Assembly (NCBI GenBank): GCA_002104905.1
Contig: MCFE01000301.1
Span: 1-64,000 of the forward strand
Origin: Basidiobolus meristosporus CBS 931.73
Taxonomy: Eukaryota > Basidiobolomycota > Basidiobolomycetes > Basidiobolales > Basidiobolaceae
Direction of reading: 5' to 3'
Length of the DNA stretch: 64,000 bases
Part shown: piece after piece, positions 1 through 64,000 of the stretch
How the letters are laid out: each line of letters begins with the position of its first letter
Position numbering within the stretch: the stretch's first letter is position 1
Notes under the pieces: generated by a model
Seen by the model: only the letters and a program-made list of their open reading frames with translations
Database searches by the model: none
What the model was told of the DNA's origin: nothing
Made by a program: the position numbers and the translations under genes

Positions 1-94
1 GCATGATGTTTTCAAGCTGTTCAGTTAGTTCTTCCTGATTTCTGCAGGCCTCTTCCAACATGGAAAGATTTGGATTGCTTGCTGCTGAGGTCAT
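1..94 (-). CDS. 5' end of an unidentified gene running off the left edge
   Basis: An ATG at 94-92 on the minus strand opens a frame that stays free of stops to the edge of the window, giving 31 residues. It begins MTSAASNPNLSMLEEACRNQ and continues with an acidic, Leu/Glu/Gln-rich stretch (EELTEQLENIM) that looks like the start of an amphipathic or coiled-coil helix. The codon use and the helix periodicity suggest real coding sequence, but 94 bases are too few to name a family. The 3' remainder lies outside the window. A non-initial or chance ORF cannot be excluded. Confidence 0.45.
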   Translation of the reverse strand, partial: MTSAASNPNLSMLEEACRNQEELTEQLENIM

Positions 95-1214
95 ATTGTA
101 AAGCGGTTGAATGTAATGGAATTCAACAAAAAAATGTTGTATCCAAGAGAAAAGTGTAATAAAACTCTTGAATGAGTTAACTGAACCTAAGTGACAACTA
201 AGTGCAGAATCTTAAAATTGTCAAGAGTGACAGAAATATCAGCAGAGAGATTCTGGTCTAATATTGGTCTTATACATAGCTGAGTTGGGCTACAAAGGCA
301 ACAGAGTAGGTTTGCTATGTAAGCTAGGCTTGGTGTTCTTGAGAGTGATAGATATGCTAAGCTTGGGTAGAAAATAGAATGGATTTGTTGCATTCTTAAT
401 TTTGATGAGACACACATTAAACCAAAAGGTTCAGTAAACTTTATTTATACTTTTCTGATTGAGTTGCATTGGTAAGTGCCAAGATACTGGACTAATTGAA
501 ATCTGTTGGGGTGTTGGTAGGTGCATAAGATAAATGAAAATTGCATCATTAATCAGCTGATGTCTTGGCAACTGCTAAGTGGTTGGATAAATCTCAGATG
601 ACTAATCACTTGGAAAGGCTTAGCAGATCAGTTGAGGATGTAATGACCACATGAAAATTGAACAAGTGTGACAGCTAAAAATAGATTCTGAGAAGCAATA
701 AAATAAACCATAACAGGGATTAGTAATGTTTGGGTTAGGGAAAATCTGTTAGCGTATTAGATTTTCTAATGGAGTGAAATTGGCCAAGTTTTAAATGTTG
801 ATGCACAACACTTGTCATAAGTTAATAAAGATCTCACCATTTGGTAGCTTTCCTCCCACCTAACCCTAAGTGGCTTTCACTAAATTATTTATTGAATGTA
901 AAAGTAGTAGTTATACCTGGACATGGTCTTTGCATAATGTACATGTAAAATAGGTTTTGGAAGGTCCCAAGAACAAGTGTGCTAAGGTTGGGGCTGTTTA
1001 GACAACTTATCTAATATTCATGCTCTTGGTACTTAAAAATATGGTGAAAACATTTCAAGTATATCCTAAGAAGGAATTTGGTCAATATTTTCTAAGATTT
1101 ATGGGTAATGATCTAAGTGACTAAACCAGGTGAAGATTTATGTGGAATTAAAAATTTTTACAACACAGTATACACCTTTCTTTGCTATAAAGGAGCAATA
1201 CCATGATATTAAAG
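95..1214. other. AT-rich intergenic DNA, no gene seen
   Basis: No frame here has coding character on either strand. The stretch is AT-rich, with the short ORFs expected by chance. It lies upstream of the copia fossil and may hold more eroded element sequence, but I find no recognisable integrase or reverse transcriptase motif in it. Confidence 0.5.
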
Positions 1215-1221
1215 AATGCAA

Positions 1222-1508
1222 CTAATCAGAGCACTTTCCACCTTGGAGGCGGAATTTATAGCAATCTTTGAGGCCACAAAAGAAGCCATTTGACTAAGAA
1301 AGCTCTTTGAAGATTATGTTAAAACTAATCGCAGCTACTACACACTATATCACACAGGAAGCTATAGGGAATAACCTAGCTAGTTTAGTTTATTCTCCTA
1401 CAGAGTAAGCAGTTGCAGACAAATTGACAAAACCATTAGCTAGAGACAAATTTGAATATCTTATGTTGCAATTGGGACTAGTTAATATGAATATTTAGCT
1501 GAGTGGGG
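1222..1508 (+). pseudogene. Decayed Ty1/copia retrotransposon, C-terminal RNase H remnant
   Basis: From 1231 the plus strand reads ALSTLEAEFIAIFEATKEAI, then an in-frame stop where the family has Trp, then LRKLFEDYV. This is the typical copia RNase H segment (AEYIALSEATKEA-type). After a frame change the match continues with QEAIGN and ends with ADKLTKPLARDKFEYL near 1430-1470, the hallmark C-terminus of copia polyproteins. At least two in-frame stops, a frameshift and a missing segment show that it is dead. The rest of gag-pol upstream is not recognisable. It sits in AT-rich gene-poor DNA, as expected for an old insertion. Confidence 0.8.
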
Positions 1509-1530
1509 TGTTATAAGTTATGTAATCGCA
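1497..1530 (+). repeat. Polypurine tract and probable start of a copia 3' LTR
   Basis: Directly after the RNase H remnant, GAGTGGGGTG at about 1501-1510 resembles a copia polypurine tract followed by TGTTATAAG. Copia LTRs start with TG and commonly with TGTTA or TGTTG. I could not locate the far (CA) end or a second LTR copy, so the boundary is inferred from position alone. Confidence 0.4.
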
Positions 1531-2441
1531 CCTGAATGTTCACCTAACTTGGTCACTTAAATCATAGTGTACAAGTCTTAGAGTATTCTGTCCAAATTGC
1601 CTGCTGGGATTCACTTGGACTATTTTCATCAAACTATCAGGTACCCAGAACATGAAATATCTTGAAGTTATCCAAACAGCCCCAAACTTTGCGCACATGC
1701 TCCCAGAACCTATCTTAGCGTATTCTTCATGTTTGTGCTGTCAAGACCATGTAAAAGTGTAAATATTACTTTTACATTCAATAGATCATTATGTGAAAAC
1801 CACATAATCTACTTGTTCCCCCAATCACTTACAATATCTCCTAATTCTTACAATACTGAGTACCTGATATTTTGGGGAAATATTTTCAAGGAAATACAGA
1901 CAAAGAATTTGGGAAAGATATTCTAAGATCAATGGAATATAATCCAAATGGCCAGGTCAGCGTTGTATATTTTGGAATTACACTTAAATATTTCATTAAG
2001 GAGTGTAAATATCAAACTAACATTAGGTTGATATGGAATATACTACAAAGTTGCCAAGCTCAAGCGGAACATGTTGTAAGTAGCTTAACAACTATATTGA
2101 GTTATAGCGCAAGGATGAACATTCAGCACAGAGTTCTGACGAATGTCAGAAAAGCGTATTATGCAAAGAATAGAGGCGTATGGTAATAATAATTAATTAT
2201 TTAATATTTATGATGTCAGCAGATATTGCTATTCATACGAGTGCTTTGGCTGGAATGAGCATTTGAAACTGATCTCTAACTGAGACATCAACAAAACTCA
2301 TGTTTCTTATTCCATACAACTACGTTCAATATTCATTTGAAATGTGCCACTACATCGCTAGCATTTCCTGCGCCGCACTTCTTGGTTGGTTATATTCCCA
2401 TTTCACGGTTGGTGGTATCCTTTAGCAGCACCCTTGGAGCA
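1531..2441. other. AT-rich DNA, possible LTR relic, no gene seen
   Basis: This stretch holds only short ORFs. A 104-residue frame at 1872-2186 lacks any domain or signal I recognise, and I did not accept it as a gene. Part of the stretch is probably the eroded LTR that follows the copia fossil. Confidence 0.4.
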
Positions 2442-2941
2442 ATGTTCCTCCAAAGATTGATTGTTGTTGCACTGGCTGGACTCTGCTACGCACACCCAGA
2501 GCCTGACCCGAACATATTTACTGATATAGGTCGAGGCTTCACCAATATCGGAAAAGGTATCGGCCGAACGTTCCAGGTAATAGGTGGTGGGGTCGGGCAA
2601 GGCTCAAAACCGTAACGAACACTGTGGGCATGGTTATCGGGCTACCAGTTGAACCGCGGCGCCTCCCTACGAACCTGGTCACCGAAGTGCTTAACACCCC
2701 TACCTGTGTGCAATGCTTAAAAACGGTACTCCCGAGTTGCGCCGACTTGGTCAAGCATCCTAACGACGTGACTCCGGGGAAGATACGACAGTGTATATGT
2801 AGTCCAAAGATGGTTGCCATATATGACACATGTCTGCAATGTCCCGCTGTTAAGGATGTGGCTCAGAAGCAACGGATAATCCCGCCTAATGGCAAAGTAT
2901 TTAAACATATCTGTGACTTGGTGAAATCATTTGTGGGCTAG
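2442..2941 (+). CDS. Small secreted cysteine-rich protein (two exons, junction uncertain)
   Basis: The ATG at 2442 gives a clear signal peptide, MFLQRLIVVALAGLCYA, followed by a Pro/Asp/Gly-rich segment with the pattern IGRGFTNIGKGIGRTF. A second reading frame up to the stop at 2939-2941 encodes a cysteine-rich domain. Its motifs are CVQC, a single C, CIC, CLQC and a final C, eight Cys in all, arranged like a disulfide-bonded secreted domain. The two frames are offset, so an intron is needed. GTATCG at 2557 to AG at 2648 (92 nt) joins them in frame. The better-looking donor GTAATA at 2577 does not. A frameshift is the alternative. Function is unknown; small secreted Cys-rich proteins in fungi are often surface or effector-like. 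Confidence 0.55.
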
Positions 2942-4412
2942 GGGATATATTCGATTGATTGTAATAAACCTTAGTATCATGTTGACCTCCATTCCTAACC
3001 ATAGGTGAGTTTAGTTTCATAAATGGTTCTTCGGGGAGCTCCATACCATTGACAGGGATGGTGGTGGTGAGATAAGGTAAATACCAAGTGAACCATGCCC
3101 TAGTGTATGCGCAACCAAGTAGGAGTGGAAATGATGACAATCAAGGAAGGTGGCTATAACCTAACGCTTATAGTACAATAAAGATTTGAAACTTATGTAT
3201 AACTGCACTGGCTAATGCTTTGCTACATTATTCAAAAAGTCAGCAAGAGGCTGAGATGCAGCTCTCACTGGTCTTTGTTTGAACAAGGCATCAATGACCA
3301 CTTCAGAAGTAAGGTTTCTAAGCCTAAACCGAGGTTAGAAGTGGACTTGCTTGGATTAACACTCTCATCTCCTTACCATAGCTTATGCTCGTCATGAAGC
3401 TGAGATGTCTCGCTCTCATTGATATCGGTTTTTATCTTATCAAAGCGAGTCTCAATCTTCGATTTGAATTTTAGAAATCCGCCACCGACTTGGTTCAAGC
3501 ATTGCTAATAAAGTTGTCAGATTAATTTTGCAAAATGAGAGTGGCAAGGCTTACATATAAAAGTGCCAGCTGATGTGCGATGCACTTATGATCCTTTAGC
3601 TCTATATCTTTCTGCAGTTGTAGTGCAGTAGAGACCACTTGGTTCATTACCGACATGTGCGAAAAATGTTCTATCCTCCATTATTAGCAATGAAATCAAC
3701 TCTATTCGCCATGTATGTGCAACAACCTTGGACATCATAATCAGGCTTCTCCTGCACTGCTGTGTCATTCCCCAGACGGGAACTGACTCTCGGATAGATG
3801 GATCCCAGACCAGTGTCTTTTATATATTCCTAACGTTCAAATACAAAAGGTTTAGTACATGGTGTTTATGAGAGCCTTGAAGCACTCTACTTGGGCTGTC
3901 TGATACTTTTCACTTCTTCTGTGAATCAGTTGTTCGAGTTCTTGAAGTATACCATTTATAGTATCAGATAATTAGAACGACTCTAAGCAAAGTAAATTTA
4001 ATACCAGGGTCAATTGGAACATAAACACTCAGGCCTAACCTTTTCCTCCTTAAGCAGCACGAGCTCCAATGCCTGCACTAAGGCTAGGACTTGTTGGCCT
4101 AGCTGGCGTCGTCTGGAGCTCTGACTGATAATCAGAGGTTCGTCTAGGTATAACTCCACTAAGGAACGGTGAGTACCTTGGTTTTGCATCAGAAATGAAA
4201 AGTCATACCACGTGGTACCTCATCTAGGGGGAATACACTAACTAATGGGAAACTACAAGAAAGCTTACTCATGCCGTGGTAAAGGGTCAAAGTAACGAGG
4301 CAAAGTCAAGCCTAAGCCTAATCTAGCGACACGGCCAATTTGCTATTAGCAAATCATAATGATTTATTATCGATGATATATACATCGTGACATATTCCAA
4401 AATATATGCAGA
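2942..4412. other. 1.5 kb without a recognisable gene
   Basis: Only chance-length ORFs are present on both strands, none with a signal peptide, domain or coding bias. It separates the two small secreted-protein genes and may contain regulatory DNA or transposon debris, but I see nothing specific. Confidence 0.45.
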
Positions 4413-4895
4413 TTAAATGGGAACTCGCTTGTCCCAATAATATTTCCTCTGGATCAATTCCTCGTGGAGGGATCTCTTGACCTCGTCGAAGGTTACTTTA
4501 TACTCCTCGACGTAGGCATCAAATAGATTTTCCAAGTTATCCGTGTCTTTGTCGACCATGGCCTCGTACTCCTCGGAGCCCCTCTTCAGGAGGACAGACT
4601 TGGCTTTGTTCCATTGTCGACGTAGCGTACGGTTGGTAAGGAATATATCCTTCAAACGCTGCATTGTCTTCCTGAACACCTTGTACGTCCTGATCTGGCC
4701 CTCCTCGGCATTTCCTTTGATCTGTTCTAGCTCCTTGCCACTCTCCTTGAAGAAATTGTAGTTTTGAAGAGTGATCTTTTTGTACTCTCTCACCAAGTCC
4801 TTGTGGCTGCGCGATGCAGCCTCTATGGTCAGAAGAAGCGCTGAGAGGACTAGCAAAAGCTTCAAGAATAACATGATAAACGAGCGAGATGGCAA
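4413..4895 (-). CDS. Small secreted, cysteine-free, coiled-coil-like protein
   Basis: A single-exon frame of 160 residues. It opens with MPSRSFIMLFLKLLLVLSALLLTIEA, a basic N-region and long hydrophobic core typical of a cleavable signal peptide; Met8 could also be the start. The mature part, about 134 residues, has no Cys and is highly charged and helical, with heptad-like spacing (KDLVREYKKITLQNYN, YEAMVDKDTDNLENLFDAYV). It carries one possible N-glycosylation site (NRT). I recognise no family. Secretion is supported by the sequence; any role at the cell surface is inference. Confidence 0.65.
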   Translation of the reverse strand: MPSRSFIMLFLKLLLVLSALLLTIEAASRSHKDLVREYKKITLQNYNFFKESGKELEQIKGNAEEGQIRTYKVFRKTMQRLKDIFLTNRTLRRQWNKAKSVLLKRGSEEYEAMVDKDTDNLENLFDAYVEEYKVTFDEVKRSLHEELIQRKYYWDKRVPI

Positions 4896-5268
4896 CGACC
4901 GAGAGGGAAGTCAGCATGGTATTTAGCTTCTACTGTTTCATTTGCAACGTGGCCGGAATGTTTAGACCTGGAGCGGGATGTGATAGGAAGTGTTTCACCA
5001 TTCACCAAATTCTTTGGACTAATTGTAACTGGTGTTTCATGACCTTGCTAGCTCCCGATGCAACATAGTTTCAGCCACCAACGAACTTGGACAAAGCGAT
5101 AAATGAAATGCGCGAAATGCGCGAAATGCTTGATATAGCCCAAGATATGTCAAGTGATATTTACTACTCGACTGGTTTAATCATATAAACACAAAGTACA
5201 ATCGTCGAAATTTCTATTGATGATGAGGTAAGGACTGGAAAGCGATGTCTACTTAGGGATACAGTCAG
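4896..5268. other. Intergenic spacer with a short tandem repeat
   Basis: The spacer lies between the small secreted gene and the 3' end of POL3. It contains an imperfect tandem GAAATGCGC at about 5106-5127. No ORF or RNA gene is seen. Confidence 0.4.
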
Positions 5269-8200
5269 CTACCAGCTATAGTCAAATCTCGATAGAGTCT
5301 CTGTGGTGTCTTCAACATCCTTTTGTGCTTTCTTGCGCATGTAGAAGATCGGGCAATCTTTACTTGTACAAAGGACCTCTTGATGTAAACTCCCCTGGCA
5401 TCTCTGGCATTGAGTCCACAAACGTGAAAATCTCACTTCCATCTCGTTGACTATATCCAGTTGCTTGTAGTACAGCTCCGTCTCTCTCGACTTGCAATGG
5501 ACACAAACTGCATGCTCCGTTTTCTTTAAAGGCGATTTACAGCCAAGGCAAAGGGCGGTTTTGACCGCGAATTTCATGAGGCCTCCAGTAGTTGGTGTTG
5601 AGAGCTGGATTGCTCGTGTATGGTCACCGTTGAGTAGACTATCTGCCTTCTCCCCCAGAATAGGTTCGAAGATACGAAGAAGTGGTTTCGACAGTTGGTT
5701 GTCAAGATAATATCTGGTGTCGATGGGTACGTTGTGTTCCAATACATACAGCGGATCCTCGGATTTTTCATATGCAGCAGCACCCTTTGAGCCTTTGATA
5801 ATTACGTATGCGACACGATCACCTAGCGTTGGTGCCGAACCAGCATCACGCTTCCTCATTCTCTCTGCCAACTCCACGTGAGCTTGTTTACCCGCATAAT
5901 CAGTTTTACTTAACGCCTTCGTAATAACCAACTGCGACATATCGATCTTGTTCTGTAGTAGATCAGAAATGATCTGCTTGGTGTAGTCCAAGGCCGCTTG
6001 GACGTCTCGATCAATCAGAATTTTGCGAAGACAGGTCGTAATAACACTAGACACCAGTCGACAGTTATCTCTTCGAACGGTCTAGAAATATGGGAAGTGG
6101 TCCCGTAAGGTTAGGACATCGATCCTTACGAGATATATATATATGTTGGCTTACCTCAATACCCTTGGTGTCCATCTTGTCCCACTTGTTAGGATTGGTC
6201 CAATAGAGACCAGCATATCTCTTCTTACTAATTAGGAGGTAGGGGAAATACGCCTTTTCGAATTCCAGATTGATTGGCTTGATGAATTGAGCTGTGACCA
6301 CGCCTGCAGCTTCGTTACCTGTTCGAAATAAGAGGATAAGTCACGGATGAGTAGAGAACCTTATCCGACGGTGCGTACCCAACTTCATTGCCTCTTCCAA
6401 ATCAGTTGTGCCGAATTTAATCATCACTGAATCAGTATCACCATAAATGACTTTGGCGTCGTGGGTGTATCCATTGGCAATAGTAAAGTGTTCCTCGACA
6501 ACCTAGTCGAAACCGTTAGTCTCTTCGGCAGTGATGTGGGAGCCAACACACGGTACCATACCTGTTTGGTCTTTTCGATCATCGTTCTACCATAAGCAGT
6601 CACACTTGATGAGATCTGTAGGCATGGAAGTTTACCGACGGTGGCGCCGGTGAATCCATATACGGAATTGGCACTGATCTAAATTAGGAAAATTGTAATC
6701 AGCGTGGTTTCATCACAAAAGCGAATCATTTAGGGAAGACCTTCAAAGCTAGCTGACGGCCATCCAGCACAGCTTTCTTGAATGGGTCAGTTTCCTTCTT
6801 CAAGTCAGCCTTGGCTCTTTTTCTTGCAGATAGAAGATCCTCCAGAATAGTCGGTAGCAAGCCCTTTCTTTTGCTGGTCTTTACAAACGCATCTAAAAGT
6901 AAAGCAGGGTGTTATTTGGGGTTTGTGGTCAACAGGACCAGTGCATGCTTCACGTACCATTGTTAGGGGTTACTGAGTAGTCCACATCTTTCTGGAGGTT
7001 GTATTTACTAATGGTTGAGGGATTGAGAAGGGTCGTGTAGCACAGGTTATGTGCCATCATAATTGATGGATACAAGGAGTTGAAATCGAGAGTAGCGATA
7101 GGAACATGATAATATCCTTTCACTGGCTCAATGACAGTGGCACCTTCGTAGGCCTCTTCAGAGCCTATATTTGCAAGAAGATCAGCATGTGCATCCACTG
7201 CCGCCACCCCATAGATACCCCTCTTACCTTCTGATTTCATGGCAGGCACGACCAGGTCCTGCTGAATGGCCTTTCTGTACAGCTGTGATACAACCTTGAT
7301 TTGCTGGCCTCGCGACAAGAGATAGTTGAACGGGACACCGGTCACACGAGCCATTTCGATGTAATTAATCAAACACATCAGCTTGTCCATTAGTCGCTGG
7401 GGTAGATAAGCATCCTATAGGTGATAGGACTCAGCTCAGTCATCTTGGGCAGACTTACGATTGAGCAATTAGCCAATACCTTCAAACAGTAGACAGCCAA
7501 TCTTCTACGAGTCTCATCATTTCCATTTTGCAGTTCAGTAATGATGGAATGATGTACATCCTCCTTTTGCTCACCCAAGAATTGGGCACAAACGGAGTTC
7601 AGGGTATACGAACGGAGCTTGTAGTCCCGTTGCATGACCTGCAAGAGATCCAACTGGATTCGACCTTCCATGTTGACTGCTTTGTTTTCACGCGTTCCGT
7701 AGGCACGAGACGAGAACCTGGTGTCTCTGACTTGACTCTGAATGACTAGAGAGAAAAAAGAGATGTTCGTTCACCTCGATGCTTCGCGATGCTTTCGTCG
7801 TGAACTTACATTTCATACGCCCAAGGTAAGCAAAGTTGTCCACCTTGAGGTGAGCGGCTCGGTCTAAGAGGTAGGGTAAATCGAAGTTTGCAATATTGTA
7901 ACCTATAACGACATCTGGATCGATCTGATGTGCGCACTTTTAGTTGAGATCGATTGGAAGCGGTATCGTCCACAACTCTCCTTACCTCGACTAAAAAGTC
8001 CCTCCATTTGGACAACATCTCTGCTTCGTCCTGGAAAGAGAATATCTCTGTTCCGACTATGGATGCGCATGTATCCAGGGTAAAAACATTCTTGATGAAC
8101 GGCTTGGACTGGCCTGTTGGCAATGGAGATTAGGAGAGTGGTTCTTGATGTACTTGTTGATAGCCAGTCATACCTTGCACCGTCACCATGCTGGCAATCT

Positions 8201-9519
8201 GAATCACCGGATCCATGCTTGCTTCGGGAAAAACACCTTTACGGCCTGCGCATTCAATATCGAAGCTGAGGATACGCAGAGGAGCTACGTGTGACCAGTC
8301 TCCAACAGGCTCGTGGCTTATCAATTTGTCGTATCTGACGGGCCTGTATTAGTCCTGCGCGCCGTTTGCTCAATCCAATCACGATACTTACTTGATTTCA
8401 AGCTCTAGCTGGCAATTCGTTGAGTTGTCTGATAAGACTCTGTATGATTTCGGCGGAAGCTCAATCCAGTTTATCCCGTAGATCTAATATGATATGTAAG
8501 CGAAGTACAAGCTAGAGTCAAACGGGCTGCTTACGTGACAGTCGATCATGAAACGTAGGATGTATTCAAGGTTACTTTCGTAGGTTTGGCACGCATATGA
8601 AGGGAATTGACCGAAGGTGATTCCATGCTCTAAAACGCGTGTGAAGAGTGAAGGCCAATGGTGATTTGTGGGTGTTGAGTATGAAACCCTTGATTGAAAA
8701 ATGGATATGTTTTGTGGTCGCTACAAGCTTTGGGAAAGCTAGCTCAATTCTCAAGAACGGGACCTTGGTATTTCCATGAAAGCCATATATGCTCTCCTTC
8801 ATTTGGATATATACCTCCCGCACTAAAGTATTGATCTTATCTTTTTGTTCGTTCTTTACTGCTTGCTGAACGATAATGGATAGACAGATTGTTAGTTACC
8901 ATACAGAGCGTATGGAATGCAACCAGGGGGCAATACCTCTAAGGCCATCTTGAACTCTGGAATATGCGACTCGGTAAAGCCTTGAGGCGCAGGTATATAA
9001 AAATAAGGAAAGAAGCCTCGCACATGGCAGGTGATACTATTCCCTTTCTATCGGCAACAGTAACAAGTTAGGTTACCAAACATTCCACTAGTGGGATTCT
9101 GGTTTCAGTACCTCAGTCACACCAAATAGTCGAATTGTGGGCTCGTTAGTTTGTGAATCAACATAGTCATCGGCTTCGATCTGTTGAAATACTTTGTACA
9201 GACAAAGCTAAATCAGCTATTTTTTGTCAGACCATAAGAGACGATAGACTCACTTATGCTATCGGTGGCAGGATTTATCTTGGGTAGGTTTGCTCGTTTC
9301 CATACATTTTCATTGGGATCAACTGTAAAAGTCAACCTTGTTTAGCAACCCCCAAATGAACAAGATCTTTCATAACACACCTATAGGATTTTGCGAGAGC
9401 AATTCCAAATCTTCTTCGAAGGAAGAAGGTACTCGAGTGCCTAAGGCTGGTGCTTGTTGGCCGCCAACTTTTCTTTTCTTTAGTGCTGGTGAAAGTATCT
9501 CGCCCGGCTTTACAGACAT
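5269..9519 (-). CDS. POL3: DNA polymerase delta catalytic subunit
   Basis: This B-family replicative polymerase synthesises the lagging strand and proofreads through its 3'-5' exonuclease. The start at 9519 gives [17 protein letters not shown], a basic nuclear-type N-terminus. Exo I is visible at about 8250 ([19 protein letters not shown]), and the second exonuclease motif ([13 protein letters not shown]) near 7900. Polymerase motif A is [17 protein letters not shown] at about 7050-7090, motif B lies near 6600-6680, and motif C, YGDTDSV, near 6450. The C-terminus has both metal sites: CysA (CLGCKSPL...CVHCK) and the Fe-S CysB (CQRCQGSL...CTSKDC), then [12 protein letters not shown]. At least a dozen introns of 50-75 nt interrupt it, for example at about 6080-6153 and 7415-7464. 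Exon ends in the first 1.2 kb are approximate. It is divergent from the cofactor C gene. Confidence 0.97.
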
Positions 9520-9817
9520 CTTTGGAAATTGGAAAGTAATCTAGCGAATACCAAGGTGGACTACGGTCAAGCAGGCTTGATTTGTTTATGTTCAAGAGAA
9601 ATGTAAATACAAAATAATCGACGAATATTTATTTTGATTACTGATTTCAACGACACAGCCAGGCGCAATCTGCCATCAGCATCGTCGGTGAAATCAGGAA
9701 ATCCAAAAAATATCCGGAACTCCAGGAAAATCTCCAATTTTCGAAACCAATATCACCGGCCACCTTCTACGCACAAACGCTTCCCTCTCCAGATAAAATT
9801 AGAAATCACAGTTCGCT
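9520..9817. promoter_or_regulatory. Shared divergent promoter of POL3 and tubulin cofactor C
   Basis: Only 298 bp separate the two start codons, so both promoters must lie here. I see no TATA box at a convincing position and no ACGCGT cell-cycle box. Confidence 0.5.
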
Positions 9818-11084
9818 ATGTCTGCAGAAGCTGATGTCAAAAACCAAGCTGCGCAATTCTGGTCGGAGTTTAAACTTGCAAAAGAAGGCATTGACTTGTC
9901 AATAATATGTCCCTAATATACCAATACTTACCTTTTTACGTAGACATCGAACACAAATTAAATCAACTCGAGCTGCTTCCAAAGACCCAACTGCCTGATT
10001 CGTTTGATTCTATACTTCAAACCATCACAAATCTTGAGAAACAGGTCAATGAGGCTCTGGTCTACATTCCTGCTTATGACGAAAGAAAATATCGACAGGT
10101 ATGGATTCACTACCGAAATTGGGAGGCGGCCGATATACTTAGTTTTCCAACGAGCTAGTCGTTAAAGGAATTGAGTGCAACATACACAGTCAAGAAATCC
10201 CAGTTAACGCCCAAGAGTAAGTTTTCCTTCAAATCAAGACGGGGAAAACCAACCGAGAAGCCTAAAGCTAGTGAAGACCAGGCTAAGCCTACACAACTTG
10301 GTTAGTGCTCCGATGGACTCGTTATACTTTGATGCGTATCTAAATAGCTATCCAACCTCCTCCACACAGCCCCCGCCAATAAGGCTCAAGCGAATTATAC
10401 ATTTGCCGACCAAAACGGCTCGTACCTCAACCTCGACTCCTCGGTCAACAACGCCGATTCGCAGTCGAAAGATTGTCTATTACACAATCTACGGAACTGC
10501 ATTGTCAATCTAGTATCGGAGACACCATTGACTGCACTATTGATTGACACATTAGAGAATTGCGTGGTGCTGTGTGGCCCTCTTGCTGGGAGTCTGATCG
10601 CACACCGAGTGAAAAACTGTGTTCTGGTGATAGCATGCCATCAGGTAGACAGATAGGATTCTCTACACCCGCACCAGACTTATACTGACGCTGATAGCCA
10701 TAGTTTCGCTTGCACGAATCGACCAATCTAGAGATATATCTCCATGCAACCAGCCACCCAATCATTGAGGATTCAACGCAGCTGAGATTTGGCAGATATA
10801 ACCTGGATTGTGAACACATGGACTCTTTATACCAAGTAACATCTTCTAGATTCTAATCCACTCTCATCGTTGCTTATCTGTCGGAATCCTAGGCGTCTGG
10901 TCTTAATCGAGATGTGAACATGTTCTCCGAAGTAGAAGACTTTAATTGGCTGAAGAAAAGCGAGTCCCCCAATTGGACGTTAATCCCCGATATCTCTGTA
11001 CCAGCCTCTTGGCCACTTGAGCAACCGGCCAACATGAAAACCACTTTACTTGAACTGCTACCAGCAAAGTTCAATGATGCCTAA
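9818..11084 (+). CDS. TBCC: Tubulin-specific chaperone C (tubulin-folding cofactor C)
   Basis: Cofactor C joins cofactors D and E with tubulin and stimulates GTP hydrolysis by beta-tubulin to release native dimer. The start at 9818 gives MSAEADVKNQAAQFWSEFK. The helical N-domain follows (DIEHKLNQLELLPKTQLPD, EKQVNEALVYIPAYDERKY). The C-CAP/cofactor C beta-helix domain runs from about 10390 (FADQNGSYLNL) through DTLENCVVLCGPLAGS, HRVKNCVLVIACHQ and HATSHPIIEDSTQLRFGRY. The GTPase-activating Arg of the family lies in the LRFGRY-type turn. The C-terminal exon has VEDFNWLKKSESPNWTLIP and stops at 11084. There are five or so introns. The first junction (about 9888-9950) is in frame only if a GC-AG intron is allowed, so that exon end is uncertain. 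Confidence 0.93.
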
Positions 11085-11817
11085 TAAACAAGCGACTGAA
11101 ACCAACTCCGTCGCTTAATCCTATAGTAAGGCAGCTTCACACTCATGGTCCTAGGTAAGTACTAGATTCCTAGCCAAATATGGAGCCTTGTACGACATTG
11201 CTTATCAACAAAGCTCTTCCATAGAATAAATCTTCGTATTGTTTCCTATAATACCACGACTGATTCCAGCTCCTTACAAGCGCCAGAACGTGCTAGGATA
11301 ATCCCCAGCAGGAAACGATTTGGGCTGGTGCTAGTGTTCGTCGGGCTATTTTCAGAAGGACAGAATTACAAAGAGCCAATGTCCAAGTGCTTGGGTAGTA
11401 CTTGAGACACCCAAGGTACATTACTTCGAGGTATTCCTGAATTAACCAGTCTTGGAAAATCATCGAATTTCGCATACTATCGTGATTGCCCTCAAAAAAT
11501 TTCAACGCTCCATTGTTCGACAATGAATCTGTTTTATGCTGAAGAATGGGGGACTTCAACGTGGTTTACTTCGCGCCCTTGACAATCAAACTTTATTTTG
11601 AATTTTCTCCCATCTTTATCTATATATTAACTTTCCAACCACAAAATATCGGTTGCTGTCGTGTCCTTGGTATTCCTTACCACCTCAATCCTACCGTTAA
11701 TTTTAACTGCACTTCTCGCATTAAATACACTTAATATTTACTATACAACAGCTAGTGCTTTTGTTGTACGAACATAATTGACTTCCCTGAGTGTTTCGTG
11801 GAAGTTTAAGCCATAGA
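11085..11817. other. Intergenic DNA, no gene seen
   Basis: About 730 bp without a credible coding frame. An 88-residue minus-strand frame at 11293-11559 shows no domain. The final part upstream of 11818 is presumably the promoter of the SH3 membrane-protein gene. Confidence 0.4.
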
Positions 11818-13258
11818 ATGCGACCTAGACACCTCGTTTTAGGTGTACTGTCTTTATATAATTTTCCAGCCACGGCAAATGGTGCGAGCACTCAACACAG
11901 GTGTTGGGATAATGATTCTGTGGAGCTGAGCGAGTGTCTGGGTACACGAATAACTTCGTAAGTGAAACCCTAACTTACTACCACCTTCAAAGGAGCGGAA
12001 ACACCTGCAACCAATCCGATATTTATAACTCCTTGCTTTTTCGGCCAACCGACGGTCCTAGTCCTAGCGTTTCAAGTTTAAGGTTGATACGTAGGGATGA
12101 AGAGCAAAGCTCCACGATAGGTGAGCTAATTCCTGCTGAGACTGCGTTGAGCGCCCCGACCCCAACTGCGTCTGAAGTTACACCCACTTTTGACGAGAAT
12201 GCCTCCAGTACGTTGGACATTGCGCCAGGGGATGAAGCTCCCCATCCAACGGTGACACCAAATACAAGTACAAATTCTTCCAAATCATATTTCTCAGGAT
12301 ATAATGGGAATTCACTGATGCACCCTTATATTAACGATAGCTCAGTCCAAGAGCTCTAATCGAGAGCTTATCACGCCTGTACTTCCTAACCAAGTAGAAA
12401 ACTCTAAGCCTACTGAGGCCGAGAGAGGCGAACAGTCCGCAAGTGAGAACAAAGAGCTGATGGGCCTGCCATTGGGAGTAGGGATTGGGATCGTAGTTGG
12501 AATAATCGCGATCGTCTCTATTGTCGTAGGCATTTTAATCTATCTCTATTTCAGACGTCGTAGGGCTAGCCGGTGGCCAAAATCGAGCAAAGATCACCAA
12601 GGTAAGTCGCCAAACTAAGTCCGACATATTGAATCCTAAAGAGTCCTAACCAGCCGCAATAAAGGGTATATCGATCTACACGACGTCCCGTCTACTTCCC
12701 GAAAGGCTCATCCGCCCCCGGCGCTGTCCTCCTCCCCCGACGGGTATGATGGCGCCCTACACCCAAGCATGCATCCTGCGGTGATATCTGCACGTGCCAG
12801 AGTCAACAGTCAGCTATCGCTAGACCCACAGCCAGAAATGTCCGAAGGTAAGGATACCCATAGATCTTGGCCATAGATCTCGGTATCAGGTTTATTTAAC
12901 AATATTTCCAGGGTTGTCGAAAACCACCCGTGACGCTCGACCAGGTTACCCGAAGCCCACTATCTATCGCTTGTCTGTAGCCCCCATGTTGGCCAGCCAG
13001 CAGGAGCTTGGCTTGGCTTCTGGATCCTCCTCGGTAGAAAAACCTAATCCAGAGAGCCTGCCAGATTACTCGTTCGTAATGTCGGCTATATTATCTTACG
13101 TACCTCGACAAGAAGGTGAAATAGAAGTTAACGTTGGGGATGAACTGGCCATTACCGATGAAATGGGACCCGACTGGTTGATAGGGTTCAACCTGACTAC
13201 GCAATCGGTCACTGGTGGGTTCCCAAGAACATGCGTTACTGGAAATTCCTATCATTAA
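11818..13258 (+). CDS. Single-pass membrane protein with Ser/Thr-rich ectodomain and C-terminal SH3 domain
   Basis: The start at 11818 gives a hydrophobic leader (MRPRHLVLGVLSLYNFPATA). A short Cys-containing part follows, then a long Ser/Thr/Pro-rich ectodomain. The transmembrane helix is at about 12470-12540 (GVGIGIVVGIIAIVSIVVGI), followed by a basic stop-transfer FRRRRASRW. The C-terminal exon encodes a complete SH3 domain (MSAILSYVPRQEGEIEVNVG, DELAITDEM, then DWLIGFN and GGFPRTCV), with the ALYDY-like start, the Trp and the final Pro in place. This is the layout of fungal surface sensors and Fus1-like fusion proteins. Four introns are inferred, including about 12268-12340, 12601-12657 and 12847-12911. 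The first would be unusually short (35-38 nt), so the 5' model needs transcript support. An SH3-mediated signalling link to polarity machinery is inference. Confidence 0.72.
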
Positions 13259-13968
13259 CTGCAAAAGCTGGCTGCTTCTGTGACATAGCCACCATGGATT
13301 CATCATATTTATTCAACCCACCATCCCCTTTACTCGCTACATACACCTTGTTTATCTCGGCTTTTTGTATAGATCTGTAATAAACATATCCTCTTTACTG
13401 ACCCAATTCGAAGTCTTTGTGGAATCAGGTTTGGTCCCAGGGGAAGCGGCTATTCAGAAAGGCAATAGGGATCACAGCCACAAGTTTTTGGCAACCTAGA
13501 CAGCGATTCACTGGGAAGGTCATCTGAGACACAATATTGCCAAACCAGTCGCGCGTTGTGACACCATTTCGTTGATAAATCACCGTCACGTGTCAGCGGC
13601 CGAACTCTGGATTGAATGCTAGCCCCATTGTTATAATCAGCAAACCTACATGCAAACAATGTACGAAGTTGGTTCTTGTTTGCACTGCTGCGTGACTGGG
13701 TCGATTTTGGGAATTCGAGAGCATTTAAGTAGCCAATAGACACGCTGCTGAGTATGTAGTAGGATCATTCATCAATGATGTGATCAATCATCTAGTGCCA
13801 ATTTGTATATATTGAGTGGACCGTCCAATTTTTTACTAATTTGATTCTGATGTATTCCTGCTAGTTTTCTATACAACATTGATGGCTTGCTAAATCATTC
13901 GACTCTCGTACACCTTTTAAAAGAGCTTCGCGCATACATCACCCATTTGTGTCTTTATAGAAAGCCTG
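13259..13968. other. Intergenic DNA, no gene accepted
   Basis: A 97-residue minus-strand frame at 13450-13743 has no domain, leader or coding periodicity that I can see. The last 200 bp should contain the promoter of the RING-H2 gene. Confidence 0.4.
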
Positions 13969-15176
13969 ATGAGATCAACTGACCATCCATCTGCCTCGCA
14001 AGCTCCTTCGATAGAAGTAAACCCTTCTCCAACCCTGACAAGTGCCTCAACCTCGTTTGAACCTACTCTTCATTCACCTGAAGCCCCTCCACGCATTTCC
14101 AGAGAATCCACTGAAACGTCGCAAACCAATGTTTCCCCCCTCAACGAAGAGCGAAACTGGCTCGCAAATGCTCCACAACAATACCGAGCTCTACCACGAT
14201 ATTCACGAATCCTGTTTATCTTATCGCTTTTGTTGACCTTGGCACAGGTACCCTTGTCGTGGTGTTCCTTCTCGAACTCGGACTAACGTTGGTTTCTATA
14301 CGTATCTAGATCATTACCATCATCTGCGTTCTAGGAATTGCCGGGTCCCAGCCTTGCGAGTCCATGTTCCGTTTCTATCTGATAGCGAGTGTGGTTCGAC
14401 ACCTCTTAAGCATACCGTTGATGGGGGTCTATTACCTACACCCAGAGGGGCATAATACCCATTGCCCGACCACCCTATTTTTGAGTTGGGTGTGTCGCGT
14501 CCGAAGTATACTGAACTTCTTCGGAACCATGTTGTTCCTGTTTGGGAATTACATCATTTTCACGAGCCTATATTGTTCCTCTGGTTCTCCAGCCATGTAT
14601 GGATTGACTCTCGCCCTGATCATTCTTGGGTATCTGAGGTTCATCATCCCAGCAATCCTGTGTGCAGCAGTGATATGTCTACCATGTCTTATTGTTGTTC
14701 TAAGGGCACTGAATATCGCCGAGGTATTGGAGACTGGTGCCAATCTGGAGAGCATAGCGAAGTTAAATATTGTGAGATACCGCAAAGCCGAACCAGAAAC
14801 CACCACCTCGGGTAAAGATTCCACCGACGTTCTACATGTTACGACACCACTGCCTGTTGCTAATCGCCGCAATCCATTCACCCGGGTGCTGCTCAAAGTG
14901 TTCCGTCGGAACAAAAAGGAAAGTCAGCAGGTGGTGGATGTGGAGAAAGGCGAAGCGAAGGATGGCTGTAAGGTGGTCCAGTTATCTGATGAGGACGCGG
15001 TGTGTTGCATCTGCTTGGAAGAGTATGTCGACGGGGAGAAACTACGGGAGATGAGATGTGCTCACTATTTCCATGTATCATGTATCGACGAATGGTTACA
15101 GCTGAATCGGACCTGCCCATTATGTAAACGAGATATGGAGTTTGCCGAAGGCAGCAGTCCGGCGACGCACAGTTAG
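13969..15176 (+). CDS. Multipass membrane RING-H2 E3 ubiquitin ligase
   Basis: Two exons (13969-14247 and 14310-15176; intron GTACCC...CTAG) encode 381 residues. The first 75 are Ser/Thr/Pro-rich and cytosolic. Four or so membrane segments follow: ILFILSLLLTLAQIITIICV, FYLIASVVRHLLSIPLMGVY, FFGTMLFLFGNYIIF and a last one around IPAILCAAVICLPCLIVVL. The cytosolic tail ends in a RING-H2 finger with ligands CCICLEEY...CAHYFHVSCIDEWL...CPLCKR, that is C3H2C3, near residues 325-370. This organisation matches endomembrane RING-H2 E3 ligases that ubiquitinate membrane cargo through an E2. The substrate cannot be told from sequence. The basic linker (RNPFTRVLLKVFRRNKK) may bind phospholipid. The coding evidence is strong. 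Confidence 0.9.
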
Positions 15177-15756
15177 GACGCGTGACCATGAATTCTTAAT
15201 TGATTTAAGCGTAATATGGCGGAAGTATCTTCGAACTTCCGAATATGCCAATGTAAATACCTGCATAACTTCCTGTCTAAACTATTTGAAAACCGAATCT
15301 TAACCATACTGTATGCTTTAGTGATGTGATTCATTTTGTACCCACCCCTCACCCCCTCCTCTCCACTTTCGCAACACACATATGTTAAATATACCATGAA
15401 TGAACAATTCCTATCATATGCCACGATGCCTGTGATTTACTAAGCAAGAAAACTCAATCCAGTCGATTGCCAACCGCAGTCAAATCCCCCCGCCGACTCA
15501 AGCCTTGAAGGTTGGTCCGTTATGGACATAATCTAACCACATCAATGAGCGTGAGGAAGCCAACTCGCCGGGTAATGTATCCACCATACGAGATCGAATA
15601 CCGGTTGATCTACAATGCGTTCTATCGGGAACAGGATGGAACGATTTATTTGTCTACCAAGCGATAGGTATATATATACATCAGTCTATGTGATTCGCTA
15701 CAAACTTGCACTTCAGATGCGAAATAAGCTAATCCGTCAAGGGGAATAAACAAATG
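15177..15756. other. Intergenic region between convergent genes
   Basis: About 580 bp between the stop of the RING-H2 gene and the stop of the dysferlin-domain gene on the other strand. It should hold both 3' UTRs. No gene is seen. Confidence 0.4.
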
Positions 15757-17000
15757 CTACAGACAGCTCGGTGGGCTCGCTGTGGCGTGGGTGTGTTGAG
15801 GGAGGGTTTTTGTTGCGGTCTTGTAATCGGAATAGAAGTCGAGCTGGCTCAGGTAATCAGAGGTGTCAATTTCCGGGTAGTGCTGGTTCACCATCTGTCC
15901 GGCTGTGATTAGTTTCTCCACGAGTGACTCAATTCCAGGCTGTCGAACTTACCGATAGGAACCGCGTCCTGCTGTAGGAATAGTTCAGCGCGCAGAGGAT
16001 CTCATGAATCTATCGGCAGAAGTCGAGTTAGTTGGTCCGTGGATTCTACACTCTCCGGGCACTTACCTTGCTTCTCAGCTCAGACTCTCCACACGATTGG
16101 AAGTAGTCCTTGATCACAACGAACCGTTCCCGATCGATTCTGCATTCCTCCAGCCTAGCAATGATATCCTCGGACTTCGCGGGGGCGGGCTCTTGCGCTT
16201 CGTCGTCCTCGGCGCCATCTTTCAGCGGGTATATCATTTGCTGTTCGGCAAAGGTAGGCTTGCGATCCTAAATGGTGCGGCGTGAGTCGACATCAATATC
16301 GCGATAGAGGTTGGGGCTACCTTGTATTTACGGTGGCGAATCCACCTCCTCCGCCGGACAAAGGACCTAAAGAATCGGAAATCCCCTTGAGGATGATCCG
16401 TATTAGGGATCTAGCTGAAACCCATGTGATGGACGTTTCGATTTACCGTGCCACGACTGACATTGAAAGATGAAGGCGTACTCCCAGCCGTCTTCGTCCA
16501 CATCCCCAGACATGTCGATATGCCAGTACGGGTCGGCCTGGTAGAAAGGGCAAACTTCAGCTTTAGGATTCGGTGAGAGGAGATGGTGCAGCGAGTCACT
16601 TACCCAAACCCAGCTCGGGTCTGGCAATTGGGCCGAGTGGATATCTACCGGTGAGAAGCTAGCGTAGCAAAGGGGTTTGTTAGGTGAGTCGTGGTGTCCG
16701 GTCAGGCAAGTGTGCAGCTACCGTTGATATTCGTCGGTCCAAGGCGGGTTATCAAAGGGATTCAACCTAATTGGAGAAAACAATCAGCCTCGTCAACTAT
16801 GGTCTTTGGAAGGTAGCTGACGAAAGGTACATCTTGTAGCTGAAATGAGGGGTACCACATATCCACAATCTGTAAATACGGACTCTGTGTTTAGTAACCT
16901 GGGGGAGCAGGGGGCTTCTCCAGAGAGGAACTGACCCTCGTTGGTTCTCGTAGAGTATCTCTACTTTCGTGGTGGGCTCTTCGTCTTCCGGAAGGGACAT
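15757..17000 (-). CDS. Dysferlin-domain (peroxin/Spo73-like) protein
   Basis: Spliced on the minus strand, the protein starts MSLPEDEEPTTKVEILYENQ. The ILYENQRG motif opens a dysferlin (DysF) domain. It continues with DPSWVWV and WHIDMSGDVDEDGWEYAF, then FQCQSWHG and VRRRRWIRHRKY, the conserved Trp/Arg signature of DysFN/DysFC halves. The C-terminal part is acidic then helical (DIIARLEECRIDRERFVVI) and ends at 15757. At least six introns occur, for example at about 16260-16315 and 16395-16445. Domain relatives include Pex30-type peroxins and the sporulation protein Spo73. This one has no reticulon-type membrane region, so it is closer to Spo73 in layout. An alternative upstream ATG at 17105 would add 35 residues. 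Role at membrane contact sites or prospore-type membranes is inference. Confidence 0.8.
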
Positions 17001-17583
17001 GTCGGGCTTCCCGAACGTGTGGGACAAACTTGTTTTGAACGAACGAAGGTTGAGTGAAGGAGGCGGTTGACAGAGAGGAAAAGGGAGGACTGATGAATGA
17101 GTCAATGCAATGTTGATCGAATAATATAGGCGATGCTATTTCACATGTACACGCCTGCACCCAGACACCCATTTTATCATGATTGTAACAAATCTTCATT
17201 ATTCGATCATTCTTTTCAGAAGACACACTCGGGATGTGATCTAGCTATTTGAAGCATCCTTCGAGCTGCGATCCAGGTGATCAGTCCTCGCGTTGGCTGA
17301 TCGGCAAATGTCCCGAAATGATATGTGAAGTCATGTTATACAATCACTCTAACCAGCTCAACCTTGACCTTGACCTCAACCTCGACCTCAGCCTCATCAG
17401 TTAAATGGCGATTCGGATCACATGAGGGGATTGTTAAACCAACTTTGATCAAGAGAGTAGAAAATTTAACCGAAATCACGGGCTCATCCCTACCTCAAAC
17501 TATTTATTGATGGCGCTTGGTTAGCTGGCCATTTTTTTCGAGAGTGTATCGTTTGATTTCTGCTCTGAACCTCGCAAGGAGAA
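17001..17583. promoter_or_regulatory. Divergent promoter region of the dysferlin-domain gene and HDAC
   Basis: Start codons at 17000 (-) and 17584 (+) leave 583 bp. It contains an imperfect hexamer run of (C/T)TTGACC/TCGACC type at about 17360-17395. No gene is seen. Confidence 0.45.
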
Positions 17584-19918
17584 ATGTCGAAAGAACGCGT
17601 CTCCTACTACTACGACGGTAAGTTTGGTCGTATTTCACGCCACCCTTCCAGCCGACTGAACCTCTCCCCCTTAGCCGATGTGGGAAACTACACCTACGGC
17701 CCTGGGCATCCAATGAAGCCCCATCGCATGAGAATGACCCATAATCTGGTCGTGAACTACGGCCTGCACAAGAAGATGGAGATCTTGGTGAATACCCAGC
17801 GGAAAGCTATCTTCGACCTGAACCAGTGCTAAATTCCCTCCTTTCTCCCATACCGGACATCCCATCTACGCGATATCCTTCTCTAGAGACCACCCCGTGC
17901 CAGCAAAAGCCAAATGACCCGGTTCCACTCGGACGAATACATCGACTTCCTGCAGAAAGTCACCACGGAGAATATGGACAACCTGGTGGCTCACCAAAAT
18001 AGATGTAAGCAGCCTGCACTCTCGTCTCCATTCATAGTCGACCAGGAACTAACCAGTGTTGGTGGCCGGTGGTAGTCCTCTCGGGAGATGATTGTCCAGT
18101 CTTCGACGGTCTCTACGAGTTTTGCTCCATTTCCGCCGGTGGCTCTATCGGTAAGCAACCCCATACTAGCCACTGCGGTCGCCAGGGGTCCTCGCTGACC
18201 GCTGGCCCGCATGCAAACCGCCGTTTTGGGGGCATGTTTGGTAAACGATTGATTCTCTTTAGCCGGCGCGAACAAGCTCAACAGAGGGGAGTCCGACATC
18301 GTTATCAACTGGTCGGGTGGATTGCACCATGCCAAAAAGACGGAGGCCTCTGGCTTCTGCTACGTGAACGATATCGTATTGGCCATCTTGGAGTTACTAA
18401 GGTGAGGCACGTGATGACGGGTCGGTTCCGAACAAACGACTAACCAAGCTGGTAACTCGTCCAACTCCACCCCACCTGCAGACACCACCAAAGGGTTCTC
18501 TATATCGACATCGACTGTCATCATGGAGATGGCGTCGAAGAGGCCTTCTATACCACCGATCGAGTCATGTCAGTTTCCTTCCACAAATATGGAGAATATT
18601 TCCCAGGGACCGGTGATCTTGACGTACGTTCTGCCTCGAGAACCTACCCCGATTTCTGTTACTTACCTCCATGGGATCATGTAGGACATTGGAATCGGCA
18701 AAGGGAAGAACTACGCGGTGAACTTCCCGTTGCGCGACGGCATCGACGACGAGTCTTACAAAGTGGTCTTCGAGTCGGTAAGTGCGCAGTGAAGTGGCCC
18801 GCCCCGCTTGGCTCCCGCCGACTAAACCGGATTCATAGGTGATCAGCCATGTGATGGAGTGGTACAGGCCAGGTGCAGTGGTAATGCAATGTGGAACCGA
18901 CTCCCTTGCCGGCGACAGACTAGGCTGCTTCAACCTGTCGATGAAAGGTGAGTCAGAGCGAGATTTTTTGGGAGCCCAACCAACCGACACCTAACCTAGC
19001 AACATCCCATCGTCAGGCCACGGACACTGCGTCAAATTCATGAGGACGTTCAACGTCCCGCTCATCTTTGTAGGTGGTGGCGGATACACCATCCGAAACG
19101 TGTCTCGAACCTGGGCTTACGAAACAGGGGTCATCCTGAACGAGGAGTTGGACGAGAACCTGCCCTACAACGATTACTACGAGTACTTCGGGCCTGATTA
19201 CAAGCTCGGCGTCCCGTCGAACAACATGGAGAACCTCAACACACGTGAGTACCTGGAGAAGATCCGCACGAAGGTCATCGAGAACTTGAGACAGATCCCG
19301 TTCGCGCCATCGGTTCAGATGCAAGAGGTGCCCAGGGACTTCTCCTCTGACGAAGAGGAGGAAGCCGACCCCGACGTCCGAGTCAGTACGCAGCAGTATG
19401 ATGCTCGGGTGGTGCCGGAGACCGAATTGTCCGACTCCGATGATGACGACCATCGTCGCGACGAAACCAACCACAAAGATCAAGGCTCCCGCTCCTCCAG
19501 AAGAACCCGTAAGCGAACATCCAGGGAGCGGAGTCGCAAGACGGCCAAGCCTGCGGAGCCAAAAGACTACTCGGTCAAGTCGGAGCACTCCGGCTTCCCC
19601 CTCACGGGATCCTCCACCCGGTTCGACAAGGACAGCAGCTTCGTGGAAGAGGAGGAGGAGTCATCAGGCAAGGCTGCCCCAACCGCCGATCGTCACCCAA
19701 TCGTCCGCGATTCGAACGCCGTCACGGTCAAGTCCGAGCCGGATGATGAACACAAGATGGACGTTGACGAGGAATTGGAAACGGAAGATGACGGTGATGG
19801 TGATGGTGATGGGGAGGTTCAGAGCGGGGCCGAGCCCGCTAGGGATCCCAGCGCACAAACCCCCACGCCGATGGAGGTGGAGGTGGAGACCCCCGACCAC
19901 CAATCCGCCCAGCAATGA
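17584..19918 (+). CDS. RPD3: Class I histone deacetylase (Rpd3/HDAC1 type)
   Basis: This zinc deacetylase removes acetyl groups from histone tails in Sin3-type corepressor complexes. Nine exons join exactly: 17584-17617, 17675-17787, 17887-18004, 18076-18150, 18263-18401, 18482-18623, 18685-18777, 18839-18947 and 19017-19918, giving 574 residues. The catalytic domain fills the first 380: [89 protein letters not shown] and [15 protein letters not shown]. The zinc-binding and catalytic His-His and Asp residues are present. The about 190-residue tail is acidic, Ser/Arg-rich and contains DGDGDGDG from a GGTGAT microsatellite. It is longer than in yeast Rpd3. The gene is strikingly GC-rich relative to its flanks. 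An AATAAA lies at about 20037. Confidence 0.97.
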
Positions 19919-20083
19919 AGTGATTTTGATAGACTGAAAGAGAGAAAGAGAAAGCGAGCGAGCCAAGCCCTTATACTTTGGAATAACTACCGATGCGAAT
20001 GTTATTTTGTGTACAGTGATTACAACCATGAGTTCAATAAATCTTTTATTTCCAATCGTTTCTCGCGTGGGTAACCTGTGTGT

Positions 20084-21145
20084 CTACTCCACCCGATGGT
20101 TCGCCTGTTGCTCCGCCGCCGGGGTTTTGTGGTCGGAGGGGTTGGCGGCCAACTCGTAGATAGTGATGATGGGATCTTCGTTAATCTGGTGCGGGTGCGG
20201 GTGCGGACGCGGGCGAATGGTCAGTCAAGGTTCTAGAAGGGCTACCCTTGGGTCGCTTACCTCTGTCCAATCCCCCTTGAAGCCAAGGTACGTGATGACG
20301 GTGGTGTCTTCTCCGTAGTTTTCCGGGAAATACAAAGTGATACTACGGACACTGGTGAACTTGGTGATCCTTTTGCGAAAGGAGGGGAGGGAGAACGCTC
20401 GGTCAGTCACGAACGGGCTGCATGCACGCTTTGGTTCCCTCCATACCTGGTGGCGTATTCAACCACATCCTTGTGTGCCTCCGCCTGCACAAGGTCCCAC
20501 TCCTGGGTTGGGGTCATGGAGTCGGCGTTATCGAAGTCCACATCCTCTCGGTTGATGATCCTGCGTGAATTGCCAGGGCTCGTTAGCAGCGTGGTCGAGT
20601 GAGTGGAGGGTAGGGGTAGGGGTAGAGGTAGAGGTGGGGTGGGGGCGGAAAGTGCGACTGTTCAAACGTACGCTTTCATCTTGGCCGGGCTTTTTTCCCC
20701 GGGGCCGCCTCGGATGGAGATGGACTTCAGCTTGACACTTCCGGTGAAGCTAAAACGCAGAGCAGTTCTAGTTGGGTGGCTTTCCTCAATTCTTGGTGGG
20801 TGGGCACTTACGGGATATAGATGATCAGTTGCTCGTCGCAGTCACTTTCTACAAACTAAACGCAACAAAGGTCAATGAACTTTCCTCCGGGGGGTCACGT
20901 GCACGGAGTGGGGGAAGTTGGCCTCTGATAATAACCTTGGTTGTATCGAGCCGCTCGTGCCAGGGTTTGAACACCCGACGAGCCGCGCCTGGCTCACTCT
21001 CGTTCAGGCACCGAACCCGATCGACGTCAATCTTGGAAAACAGTGTATCTTTGAGCGCGGCCTCAACATCGTCATCATGATCGTGGTCGTGGTGATGATG
21101 GTGGTGGTGGTCGTCCTCGTGTGCTTCGTCTCTACAATGCTGCAT
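20084..21145 (-). CDS. PITHD1: PITH-domain protein (PITHD1 family)
   Basis: The start at 21145 gives MQHCRDEAHEDD followed by a His run (HHHHHHHDHDHDDD), typical of the His-rich N-terminus of this family. The PITH domain follows: SKIDVDRVRCLNESEPGAAR, VFKPWHERLDTTK, then a segment around LIIYIP. Next come SVKLKSISIRGG-like sequence near 20700, TPTQEWDLVQAEAHKDVVEY at about 20460-20520, and VRSITLYFPENYGEDTTVIT. The end is YLGFKGDWTE and a C-terminus finishing in QANHRVE. Five or so introns, several G/C-rich and repetitive. PITH is the C-terminal domain of thioredoxin-like TXNL1, which contacts the 26S proteasome. Standalone PITHD1 has poorly known function, and proteasome association is inference. 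The gene is convergent with the HDAC (166 bp between stops). Confidence 0.93.
20600..20652 (+). repeat. G-rich GGGGTA/GAGGTA tandem repeat in a PITHD1 intron
   Basis: The plus strand reads GGGTAGGGGTAGGGGTAGAG and continues with GGTAGAGGTGGGGTGGGGGC. It offers more than four G-runs of three or more, compatible with G-quadruplex formation on the non-template strand. It lies in an intron of the minus-strand gene. Confidence 0.6.
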
Positions 21146-21317
21146 ACCTGTGTGATCAGAAAAGAATGGGTCGAAGAGGAGATTTATTGATTAGGTAATG
21201 ACGTAGCATTCGATGGTTAACATGAAAGAATCTTTATTCATTAAACACACACTATATTAACCACGAGATCGAATCGAATAGAACGGGGAGGGGGAGGAAA
21301 TGTGATTAGATTGTTGA

Positions 21318-23020
21318 TTAAATATTCACATCAAGGGCGGAAAGATACTCAGCGACGAACTGGGATGCATTCATGTATTGTGCGTGCTCGTATTTCTTGT
21401 AGATTCCGATGTGCTGCTCCGGTGTCTTGAGGCGGAGTAGCAACTCACGCACACATGGAAGCAACGCCGACTTTTCAAATCCAGAATAGTGTATGTGTGT
21501 CGTTGTCTATATGGGAGAGAGAGAGAGAGAGGAGCGGTAAATGTAAATACATAGGAATACTTGACAAACGTAACGCCGAACTTACCCATGTCGCTTTCCC
21601 CAGCATCCTCATGGCCAGATAGTATCCCGCAGCAGCAATCATGGAAGGGGAGTACTTGATGAAGGACTCGTACATGATGGTGACTTCGATAAGGTACTTG
21701 GCCAACGTTCTAGTCTGCGGATCATAATGATCTGCCTTGGAAATTCGGCGCAAAAAGCTGAGTGGGCCTGGAAACCCTAGCTCGTAATTCAATAAATTGA
21801 TCATGAACTTCTCAGCATTCTTCAACTCCTCGCAGGTGTAGGTTCCAGACACCATGTATATCATCTCGTTGATGGTTGGCGCAGAAACTTCCTCATACTT
21901 GGCTGCGATGAATAAAGCAGTGGTGCCGACTAGCTGGAACTTTTCGATGGAAACCTCCTTCAGCGAGAGAAATCTATCAATGTAGTTCACACTGAGAAAC
22001 AATGTTTCCTGAAGCATTCTGAAGCGTTCATGAACCTGAACCAGCCAGTCCAATAAGATGCCTCGCATGTGCCATTGAAGCTCTGATTGGAAGCTCATGT
22101 AATCTGGGTTGGGCTTTAGCTTCAGCTACAAAAAACACCCATTCAATCAAGTGTTGCTCGGCATATACGGATAAATGAATAAGGTTACCTCGAGCTCCTT
22201 CCAATAAGCAAATATGTCATCAGCATAATCCGACACCATGGATACATCATTTCTGTCCATCTCCTCTACCAAACTTACGGCCGGATCCAACTCATCACCA
22301 CAGGACGAATTGGTCTCCGACTCCATGTCAATAAATTCATCGAACTCGACTACTGGTCGACTGCTAGATTGAGTATCTTCTGGAATTAATAACGGTTCCT
22401 GATTATGTACGATATGAGAAGATTCATCTGAGACTGGACTGGAAGCTCGATCACTGTGGCATAATGTTTCTTCCTCATCCTGTGTTACTGATGCAGAGTC
22501 CCCATCATTGCCTCCTAAAGGGGAATTATCTACTTCGTCTATCTCGGGCTCTTCCGAGCGCATTGATGCTGTTTCTTCTTGTTGAGAAATAGATGAAAAT
22601 CCGTTGTCAACTTGGGTCTGGGAGGTCTCCCTCTCTTCGACCCCCGTTACCTCTTCTTCTGGCTCCTCGGGAGGTGCCTGCGAGCAAAGACCCCGCTTTT
22701 TTGAAGTTGTGGTACTTTTTCCTTGAGCCCTAGCTGCCTTTGAGGGAATTAGGAATTACCATTCATTAAATTTGTTTGACCATTCTTTTCGGTTCCAACA
22801 CTACCTGAGTGTTGCTAACATCTGCGAGAATACGTCTAGAGCCTGTAGCAGCGCTAGCACCTCTTGAGGTCGCTGTCAGCGTGGAGGGACCGCTATGCTC
22901 CTCCGAGACAAAAGTTCTATTCGTCAAGACCTTGACAAAGAAAATTGGTCAGCAAATTTTTCTGAGCAAAAGGCAGCCCTTACAAAAAGGGAGGATAATG
23001 CATACTTGAACTGATTCCAT
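21318..23020 (-). CDS. G2/M B-type cyclin
   Basis: The start at 23020 gives MESVQVLTNRTFVSEEHSGP. A textbook destruction box, RRILADVSN (R-x-x-L-x-x-x-x-N), lies at about residue 40, so APC/C-mediated mitotic degradation is expected. A long acidic Ser-rich linker follows. Cyclin box 1 begins with MSFQSELQWHMRGILLDWLV and includes VHERFRMLQETLFLSVNYID, RFLSLKEV and LFIAAKYEEVSAPT. The second fold has LLNYELGFPGPLSFLRRISK, AKYLIEVTIMYESFIKYSPS and YYLAMRMLG. It ends with KKYEHAQYMNASQFVAEYLS and stops at 21318. Four to five introns are present, one with a (GA)n run at about 21509-21530. The partner is a Cdk1-type kinase. Which of the Clb/Cdc13-type paralogues it equals cannot be decided. Confidence 0.95.
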
Positions 23021-23772
23021 GGCAAAAGCTAACTATGTTTGCCTTGTAGTTCGATGTTAAGAGGGTGATGAAATACACCTTTTAGAGGTGAATTACCACA
23101 CTGCCTAGTTGCGATTGAAAAGCGGGTACAATGGAGGGAATTTACGAAGGGTACGAATGTGAGAGTTTAGAGTAACGGATACTATCAGTATTTGGAAGAA
23201 TCGTATATGGCCAGATAATGGCCTCAACTTGGCGAGTATACGGAGATACGTGAACACTCATAAAAATAGTTCACTAACCCCCTCCCCTGCTCATGGCAAC
23301 GTTGTTTTGATCTTGTTAAATTAACCTCTTGTTTTGCTTTCTGATCAATATCAGCCAAAATCCAATCTTCACTGGCTACTAATCATGATAAGGTTAGGTG
23401 GTATTTAATTTAATCAGTATACCGATGAACACTTCGAAGGATAAATCAATTCATTCCTCAAGAGATGTGAAGTCGCTAAAGATCATGTATGTTCTAATCG
23501 ACTCATCTACGTTTCTTAGTTGACATTGTATTGATAATTTGGCTTTACTTCGACCCATTGATTACATATGGTTTCATTTTTGATTTGAATATTGATGAAT
23601 TGTGTACTATGACATATCGCTTATTTGAAGGGAGCTCCCTCCTCTGTGACTGCTATCAATTATTATGAATTTCTTGTACTACTCTTAGCCTTCATTCATT
23701 ACGATATTACGTTCAAGACTCGGGGTAATTATTCCTAATGACCATCAACATGTCTCCTATCAATGGCCGAGC
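23021..23772. other. AT-rich intergenic DNA, promoter side of the cyclin gene
   Basis: About 750 bp without a coding frame. The part next to 23020 must include the cyclin promoter. I see no canonical CCAAT/TATA arrangement worth calling. Confidence 0.4.
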
Positions 23773-24162
23773 TTAATGCGCAAATAATGACTTCAAAATA
23801 TCCGCCTCCGCCTGTAAAGATCTAAAGAGAGATGTCAAGCGATGCACGGCGTCCATAAAAACAATCCATTCGTACCTTCTCAAGCTGAAGCATTGCAAAA
23901 CCCATTCCCCACTTGAGTTTGATTTCCACAGAGTGTTCTTTTGCAACACACCAATTATTCGGTAGGGAGGATCAGATGCTCTCGAAAGAGACAAAGTAAC
24001 ATTTCTATCCATCTCCCAAAAATAACAGTGCAATGAAGGTTGTGGCCGTTTGCCGGCGCCAGGTTTTGGTAAGGCATTACAGACATCAAACTCTCTGAGA
24101 CGAGGATTTCTATGTCGGTCCCCAGCCAACGAATAAACCATTGCTAGAATAATGGATTCCAA
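23773..24162 (-). CDS. Unrecognised small conserved-looking protein
   Basis: An open frame starts MESIILAMVYSLAGDRHRNP (Met at 24162 or 24141). It contains a compact Trp/Tyr-rich segment, FDVCNALPKPGAGKRPQPSL, HCYFWEMDRNVTLSLSRASD, PPYRIIGVLQKNTLW and GEWVLQCFSLRR. An intron at about 23822-23877 (GTACGA...TTTAG, phase 2) joins this to SLQAEADILKSLFAH and a stop at 23773, giving about 110 residues. The unspliced frame is also open. The residue composition looks like a real folded beta-rich domain rather than chance. I do not recognise the family. The start codon overlaps that of the plus-strand gene beginning at 24149, so one of the two 5' ends is probably wrong. Confidence 0.5.
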   Translation of the reverse strand: MESIILAMVYSLAGDRHRNPRLREFDVCNALPKPGAGKRPQPSLHCYFWEMDRNVTLSLSRASDPPYRIIGVLQKNTLWKSNSSGEWVLQCFSLRRYEWIVFMDAVHRLTSLFRSLQAEADILKSLFAH

Positions 24163-24962
24163 GACTAAGAAACCTGTCCAATTACACTTTCATATCGTCC
24201 CTACCATAGAGCTCGACAAGGATAGGCTTGGATATCATGACTGTTTCAGGATCGCGAAATCTTGTCAGCTCCTCCAGAGAATGGCAAGTTAACATTCGAT
24301 GTGGTCGCAAAGCTTTTAAACCAAGTGGCACTTGTGGGGTGAGTGACTATGCCAAAAAAGAGGTATACTACAATTAACCACTACTATCAGGAGCATGAGT
24401 ATCAGACGAGGACTCTGTGTACCTGAGTTGGGGCCACAGTTTCTGTAGGTATCTCTGCCTCTATAGAAAACATTAAATTTGCGTTGACTCGTTTATCCAC
24501 CTAACATAGTAAGGTAAGCTACATCACTCATATATCTATAAAAGATAGAGATTACTTGTCTTGCGGCGATACCGGTTTCGTTTGTTCCTACACAGTTTTA
24601 ATTTTAACTCGATATGCTCCGTTGAACCGATAGGGACTTTGGCCACTGACCGTGTTGAAGAAACATGGGTTGCACACCGGAACCATAATACTTTAAATTA
24701 CTCATCATTGACCAACTATAAAGAAGCAATAGAACAAAACACACTATTATTAAATGAATTTATTCAAGCATTGAGTCGCCTCGGTATAGCCAATCAATTT
24801 TTGAGTAAATGCAATACCGATTTCAGACATCGTGATCCATGTCAGCTGCGTACTGGAATGTTCATTGTGCAAACTGCTTACAAACTTCTATTTTTGCATG
24901 TGGTGAGAGAGATTGCGGACTGGAATTTATGGAGATATGAAATACATATTCTACGGTTGTGA
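24149..24962 (+). CDS. Unrecognised multi-exon gene
   Basis: Several plus-strand segments look coding. The first is an ATG-led frame from 24149 (MDSKTKKPVQLHFHIVPTIE). The second, at about 24251-24340, reads DREILSAPPENGKLTFDVVA and ends at a GTGAGT donor. The third is a long terminal exon up to 24962 (VEPIGTLATDRVEETWVAHR, NYKEAIEQNTLLLNEFIQAL, LGIANQFLSKCNTDFRHRDP, WNLWRYEIHI). The exons cannot be joined with certainty; acceptors at 24249, 24390 and about 24589 are candidates. The last exon is mostly helical. No family is recognised. It ends about 160 bp before TIF6 on the same strand. Confidence 0.4.
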
Positions 24963-25123
24963 TTGCGAACACTTCCGTAGCAAATATCCGATTTTTGATC
25001 ACTGCTTTTTTTTTCTCGCAGTTTTTTTTCTATTATAAAACTAACTCACAAATGAGTATTAAATTCCCAGTTGTATTAAGATAGCTTATCTTTTTCTGTT
25101 CCTTTACCAGTTTTCCTTACATC

Positions 25124-26043
25124 ATGGCAGTTCGTAAGTTGCTTTGCGAGACGCTCTACTGGTTGATTCCTATACTAAAGACTTTGGATTCGTTCCCTAG
25201 GTGCCCAATTTGAGAACAGTAACGAGATCGGCGTCTTCTCTCGCTTGACCAATTCCTATTGCTTGGTTGCTTTGGGTGGTTCCGAAAATTTCTACAGGTT
25301 GGTTGCATCTGCAGCATAATTCAAAGGAACTTTTTATTAACCGAGTTGTTCAATAGTGTGTTTGAGAGTGAACTCGGTGATGTTATTCCTGTAGTCCATA
25401 CTTCTATCGCTGGAACCCGTATTATCGGTCGTCTTACTGCTGGTAATTCCAAGGGTCTTCTCGTACCCAACACCACCACCGACCAAGTATGTATTTTCGA
25501 TATCAGAGAAGATCCATAACCTATACTAATGGGATGGCTTAGGAACTTCAACATTTGCGCAACAGTCTCCCCGACAAGGTTGCCATTCAACGCGTAGAGG
25601 AACGTCTCTCCGCTCTGGGTAACGTCATTGCTTGCAACGACTATGTTGCCCTCGTCCATCCCGATATTGACAGAGAAACCGAGGAAATCATTGCCGACGT
25701 CTTACAAGTCGAAGTTTTCCGTCAAACCGTTGCCGACCAAGTTTTGGTTGGCAGTTATTGTGCTTTCAGCAACCAAGGTGGATTAGTTCATCCCAGAACC
25801 AGCGTCCAAGACCAGGATGAATTGTCCTCCCTCCTTCAAGTCCCCCTCGTCGCCGGAACCGTCAACCGTGGTTCTGATGTGATTGGCGCTGGACTCGTTG
25901 TCAACGATTGGTGTGCTTTTGCTGGCTTAGATTCTACCTCTACTGAATTGTCTGTAGTTGAAAGCATCTTCAAACTCCAAGATTCTCAGCCAACTGCTAT
26001 TGTTAACGAAATGCGTGATGCTTTGATCGATACTTACAGTTAA
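25124..26043 (+). CDS. TIF6: Eukaryotic translation initiation factor 6
   Basis: eIF6 binds the 60S subunit, is needed for its biogenesis and prevents premature joining to 40S. Four exons (25124-25133, 25201-25297, 25357-25486 and 25543-26043) encode 245 residues, the usual family length. The sequence is diagnostic throughout: [111 protein letters not shown] and [20 protein letters not shown]. These form the five-fold pentein repeats. The first exon holds only three codons and a base. The end, [11 protein letters not shown], matches the family C-terminus. Confidence 0.98.
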
Positions 26044-26523
26044 ACTACATCGATGTATAGTTTCATTCAGCCCACACATAATATATATAGCCTTTAGGAA
26101 GTGACAAACAAACCCATAAATTTTAGTATAAAATGTACTTAGTTGTTCGTTTCTGTTAGACCTTGATTTACGTTTGAGCCTTCTAATAAATCTCACCAAC
26201 TCCAACTCTTCCAGAGCGATCAATGTGCTATATAGTAGACGTAGTGGGACAACAGCCTAGGGACCGTAGTTAGGATTACCCCATTTGCGAGCGAAGCCTG
26301 ATTCCGAAATAATGGGGTTCGGGGGTTGGGGAAATCCTCGTAGATCTTGGTGGTTTCGTAGCGGGGATTTCGCAGCGAATAAAGTAAATGTGATAATTTA
26401 TGAGCTCATTTCGATTATTGCCAGCGCTTGGGTGGAGTGTATAATTTTTTCTGATATTTCCCTCGCGGCGGTGGCCATTTCGAACACTTTGTACTTGAAC
26501 AGTTACCTTGGTAGTCTTAGAAT
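26044..26523. other. Intergenic region upstream of MIC19
   Basis: About 480 bp between same-strand genes, holding the TIF6 3' UTR and MIC19 promoter. A 170-residue frame from 26285 has no domain and overlaps the MIC19 introns, so it is rejected. Confidence 0.4.
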
Positions 26524-27321
26524 ATGGGTGCCCAGCAATCTAGACAGGAACCTCTTGTTTTCTACGGGGAATCAGATGTTGCCCTCAAAGTATACCCTTA
26601 TTCTGTTGGCCTCCTTGTGGATACTTTGGCTCACCTTCTCATTTTATAGTTTTCTCACGACTTCGTCAACCAACTCCAACGCAATAACCACGTTAGTTAT
26701 TTCAACCTCATGGATTCTCAAGACCAGGGCATTTCCTTACATTTTGGTTGCACATATTAGTCCAACAGCTCCAACGATCACAAGTCAGATTCTCTGAGCC
26801 CTGCTGAGATCGATCAAATTGTAGAGAAGCGTGTCTCCCAGGAATTGAAGAAGATCCGCTCTAGTTTGGCTGTTGAGCAGGAGAAAAAGCGTCCAAGCAC
26901 CAAAGTCATCGAGCAAGACTTGGAGAGATTGGCTGACAAAAACAAAATGTGAGTATGTTTCGGAAGTGTGTTGGTATCGATTTGCTATGCTCATATGTTA
27001 CTTTAGTAGGAGCGAAAAGCCCTTAGCTCCTGAAATCGAAGAGAGACAGCAGAACTTGATTTCTTGCTATAAGTAAGTGCTGTTTTTACTTCGGGAATTG
27101 CCATCAAAGTGCCGTAAATATTTTCCATCAGCGAGGCAACTTACGCCCTATCAACCATTAGGAACAATCAAGACAAGCCACTTGACTGCTGGAAGGAGGT
27201 AGAGATGTTCAAAGAAAGCGTAGAGAAAGCTCGCAAGGTATCTATCTTGTCAACTCAACTCAATTTAACCCAAAGGCTAAATATTCAAACTTTGCAGGAA
27301 TTTGTGGCCACTCACTTGTAG
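26524..27321 (+). CDS. MIC19: MICOS subunit Mic19 (CHCHD3-like)
   Basis: Mic19 is a peripheral inner-membrane protein that stabilises cristae junctions with Mic60. The start at 26524 gives MGAQQSRQEPLVFYGESDV, where Gly2 and Ser6 form an N-myristoylation signal as in CHCHD3. After FSHDFVNQLQRNN comes a charged coiled coil (SPAEIDQIVEKRVSQELKKI, RSSLAVEQEKKR). The C-terminal CHCH domain carries ISCY...EATYALSTIRNNQDKPLDC, followed by WKEVEMFKESVEKARKEFVA, with its Cys in the twin-Cx9C-type context. About six introns break it; the first two exons are 26524-26589 and 26650 onward. The stop is at 27321. The CHCH Cys pairs imply Mia40-dependent oxidation in the intermembrane space. Confidence 0.9.
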
Positions 27322-27641
27322 TTTCGTACACTCAAAATGATTCACCTTCGCATTTTTTCTTGACTTTCATTCAAGCCCATCCCTTCTTCACATCGTATTT
27401 GAACGTTCTTCTATCATTAAAGCAACCTAACCATGTCCATGTCCACCTCCACCTTCCACTCTTTACATCTATTTACTAGTCAGATATCAGAGACAAATGG
27501 TGACGGTGGTAAATAAATCAAGTTCAAGCACTCGTGAACCAAATTGTTGATCATCAACATAAATTTCATCATTAATCAAAGTATCTGCGATTAAGAAGGA
27601 ATAATTTAGTTTCATTGTATCCTTGGTGTATTTTAGAATAG
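27322..27641. other. Intergenic region upstream of the FOR20-like gene
   Basis: 320 bp with pyrimidine-rich and CCATGTCCATGTCCACC sequence near 27431. It is presumed 3' UTR plus promoter. No gene is seen. Confidence 0.4.
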
Positions 27642-28229
27642 ATGGGGGACGTGGAAGAACTGAAGCAAGGTATACGCTATATACAGGAGAGTGCAAACAA
27701 ACAGTACTTATTTTACCAGTGATAAAAAGGGCCTTGGAAGAGCGAGGAGCCTTATCCTCCGTTCGAGCCAAACTTCGGAGTGATATACTAACGCTGCTGG
27801 ACGATTCGTGTGAAGTTGTAAAATACTCTATTGTTACCTGAAAGCACCTCACCCTAATGATTCGGAGCGACTTTGGCTATAGGTCAAGAAAAAGGAGCAA
27901 GAGGAACTGACGCCTCTGATAGACCAAATCTTCATTGAATACTTGGCACGCCGAGATCTACCTCATACACTTTCAGTATTTTTGGCTGGTAATTTGGCAA
28001 CTACTACTACTCTTCTATATAGTTGCTAACATCGCTCTGACTTATAGAGAGTGGTAATCGCTCAGAAGTTAGTGTACGAGAACAATTATCAACCAGACTT
28101 GGCATAGCTTCCTCAAACAACCGGTAAGACCGATTCTTAGAGGAATATATACTACTGATTAATAAGCCTTGTCTTTACAGGCCCGCTATTTATTCCATAG
28201 TGGAAAAATGTCTTGAGAAACATCCATGA
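27642..28229 (+). CDS. FOR20/CEP20-like centrosomal LisH protein
   Basis: Spliced from five exons (start 27642, stop 28229), the product is about 117 residues. The N-terminus MGDVEELKQVIKRALEERGA, then LSSVRAKLRSDILTLLDD, matches the N-terminal helix pair of FOR20/CEP43 proteins. A LisH dimerisation motif follows: LIDQIFIEYLARRDLPHTLS and VFLAESGN. In animals and ciliates FOR20 sits at centriolar satellites and basal bodies and is required for basal-body docking. The C-terminus (RPAIYSIVEKCLEKHP) is shorter than in metazoan proteins. A role at a centriole or at a nucleus-associated organelle is inference. The plant TON1 and other LisH proteins are the alternatives, but the aligned N-terminus favours FOR20. 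Confidence 0.82.
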
Positions 28230-28384
28230 GTGTTGGCAATAACCAACACGTTAAAGCGAGATAATAAATTACAATGCTCATTGTACACTTTATTGAATCG
28301 TTCATCACTCCTCAAAGGGTATTATTGAAAACATTAAACATTCATTAGTATATTGTGTAGTGGTTTGTATGTACATCCGTCAGG

Positions 28385-30037
28385 TCAATGTTTCTTTAGT
28401 GATTTTGGCTTGTGATGGACATGGCACTTGTGTGCATGTCGGAACCACAATGCCATATCCTTTTTCTTTGTATGACATACCGCTACCACTTCACGACATT
28501 GATGACAAAGCCCTCTAATCCCGTTTTCGAAGGTGCTCATTTGTAGAGGGGCTCGATAGTAGCGTCCGGATGTGGCAGATATTCCATGGTAGAATTGAAC
28601 ATGATACCTACGAAGGCTGTTAGTTGTGCTCGGTCAAGTGGCACTTACAAATTCAGTGACTTACCAATAGGCACTGTTCTTTAGTTGAAGCCACTTTCCT
28701 GGCTTGCAATGCTGGCAGAAGCCTTCTTTCGCCTGGCCATTGTACCTGACCCACTGTGGAGTGTATAGGTCGCCTTCAAAGCGAGCCTTTTGTTGGCGAG
28801 GACGAGCATCTGGATCACCCATATCCGATGGAGCTATGTCGAATAGTGGCATTGATAGAGTCTGATCCAATGCTGGTCCCCACGGAATGGGATATCTGTA
28901 TTCATCGATACTGATTCCAAGGTACGTGTCTGACTTGTTCTCTGGGGTATATCTTGTCATGTCGGAATGACTGTTATTGGCGTACATGAGGTCCATCGAT
29001 CTAAACCGCTTGTTGCGAGCATAATCCTCATACCCATTGCTGAGATAGTTGTTGTAGACTATGGTGTCACTTTGGGCTCGCTTTCTTCCGCAATGGATGG
29101 GCGGCGTATACGCTGTCATATCCAGGCTCCGGTGAATTGAGGTTGCATCGAGATTAGGGGCGCAGTAAGTTTGATAGTATGGCATAGTTAACGACACTTG
29201 GTTATAGTCTTCAGCTGGCTGTATATGAGATTCAAAGCAGTCTTCAGAGTTTGCCATTAGGTGACTATTATTCAAAGAGTAGCCGTTCACTTGGTTGGGG
29301 ATCACTTTCCGGCTGAAGAACACCGAGTCTTCATTGCCAGATTCCTCGGTGGCTCTCTCCGTGGCTTTACATTGGTAGGCCCCAGTGTGTGAGATATCAG
29401 GCACAAGAAGAGGGGTTGGAGTGGCAGTGAGTGGCTTGCCTGAACTTGTATCTCCCTCACAATTCGCCTTGGTAGTGTTTAATTTGCTGTCATCTGCACC
29501 TAAGAGGCTTTCATCGATTATTGGCAAGGTACCGATCGACCACAATCTCCAAGCATTTGTAATGGCATCTTCCATGGAGCTTCGTGAATCACGTCCGATG
29601 ACGGATGTGTGTGGGATTGAGCCATGAGAGTGTTGAGTTTGTAGCGCGCTACCGGGTTGGTATGGATGATCTATGTTCCCAGTAAGCTGAAGCCTAGATT
29701 TGTCGTCTGCCCCCTGGCCATTGTCCGATGCTGATATGCCAAGCCCTTCTTGTGTATAGTTCCCGTGGCTTCTACCGTTGGTGGACTGTTGCGGAGAACC
29801 TTGATTACATGGCATTCTTGACATCGAAAGGTCGTGAATTTTATAGGATAACGATTCTGAAATTGATGGAACACTACAAGTATCCGTATCCTGGCCACAC
29901 AAGTCGCTTATGGAGGAGGGAGCCTCTGGGCTGATGGCTTGATACTTATTGCCCAGAAGTAGGCTTTGGTCATAGTGATGAAGATTGCTGTTGGAGTCAT
30001 ACATTGCGAAATGCTCTGCGGATTTGTTGAAATCCAT
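28385..30037 (-). CDS. Transcription regulator with C-terminal Rua1-type zinc finger
   Basis: Exon 1 (30037 to about 28663) encodes some 458 residues, mostly low-complexity Ser/Asn/Tyr-rich sequence as in fungal transcription factors, including basic GRKRAQSD and RNKRFRS. The conserved domain starts with RFEGDLYTPQWVRYNG and EGFCQHCKPGKWLQLKNSAY. A phase-2 intron with GTAAGT follows, then YHGISATSGRYYRAPLQM, GIRGLCHQCREVVAV and DMALWFRHAHKCHVHHK. These Cys and His pairs form the C2H2-like module of the Rua1 C-terminal domain, named after the Ustilago regulator of a secondary-metabolite cluster. DNA binding and transcription control are expected from the family; targets are unknown. The domain is essentially restricted to fungi, which helps place the genome. 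Confidence 0.85.
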
Positions 30038-30346
30038 GCGATTGATCCTCGTCGAATGTCGTTGTTGAGGATGTGGAGAGATAGGTTTTTCGTAGTCGCC
30101 CCTATGCTATTTATAAGTGATATGCGAGGGTCGTGGTTTGAGAGAATCTCTAATATGCCATTACGGCTTGGTCTCCTTGATATTCTTCATTATGTTAGAA
30201 ATATAAATAACTCAGGAAGAGACATGTGTTTGAAATATGATTCGCTTCTCCAAACTTACCGGATTGAGGCTCTCTGTCTAGAATTTGAAAGCAATTGCCG
30301 GTGCTATTCACCATAATAATATGCCAATACGCATGTATAGTTCAGG

Positions 30347-31786
30347 ATGATATTCACAATTGAGGGAATATACAGATTAGAAACACCATCATATTCCCAA
30401 TGGCTGTGGATGATGTCCGTAAACAAATCGTTTCGTGAAAAAATCTTTGAGGCGCGGCATTTCTATGCTCTGCGAATAGCATCCAGGATATATGAAGGGC
30501 AATTTTGTGTTAGGTGCTTGCAAACACTCTTGACTAAAACCAGCCCAATCAGTAGCTGTGTGTTACAGCAACCTTACTGTCCTGACATGTCATTCTTTGG
30601 AAGCTCCCAAGGCAGAGATGTTTGCGCAACGTGTAGTTACAAGTTACTCTTGCTATTGATGCAGACCAAAGGAGCACGAAGTTTCGTAAACACTTACAGT
30701 TAGCTACTGTCTACGTTGGAAGATATCTCGTTGTAATGGTCAAGTCGCCCAGAGCCCCTTGCATTGATCTGGCAGCAATCTGATACTCTGTTTAGTGTTA
30801 AGAATCTAACCAACTTAAAGCAGTGGCTGAAGTAACTCTATGAGGTCATGTATGGCGGTTCCTATAATAGAGATCATCTCATTCTAAACCAGCTTTGGTC
30901 AATATATATACAATAAACCGAGTGAACGATGCCATATGTATTTTACAATGAAACCGACAAATGGATATTCTTGGTGATGTTCGATTACTTCGGCCTTCCG
31001 GGCGTGACTGGCTCTATCTTTATCTGCTAATCACCAAGTCAACCATTAGAATTTTCAATCATCCCGACCCTACGGATTGGCTACCTGTTGTCTTGGAGAA
31101 GCTCCAGCAAGTAAAATCGCGTCGATCATATCATAATACTCGAGTGCGCTAACCACACATATTCGTCCTGGAACCTGAAATAAGGTAAAGCCAAGCCATA
31201 TCCGAGCTATATGACGAATATCACATGCTATCTTCTATCCAACATTAGATAACCATTCCCTAGATTTATTCCACCAGCTTATATGTACCAAATTCCATAT
31301 TGAGCTAGCACCAATGTTACTGACTACTCTTATCTGTATGGCTCTCTAATTTTAGCCCCGAGTTAACCAACACTTGATTTGTTTGGTATAACTCTTTGAT
31401 GAAGCTTGGTTATTTTGGTGATTGGATTGAGACTTGGGATTTGCAAGTAATTGTGTACAATCTACTTGGGATAGAGATAGTGAATCTAACCCACAATACA
31501 CATATAGAGAGAGCAGAAATAACCAATGCAACATGTAAAAATGCCAATAGATTACTCACAGCAACAGCAAAGAACTAATTGCCAACAGGAATCGGAGAGA
31601 AGCAGCAGTTTGGAAAACACGTGTTAATGCTCGAGGACTACGCAGAGCATTATTTAAGACTCGCGTGCATAGGATTGAAGCTCAGATGGTCAAATTGATT
31701 GGTGAATATCTTCTAGAATACTGTGACTCCTTTACCCGTGAAACCAACAATTTACGGGAATTGAAATGTGATTTCTGCTCACAATG
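30347..31786 (+). CDS. Possible multi-exon F-box/zinc-binding-like protein, model unresolved
   Basis: Several plus-strand pieces have coding character but do not join cleanly. Piece one, at about 30380-30703, includes WLWMMSVNKSFREKIFEARH and FYALRIASRI. It continues with FCVRCL and RDVCATC, and ends in MQTKGARSFVNTYS. Fungal F-box proteins often have this order: an F-box end, then a CxxC...CxxC knuckle. Piece two, at about 30990-31110, reads GRDWLYLYLLITKSTIRIFN. Piece three, at about 31591-31786, is a helical C-terminus: REAAVWKTRVNARGLRRALF, AQMVKLIGEYLLEYCDSF and a stop at 31786. AT-rich introns lie between. It may be a real gene of four or more exons or a decaying one. Confidence 0.35.
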
Positions 31787-32133
31787 AATCAAACGGCTAT
31801 GAAGACAAAGCTTCGACAGCCATTGGCCATTAATTGACTGTGAATTGGAAAGGTTGTCATCTAATGATCTTCATACAAGCTACCATTGGTCAATTTTCCA
31901 AATACTCTTCGATCAATGATAGGAGATTTTAAACGGCTTCGAATTGTTTGGAAATCAGAAATGCTGTGGCGAGTCATGATTGGGTAAGCCTTCATAAATT
32001 GGTAGAGTGGAGGACAAGCTAACAACAAGCATCGTGTGGGAGTATATATACTGTTTGTGATATCCGTTGCAACCACAGACACTGCTTGCCTCTCTTTATC
32101 ATTAGTATATTGTAATATTTTGTTTGCTGTACT
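31787..32133 (+). promoter_or_regulatory. Calreticulin promoter with TATA element
   Basis: A strong TATATATA lies at 32043-32050, about 85 bp before the ATG at 32134, a usual distance for a highly expressed fungal gene. I see no clear unfolded-protein-response element. No gene is present in the stretch. Confidence 0.55.
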
Positions 32134-33429
32134 ATGAAGGCTACTTTCCTCCTTGGTTCTCTCATTGCCCTTGCCACTGCTTCCGCCGAAGTTTTCTTCG
32201 AAGAAACCTTCGATGGCAACTGGGCTGACCGCTGGGTCCCCTCCAAGGTCAAGAACGACCTCGGTGTTTTTGATGTCTCTGCTGGCAAGTTCTTCGCTGA
32301 CTCCGAGGCCAGCAAGGGCCTCCAAACCACACAAGATGCCCGCTTCTACGCACTTTCTGCTCCATTGGCCAAGCCTTTCTCCAACAAAGATAAGGACTTG
32401 GTTATCCAATTTTCCGTTAAGCACGAGCAAAACATCGACTGCGGTGGTGGCTACCTCAAGGTCCTTCCCCCCGGTGTTGACCTGGAGAAGTTCGATGGTG
32501 AAACCAAGTATAATGTCATGTTCGGCCCTGATATTTGCGGTCCTGATAGAAAGGTTCATGTCATTTTGAACTACAACGGTGTCAACCACCTGATCAAGAA
32601 GCCAATCATCCCTCCTTCCGACCAAATGACCCATTTGTATACTCTTATCCTCAAGCCTAACTTGACTTACTCTGTCCTTATCGACAACAAAGAGGAAGCC
32701 ACTGGTGAGCTTTTGGAAGATTGGGATCTTTTGCCACCCAAGACCATCAAGGATCCCGAGGCCAAGAAGCCTGAGGACTGGGTTGATGATGCTACCATCC
32801 CTGATCCTGAGGACAAGAAACCCGAGGGCTATGATGATATTCCTGCTCTTATTCCTGATCCTGAGGCCAAGAAGCCCGAAGACTGGGATGATGAGGATGA
32901 TGGTGAATGGGAGTCGCCAATGATTGACAACCCTGAATACGAAGGACCTTGGGAACCCAAGACCATTCCCAACCCTAACTACAAGGGCCCTTGGATCCAC
33001 CCGGAAATTCCCAACCCTGAATACAAGGAAGACAAGGATTTGTATGTCTACGAAACCGGAAATGTTGCCTTCGATCTCTGGCAAGTCAAGTCTGGAACCA
33101 TCTTTGATAACATTTTGATCACTGATGACGTCGCCTATGCCAAGGAGTTTGCCGAGAAGACTTTCGAGAAATACCAGGAAGCCGAGAAGCAAGCCAAGGA
33201 GAAATACGACGAAGAGGAGAAGAAGAAGCAAGAGGAAGAGGAGGCTAAATTGGCTGCTGAGGCTGAGGCTGAGGCTGAAGCTGAAGAAGCTGACAAAGAT
33301 GAGCTAGAACTCGAGGACGATAAGCCCGTCGAAGCCTCGAAATCAGCCGACGATATCCAAGTGGAGACTGTTGTCCCTGTCTCTCAAGAGCCGGTCAAGG
33401 AGGAAGAGAACATCAAGGATGAGTTATAA
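32134..33429 (+). CDS. Calreticulin
   Basis: This ER-lumenal lectin chaperone binds monoglucosylated glycoproteins and calcium. It is intronless, 431 residues. The signal peptide is MKATFLLGSLIALATASA. The lectin globular domain has SKGLQTTQDARFYALSA, the disulfide Cys of NIDCGGGYLKVLPPG and MFGPDICGPD, and KVHVILNYNGVNHLIKK. The P-domain contains three proline-hairpin repeats of the IPDPEAKKPEDWD type, at residues about 205-255, and three of the GPWxPxxIPNPxY type, at about 260-310. A Glu/Lys-rich acidic tail, low-affinity calcium binding, ends in the ER retrieval signal KDEL. No transmembrane helix is present, so this is calreticulin and not the calnexin usual in yeasts. Codon use is strongly biased, as in highly expressed genes. 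Confidence 0.97.
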   Translation: MKATFLLGSLIALATASAEVFFEETFDGNWADRWVPSKVKNDLGVFDVSAGKFFADSEASKGLQTTQDARFYALSAPLAKPFSNKDKDLVIQFSVKHEQNIDCGGGYLKVLPPGVDLEKFDGETKYNVMFGPDICGPDRKVHVILNYNGVNHLIKKPIIPPSDQMTHLYTLILKPNLTYSVLIDNKEEATGELLEDWDLLPPKTIKDPEAKKPEDWVDDATIPDPEDKKPEGYDDIPALIPDPEAKKPEDWDDEDDGEWESPMIDNPEYEGPWEPKTIPNPNYKGPWIHPEIPNPEYKEDKDLYVYETGNVAFDLWQVKSGTIFDNILITDDVAYAKEFAEKTFEKYQEAEKQAKEKYDEEEKKKQEEEEAKLAAEAEAEAEAEEADKDELELEDDKPVEASKSADDIQVETVVPVSQEPVKEEENIKDEL

Positions 33430-34016
33430 ACTTATGTACTATTTCATATCATCCGGAATTTTTGCCTGCACTTACACGTTATAGATTTGCAATCTTTTCC
33501 AACACACTTGCTATATCATGATTGATTGCTCCTTGACTTCAGGACTTAAATGATGGACAATTTATGTAAACTAAAATCATATAAAAAGTTAATAAATATA
33601 TACTTGCACCAAGTATGAGAACTGGTATATCGCGCCCGCACAGGATCAGATAAATAACCATATTAAACTGAAGGTAAGGCCGCTAGTGTAACCTCATTGG
33701 CAATGTGGAATTTCTCTACTTGGTTGAAAAGGTTGGACTACGGCCATCATAGATAATATCATCTGGTCAAGTCCTCGCACTTCCATCCAATATTGGCCAG
33801 TCAGAATGATGGATTATGGTGTAATACTAGTTAGGTTATTGATGATTTTCAGGAAATTACTCGAAAACCACTCCAGCCAATTATGGCGAAATATGATTTG
33901 CGATAAAAAAATTCTGTGAATGGTATTCGGATTTAGAGGTATTGTGCATAGAAAAAAAAGTACAAGAGTGAAGCCCATCCTAGCACGATAGCTTATTCTT
34001 GGAACTTAATCACAGG
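33430..34016. other. Intergenic region between calreticulin and MetRS
   Basis: AT-rich, with AATAAA-type sequence at about 33590 for calreticulin 3' processing and the MetRS promoter further on. No gene is seen. Confidence 0.45.
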
Positions 34017-36124
34017 ATGGTAGGTTATTGTGTCAAGACATGCTGTAAACACCGTGATTAATTGGTATATTTGCCATCAAAGACTGACACCACCGAGAAA
34101 ATTGTGAGACCTGTTGCTGATGAAAGTAACCGCAAAGTCAGAGAAGGCATTGCTTTGAATTTGAATAAAGATGTCAAGTACGTAGTATTCGTTTTGGTGC
34201 CCGCATTTTGCTCGTGATCTAACCATATCTTATTTTAGACTTCCCGTCAAGGGAGAAAGAAACATTTTGATCACTTCGGCTTTGCCTTATGTCAACAATG
34301 TTCCTCACTTGGGTAACATCATTGGTGCTGTTTTAAGTGCTGATGTTTTCGCTCGTTTCACTCGTTCTCGTGGATACAATGTTCTTTACGTATGTGGTAC
34401 CGACGAGTACGGTACCGCTACCGAGACTAAGGCTTTGGAGGAAGGTGTTTCTTGCCAAGAGCTCTGCGACAAATACAATGCTCTTCACGCTCAAGTCTAC
34501 GAATGGTTCGGTGTCGATTTCGACTACTTCGGTAGAACCACCACCAACCAACAAACTGAGTAAGTAGTCGGGCTACTCCATGCTGTTCCTAGAGCATTCC
34601 CTTACACACCGTGGTTTTTTTTGTAGAATTGGTCAAGACATCTTTTTGAAGCTTCACAAAAACGGATATCTTATTGAAGATACCATGACTCAGCTGTTCT
34701 GTGAAAAGTGCCAAAGATTCCTTGCTGATCGTTATGTTGAGGGAACTTGCCCCAAGTGCGGCTATGTTGATGCCAGAGGTGACCAGTGTGACCAATGCCA
34801 ACAATTGCTTAATGCAACCGAGCTTATCTCCCCTCGTTGTAAGCTTGACGGCAATGCTCCTATCACACGTGACTCCACTCACATGTTCTTGGACCTTCCC
34901 AAACTTCAACAGAAGTGCGAGGAGTTCGTGGAAGAATCCAGCCAAAAGGGCAGCTGGGCCAACAACGGTAAAATCATCACACAGTCCTGGTTGAAGGAGG
35001 GCTTGAAGGCTCGTTGCATTACTCGTGATCTCAAATGGGGTACTCCCGTTCCCTTGGAGCACATGAAGGATAAGGTATTCTATGTGTGGTTCGACGCACC
35101 CATTGGCTACCCATCCATCACTGCCAACTATACCTCTGAATGGGAAAAGTGGTGGAAGAACCCCGAGGATGTCAAGCTTTATCAGTTCATGGGCAAAGAC
35201 AACATTCCCTTCCACACTGTTATCTTCCCTTGCTCCTTGATTGGTACCGAGGATCCATGGACCATGTTGCACCATATCAGCACCACCGAGTATCTTAACT
35301 ATGAGAACGGCAAGTTCTCCAAGAGCAGAAACGTTGGCGTCTTCGGAAACAACGTCATGGATACCGGCATCCCAGTTGCCGTTTGGCGTTATTACCTTTT
35401 GTCCAACCGCCCTGAAACCAACGACAGTGTTTTCACCTGGAAGGATTTCATCACCAGAAACAACAGCGAGTTGTTGGCCAATGTTGGTAACTTCTGTAAC
35501 CGCGTAATCAAGTTCGTTGACTCTGCCAAGTACAATGGCACCTTGCCAGCATTCTCCCTAGAGGGAGAGAACGAGAAGCAACTTATTGAGGATGTCAACA
35601 AGCTGCTCGATGCCTACATTGACGCGTTGGAGAACGTCAAGTTGCGTAGTGGTCTTGAAATCGCCATGAAGATCTCACAACGTGGTAACCAGTATCTTCA
35701 AGAATCTAAGCTTGATAACACCCTCTACAACAACGAGCGTGCTCAGTGCGATACCGTCGTCACCGTCGCCATCAATTTGATTTACTTGCTCTCGGCCGTT
35801 TTCTACCCTTACATGCCAACCACCTCCGAGTCCATCTGCAGACAGCTCAATGCACCACTTCCTCGTATTCCTGAGACTTTCCAGATGAACATCCTCGAGG
35901 GACACGTCATTGGTAAGCCTGAATACCTCTTCAAGAGAATCGATGGAAAGATGGAGGAGGTCTATAAGCAGAAGTATGGTGGCGGTGCCAAGGAGGAGCC
36001 AGCCAAAAAGAAGAAGAGCAAGAAGAGCAAGAAGCCCGCTGAACCCAAGCCTCAAGCTGATGGCGAGAAGGCCGAGGAAGCCGCGCCACCAGCTGAGGAT
36101 GCTAAGACTGGTGAGTCAGCCTAA
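34017..36124 (+). CDS. MES1: Cytosolic methionyl-tRNA synthetase
   Basis: MetRS charges initiator and elongator tRNA-Met. The class I HIGH motif is [15 protein letters not shown] (exon 3), and the KMSKS motif is [13 protein letters not shown]. The zinc-knuckle connective peptide carries [25 protein letters not shown] and ends at [24 protein letters not shown] and [15 protein letters not shown] are family-typical. The anticodon-binding helical domain follows ([20 protein letters not shown]). A Lys/Ala/Glu tail of about 45 residues ([10 protein letters not shown]) ends the protein. Exons 34083-34177, 34239-34559 and 34627-36124 join in frame. Upstream, the only in-frame initiation I find is an ATG at 34017-34019 directly followed by a GTAGGT donor, so exon 1 may contribute just the start codon. 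The total would be 638 residues. AATAAA lies at about 36221. Confidence 0.96.
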
Positions 36125-37687
<1,563 letters not shown>

Positions 37688-38368
37688 TGGCATTTTCACC
37701 TTTTCGAAACATCCAGTCTCCGATCTATATCCGCATTTATTGTACGATCCATATCCGCATTTATTGTATTCTCCTTTAATACTTCTCCTCGCCACTTCAC
37801 ATCGAGAAGCTGGGTTACCTTGTTTATATAAAGTGCCATTTAATTCAGATGCCATCACATATCCCATAGTCCGGTAGAATATTCTTTGTATCCTTTTCAC
37901 CCAAAGCAGCTGAGTTTCCAGCCAATGGTGCCTAAATCCGATTGTTCTTTTCGATGGTTACTATTGTGGGAGTAATTAAAGTTCGCCATTTTTACATCTT
38001 TGGAGGCTTAGCACAGATCCATCTTTTAGCTGAATATTTTTGTTGCATGATTGTATAGATTGAGTTCCCTAATTCGTTCAGCCTACGTCAATCTGTACAG
38101 TGAGCGGGTTGATATAGGATTTTCTGTCAGAACATGAGTAGAAATAGTGCCATTTCCACTCCGTTTTATTTGAACATTTAAATTATCTAGTAGTATTGCA
38201 TTACCAAAAATTGCGATTCCCAGGATTACCCGGTCCCCCCTGGTCACTGTGATGCGGCGATTCCTTTTATCTTTGCCTTTACCGCTCCACTATTTACTCT
38301 CCAGCTCTGCCCCTCACTTCCTAACATTCTTACACTTTCTAAACCCTCTTTAATATCTCCTGCTATTG
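37688..38368. other. Intergenic region upstream of VMA2
   Basis: About 680 bp without a gene. It contains a 24-bp tandem duplication near its left end (annotated separately), and a pyrimidine-rich stretch (TCTCCAGCTCTGCCCCTCAC) near 38300 just upstream of VMA2. Confidence 0.45.
37721..37768. repeat. Tandem 24-bp direct repeat
   Basis: Two adjacent copies of a 24-bp unit (37721-37744 and 37745-37768) with core TATCCGCATTTATTGTA differ at a single base. They lie just after the protease stop codon, in the presumed 3' UTR. Confidence 0.85.
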
Positions 38369-40144
38369 ATGGATCCCAGAATCAACGAAAGAGAGGCCGC
38401 TGCTTTACATGCTGCTGCCGTAACCAGAAACTACTCTCTACAGCCACGTTTGGGTATGTATCTTTCAGTGACTTGTTCCGACTATCTGGGGCTCGCCAGC
38501 TTATCTCTTTCTCCATATTAATAGACTACAGAACTGTTGCTGGTGTCAACGGTCCCTTGGTTATTCTTGACAACGTTAAGGTATTTTCGACATAACACTG
38601 GTTGTCTCGCCACGCCTCCTCCTCATGTCTCTTATTTTCTGTAGTTCCCAAAATTCGCTGAAATCGTTGAACTCACCCTGCCAGACGGCACTAAGCGCTC
38701 TGGACAGGTGCTTGAAGTTCAAGGAAAGAGAGCCGTTGTACAAGTAAGTGTACATGCTTCTTTTTCCTCAGTAAATATCTTTCTAACTCTTCGCTCAGGT
38801 CTTCGAAGGCACCGCTGGTGTTGATGCCCGTGCCACTCATGTTGAATTTACTGGTGATACCCTCAAGATGCCTGTCTCAGAGGACATGTTGGGTCGTATT
38901 TTCAACGGTTCCGGTAAAAGTATTGACAAGGGTCCTAAGGTCTTTGCTGAAGAGTTCTTGGACATCGAAGGTTAGCTTTACCACGTGCCAGCTTTACCTG
39001 GTTGCAGTTCTAATTCTCGAATCGTTCAATAGGATCCCCAATCAATCCCTTCTCCCGTATCTACCCTGAAGAAATGATCCAGACTGGTATCTCTGCTATC
39101 GATACCATGAACTCCATTGCTCGTGGTCAAAAGATCCCCATTTTCTCCGCTGCTGGTCTGCCTCACAACGAAGTTGCTGCCCAGATTTGTAGACAGGCTG
39201 GCTTGGTCAAGAAGCCTACCAAGGATGTCCACGACGGTCACGAAGACAACTTCGCTATCGTGTTTGCTGCTATGGGTGTCAACATGGAAACTGCTCGTTT
39301 CTTCAAACAAGATTTCGAGGAAAACGGCTCCATCGAACGAGTCACCTTGTTCCTCAATCTTGCCAATGACCCTACCATTGAGCGTATCATCACGCCTAGA
39401 TTGGCATTGACTACTGCCGAGTATTACGCTTATCAGCTCGAGAAGCACGTGCTGGTCATCCTGACCGACATGTCTTCATACGCCGACGCTCTGCGTGAGG
39501 TTTCCGCCGCTAGAGAAGAAGTGCCAGGTCGTCGTGGTTACCCAGGTTATATGTACACAGATTTGTCCACCATTTATGAACGTGCCGGTCGTGTAGAGGG
39601 GCGTAATGGCTCCATCACGCAGATCCCCATTCTGACCATGCCAAACGATGATATTACGCATCCTATTCCCGATTTGACTGGTTACATTACCGAGGGCCAG
39701 ATCTACGTCGATCGTCAACTCCACAATCGTCAAATCTACCCACCCATCAACGTTTTACCCTCTCTTTCTCGTCTGATGAAATCGGCCATTGGCGAGGGCA
39801 TGACCCGTAAGGATCATGGCGATGTGTCCAACCAGCTGTACGCCAAGTATGCCATCGGTCGTGATGCCGCCGCGATGAAGGCGGTCGTTGGTGAGGAGGC
39901 CCTTAACCAGGAAGATAAGCTCTCCCTGGAGTTCCTAGATAAATTCGAGAAGACCTTCATTGCTCAAGGCCACTACGAGTCCAGAACCATTTTCGAATCG
40001 CTCGATCACGCCTGGTCGCTCCTTCGTATCTTCCCCAAGGAGTTGCTTAACCGTATCCCCCAAAAGACCTTGGCCGAGTTTTACCAGCGTGACCGCAAGA
40101 ACAAGGGCAACAAGGGCACTGTGGATAACGAGGTGGAGGCGTAA
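38369..40144 (+). CDS. VMA2: V-type proton ATPase subunit B
   Basis: Non-catalytic nucleotide-binding subunit of the V1 head that acidifies vacuoles and endosomes. The start at 38369 gives [20 protein letters not shown]. Exons are 38369-38453, 38525-38580, about 38645-38741, 38800-38969 and about 39033-40144, giving about 505 residues, the family length. Diagnostic segments are [74 protein letters not shown] and [20 protein letters not shown]. Others are [39 protein letters not shown] and [20 protein letters not shown]. The P-loop position reads SAAGLPHN, as expected for the B subunit. It is regulated constitutively, to judge by its biased codons. Confidence 0.98.
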
Positions 40145-40678
40145 TTTAGGTTGCGAATCGCTACTGCCACTGTGTTTGCATTGTGTATTTTTCCTGACCA
40201 GCAAATGATTTTCCCAACCTTTGCCAATAATATATCCATCTGTCCTCAATATTCACTCTAATATATATGGTTAATAAACTCATCAAGTATATGTATGCAT
40301 GTGGACATTGATTGAAGGAGTTGACCTCGAATCATCCATCACACCACTCGAGCGCTCCTTAGTTACCCAATATTTATTGCGTCCCAGTTTCTTCCTGGTA
40401 AGGAAATCTCATCTCCTCTTGGCCCATGATTGGCCCGCTCTGTTATACTATGTATTCGTTATATTGTTCGAAGAGTCCATCGCAACAACCAAGTGTGCCT
40501 TTGAAACCAAACCAGGATTTGCCACAAGAATCGTACGATATTTATTACCAACCAGCGGACTTTGATATCAACCTACATGTCTTTTTCCTTCTAGCCCTTG
40601 AAACACATCCACTCCTTGCAAGATACCAGGCTGCGAGGCTAGAGCTTGCCGGTTATTCTTTCAACTCCCTCATACAAT
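40145..40678. other. Intergenic region between VMA2 and a membrane-protein gene
   Basis: About 530 bp. TAATAAAC at about 40272 is a likely VMA2 polyadenylation signal. Overlapping short frames at 40299-40640 are not convincing. Confidence 0.4.
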
Positions 40679-41833
40679 ATGTTCCTAAAAGTACCAACAT
40701 GCAACCAGGTGGTTTGTGTGGGTTTAGTCATTACCTTAGTGTTGGGTCTACCCTCCTCCTCATTACTAGTTCGACGTGCGGGTAGGTGTGCCAGCTAGCA
40801 GCCCTCGGAATATCTTTTTAACCGGCTTACTGTAGACAACACTACCTGCGGCCCGAATATCTATTGTTTACCTCGAGCCAACGACACTTGGACGATGTCG
40901 GGTGTAGGCGTGATACGGTGGAATTCTGTATACCCCACCTTTTTGGTGCAGGGATACGTCGACATACGGCTCTACGATGTCACTGACTTGCGAAACCCCG
41001 TCCTGGTGCAGTTGAACACGACCAACGGGGACGGTTACAGGTCCCTCTATCTGGACCCAGATCTGCAGCCGCCCATATTCGCGCCGATGATGAACCGCGC
41101 AGCCAACGCTACGGTCATCAAGATATTCCGGCTGCTGATCACCGTTGCTGGAGACGATATCACTAACAAAGAGTACGGGCCATTGTTTTTCATTCAAGGT
41201 ATCGTTGTCTTGCCTTCCTTTCAAATGGGATCATTCTAGTGACCTTCTCCCAGAGCCACCCACCGCGGTCAAAGCAGTCACCGAGGCTTCCCCAGCCCCA
41301 AGCACTACCAGCATTACCCCGACCGTGACCCTCTCTTATCCAGTGATATCAACTCCCGTGCCTGCTCAAAATCCCATCCGCAACGGAAGTCAATCCCAAG
41401 GTATTTCGCCTGGTGCGATTGCCGGGATCTCCGTGGGATGTGTTGCCGTCCTGGTGGCGGCGGGAATATATCCTTTTTGCGCCGTAATTGTCCAGCATCT
41501 GTGAAATCTGACCCTTATCCTTAACTGCCCACTGCCTTGTTGTATCGCCGTAAACATCACAGGAGGTCTCGGGTCAAAGGCGCCAGTGCAAAAGGTACAT
41601 CGCGAGATGATTTTCTGGGCGGCACAGCACCGGCGGGAAAACCCCCTCGACGATTTAACTCGCTTCGTCTTACTGCCAACGATGCTCGCCTGATTGCTGA
41701 AACCTATCGAAGAATCCTACGTAAACCGAGCTGGGGAAACCCAGAGGATGAGGCAATCCAAATGAGGTCAGGTTACTCGCCCGCCTCCTCCCTTCACGAG
41801 GAGACACCTTCCAATAAGTCATGTGAACTGTAG
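40679..41833 (+). CDS. Type I membrane protein with Ser/Thr-rich stalk, fungal surface-protein-like
   Basis: The start at 40679 gives a leader (CVGLVITLVLGLPSSSLLV). A phase-1 intron (40782-40835) joins to DNTTCGPNIYCLPRANDTWT. The ectodomain, about 110 residues, is beta-rich: SGVGVIRWNSVYPTFLVQGY, VDIRLYDVTDLRNPVLVQLN and LFFIQ. It resembles Ig-like or Kre9-like domains of fungal wall proteins, with several N-glycosylation sites. A Ser/Thr/Pro stalk (SPAPSTTSITPTVTLSYPVI) leads to the transmembrane helix GAIAGISVGCVAVLVAAGIY. After the last intron (about 41504-41562) a basic cytoplasmic tail of about 90 residues follows (RSRVKGASAKG) and ends at 41833. No enzymatic domain. It resembles the 11.8-13.3 kb protein in layout but lacks SH3. 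Confidence 0.7.
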
Positions 41834-42035
41834 AAAAGACCCCAAGGCTAGTTGAGCGTTGTTAATACCACTCATGCCCGCTCAAGCAGCTTGAACCTAA
41901 CGCAATATATACCAACGCATCCATAGTCGCCTTTTCTATTCTATATAATGATGCGCATTTTATTTACAATCAAAACTGTCTAGTGTATAATTAATGCAAA
42001 CCCAAGAATCTATTCTAGAAATCAGTGATTTACTA

Positions 42036-44213
42036 CTAAAACGGCACGTAGTCTAGCGCTGGTCCAACGGATTCTTGTTTGATTAGATTCTGCTGGCGTT
42101 CCAATAGCTCGTTCTCAAGGTCCTGGATACGTCGATTAAGTGCTAGGAATAGGATTGACCTGGGCAGACTAGTTGCTGTTTGCGATAGATCGATGGCCAC
42201 TAATGATGCGAACGGTTTAGCCACATGTCGTTCCAGCTTCGTCGAATATGATGATATCAGATTCATAGTTAAAGTTACTCACCAGAATTCTCGGTCATCC
42301 CACTCAGTCTTCTATTATTGAACCAACCGCGGAGTGCATGTAACGTTAAATCCATACGGTTAGCGAGCTCGATGATCTGTTGGTGGTTGGGATACGGTGT
42401 GAGTTCATAAACTTTTTCCAGCTCCGCCACAACTTCCGGGCCGAATAGTAAGAATCCATCTCTTCGGTTCTCCAATTCGGACTTGCGGTCACGACGACGA
42501 AGCTCCTTGAACCATCGCTCGATATTCTACGGGAAAGAATGTCATTGGATGCATTAATAATAAGCACCTTCGTAGTCACCTCGACAGGACCGCATACCTT
42601 GAATGTCTCATTGTACTGGTCTGCGAGGCCTTGTATCATCTCTCGAGATGGGTATTTCACTTTTTTGTGCATTTCCTCTACAGCCATATGCAGAGGGTCA
42701 TTGTACTCGCCCACTCTGGACTGCCGTTCACGAAACCAGGCATTAATCTTAAGATAATCGATCCCAAGCTGCTCAGCCAACTCTCTACGTTGAATAGAAG
42801 TGGGGTATCCATGGCACTCTTCGTAGAGCTTGCTCATTGCTTCCACAACGTGATCTGGAAACCTGGCCAGCCTGGTAGCTTTCTTGTTTCTAGGCTTGGT
42901 ACTCTTTTCCGTAAGTTGTCTCTTTTCTGGAACAATCTTCGGATGCGGATTCGATGGGTGTTGATAAACATCAATCCCTCTATCTCGATCTTCAGCACGA
43001 CGCTTATAAAACCAGTGCAATACTGACTAATACAGAGATTAGTCCAGTGCACTCTCGTATTCACGCACATGTATGTATTCTACCTTTTCACTTCGTTTCA
43101 AGTGCTCTGCAAGCTCCTTTAACTGCTCAGGGCTAGGAAACGGCGTTTGTTCGTAATAGTCGTGCAGCGTTTGTATTGCTTCCGGAGTATATTTGACTAA
43201 TAAAGGCTTGATCTCGATGCCATTGCTTCTGTCACGATCGCGCCGCTTGGAAAACCAGCGCTTGATTCTCTGAATTCAGCAGCATAGTTAGAATCTTGAA
43301 TCGTTCGCCAACTCAATGCAAACACCAACCCGTAAAGTAACGTTGTTTTCGCTAGCAATTTGCTCCATCACCGGAACTGGTGGGTAGACAGTCTCTGCAT
43401 AGACTTTTTCACACGACTCCTCGAGTTTCTCCAAGTCGCATGCTGGAGCACTGCAAACTACTGGAGAAATGATTTCCGCACCTTTCTGACGTAACTGGTT
43501 TCGTCTATTCGTAAACCACAAGATGATTTTCTGAACACATTCGAGTAGGTTTAGACAGGTGTGTCGGTTTGTAAAACAGATGGGTTGAAGAAATCACATC
43601 CTACCTTTCTATCCACCCCCAGCTTGTGAGCAAGCCGTGTATAGTCTTGTGTTGAATGGTATTTACTCTGTTGGAAGATGGGTTCGAGGTAAAAGGCAAG
43701 AGAGGATTTTTTGCTGGTATCAATGGGTTCGTGATAGGAGGGAGTCAAGTAATCGACGCGTTGTTTGGTTTTTGAGTAATACAGTTTCCAAAAATCTCGC
43801 ACTACTTTCGGGTCTATGTCTATCTCTTTGGCAACCGCCGTCAGTTGCTCGTCAGTGGGGGAAGCGGTGGCCAAAATGAAGGCTCGAATTTTTTCCACCG
43901 CACCAGAACTCAGGTATTTTTCATCGTTCCTAGCGGCCTTCCTTCGTCGGTTTCTGAACCAGCTTCTTGTGGGCTTAAGGAAAAGTCAGTAAGTGACGGT
44001 ACTGTAAACGCAGTGTCGGCCGACTGGTGCATATACCTCCTGTTCTATGGAGCAATCCTCGCAGACCACACTGTATTCATATTGACTGGGGTATGGGTTG
44101 CAACTGTAGTACTCTTCTAGACGTTCCCGTAAATCTCGGTCCAAGTGACGCGTGATGGAGTTTTTGGCAGTTTTTTTTTGTGCTTCGGGGCTGACTTCTG
44201 CTTCAGAAGGCAT
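42036..44213 (-). CDS. Multi-homeodomain protein with eight tandem homeodomain-like repeats
   Basis: Seven exons join exactly (44213-44037, 43973-43605, 43530-43330, 43269-43084, 43026-42598, 42526-42283 and 42175-42036) into about 581 residues. Eight consecutive repeats each end in a homeodomain recognition helix. In order these are SWFRNRRRKAAR (WF at residues 64-65), DFWKLYYSKTKQR (120), LWFTNRRNQLRQK (187), RWFSKRRDRDR (254), HWFYKRRAEDR (316), AWFRERQSRV (408), RWFKELRRRDRK (459) and GWFNNRRLSGM (522). In all eight, 32 residues separate the helix-1 anchor (LEK-like) from the Trp-Phe, the spacing of a canonical 60-residue homeodomain and not TALE. Asn51 is kept only in repeats 1, 3 and 8. 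The C-terminus forms a leucine-rich coiled coil (LNRRIQDLENELLERQQNLI). It is probably a nuclear DNA-binding protein; targets are unknown. Confidence 0.9.
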
Positions 44214-44875
44214 TCTATAATTTGGTTAAAAGAGATATACTCGATCCATTTAATCTATTCCGATTCCTGGAGCACACGTTCCTTTTTTTTCTTTTTTCTA
44301 CCGATTTTTCTGAACATATTTGATGACTGTGATTTGGAACGGGGCGGTCCTAAGCCTCAGGTGTGAATGTGTGCCATGGCAATTCTGTGGAATCGAACAT
44401 AATGCCATCTTACAGGTTCACTTGAGATAAGCTGATGTAGTGGGTGGTTACATGTGTGGAAGATTTAAGTGATTGTTTAGCTGATGCGTTTGATTTCCTT
44501 TGTACTTCATATTACAACTGCTATGCGTTCCAACATTCTGTGGTGGCACGTGGTGATATAATCCAGTACTATTCTAATTATATGCTAGACCGAGCTGGGG
44601 AATCATGTCCCCCCTGCTCTCTCCTTTCATTCTCCCCCTTGTTTGATCCCGGCAAAGCAATCAATATGCCAATTCTACAGCTTCATTGCTGCGCTTTCTG
44701 GTTCCTTTCTATTGCTGGGTTATCCTCCTTCCACGTTCCTAAAACATCCACCTCGTCACCGCATTTTTTGCTTTTGGTTTCCCGCTAAGCATTCTACCCT
44801 CGACTTGTTCAGACTCCACGAAAGCAACGCTTCAGTAATATTCACTGCTTGGTCAGCTGTTCGACATTTATTATC
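44214..44875. promoter_or_regulatory. Shared divergent promoter of the multi-homeodomain gene and RSR1/Rap1
   Basis: The two start codons are 662 bp apart on opposite strands. A long pyrimidine tract (CCTTTTTTTTCTTTTTTC) lies at about 44281-44298, on the homeodomain side. A second C/T-rich stretch is at about 44610-44640. No gene is seen. Confidence 0.5.
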
Positions 44876-45632
44876 ATGCGTGAATATAAATTGGTGGTTC
44901 TTGGCTCTGGTGGTGTTGGTAAATCCGCATTGGTAAGCGTCGGGACCAACTTTTCCTCCGTTGAATACCATGCGGGCCCTGCTGAAGATGGTTTACTTAC
45001 GGCTTATCGTTTGTCAAACACTTATCTAGACCGTCCAATTTGTACAATCAATATTCGTTGAGAAATACGACCCGACTATCGAGGATTCTTACCGAAAGCA
45101 GGTAGAAGTGGACGGACAGCAATGCATGTTGGAGATTTTGGATACTGCTGGTACAGAGCAGTTTACCGCCATGCGAGATCTTTACATGAAGAACGGGCAA
45201 GGCTTTGTGCTGGTTTATTCCATCACCTCTATGGCCACTTTCAATGACTTGGCCGAGCTACGGGAGCAAATTGTTCGAGTAAAAGACACTGAGCAGGTAA
45301 GCCGAATGAGCTACTCTTATCCCAACCACCGTAGCTACCATATTTGGAAGCCACTCGCCACCTATAGTATATCCAATTAATGTAGCTTTTGTGGTTGGAT
45401 CTAGGTTCCTACAGTGCTGGTTGGAAATAAATCCGACCTGGAGGATGATAGATGTGTTTCTCGCGAGGTTGGCGCCGAGTTGACACAACACTGGCCAGGG
45501 GCCACTTTCTTCGAGACATCCGCCCGTAAAAGAATCAATGTTGATGAGGCGATTTTTGACCTGGTGCGACAAATTAACCGCCAAAATCCTGGGCGCTCGG
45601 ATAAGCGTAAAAAGAAGTGCATTATTCTTTAG
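44876..45632 (+). CDS. RSR1: Rap1/Rsr1-type small GTPase
   Basis: Ras-family switch that in fungi marks sites of polarised growth. Three exons (44876-44932, 45030-45296 and 45405-45632) give 183 residues. [19 protein letters not shown] contains the P-loop, with a wild-type Gly12 equivalent. [12 protein letters not shown] is the effector loop. [14 protein letters not shown] has Thr at position 61, the Rap signature; Ras has Gln. NKSDLED is the NKxD motif, and [10 protein letters not shown] corresponds to the SAK motif. A polybasic tail (SDKRKKK) and the CAAX box CIIL predict geranylgeranylation and plasma-membrane targeting. Regulators would be Rap-type GEF and GAP proteins (Bud5/Bud2 in yeast). 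Confidence 0.96.
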
Positions 45633-46050
45633 AGCTCCCCTGGTCCTTGCATCCCCACTTTACCTACCCTCACACCCAGTCATTGGCTTTAGTTTCCATC
45701 CAACTCTTGCCTCATTCCATTCAGTTATATATGCAAAAGAGATCGCACACGTGTCATCAGCCTGTGTGTGAGCCATTAGCCCATTTTGTTTCAGTAGTAT
45801 CAATCTACACTCCACCTCCTATTACTAGCATTTAATGTTTCTTTATATCCGTGTTTCCGGTCTTTAAGATGGGAGGTCGCACAACCATTAATATATGGGT
45901 GAACCATTCTAATAATTCCTTATTTTGCTGTATCATGAGGTTATTTACAATATAACAGTGAGGCCACAAAGCAGCTTACAATATTCCGCGATGATTATCT
46001 AGGATGTATGTTATGAGTCCAAGTAGCGTACCTGACAAGATGGACTCCTG
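45633..46050. other. Intergenic region between convergent genes
   Basis: About 420 bp between the RSR1 stop and the stop of the BRCA1-like gene, holding both 3' UTRs. No gene is seen. Confidence 0.4.
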
Positions 46051-48227
46051 CTAATGATAGGCCAAGGTGTCGATCAATTTGTAGTTGCTGATACTGTCAA
46101 GAACCCAATTGGCGAAAACTACTTCGCAAGAGTACTGCTCTCTGTATTTGTTTTTTGTTCGCATCGATGTTTTGTTGTCACATATCACCCGGACCTGTTG
46201 GTTATTCGCAGGAGGCCACCTGTCCAGTACGGTGGCTCCACCCGCATTCAACAGCATTATCAGATCGTCCCGAGCCGGCTGTTTGAACTCACCAGCCAAG
46301 AAATATTGTTGCCCTTGAAACAAGCGAGGTTCCTGCAGCGAAACAGAGCTGTCAATATCGGATCACAGAAGCTAGCCATCTCCATAAGTTACCTGCTTCT
46401 TGATGCTCTGACGAGCACGTCTAGGCCCATAGTTTGAAAAATGTTCATCCCCAATAATCTCGTAGGCATCCTCTTCAAGCCATTCGTTACGCTTGAGCGA
46501 ATCCTCAACCCCTGCTCAAATTAACCTTCATTAGATGCTTATCAAAGAAACACAGACTCGCACGATCGTTACATTGGTAGCTTACAAGCCAGCGTCCATG
46601 CAATATGGCCAAGAAATATTTCATGGTACGCCTGGAGGTCCCTTTGACTAACAAAAAACTCAGTCCCGTCAAGCAAGGAACCCAAATGGATATAGAAATA
46701 CCTGCTTCGGTGACCAAGTGGGTGACATCTTTCTTAAACTCCGCGACGACGGAGGCATGCAACTTCTTCGCGGTGGAGTTCAGCTTTTTCTTGAAAATTA
46801 CACAATGTTAATCCACATCGGTGATGCTTGGCTGACGTTGAGAATAGATTGACATACAGTTTGTGAGGCTTTAAGCATTGTTCCCAAGATGACGGGCATT
46901 TCTGGGGGATCTTGATTTTGGGAGGTTACTTCGGAAGAATCGAATAGGTCTGGTGACGAGCATCTGGTGTCTGAAGGTGATCCTGCCATTGTATCCTGCG
47001 TGTCGTTCTGAAGTATGCTCTTTGGTGATGCTTCATCTATTATTGTTGACTTATCGGTGAGTAAACATATAGAGTAGAAGAAGTTGTCAGAACCTACTAT
47101 TAAGCTCAGCTAGAACAACATCGACATCCGATACTAGCTGCTGCAACAACATAAGATTCTAAACAGATGGTGAATTCAGTAAAGTACAATGCCAATACTC
47201 AATAGCTGTGTATCTGCTCACCTGTGTGGAGGGCTCTACTTGCGATGCATCGATGTCTACTGATAGGCTTGGCTCATATTGCATATGTGCTGCATGATTA
47301 AGATTCTTAGTAAAGCGTGCGATGAGCGCTAGCTACCAAACTTACGAGAGTTGCTGTTTTTTTCTGCAAACAACGATTTATTGGTAAGACGAGGCTGAAT
47401 TTCAGGTGTCAGATTGAAGGACATACCTGATGAGGACATCAAAGCCTTTCTTTTGGAGTTTTCAGCCTTGACCACAACTTTGCTCTTCTTACGTTCTCCC
47501 GATGTAGGCTGGTATATTGACAGTAAGTCAAGTTGAAAAGAAACATATATCTTGAGACACCATCGCTTTGGTACCTGCTCACTGTCTGTCGCATCCAATT
47601 TTGCTTTTCCTTTGTTTTTACCACGCCTCCTTTTTTTGACCGGGCTACATACGCCCCCGTTATCATTCGTATCCTCTTCCTCTTTTGACGGATACGGGTA
47701 TGCTTGAGAAAGGTTGGGGATCGGATCACAATGCCACTCGCTGTGTTGCTTTTCTTGAGAGAGTGCTACATAACATGTTACCTTATTGAAAGCCTCATTG
47801 AAACGGTAAGGTTGACTGCTTACCAGCACCGGTCAGCTCTTCATACGAGTCCAATAATTCTTGGTAGGCTTCGGCCAGTTCCCCGGTATCCTCCATCTTA
47901 TTTAAACCTCTCTTGGTGATCGGGGTCTTGCAAAGTGGACAAGTAGCGAGATTCATTTGAAGTGAATGGTGTATGCACTCTTCGCAAAATAAGTGATTGC
48001 ATTGTGTCGAATAAGGATTACGTAGAATCCCCAAACTAACGCAAAATAAGTGGCCCTGAGTTAACATGCAGCACGTAAACACTATTTTCATTTGGTTCTT
48101 ATGAACACTACCATATAGGACAATTAAGCTCTGCTGCCATTCGGCGCAATATGCCGCTTATTGTTTTTGGGATTTCTTCAGTAAAGATACCCGACTGTGA
48201 GGGCAGGACATCTTGGTCAAGAGACAT
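46051..48227 (-). CDS. BRCA1/BARD1-like RING and tandem-BRCT protein
   Basis: The start at 48227 gives MSLDQDVLPSQSGIFTEEIP. An N-terminal C3HC4 RING follows: ELNCPI joined to CLGILRNPYSTQCNHLFCEE, then CIHHSLQMNLATCPLCKTPI. A long charged middle part contains a basic PVKKRRRGKNKGKAK likely nuclear signal. The C-terminus has two BRCT repeats. The first, at about 46505-46800, has KKDVTHLVTEA, then GTSRRTMKYFLAILHGRWLV and SYQ. EEDAYEIIGDEH and YGPRRARQ form the linker, and the second repeat has PRLFQGQQYFLAGEF, DDLIMLLNAGGATVL and VVFANWVLDSI, ending HLAYH-like at 46051. This RING plus BRCT-BRCT order is that of BRCA1/BARD1, a ubiquitin ligase in homologous recombination. About ten introns make some middle exons approximate. 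Confidence 0.82.
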
Positions 48228-48590
48228 TGCATTAACTCTCGAATTGTTTTGGTCTTTCCAGCGTAAATACAAAAACACAATGAACCACGGTTCTTTGACA
48301 AGTGATTCCAACCAATGTAATTATATAACCAAATATTTGGTAAAATCGGTAGCAACAGTCAATGCTCAATACTGTATTCCTGAACTGTGAAGTGCTGCGT
48401 ATTTGAATCAGCCATGTCATGCTAGTAGTAATAAAATGAATGAAAATTCTAGGAAACATCCTCGAATCACGGTTTCATAAAAAAATCCTCTGATTTTTTG
48501 TAATCTCGCGATGCTAATATCACATCAAGTCATAGTAATAGCGTTCACGCTTAATATTTCCCTTGTCTATCAAGAGTATTTCTTGTTGAG
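48228..48590. promoter_or_regulatory. Shared divergent promoter of the BRCA1-like gene and SYF1
   Basis: 363 bp separate the ATGs at 48227 (-) and 48591 (+). AT-rich, with an A-run at about 48480. No gene is seen in it. Confidence 0.45.
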
Positions 48591-51164
48591 ATGCCGGGGC
48601 AAAACCTCAGAAGTGCCGACGATAATGTAGAGGGATCCTCTCTGTTCATGATCGTATCCTTTTTTGTTTCGCGTGAACTAATTAGCGTATCGCAACTGCC
48701 TGTTTATATGTTTGTCCCTTAACCGTGTTTTACAGAGCGAGGAGGATATTGCCTATGAGGAAGATCTTCTACGGAACCCCTATACCCTTAAGGGCTGGCA
48801 AAGATATTTGGAGCATAAAAGTAATTCCTCTCTCCAGCATAAGATTTTCATCTACGAAAGAGCGGTCAAAGAGCTTCCTGGCTCCTATAAGCTATGGAAG
48901 GCATATCTAGATCTGAGGCGCTCAATCCTCAAGGGTAAGAATCCAGTGAGCTTTGCTCCCGCGTATGAGAAGGTGAACAATTGTTTTGAGAGAGCTTTGG
49001 TCCTTTTGCACAAGGTACGTCATTATGATGAATCTGCCAACCGATTCGAGTCCTAATGTTCGCTTTGATAACATAGATGCCCCGCATCTGGTTAGATTAT
49101 TGCCATTTCTTGATCAACCAAGGCTATGTCACAAAAACGCGTAGAGTGTTCGATCGTGCCCTTCGTGCCCTCCCAATAACTCAACACGCAAGAGTATGGG
49201 AGCTGTACTTGAGATTTGCCCGTCTGGTTGGTGGTGAAACTGCTTTACGTGTTTACAAGCGCTATCTTCAACTGGAACCCGATCATATCGAAGAATACAT
49301 CGACCTACTCATTTCCATGAAACGCTATGACGAGGCCACCTCTAGGCTTGCTGTGATAGCTAATGACGATAAATTCCAGTCATTGCAAGGAAAGTCGAAG
49401 TACCAACTGTGGATGGAGCTTTGCGACATCGCCTGTAAATACCCAACCGAAATCAAGACACTAAACATCGAGCCTATCATTCGGGACGGAATCAAACGCT
49501 TTACTGATCAGACAGGCAAGCTGTGGAATTCGTTGGCCAGATACTGGATAATGCAGAACCAATTTGAGAAGGCCAGGGACGTTTATGAAGAGGGTATCAA
49601 TGTGGTCATGACTGTCCGTGACTTCACTCAGATCTTTGACGCGTACGCCGAGTTTGAGGAGTCGGTGATTACTTCGAAGATGGAGTTGGTTGCCGAGCGA
49701 GCGGAGGATGGTGAGCAGGATCCAGAGGAGGATTTGGATCTTGATCTAAGACTGATGAGGTTTGAAAAATTGATGGACAGACGGCCATTCCTTGTGAATG
49801 ACGTTCTCCTTCGACAAAACCCCAACAACGTCAACGAATGGGAAAAGCGGGTTGCTTTGTGGAAGGATAACGCTGAGAAGGTGGTTGAGACGTATACAAC
49901 AGCGATCGCTACCATTAATCCAAAGAAGGCTGTCGGCAAGCTTAATCAGCTGTGGGTCAACTTCGCCAAGTTTTACGAGAAGGGTGGCAACTTGGAAACT
50001 GCGCGAGCCGTGTTCGAGAAGGGTGTGCTGGTGAACTTCAAGTCTGTGAATGACCTGGCCGACCTCTGGTGTGAGTATGCCGAGATGGAGCTCCAGCATG
50101 AAAACTTCGACAGAGCAGTTGATATCATGGGCCGAGCCACTGCTCCACCAAAAAACACCAGAGTCAGTTTCCACGACGAGTCAATACCTGTCCAGTCGCG
50201 TGTTTTCAAGGCGCTGAAGCTTTGGTCATTCTATGTCGATCTTGAAGAGAGCATCGGCTCGATTGAATCCACTCGAGCCGTTTACGATCGTATTTTGGAC
50301 TTGAAAATCGCAACGCCACAAATCATCATCAATTATGCCGCCTTCCTGGAAGAAAACAAATACTTTGAAGAGAGCTTCAAGGTGTATGAGCGCGGAGTCG
50401 AGTTGTTCAACTATCCGGTGGCATTTGAAATCTGGAACATCTATCTTTCCAAGTTTCTTTCCCGCTTTGGCGGCTCTAAGCTCGAGCGCGCTAGAGATCT
50501 GTTCGAACAGGCTTTGGAGAAATGCCCGGCCAAATTTGCCAAGCCGCTTTATTTGATGTATGGCAAGCTTGAGGAGGAGCATGGCTTAGCCAAACATGCC
50601 ATGAAGGTCTATGATCGTGCCACCAGAGCGGTCTCTGATGAAGACAGATTCGAGATGTTCAACTTTTACATTGCCAAGGCTAGCGCATCCTTTGGAATCG
50701 CATCCACCAGAGAGATCTACGAACGCTCCATCGAGGTTTTACCAGACCATCACGCCAGAGATATGTGCATGAGATATGCCGAGCTGGAAGTCAAGCTTGG
50801 AGAAATCGACCGTGCCAGGGCCTTGTATGCGTATGGCTCCCAATTCTGCGATCCTCGTGTAAGTGTTTGTGATTTGGGCTTTTTCCCGCGACGTACTGAC
50901 GTTTTTGCACTATAGATCGTACCTACATTCTGGAAGACCTGGGAGACGTTCGAGGTTAATCATGGTAATGAGGATACCTATAAGGAGATGCTCCGCATCA
51001 AGAGAAGTGTCCAAGCACAATACAACACAGAGGTCAACTTTATCTCCGCTCAAATGATTGCCTCTCGCCAACAGCAAAAGCAAGAATCGGCGTCACAAAC
51101 ACCAGCAAACCCTGAAGAGGCAGCTGGGTCTGGTGAGATCGCCATTGATGATATGGATCTTTAG
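48591..51164 (+). CDS. SYF1: Pre-mRNA-splicing factor Syf1 (XAB2 homologue)
   Basis: Syf1 is a HAT-repeat scaffold of the Prp19/NTC complex in the catalytic spliceosome; human XAB2 also acts in transcription-coupled repair. Exon 1 from 48591 encodes [20 protein letters not shown]. Then come [20 protein letters not shown] and WQRYLEHK, the first HAT unit. The large exon 49077-50840 carries the repeats ([108 protein letters not shown]). The last exon has [20 protein letters not shown] and ends IAIDDMDL. Length is about 815 residues, as in the family. Four exons, three introns. The acidic [15 protein letters not shown] insert near residue 330 is family-typical. Confidence 0.97.
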
Positions 51165-51357
51165 CATCGTCTCTCCCCATCTAGTTATGTTTGTTACATC
51201 TATTTAGTTTAAGTCCCCTCTAAATGCAAACGCAAATTCAATTACATAAAATCCGCTGTAAAATAGAATATTCAAAACCTCCCCAACAAGGATAGCGCGA
51301 CACCAGCGATATCTAATTCCAATGAACGGTCTATATTTTGGGTTGGAATGCTTTCCA

Positions 51358-52585
51358 TTAAAGGGTTGAGCTTTGCTCTTTGTGGAGGGTGATAAGCTGG
51401 GCAAGCCGTGTGACTGCTTTTGCACTGGGGATGTTCCATTCATTACAAAATTGCTTCGCAACTTCAAGGGGAATGTCGTGCTCATGCAATGGAATGCTTT
51501 TCACTGCACCATCGTGAATCTCTATTTCTAATATCATGAGGATTTCCCCTTGGCATTGTGATTTGGCTGTGCCGTCAACTTCTATAGATTCAGAATTGCT
51601 GGCTTCAATTTGCTCAGGTTGTGAAGAAGGCCACGCTGCATCTGGCTCAATGAAGTTCATCTGCTCAGTGGACGACTCATTCACGTCTTCATGTTCCGCT
51701 GGCATGCTCCAAAATTCAATTCCCTTCACGTCCTCATCGTGGTTAAATAGCGTACATTCTCGCTCCGGCTCATCTAGCGTCAATTCTGAAAGTTCATCGA
51801 TGATTGCTTCGGGGTCCCTACAGCTCTTTTGCTTTACTAAGACTTTATGGGAACTAGTCGTGATTTCAGTGGGCTCTGTGGCTTTGTCGAATTTGGAAGC
51901 TTGTTGATTCTTGGTTTCCCAAAGGCGTTTAGCATATTCCTGAGGACGAGGCTTGAAGTTTTTACCCTGTCTATGCCACTGACCAGACCCCATCTGGGAA
52001 TCGTTCACTGTGTCTTCTGTCCCGAGTTGGTGCCAGTTAGAGATTCCGGTTGTGGGAGACCCATCCACGGGTAATCGATTTTTCAGAGGTTTATTCTTGC
52101 TCTTGGATTGCGTTTTCTCTTCAATTTGTGGTTTATAGTTTCTTCCAACACGATGGAGCCCACCAGGCTCTACTCCATTTGGGGAATATCTCGATTGTCC
52201 AGAACCCAGATTATGCCAAGCTGAAATTTGGGTAGAGGTGGTTGTATTTTGGGCAATATGGTTGTCATTCACTGCTATCAAATGTGTTATTCAAAAAATC
52301 TGTACAAGAGTTCGTGGGATTTCGCTTACGTTGCTGGTACCCCTGTTGGTAATAATTTGAGATGTATCTTGACGAGTTGCTGCCTGGTAGAGTGTGCGTA
52401 AGAAATTTCTGCTGCTTAATGTTGTTCTTGCGCTGCTTCGGGGCAACCTCCTCAACTGGTTTGTAATTTTTTCCGATTCTATGTAGGCCACCTAACTCAA
52501 CCGGTCGTCCTGAATTGTTTTCGTTTGAGTAGTGTAAATGCCAGGCTGATATCTTTTGGGTATTGGTTAGGTTTCCTTTCTGCAT
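51358..52585 (-). CDS. Unrecognised protein with three WH...GGLHRxGxNYKP repeats
   Basis: Two exons (52585 to about 52330, and about 52268 to 51358) give about 390 residues. The N-terminal half has three copies of a roughly 33-residue motif. Copy 1 has ISAWHLHYS and LGGLHRIGKNYKP, copy 2 ISAWHNLGSG and PGGLHRVGRNYKP, and copy 3 ISNWHQLGTE and SGQWHRQGKNFKP. Lys-rich linkers separate them. The middle is acidic (DELSELTLDEPERE). The C-terminal 60 residues form a folded-looking module, ILEIEIHDGAVKSIPLHEHD and IPLEVAKQFCNEWNIP. It resembles a short alpha/beta segment found at the ends of various eukaryotic coiled-coil proteins. I do not know the repeat. Nuclear or RNA-associated function is only a guess from the basic linkers. 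The gene is convergent with SYF1 (193 bp between stops). Confidence 0.7.
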
Positions 52586-52826
52586 TGTGTGTTGAGTGAT
52601 AAAATAAGTATGTTAGAGAAACTCAACACGTACCCAGGGCCCAATGGTACTCTAATGTGGATAATTGATTTTTGATGTTTCCCTTCGTTACACCACTTCT
52701 TGATGCTGAACAATCAATAGAAACCCTACTCTCTATTGTTTATTTACCCGTTGTATACGCTAATTTTACATAAATTAAGCAAGTTATCTACGCCAGTCTC
52801 AGGTATGCAAATCGAATACAAGCAGC

Positions 52827-53496
52827 CTAAACAGCATCAGTCAACCCTTTTGCCTTTCGCTTAGTAACGGTATGTTCTGCTCCAACTGATTTTAAATTGG
52901 TAATCTGTTTGATGTCGGGGTTAAGAAAGCGACATATTTGGATAGAAGATCAAAATTCTTATTACCAGAGTGTAGTTACTCATCTCTCCCTCATAGCGGG
53001 CTTTATCCTGAGCTGCCATTTCAACATATGGCTGACCAACAACATGAGATAATGCATTCAAAAGGAGCCAAACAAGAACTACCTTTTTTTCATTTTCGCC
53101 CATATTCTTCCATCTGGCTGCCAAAATCTTTACCAAATCAGAGGGAGTTGCATTAGGATTGTTTTCTTTCTCAGAAGCCCTAATTTTGCATCTTAGTTCA
53201 TGTATAGGCCTGAAATCCCGGCGACTAAAAAATTACCTTTGTTCCGACGCGAATATTATATAGGAAGTTCTTGGTCGCTTTGGACGATCTTTTTGATTGT
53301 CTTCACCTTTGGTGTTCTTGGACTTTTTCCCTTTCTTGACACCTTTCTCGGTAGAGGCATTTTGCGCCTGTTGTCTCTTTGGCTTTGAGACTACGTTACA
53401 TATCACTTTCTGCATTTTGAATGATTTTTGTGTGCCTGTATTGATACCTCTGTTGGTTAATTCTTTGGGGATTTTCTCAACACTTGAACATTCCAT
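52827..53496 (-). CDS. HMG-box protein
   Basis: Four exons from the ATG at 53496 to the stop at 52827. A Lys-rich N-terminus (EKGVKKGKKSKNTKG) precedes one HMG box: DRPKRPRTSYIIFASEQR, IRASEKENNPNATPSDLV, KILAARWKNMGENEKK, and PYVEMAAQDKARYEGEMSNY. The Trp and Tyr core residues of the box are conserved. It looks like the non-sequence-specific Nhp6/SSRP1 type, by the LAARWKNM and MAAQDKARYE pattern. The C-terminus is basic (TVTKRKAKG). Chromatin binding in the nucleus is expected from the family; a mitochondrial HMG role cannot be excluded. The intron ends in the box are approximate. Confidence 0.87.
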
Positions 53497-53794
53497 ACTT
53501 CCTTTTCCACTCGGCGAGGAATTGGGTCAACTTGAGAGCAGGTATACATCTGTTGGCATTTTTATGTCCATCCTAGCCTATCATAGTGCCAAACATTGCG
53601 CCACTCAAGTAAATCACAGTCTTGGATATATGCTTTCGGGCTAGCTATGTGTCATTGAGATTGTAAGTAGTGTAGCATTCAATCAGATGATATTAATCAT
53701 ATGAGTAGAATTGACCTAATGCTCCCATAAATCGAGTCAAGTTTATTGATTGATTTCCAATCAGCCTGCATTGCTTGAATGCAAAGCATTCAAA

Positions 53795-54523
53795 CTAGTG
53801 CTTTTGATTATAATTTTGCGTCGCGGGGGCTACACCAAATTCCTCTGGGACCTCTATCTTATGCTCAATACATATCACTTTGATAAGTGCGTGATGATGC
53901 ACTAGGAAGAACTTTAGACAGAGGTTACGAAAAACATTGAGCATATCAACATACCGGCATGATGTATACAGAACCATAGCTCCCGGCCGTAGTTCGATGG
54001 AAACTCAGACCTACTATCATCCGTGCTGTTAACAATGGCTAACAAATGGACTGGTGTTTCCAACGATATGTCGCTGTTTAGGAGCTTCGATTGAAGTTTT
54101 TCAATTTCTTTGATGGCCACCTCCACGTCAGTCTCCATAGGCACCTAGAAGGAGATACACAGTGTGAAGATATGGACTTTTGAGACTCAAGAGAACTGGT
54201 GTGAAGGGGTATTCATGCTTATCAACATAAATTCATACATTGCGATCGCGAGCGTCATAATCAACTGTCCAGGCTGCGTGACCATTAGAGACACAGGAAG
54301 TACCTTCAGGTTTGTTTGCCAGTAATAGCCTAAAGTGATCAGCCAAGTGCCGTACGTGCTTTGCAACGTTACTTTTTGGAACGAAAGTGGACTCTTTTGT
54401 GAAACTGTCTTTAGGGAGTGAGTTCAGCAGAGCTTTGCTTTGTTCCAATATCTCAACTGCTATGGCGCGAAGCTCGTTTTGCCTCTCCATCTTCTCCGCC
54501 GCAAGGATTGTATTTTTTACCAT
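53795..54523 (-). CDS. DinB-like superfamily protein
   Basis: Three exons from 54523 to 53795 encode about 170 residues. The pattern is a four-helix DinB-like bundle: MVKNTILAAEKMERQNELRA, VAKHVRHLADHFRLLL, VDYDARDRN, PMETDVEVAIKEIEKL, then NYGRELWFCIHHA and HHHALIKVICI. The His of the RHLADHF helix and the HHxxxHHH cluster match the divalent-metal ligands of the superfamily. The ending EVPEEFGVAPATQNY is typical of uncharacterised bacterial and fungal members. DinB proteins include thiol-dependent transferases, but no substrate can be inferred here. Intron ends between HHA and HHHAL are supported by GTATGT and CTAG. Confidence 0.75.
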
Positions 54524-55232
54524 TTCAAAGTCACCACTTTATCAAGTTTGAGTCTAGTTGTTGGTGTGTATGTATAAAGGATTGGTATATATGTGACGTG
54601 CAACCCGCTACAAACATCTTAAAGTAAGGCTTTACACTGTGGTGACACGCACGTGACGCACTTTAACTAATATCAGTGACAAATCAAATTCCCATACTTG
54701 AATGACCTCAACTTACGCAAGTCACATTCCTAAATTTGGTTGGATCAGCCAAACACTATGATCTTGGGAGTGAAATTTCTTGCTACTAGAAAAGCAATGA
54801 GCTCATTGAGAATCACTTCACATGAGACCAGTTTTTCCAATACCCCAAGATATTTGCCATTTGGTGAAATAATAACGACATTGGCACCTCTTTGTTATTT
54901 CGAGGGCACCGGTATTGGGATTTAAGCAGATATAACCCTATATACTTAATGATCAATATCAAGAGAATATTTAAACAATCTTAAAGAAAAGTAGATTAAA
55001 GCATATGGGAAGTTATGAACCAAATTAATCGAACAATTTTGGGGATACATAAGGGAGTCCTACAATGAAAATCAGAATAGAATTCATCAGCTTACGTAGG
55101 CGTCATCATCAAGGAGAGCACCACGCAACACCTAATTTTTCTTGTTTTCCCTAGTCATTAAAATTCCGTATATTGACGAAGTAGAAGTAGCATTATTCAA
55201 GCAAAGCGTATCCTAAAGCATACATATACAAG
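54524..55232. other. Intergenic region, divergent promoter side of DinB-like gene and RPN10
   Basis: About 710 bp. Apart from a 61-residue chance frame at 54740-54925, no coding sequence is visible. It must contain both promoters. AT-rich. Confidence 0.4.
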
Positions 55233-56606
55233 ATGGTCCTCGAAGCTACTATGCTCATGTAAAGTTCCCCTTCCCTAAATTATGTACTGATCGAGATCTA
55301 GACCGTATTGACCCGTATCTTATGGATGTAGTTTAGATAACTCCGAATGGATGAGAAACGGAGATTACACGCCTACCAGACTAGAAGCTCAAGGCGACGC
55401 TGTCAACCTGATTTTCAACTCCAAGTTTCAGTCCAATCCAGAGAATACCGTTGGTTTAATGACCATGGCTAACAAAGGGTTGGTACTTTGAAAAACGACA
55501 TCCAGACCTCATTTGATTTATCTTCTCATTTTTCCCTTCACAGACCTGAAGTGTTGGTCACTTTGACTCGTGATGTTGGCAAAATCCTAAACGCCCTTCA
55601 TAATATCAAATCGGAAGGAAACTCCAGTCTTACTACCGGAATCCAGATTGCACAGGTTAGCGAGGATTGTGATATGGACAACAAAACCCGCTTTCTTACC
55701 TCTGTGTACAGCTTGCCTTGAAACATAGACAGAACAAGAACCAGCAACAGCGTATCATCGTTTTCGTCGGCAGTCCAGTGACCACCGATGAAAAGTCTTT
55801 GGTGAAATTGGCCAAGAAAATGAAGAAAAATAATATTGCTATTGATGTGATCAACTTTGGTGAAGAGGGTGAGAACACCAGCAAGCTCGAAGCATTCATA
55901 ACCGCCGTAAACAGCAATGACAACAGGTATGCATTCAGCACTTACAATTGCTACTCGTGCAACTTGCTAACCCGGTCTGTTGTCAAATAGTCATCTGGTC
56001 ACTATTCCTCCAGGCCCTCACATTCTTAGCGATATCCTCATTTCCTCACCCATCTTCGCCGGTGAAGGTAGCTCCGTGCCAGGTTATAGTGGCTCTGGTG
56101 GCTCCTATGAGCTGGGTGTTGATCCCAACCTTGATCCAGAGCTCGCTCTTGCTCTTCGTATCTCTCTCGAAGAGGAAAAGGCACGACAGGAGCAAGAAGC
56201 AGCCAAGGCCAACCAAAACAAAGAAGGTAGTTCTGCAACTCCTCAAGCAGCGGCACCATCAGGGGAGGCTGGAAATACTGAAGAAGATATGCTAGCTCAA
56301 GCCTTAGCCATGTCAATGGACAATTCTGAGGGCAAAGATGTTCAAATGGAGGATGTACCAAGTGAAGCATTGACTGAGGAAGAGCAAATTGCTCGCGCCA
56401 TTTCACTATCCATGCAATCGGATTCCAACGATAACAAAGCCGAAGGAGCCCCATCCTCAGACCCCGCTTTCATGAATTCAGTTTTAGAGTCTCTCCCAGG
56501 AGTTGATCCCAACGATCCACGCGTCAAGAACGCCTTGCAGGGACTTTCGAGCAACACCGAGTCTGACAAGAATGAGAAGGAGAACGACGATGCCAAGAAA
56601 GAGTAA
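55233..56606 (+). CDS. RPN10: 26S proteasome ubiquitin receptor Rpn10
   Basis: Rpn10 links the base and lid of the 19S particle and captures polyubiquitin. Exon 1 (55233-55258) and exon 2 (from 55332) join to [20 protein letters not shown], the conserved start. The VWA domain runs to about residue 190: [60 protein letters not shown], and [20 protein letters not shown]. Three ubiquitin-interacting motifs follow: [30 protein letters not shown] and [15 protein letters not shown]. Yeast Rpn10 has one UIM and human S5a two, so three is more than usual. The tail is Asp/Glu/Asn-rich and ends NDDAKKE. Four introns. Confidence 0.96.
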
Positions 56607-57176
56607 ATGATTCCTGTAATCTCGGAAATTAATTTGATTATTTATACTTCTTGATATTTACCCTACATAAAATATGACTGAACTCGTTGTATCCTCAGCA
56701 TCGAGTTTAATTGTGACATATAGTAAAGTGTGAAAGGAATCACTAAATTTCTCACCAACATTTAACAATGCTGTCCTGTATCTCGACTAAGATTGGTTTG
56801 AAATCAGTCCTACATGTAGATCGTATTTGTGCTGGCTATCTTTAGGTGAGCATATGGCAGTCGTGGTAGGTGCCACATGAAGATTACTGAGGACACTGGA
56901 CGCCATTATGTATTACCGCCCGAAATTCTCCCCAGGTGCACAGCTGATGCTAGCATCGGTAACAGCGCACTAGAAGGGGCGTTTGACCTCACATTAGCAC
57001 AGGCCTGTGGTATTTTGCCACCAACTATTATCATATGTTGAATGTCTAAAGGGTTTGTTTATTCTAAGAGATTAATACAATTATAAGGCTATGTTACAAG
57101 TACTTCGAAAAGCGCGACCCGTTTTTCAAAAACAGCTCCAGATTATAGTAATATTACGAAAGAGTAGAGTGCTCCT
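56607..57176. other. Intergenic region between convergent RPN10 and kinase genes
   Basis: About 570 bp, with 3' UTRs of both genes expected. No ORF of interest. No RNA gene is seen. Confidence 0.4.
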
Positions 57177-58406
57177 CTAGGCGGAGCCAAGTGCGGCAAC
57201 CTGCATTGGCTCTTCGGGCTCGAACAGGATCTCGGTATCTTCATATTCTGGTACGTTCTCCAGACATGATTGCTGACGGAAGATATGCAAGTAAGCATCG
57301 GTTCCGTAGCCATCCATGGAGACCACATTAAGGTCCCCGCCAAAGTATCTGGAGATAAGTCTGGCTACCGACAAACCTGGCCCAAATCCAGCCAACGGGA
57401 TGTCCATACCATAGTTGGTGTTCTTGCCTGCCAAAAAGGAGCCATTCTCAGATGGCTCCGAATAGGTGTATCCCCACAAATTGTCAATCTTGGACATGGG
57501 GATGCCTCCACCGACATCGGATACTTTGATAGTGACATCCTCACCACCAGCGACGATGACTATCTTGACCGGGGGCAAGCGGGTGGAATTTCTGTGGGTT
57601 TCGGCAGTTGCCTTGAAGGAGTTCTTCAAGATCTCGAACAAACTGCGGTGAAGGTATTCCTCGATGTAAAGAGGAGATACGCTGGTGTTCTTTGAGATGA
57701 TCTCGACCTCGGGCGCTTTGAGGCCATAGTGGGTGGCGCAAACTCTACGTGCGTCGAAAGCGGCCTTCTTAGCAACATCGAGGGGAGAAACCTTTTCAAC
57801 AGTGCTGCGTTCATGCTCATGGAGAGACAGATGCTCGCTCAAGATGGTTCTGGTTCCCAGAGCCATGGTGTAGTATTTGTCAAAGAACAGCTTCAAGCGT
57901 TTATCATTGAGATCGATGCTCTTCTTGGAGATGTCTAACAACTCCTGAAGCCCGTGGCCGATGGACTGGTTGTTGATCTCTTGTCGATGCTGCAACTCCT
58001 GGAGTTGCTCGGTGAATGAGACCTCCTGTACCTGGCACATGGGCCTTGGTGTTCTGGAGAGCCTAGCGATATCATCCAGCAGGTTCTCGGAAATTCTTCT
58101 AAATGTGGGGAGATTGGACATGCCAAAGGGAACGTCACTAGCATTGACGATCTTTAGTGTTTGGGTGAGTCTGACTGGCAATTCTTGATGAAGGAATTGT
58201 GCGGTCAACAGGGGTTGTGGGTTTTTGCGACATGGTTGCCAAAGGAGAACAGATGTTGCAGCTACAGCAAAGGAGATGGTAAATATCAATGGAATCCGGG
58301 TAGAGAATTGGGCTCAAAAGCTTACCGAGACCCGGGTGATCTTTGCATTGGCCAGTCTAACAATATGACCTCTGGGGAGAGCCTGAAGTGCAGATGTAGG
58401 AATCAT
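57177..58406 (-). CDS. Mitochondrial PDK/BCKDK-family protein kinase (apparent frameshift near the start)
   Basis: GHKL-type kinase that phosphorylates and inactivates pyruvate or branched-chain ketoacid dehydrogenase E1. Exon 2 (about 58270-57177) has the family core: FLHQELPVRLTQTLKIVNA, the N-box FEILKNSFKATAE, the G1 box VSDVGGGIPMSKIDNLWGYT and the G2 box GFGPGLSVARLISRYFGG. Exon 1, ATG at 58406, encodes a basic amphipathic mitochondrial-type leader (MIPTSALQALPRGHIVRLAN). Exon 1 splices in phase 0 to LQHLFSFGNHVAKTHNP, which matches family order, but that frame hits a stop at the CCCC run near 58215. The catalytic core is in another frame. One base appears to be missing. The acidic C-terminus is EYEDTEILFEPEEP. 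Confidence 0.85.
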
Positions 58407-59264
58407 AGAATTATTAACTACCAGATAGCAGGTGGGAGTATCAAGTTGTGTGAAAATGATTGCTATGACCGTGCCGTCACTGACTGGAATTTATAACAAA
58501 TCGAGTATGGCAACCGAATTACCGGGTGAATGTTCAACTTGTTGGGGAATCGCAATTGCTCACGTTTCATTGATTCTATAGGAAAACTCGAACGTGGTTC
58601 GGGACAAATCAAGTGAGTCAAGATTAGAAACGTATGATCGCGACCATCCTGATCGATGGATGGATAGTAGGCTGGATGACGTTGGGGTAGAGTGCCGTGT
58701 GGGTCCTCATACGACCGTATTGGGTTGAGAGGTGTGATCTTATCGTTCTAATGATCTACGCTCATTTGGGTAAATTTTCATCACTCAGCTGTTCCCCAGA
58801 ATCTAGTCTACTTTACACAACAAACTAATCCAATTAACGAGAGTGAGCAGCATGGATTTTGGAATTAGTTGCCTTTTCTAGGCCTGCCAATACCTGGAGA
58901 ATATCGATATCACCACATCTGATTAATGCAAAAATAGAGTTGAAAGGATTGTCATGGAGTATTCTTCAATAGACTCATCTGGATTGTCTTATCAATGACG
59001 CGAGGAATGCTCTAGATTCGACTAGTTCTGGCCTTACACGATCTGGCTCGTCAGCAAAAGATGTCTATTCTTAGGCGTAATTAATCGACCACGGGTATCT
59101 ATTTGATTGTTTCCGTGGATTGTTTACACAAGTTGTTTACAAATCGCCATTATGGATTTTGTGATTAGACCAGTAACTATGTAACACTCCGACTTGAGTT
59201 TGAGTGACCAGCTTGGCTCTCACCGCTAGATCTTCGAAAGTGACCACAGTCTCCCAGCAGTAGA
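58407..59264. promoter_or_regulatory. Divergent promoter region of the kinase and RdRP genes
   Basis: About 860 bp between start codons on opposite strands. No coding frame. I see no strong TATA element. Confidence 0.4.
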
Positions 59265-62200
59265 ATGAGTGGTTCCATCAAGGTAAGCATGGATTTAACG
59301 AGTAGTAAGTTTTATGAGACTGTTGCGAATCCTCTGACAAAACAATAGTTTGAACTTAATTGGAGTGCCTTAGAGCTGGGGGTTCCAACGAAACCCTACC
59401 GTGGCCCACTCACTTTCAGTTGTATAAGTACGTATGGCCTTCACGAGATCGGGATTGTTGCTCGGGGTCTACCCGCTTCCATGGAGCTCGCCGATATAAA
59501 GAAATACTTCTCTGCCTGGGGTGACGTTGGAACATGCAGCGTGCTGAAAAGCAATGGTGCGAGTAAAACCGGGTTTATCAATTTCCGACCACCACCGCTT
59601 ACTCTAGAATTTATGGACCACGACCAGCAACCCGTTCACCAGGGTGTGAGAGGTAGAACCCTCGAGATAGACTTCACTTCTCAAACCGCCAAAGACCTGC
59701 AGCTGCGAGAAAAAGGGGAGCTGAAGAAGAGAGTCATTTACACCTCGGCAAATTGCTTCGACATGGGGGCGTTTTTGCGTAGCGGTAGGTTTCTACGGCA
59801 ATGGAGGGCTACTAACCAATGTCTAGTTGAGATCAACCTGAACAGGCGGATCATATTTCTGAGGTTTCATCACGAAAATGATGATTACCAAATCGGGATT
59901 AGGTTTGGTGATGTCCACCGGCAGATTGTGTTAGATAGCAGCGAAGAAGACGTGTATGTAATGTACATTCAGACCACACATCCCCCTTTTATGTGGCGCC
60001 GACAAGAAGAGCCGGCAAGAAGTACCCCGCGTTCAGACAATTGGTGCGAGGAGAATTCTTGGGTCCGTGTCCCGTATATTGTTGATCAACGTGATGATAA
60101 CGATGCAAGAATCAGCATTGGGGATTTTGGTGCGTATCGTGTCTGTGTTCCTTCCATCAACTCTTATGGCGAGCTGTTCAAGGATTGCATCAACGATCTA
60201 ATGCGCTTTAATCTTACTTCAAACAAGACCAATGCCTCGATTCCCTCGGTGGTGGATACGTCGACGCTGCCCGTTATAGATATCCATTCGTCGTTCCCGT
60301 TCGAGTTGGCCTACTTGACCGAATGTTTGATCAGAGCGCAAAAGCTTAGCTTATACAACATATCTGAGGAGTGGGTGGCATTCATAAATGGTCTGGATAT
60401 AGCGGTTGCTAAGAATGTCCTGATGCGTATGACGGAGGCTCGGGATGTAATTGAGGATCCTATGGTGTATTCTCAAAGAGTGTTGCCAGAGCTTTCAAGT
60501 ATCATGGTCAACCTGAAGGATATCTCTGCGCACAACATATGGGTCCGTAGAGCTGTTGTCACTCCAAGCAAGATCCATCTTCTGCCACCCACTCTGGAAC
60601 TATCGAACCGTGTATTGAGGCACTTTCACCAATATCAAGAATCCTTCATCCGGGTGACCTTTTCTGACGAGCATTTCGAGAAGCTAGGGAGTAGCCGGGA
60701 GTTGTATCAAACCCTATTGGATCGTTTCGAGGAGGTTTTGACTGAAGGTTTTGATGTCGCCAATCGTCATTACCGGTTCCTAGCCTTCTCCTCCTCACAA
60801 CTCCGCGAGCACAGCTGTTGGTTTTTTGCTGATACGCCGGATGGCATGGACGTCAACGTTATTCGTGGGTGGATGGGGGATTTCAGCGAAATCAAGAACG
60901 TGGCTAAACAGGCTGCGCGCATGGGGCAGTGTTTCTCTAGCACCCGCGCGGTGAAGATTCTAACCAAAAAGCAGATCAAGGAGATACCGGATATAACTCG
61001 CAACCGCTACATCTTCTCCGATGGCATAGGCAAGATCGCCATGTCGTTGGCTACTGAGATTGCTAGCATATACAATCGTGACATCATCCCCGGCGCGTTT
61101 CAGATTCGCCTTGGTGGCTATAAGGGGGTTCTCGCAGTTGCACCCGACGACGAAATGGACGGCTACTTAGTCCACCTGCGTCCAAGCCAATTGAAATTCA
61201 AATCTGACCATACTGCACTGGAAATCATCAGGACTGCTGAATATATACCAGCTTATCTCAACCGACAAATCATTGTGCTGTTGACCACCCTGGGGGTCCC
61301 TGACCAGGTGTTCGTGGACATGCATGAGAAGTTCCTGCAAGAAGTGGATGGGATCCTCAGCAACGAGGGATTGTCCTTGAAATTGCTGGCTCTTCACTAC
61401 AGTTCAAGCTGGGTGAGTGACGTTTTAAGGAAGATGGTGCTTTCCGGATTTCTGAGGCTAGGAGACACCTTTACCAAGAATTTATTGAGCTTACTTAAGG
61501 TCCAGGTTCTGAAAGACATCAAGGAGCGCGCTAGGATACCGATCGAGCAGGGTGCTCATCTGACAGGTGTTCTAGATGAGACAAACACCTTACGAGAAAA
61601 TCAAGTGGCTGTTCGTTTCACCGACCCTCACGATCCCAGTACTATTAGAAGCTATGTGGGGCCAGTGTTGGTGCTCCGAAGTCCATGTTTGCATCCAGGA
61701 GATGTACATATGGCCGAAGCCGTAGATTGCCCCCAGTTGCATTCTCTTGTCAATTGTATTGCTTTTTCTACGCAAGGCAGAAGGGATCTTCCTAGTCAAT
61801 GCAGTGGAGGTGATCTTGACGGTGACACGTACATGGCTATATGGGACGAACGTCTGTTTCCACTACAAGAGAAGCACCCGTCGAGTAACGCTAGTCAGGA
61901 GGAGATATCCGATCAAGAGATAACAATCAGAGATACCGTGGATTTCTTCCTCAATTACATTATCACCGACAACCTGGGTGAGATTGCCAATTCCCACCTA
62001 GCCTGGGCCGACCAGACACCGGAATCTGCATTATCGGTTCAGTGCGTTCTACTGTCACAACTGCATGACCAAGCAGTGGATTTCATCAAAACCGGAGTTC
62101 CTGCGGAGATGGTCTCCTCACTACGCCCGAGTGTCTGGCCGGATTTCATGAACAAGCTGCCTAGAAAATCATACGAGTCCACGAAAGCTCTGGGCGTAAT

Positions 62201-62765
62201 GTACAGAAGTGGTGCCAAGAGGCTAAGCCGCAATTTCAAGCACACCGGCGACCTAGCGGTTTGTTTCGACGAGAAGCTGGTTGTGCCTGGGTACGAAGCG
62301 TACATAGTGGAGGCCAGACGGTTGAAGCATGAATACGATATAATCCTCAGAGATCTGATGAACCAGTATGAAATCAAGACCGAGGGTGAGGTGATCTCGG
62401 GGTATATCCAGACCTTCCCATCGATGGCGAGCCGTAAAAAAGATAAGTTCGTCCTTAGAGAAACCCTCGGGAACGTGGTCAACGCTATATGGAAAGCCTT
62501 TCGGGAGAAATTCGACGACTTTTCAGCCGCTGCTGCCGATGACCAATGGCGCAGGAGAAAAGCCAGTGCCTGGTACTATGTGACATGTCATCCAGACGAA
62601 ATCGAGCTACAGAAGAATAGGGAATATTGGGGAGTTGATGATACAGACACCCCGGTGGCCTGTGCGACAATCATGCACAGGCAGGACGAAAAGCCGACAT
62701 TCCTCTCGTTTCCCTGGATTGTTCACGATATATTGCGGCTGATCTTGGAGTCAGAGAATCTTTAA
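59265..62765 (+). CDS. Cellular RNA-dependent RNA polymerase of RNA silencing
   Basis: It copies single-stranded RNA into dsRNA for Dicer, as in quelling and small-RNA pathways (QDE-1/Rdp1/RRF-1 family). A tiny exon 1 (59265-59282, MSGSIK) and an uninterrupted exon 2 (59349-62765) give about 1144 residues. The N-terminal 150 residues look RRM-like (IGIVARGLPASMELADIKKY, GFINFRPPPLTLEF). The catalytic core has NRYIFSDGIGKIAMSLATEI, FQIRLGGYKGVLAVAPDDEM and LRPSQLKFKSDH. The active-site signature is CSGGDLDGDTYMAIWDERL, with the DxDGD triad of aspartates. YIITDNLGEIANSHLAWAD and RKSYESTKALGVMYRSGAKR are further conserved blocks. The length and the intact catalytic residues indicate a functional enzyme. 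Confidence 0.97.
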
Positions 62766-62841
62766 TCATCCATTAAACAAGGTGTATGATATATGTACAG
62801 AGATATAAATCGTGAATACAAGGAGTCTATCAATGCGTGTG

Positions 62842-64000
62842 TTATGCGCCCTCTTCTGATGGCCCAATATGGAGCAAAGAATGGAATGCTATAGGAAGAT
62901 GGGTGTCAACGTGGGTGAATGAAATGGGCATCGGGGTAGTACTTACGTTGTCGACAAATTGGGCATTTGCTGCTCTGACATCTCAAAACCTCCGCGCATT
63001 CCTTGCACAAGCACATGTGTCGACATGGCAGGACCGTAGTGTCGCGGGGGTCCGACATACAGATGACACATTCGCGGGCGGAGTTGCTTTCGTTTGTATC
63101 CGAAGTGTCTGGATGCGGTGAAGATTCTGAATACCCGTATATTTCTTGTAGGATAAAGGAGGCACCGTTCATCTAGTGCATTCAAGGGTAGTTAGTTTCA
63201 AGAAGAAAAGGGTTCAGTTTATGGAGTACCTTGATCTTCTGTTTGAGTGGCTGGGTATCGTATACTCCACTGCTATTTACTGTCAACGTTGCAAATGTCG
63301 ACAGTACATCAGGGACTGTGTCTGGATAAGGTGGGTTGGTTGGATTGTTTGATACCACAGCGTTGGCTAGAGATACGTACCATCGGAAGTAACCGCTTCT
63401 AAAACAATTATCAGGGGATAGTACTCGCTACTCTGGCTGGCGGAACTAGCCCCGTCTTCAATGACGATGCTATCCAGGACTGGCTCTTTGATTTCCACTT
63501 CGACGTCGCTCTCACTGCCTTGGTGGCTCTCTGGTTTCGGTGAATCCATATTTTTTGGTGTATTCATAACCAGATCATCCGGTTGAAACTTGGTAACATT
63601 CAGCAATTGATCACTAGGCAAAGAGAAGTTTTGATTCAATCCTTTGGGGAACTCGTATGTCTGAAGGGTTTGTGACGGGTATTTGAGATGATAGCTATGG
63701 TGCAAGATGTGAGTGAACAGTCGACCTCCTGAACTTCCAAGAGTGACTATTTACCGAACACTGGCTTCCCCGTCCTCCCAAATTTCTTTAGCGCACCAAT
63801 AGAGCTTAATTCTGCAAGGATACAAAGAATCAAACTTGAATTGAAGACTATATCTAATTCCAGTTACTCCATTCTCGTCTTGGAGATCTGTTTGAATAAG
63901 CTTCATGCTAGAGAGAAGGAGATTCACGCTTGCGTGAAATACTGTGCAGGAGGTCTTGATATGGTGAGTTTAGTACGAGTAATTCAGTATAGCACCTATG
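62842..64000 (-). CDS. MGRN1/RNF157-like RING E3 ligase, 5' end outside the window
   Basis: Minus-strand exons run from the right edge to the stop at 62842. The most upstream visible exon (63958 down) reads TVFHASVNLLLSSMKLIQTD and RIKLYWCAKEIWEDGEASVR, the MGRN1 N-terminal beta domain. Next come YSYHLKYPSQTLQTYEFPKG, FSLPSDQLLNVTKFQ, an acidic insert and YYPLIIVLEAVTSD. The RING finger is ECVICMSDPRDTTVLPCRHM, then CLCKECAEVL and CPICRQPFHSLLHIGP at the end, split by an intron before PFHS. The C3HC4 ligands are complete. Animal MGRN1 ubiquitinates trafficking proteins such as TSG101; a similar role here is inference. N-terminal exons lie beyond 64000. Confidence 0.88.

Follow-up and report, generated by a model that had tools for sequence, protein, structure and literature searches.

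A conserved array of eight homeodomain repeats in one Basidiobolus protein, with the base-reading residues mostly lost

Can a single fungal polypeptide consist mainly of homeodomains, and if so, what could so many copies be for? The question is raised by a gene of Basidiobolus meristosporus CBS 931.73 (42036..44213, minus strand; seven exons, six introns, 589 amino acids) lying in a window of 64,000 nucleotides, that is, the whole stretch of DNA analysed, from an assembly of 89.0 Mb in 1311 contigs. An earlier note had described this gene, from the letters alone, as encoding eight homeodomain repeats in one protein. Its parts are the following:

42036..44213, minus strand: gene, from start to stop codon; same gene as K493DRAFT_303721
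44213-44037, 43973-43605, 43530-43330, 43269-43084, minus strand: exons 1-4, spliced by hand
43026-42598, 42526-42283, 42199-42039, minus strand: exons 5-7, spliced by hand; stop codon 42038-42036
43929..44165, minus strand: repeat 1 (residues 17-74), 32.6 bits with Pfam when taken alone; Asn51 present
44036-43974, minus strand: intron in repeat 1, between homeodomain residues 43 and 44
43761..43934, minus strand: repeat 2 (residues 73-130), divergent, FW for WF, Leu at 51, intronless
43486..43733, minus strand: repeat 3 (residues 140-197), Pfam 39.8 bits; Asn51 present
43604-43531, minus strand: intron in repeat 3, at 43/44
43225..43458, minus strand: repeat 4 (residues 207-264), Pfam 30.6 bits; Lys at 51
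43329-43270, minus strand: intron in repeat 4, at 43/44
42982..43212, minus strand: repeat 5 (residues 269-326), Lys at 51
43083-43027, minus strand: intron in repeat 5, at 43/44
42883..42981, minus strand: basic linker between repeats 5 and 6, similar in B. ranarum
42706..42882, minus strand: repeat 6 (residues 360-418), Pfam 33.4 bits; Glu at 51; intronless
42482..42705, minus strand: repeat 7 (residues 419-469), Pfam 24.5 bits; Glu at 51
42597-42527, minus strand: intron in repeat 7, at 43/44
42293..42466, minus strand: repeat 8 (residues 475-532), Pfam 45.1 bits; Asn51 present; intronless
42075..42161, minus strand: C-terminal helix, a/d heptad pattern mostly hydrophobic, conserved in B. 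ranarum

The introns are short (57-83 nt), and all six begin with GT and end with AG. The gene itself is already known as a deposit, K493DRAFT_303721, a hypothetical protein entered as 'Homeobox domain-containing protein' (NCBI, UniRef) with precomputed homeodomain Pfam labels, and its B. ranarum orthologue, K7432_000157 (588 residues), is 71-74% identical over the full length and has the same eight repeats and tail; the architecture shared by the two supports the single gene that had been proposed. The length originally given, about 581 residues, has to be corrected to 589, since the acceptor at 42199, chosen because B. ranarum has a counterpart of the stretch added before the tail helix, retains residues common to both species; 581 residues would fit an acceptor at 42175, if that was the one selected. 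With respect to the hand splice, the deposited model contains five extra residues (VEYIH) within repeat 5 that B. ranarum does not have, its donor for intron 4 (43083-43027 in the window) being seemingly 15 nt too late, and this insertion is likely to be a splice-site error.

As regards the identity of the repeats, the Pfam homeodomain model (PF00046) matches the whole protein at E 1.1e-59 in seven stretches, the query being a 570-residue variant that differs in the last acceptor, a choice that leaves the repeats unaffected. The repeat-by-repeat comparison with a homeobox profile that the earlier note had called for, carried out with the same model, places repeats 1, 3, 4, 5, 6, 7 and 8 over the cut-off of 22.9 bits (24.5-45.1 bits), and repeat 2 alone is below it, without a Pfam homeodomain match. 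A profile built on 31 homeodomain sequences taken from elsewhere in the genome, excluding L001-L005, L051, L053 and L054, gives 121.9 bits for the protein, against 9.4 for the best of 1000 shuffles; taken singly, repeats 2, 1 and 7 reach -2.4, 7.5 and 6.0 bits and do not surpass the best shuffled stretch (7.6 bits), so that for these three the homeodomain assignment depends on Pfam, the orthologue or the fold.

In an AlphaFold2 model of the B. ranarum orthologue, eight three-helix sets at homeodomain spacing are followed by a C-terminal helix, which is the outcome anticipated for a structure prediction of the array; the model was built on a two-row alignment (mean pLDDT 63.8, pTM 0.30), and with two sequences behind it the placement of the repeats relative to each other is not fixed. 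The stretch of repeat 2, folded alone, is likewise predicted to adopt a homeodomain-like fold. Foldseek gave no match at E <= 0.001 for either predicted model; for that of the orthologue, the double homeodomain of DUX4 fills the top six rows (E 1.4e-3 to 4.8e-3). The fold was identified by means of VIA-align together with the sequence profiles, and the predicted three-helix homeodomain fold places the array within the homeodomain superfamily (PF00046). A sequence search of solved structures returned, among the best 60 of 148 rows, nothing beyond POU chains and chains with one or two homeodomains (best E 3.9e-6). Eight homeodomain repeats in one protein are thus upheld, seven by Pfam and repeat 2 by its predicted fold, and the array is confirmed as real and above chance.

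The internal geometry of the array is less uniform than had been thought. The 32 residues between the anchor of helix 1 and the WF of helix 3, said to be exact in all eight repeats, are found in seven, whereas repeat 6 has one residue more, located in loop 1; the FW that replaces WF in repeat 2 is as reported. Repeats 6 and 7 are closely packed, with 51 residues from W48 to W48. To call the protein almost entirely repeats is fair, except for the basic linker of ~33 residues between repeats 5 and 6 and a tail of 54 residues. This linker, of low pLDDT in the orthologue (residues 334-366), is a possible nuclear-localisation signal, judged by eye. The tail contains a helix in the AlphaFold2 model (orthologue residues 551-579), with F553, L556, I560, L563, L567 and L574 at the a/d heptad positions; the hydrophobic spacing and its conservation in B. 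ranarum indicate that it is likely a coiled coil, in line with the earlier proposal.

The history of the array can be read in part from its introns, which in repeats 1, 3, 4, 5 and 7 occupy one and the same codon position (homeodomain residues 43/44, phase 0), a coincidence of ~1e-9 by chance if one intron fell randomly in each of five repeats. Since the five share codon and phase, internal duplication is the most likely way in which the array arose: a homeodomain unit already bearing the intron would have been copied until it formed eight repeats, and in the simplest reading the intron would have been lost afterwards from repeats 2, 6 and 8. The identity between repeats of one protein is 10-31% in B. 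meristosporus and 4-33% in B. ranarum, that of each repeat with its B. ranarum counterpart is 50-84%, and in a tree of 50 rows and 58 columns all eight pair with their counterparts, from which it follows that all eight repeats were in place when the species separated. At a deeper level this tree, in which 19 of 47 forks are open and the bootstrap had not settled, groups repeats 4-8 with the locus L055 at 82/77 and gives repeat 2 a very long branch; the seven better repeats do not come out of it as a single clade, which is nevertheless compatible with the data (p-AU 0.27).

Four other homeodomain loci, L052-L055, were considered as progenitors. None is an obvious source: their introns within the homeodomain, read by eye in these four genes, are at 46/47 in three and at 44/45 in L055 instead of at 43/44, the remaining 34 loci being judged solely by an unbroken match. 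The locus L055 (G000:C596:7000-10000), with Arg at position 51, is the sole one of the 38 other loci without Asn51. At least 38 homeodomain matches exist elsewhere in this genome, a count that duplication or the presence of two haplotypes may inflate, given the near-identical pairs L022/L023, L034/L035 and L049/L050. Fungi usually have fewer than a dozen homeobox genes, according to a review (PMC4901127).

The residues by which a homeodomain reads DNA have been largely lost from the array. In standard homeodomains Asn51 reads adenine and Arg5 reads the minor groove. Arg5 is called important in the same review and is present there in 99 of 106 Drosophila homeodomains (PMC4901127). In the array Asn51 persists in three of the eight repeats (1, 3 and 8), its place being taken by Leu in repeat 2, by Lys in repeats 4 and 5 and by Glu in repeats 6 and 7, and Arg5 is found in none, so that even repeats 1, 3 and 8 may bind in a way unlike that of a standard homeodomain. 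At the other loci of the same genome the two residues occur in 37 and 36 of 38, respectively (Fisher, p 2.3e-4 for Asn51 and 1.7e-7 for Arg5), values that overstate independence, as related loci, some of them near-identical pairs, are counted as independent. The list of loci is a lower bound; L051, which lies in the same place as L004, was dropped, and position 5 was offset by hand in L001-L003 and L055. Taken as a whole, the array lacks the combination of Asn51 and Arg5 that defines a canonical DNA-reading homeodomain.

Arg53 is retained in six of the eight repeats, repeat 2 having neither it nor Asn51, and every recognition helix carries a net positive charge. Between the two species residue 51 is identical in repeats 1 and 3-8, and Leu occupies it in both copies of repeat 2; in the recognition helices 116 of 136 positions are identical, compared with 240 of 328 across the remainder of the repeats (the extra loop residue of repeat 6 having been removed by hand), and in repeats 4-7, which lack Asn51, the figure is 61 of 68, with the weaker values in repeats 2 (9/17) and 5 (12/17). 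This conservation speaks against plain decay, with the possible exception of repeat 2, and constraint seems to act on the altered helices; part of the conservation could reflect the packing of the core, because the helix contains W48 and F49. What is new here is precisely this: the base-reading residues are mostly lost and most recognition helices are still conserved.

With these elements, the explanation that best accommodates the data, and to which we would give about an even chance, is that of a dimeric nuclear factor, judged from the sequence and the predicted model. Dimerised through its coiled coil and located in the nucleus, the protein would contact bases mainly by the three repeats that still have Asn51 (1, 3 and 8). 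The other five, their recognition helices altered but mostly conserved, would add a grip on the DNA backbone or bind partner proteins, in such a way that the dimer could hold separate sites together or recruit a complex. The bridging or scaffold role suggested in the earlier note would be compatible with the data.

The main rival to such a multivalent DNA-gripping factor is a pure protein scaffold, in which the homeodomain fold would have been reused as a helical repeat without sequence-specific DNA binding. It is a possible but less likely reading: the disappearance of Arg5 from eight repeats and of Asn51 from five, the Glu at 51 of repeats 6 and 7 in both species, the double loss in repeat 2 and the heptad-patterned tail are what such a scaffold would be expected to display, but against it stand the Asn51 kept in repeats 1, 3 and 8, the Arg53 of six repeats and the positive charge of every recognition helix. 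A neighbouring idea, conceivable and offered tentatively, is that the homeodomain became a repeat scaffold in eight copies, with its base reading mostly stripped and its helix-3 surfaces kept, in a dimeric protein for chromatin bridging or assembly that would have ceased to be a conventional transcription factor.

That all eight homeodomains of a transcription factor combine to recognise one long composite DNA site, in the manner of the two in DUX4, is on the unlikely side. The idea of an extended site, put forward when the array was first noticed, agrees with the DUX4 double homeodomains that head the Foldseek rows and with the short spacing between most repeats, but it is weakened, as far as eight canonical homeodomains are concerned, by the scarcity of Asn51 and the absence of Arg5, as well as by the proximity of repeats 6 and 7, which leaves little room for a free arm of repeat 7. 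Finally, it is very improbable that adjacent single-homeodomain genes were mis-spliced together or that the gene is a decaying pseudogene, because, even if the splicing was done by hand and one intron is placed differently in the deposited model, that model exists, the orthologue keeps the whole architecture, and the joins are in frame, with five sharing one codon position.

The neighbouring genes give no functional hint for the eight-homeodomain protein. Seven of ten neighbouring frames match families (the C-terminus of Rua1, weakly, methionyl-tRNA synthetase, a V-type ATPase subunit, a Ras-like GTPase, Syf1, a mitochondrial-type kinase and RNA-dependent RNA polymerase) and three match none. 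The Ras-family GTPase gene (44876-45632, plus strand), whose ends were set by eye and of which one exon was scanned (E 1.6e-23), is divergent from the array gene, with ~660 bases between the start codons. A long open frame at 59349-62762 (plus strand) matches RNA-dependent RNA polymerase (PF05183, E 2.8e-184), which we take to be of the RNA-silencing type.

So far the gene is known from two Basidiobolus species: protein searches found only the two Basidiobolus proteins among the 7996 candidates sharing most words, a filter that distant multi-homeodomain proteins could escape, and the same two with residues 217-530 as query (5911 candidates). The one fungal genome searched, that of the window itself, showed no second array, the matches being five inside the gene and nine weak others (E 0.0025 to 0.53), and a search of the open literature showed no fungal multi-homeodomain protein among the entries listed (for one query, the best 10 of 40,676). 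What is unusual is the eight-repeat array together with the loss of base-reading residues, and not the homeodomain fold.

Among the known systems, vertebrate ZHX1-3 and HOMEZ also carry several divergent homeodomains per protein (PMC2211742). The ZHX proteins bear zinc fingers, whereas in the Basidiobolus protein, fungal and with eight repeats, no zinc-finger family of any kind appears among the Pfam rows listed up to E 10 in either species, which sets it apart from ZHX and ZFHX; the HOMEZ model (PF11569) gives a weak echo of 14.6 bits against a cut-off of 21, and the HOCHOB double homeodomain (PF17943) 10.6 and 14.2 bits against 26.3. DUX4 resembles the array in its neighbouring homeodomains with a short linker, but has two DNA-reading domains in place of eight mostly non-canonical ones, and belongs to a different lineage. 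The multi-homeodomain families named in the earlier note are animal proteins with fewer copies or another context, but for known families at large this is not supported: CEH-100 of Caenorhabditis elegans has 12 tightly packed homeodomains (PMC4448998, PMC4901127), and the liverwort Marchantia has MpBELL2/3/4, non-animal proteins with several (a, b, c) each (PMC8476127). The latter belong to the TALE class of plant genes and have three homeodomains at most, and the Basidiobolus repeats are without the TALE loop extension, seven having no additional loop residue and repeat 6 a single one.

A further likeness is to CEH-100 together with CEH-99 (four homeodomains) and CEH-83 (five), which also comprise several divergent homeodomains and are confined to a single lineage (PMC4448998). 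As in CEH-100, many divergent and tightly packed homeodomains make up most of the Basidiobolus protein, a likeness of architecture; the same paper gives the nematode proteins no obvious orthologue in other Caenorhabditis species (PMC4448998), whereas all the Basidiobolus repeats are kept in a second species. The common intron position constitutes an unusually clear record of how an array grew, and a single polypeptide whose repeats differ at residue 51 (Asn, Lys, Glu or Leu) opens a way to test the role that a homeodomain can play after base reading is lost. In the papers cited here, large arrays are described in animals and smaller ones in a liverwort, and a conserved fungal array of eight adds another lineage; if these arrays are unrelated, the multi-homeodomain architecture would have arisen more than once.
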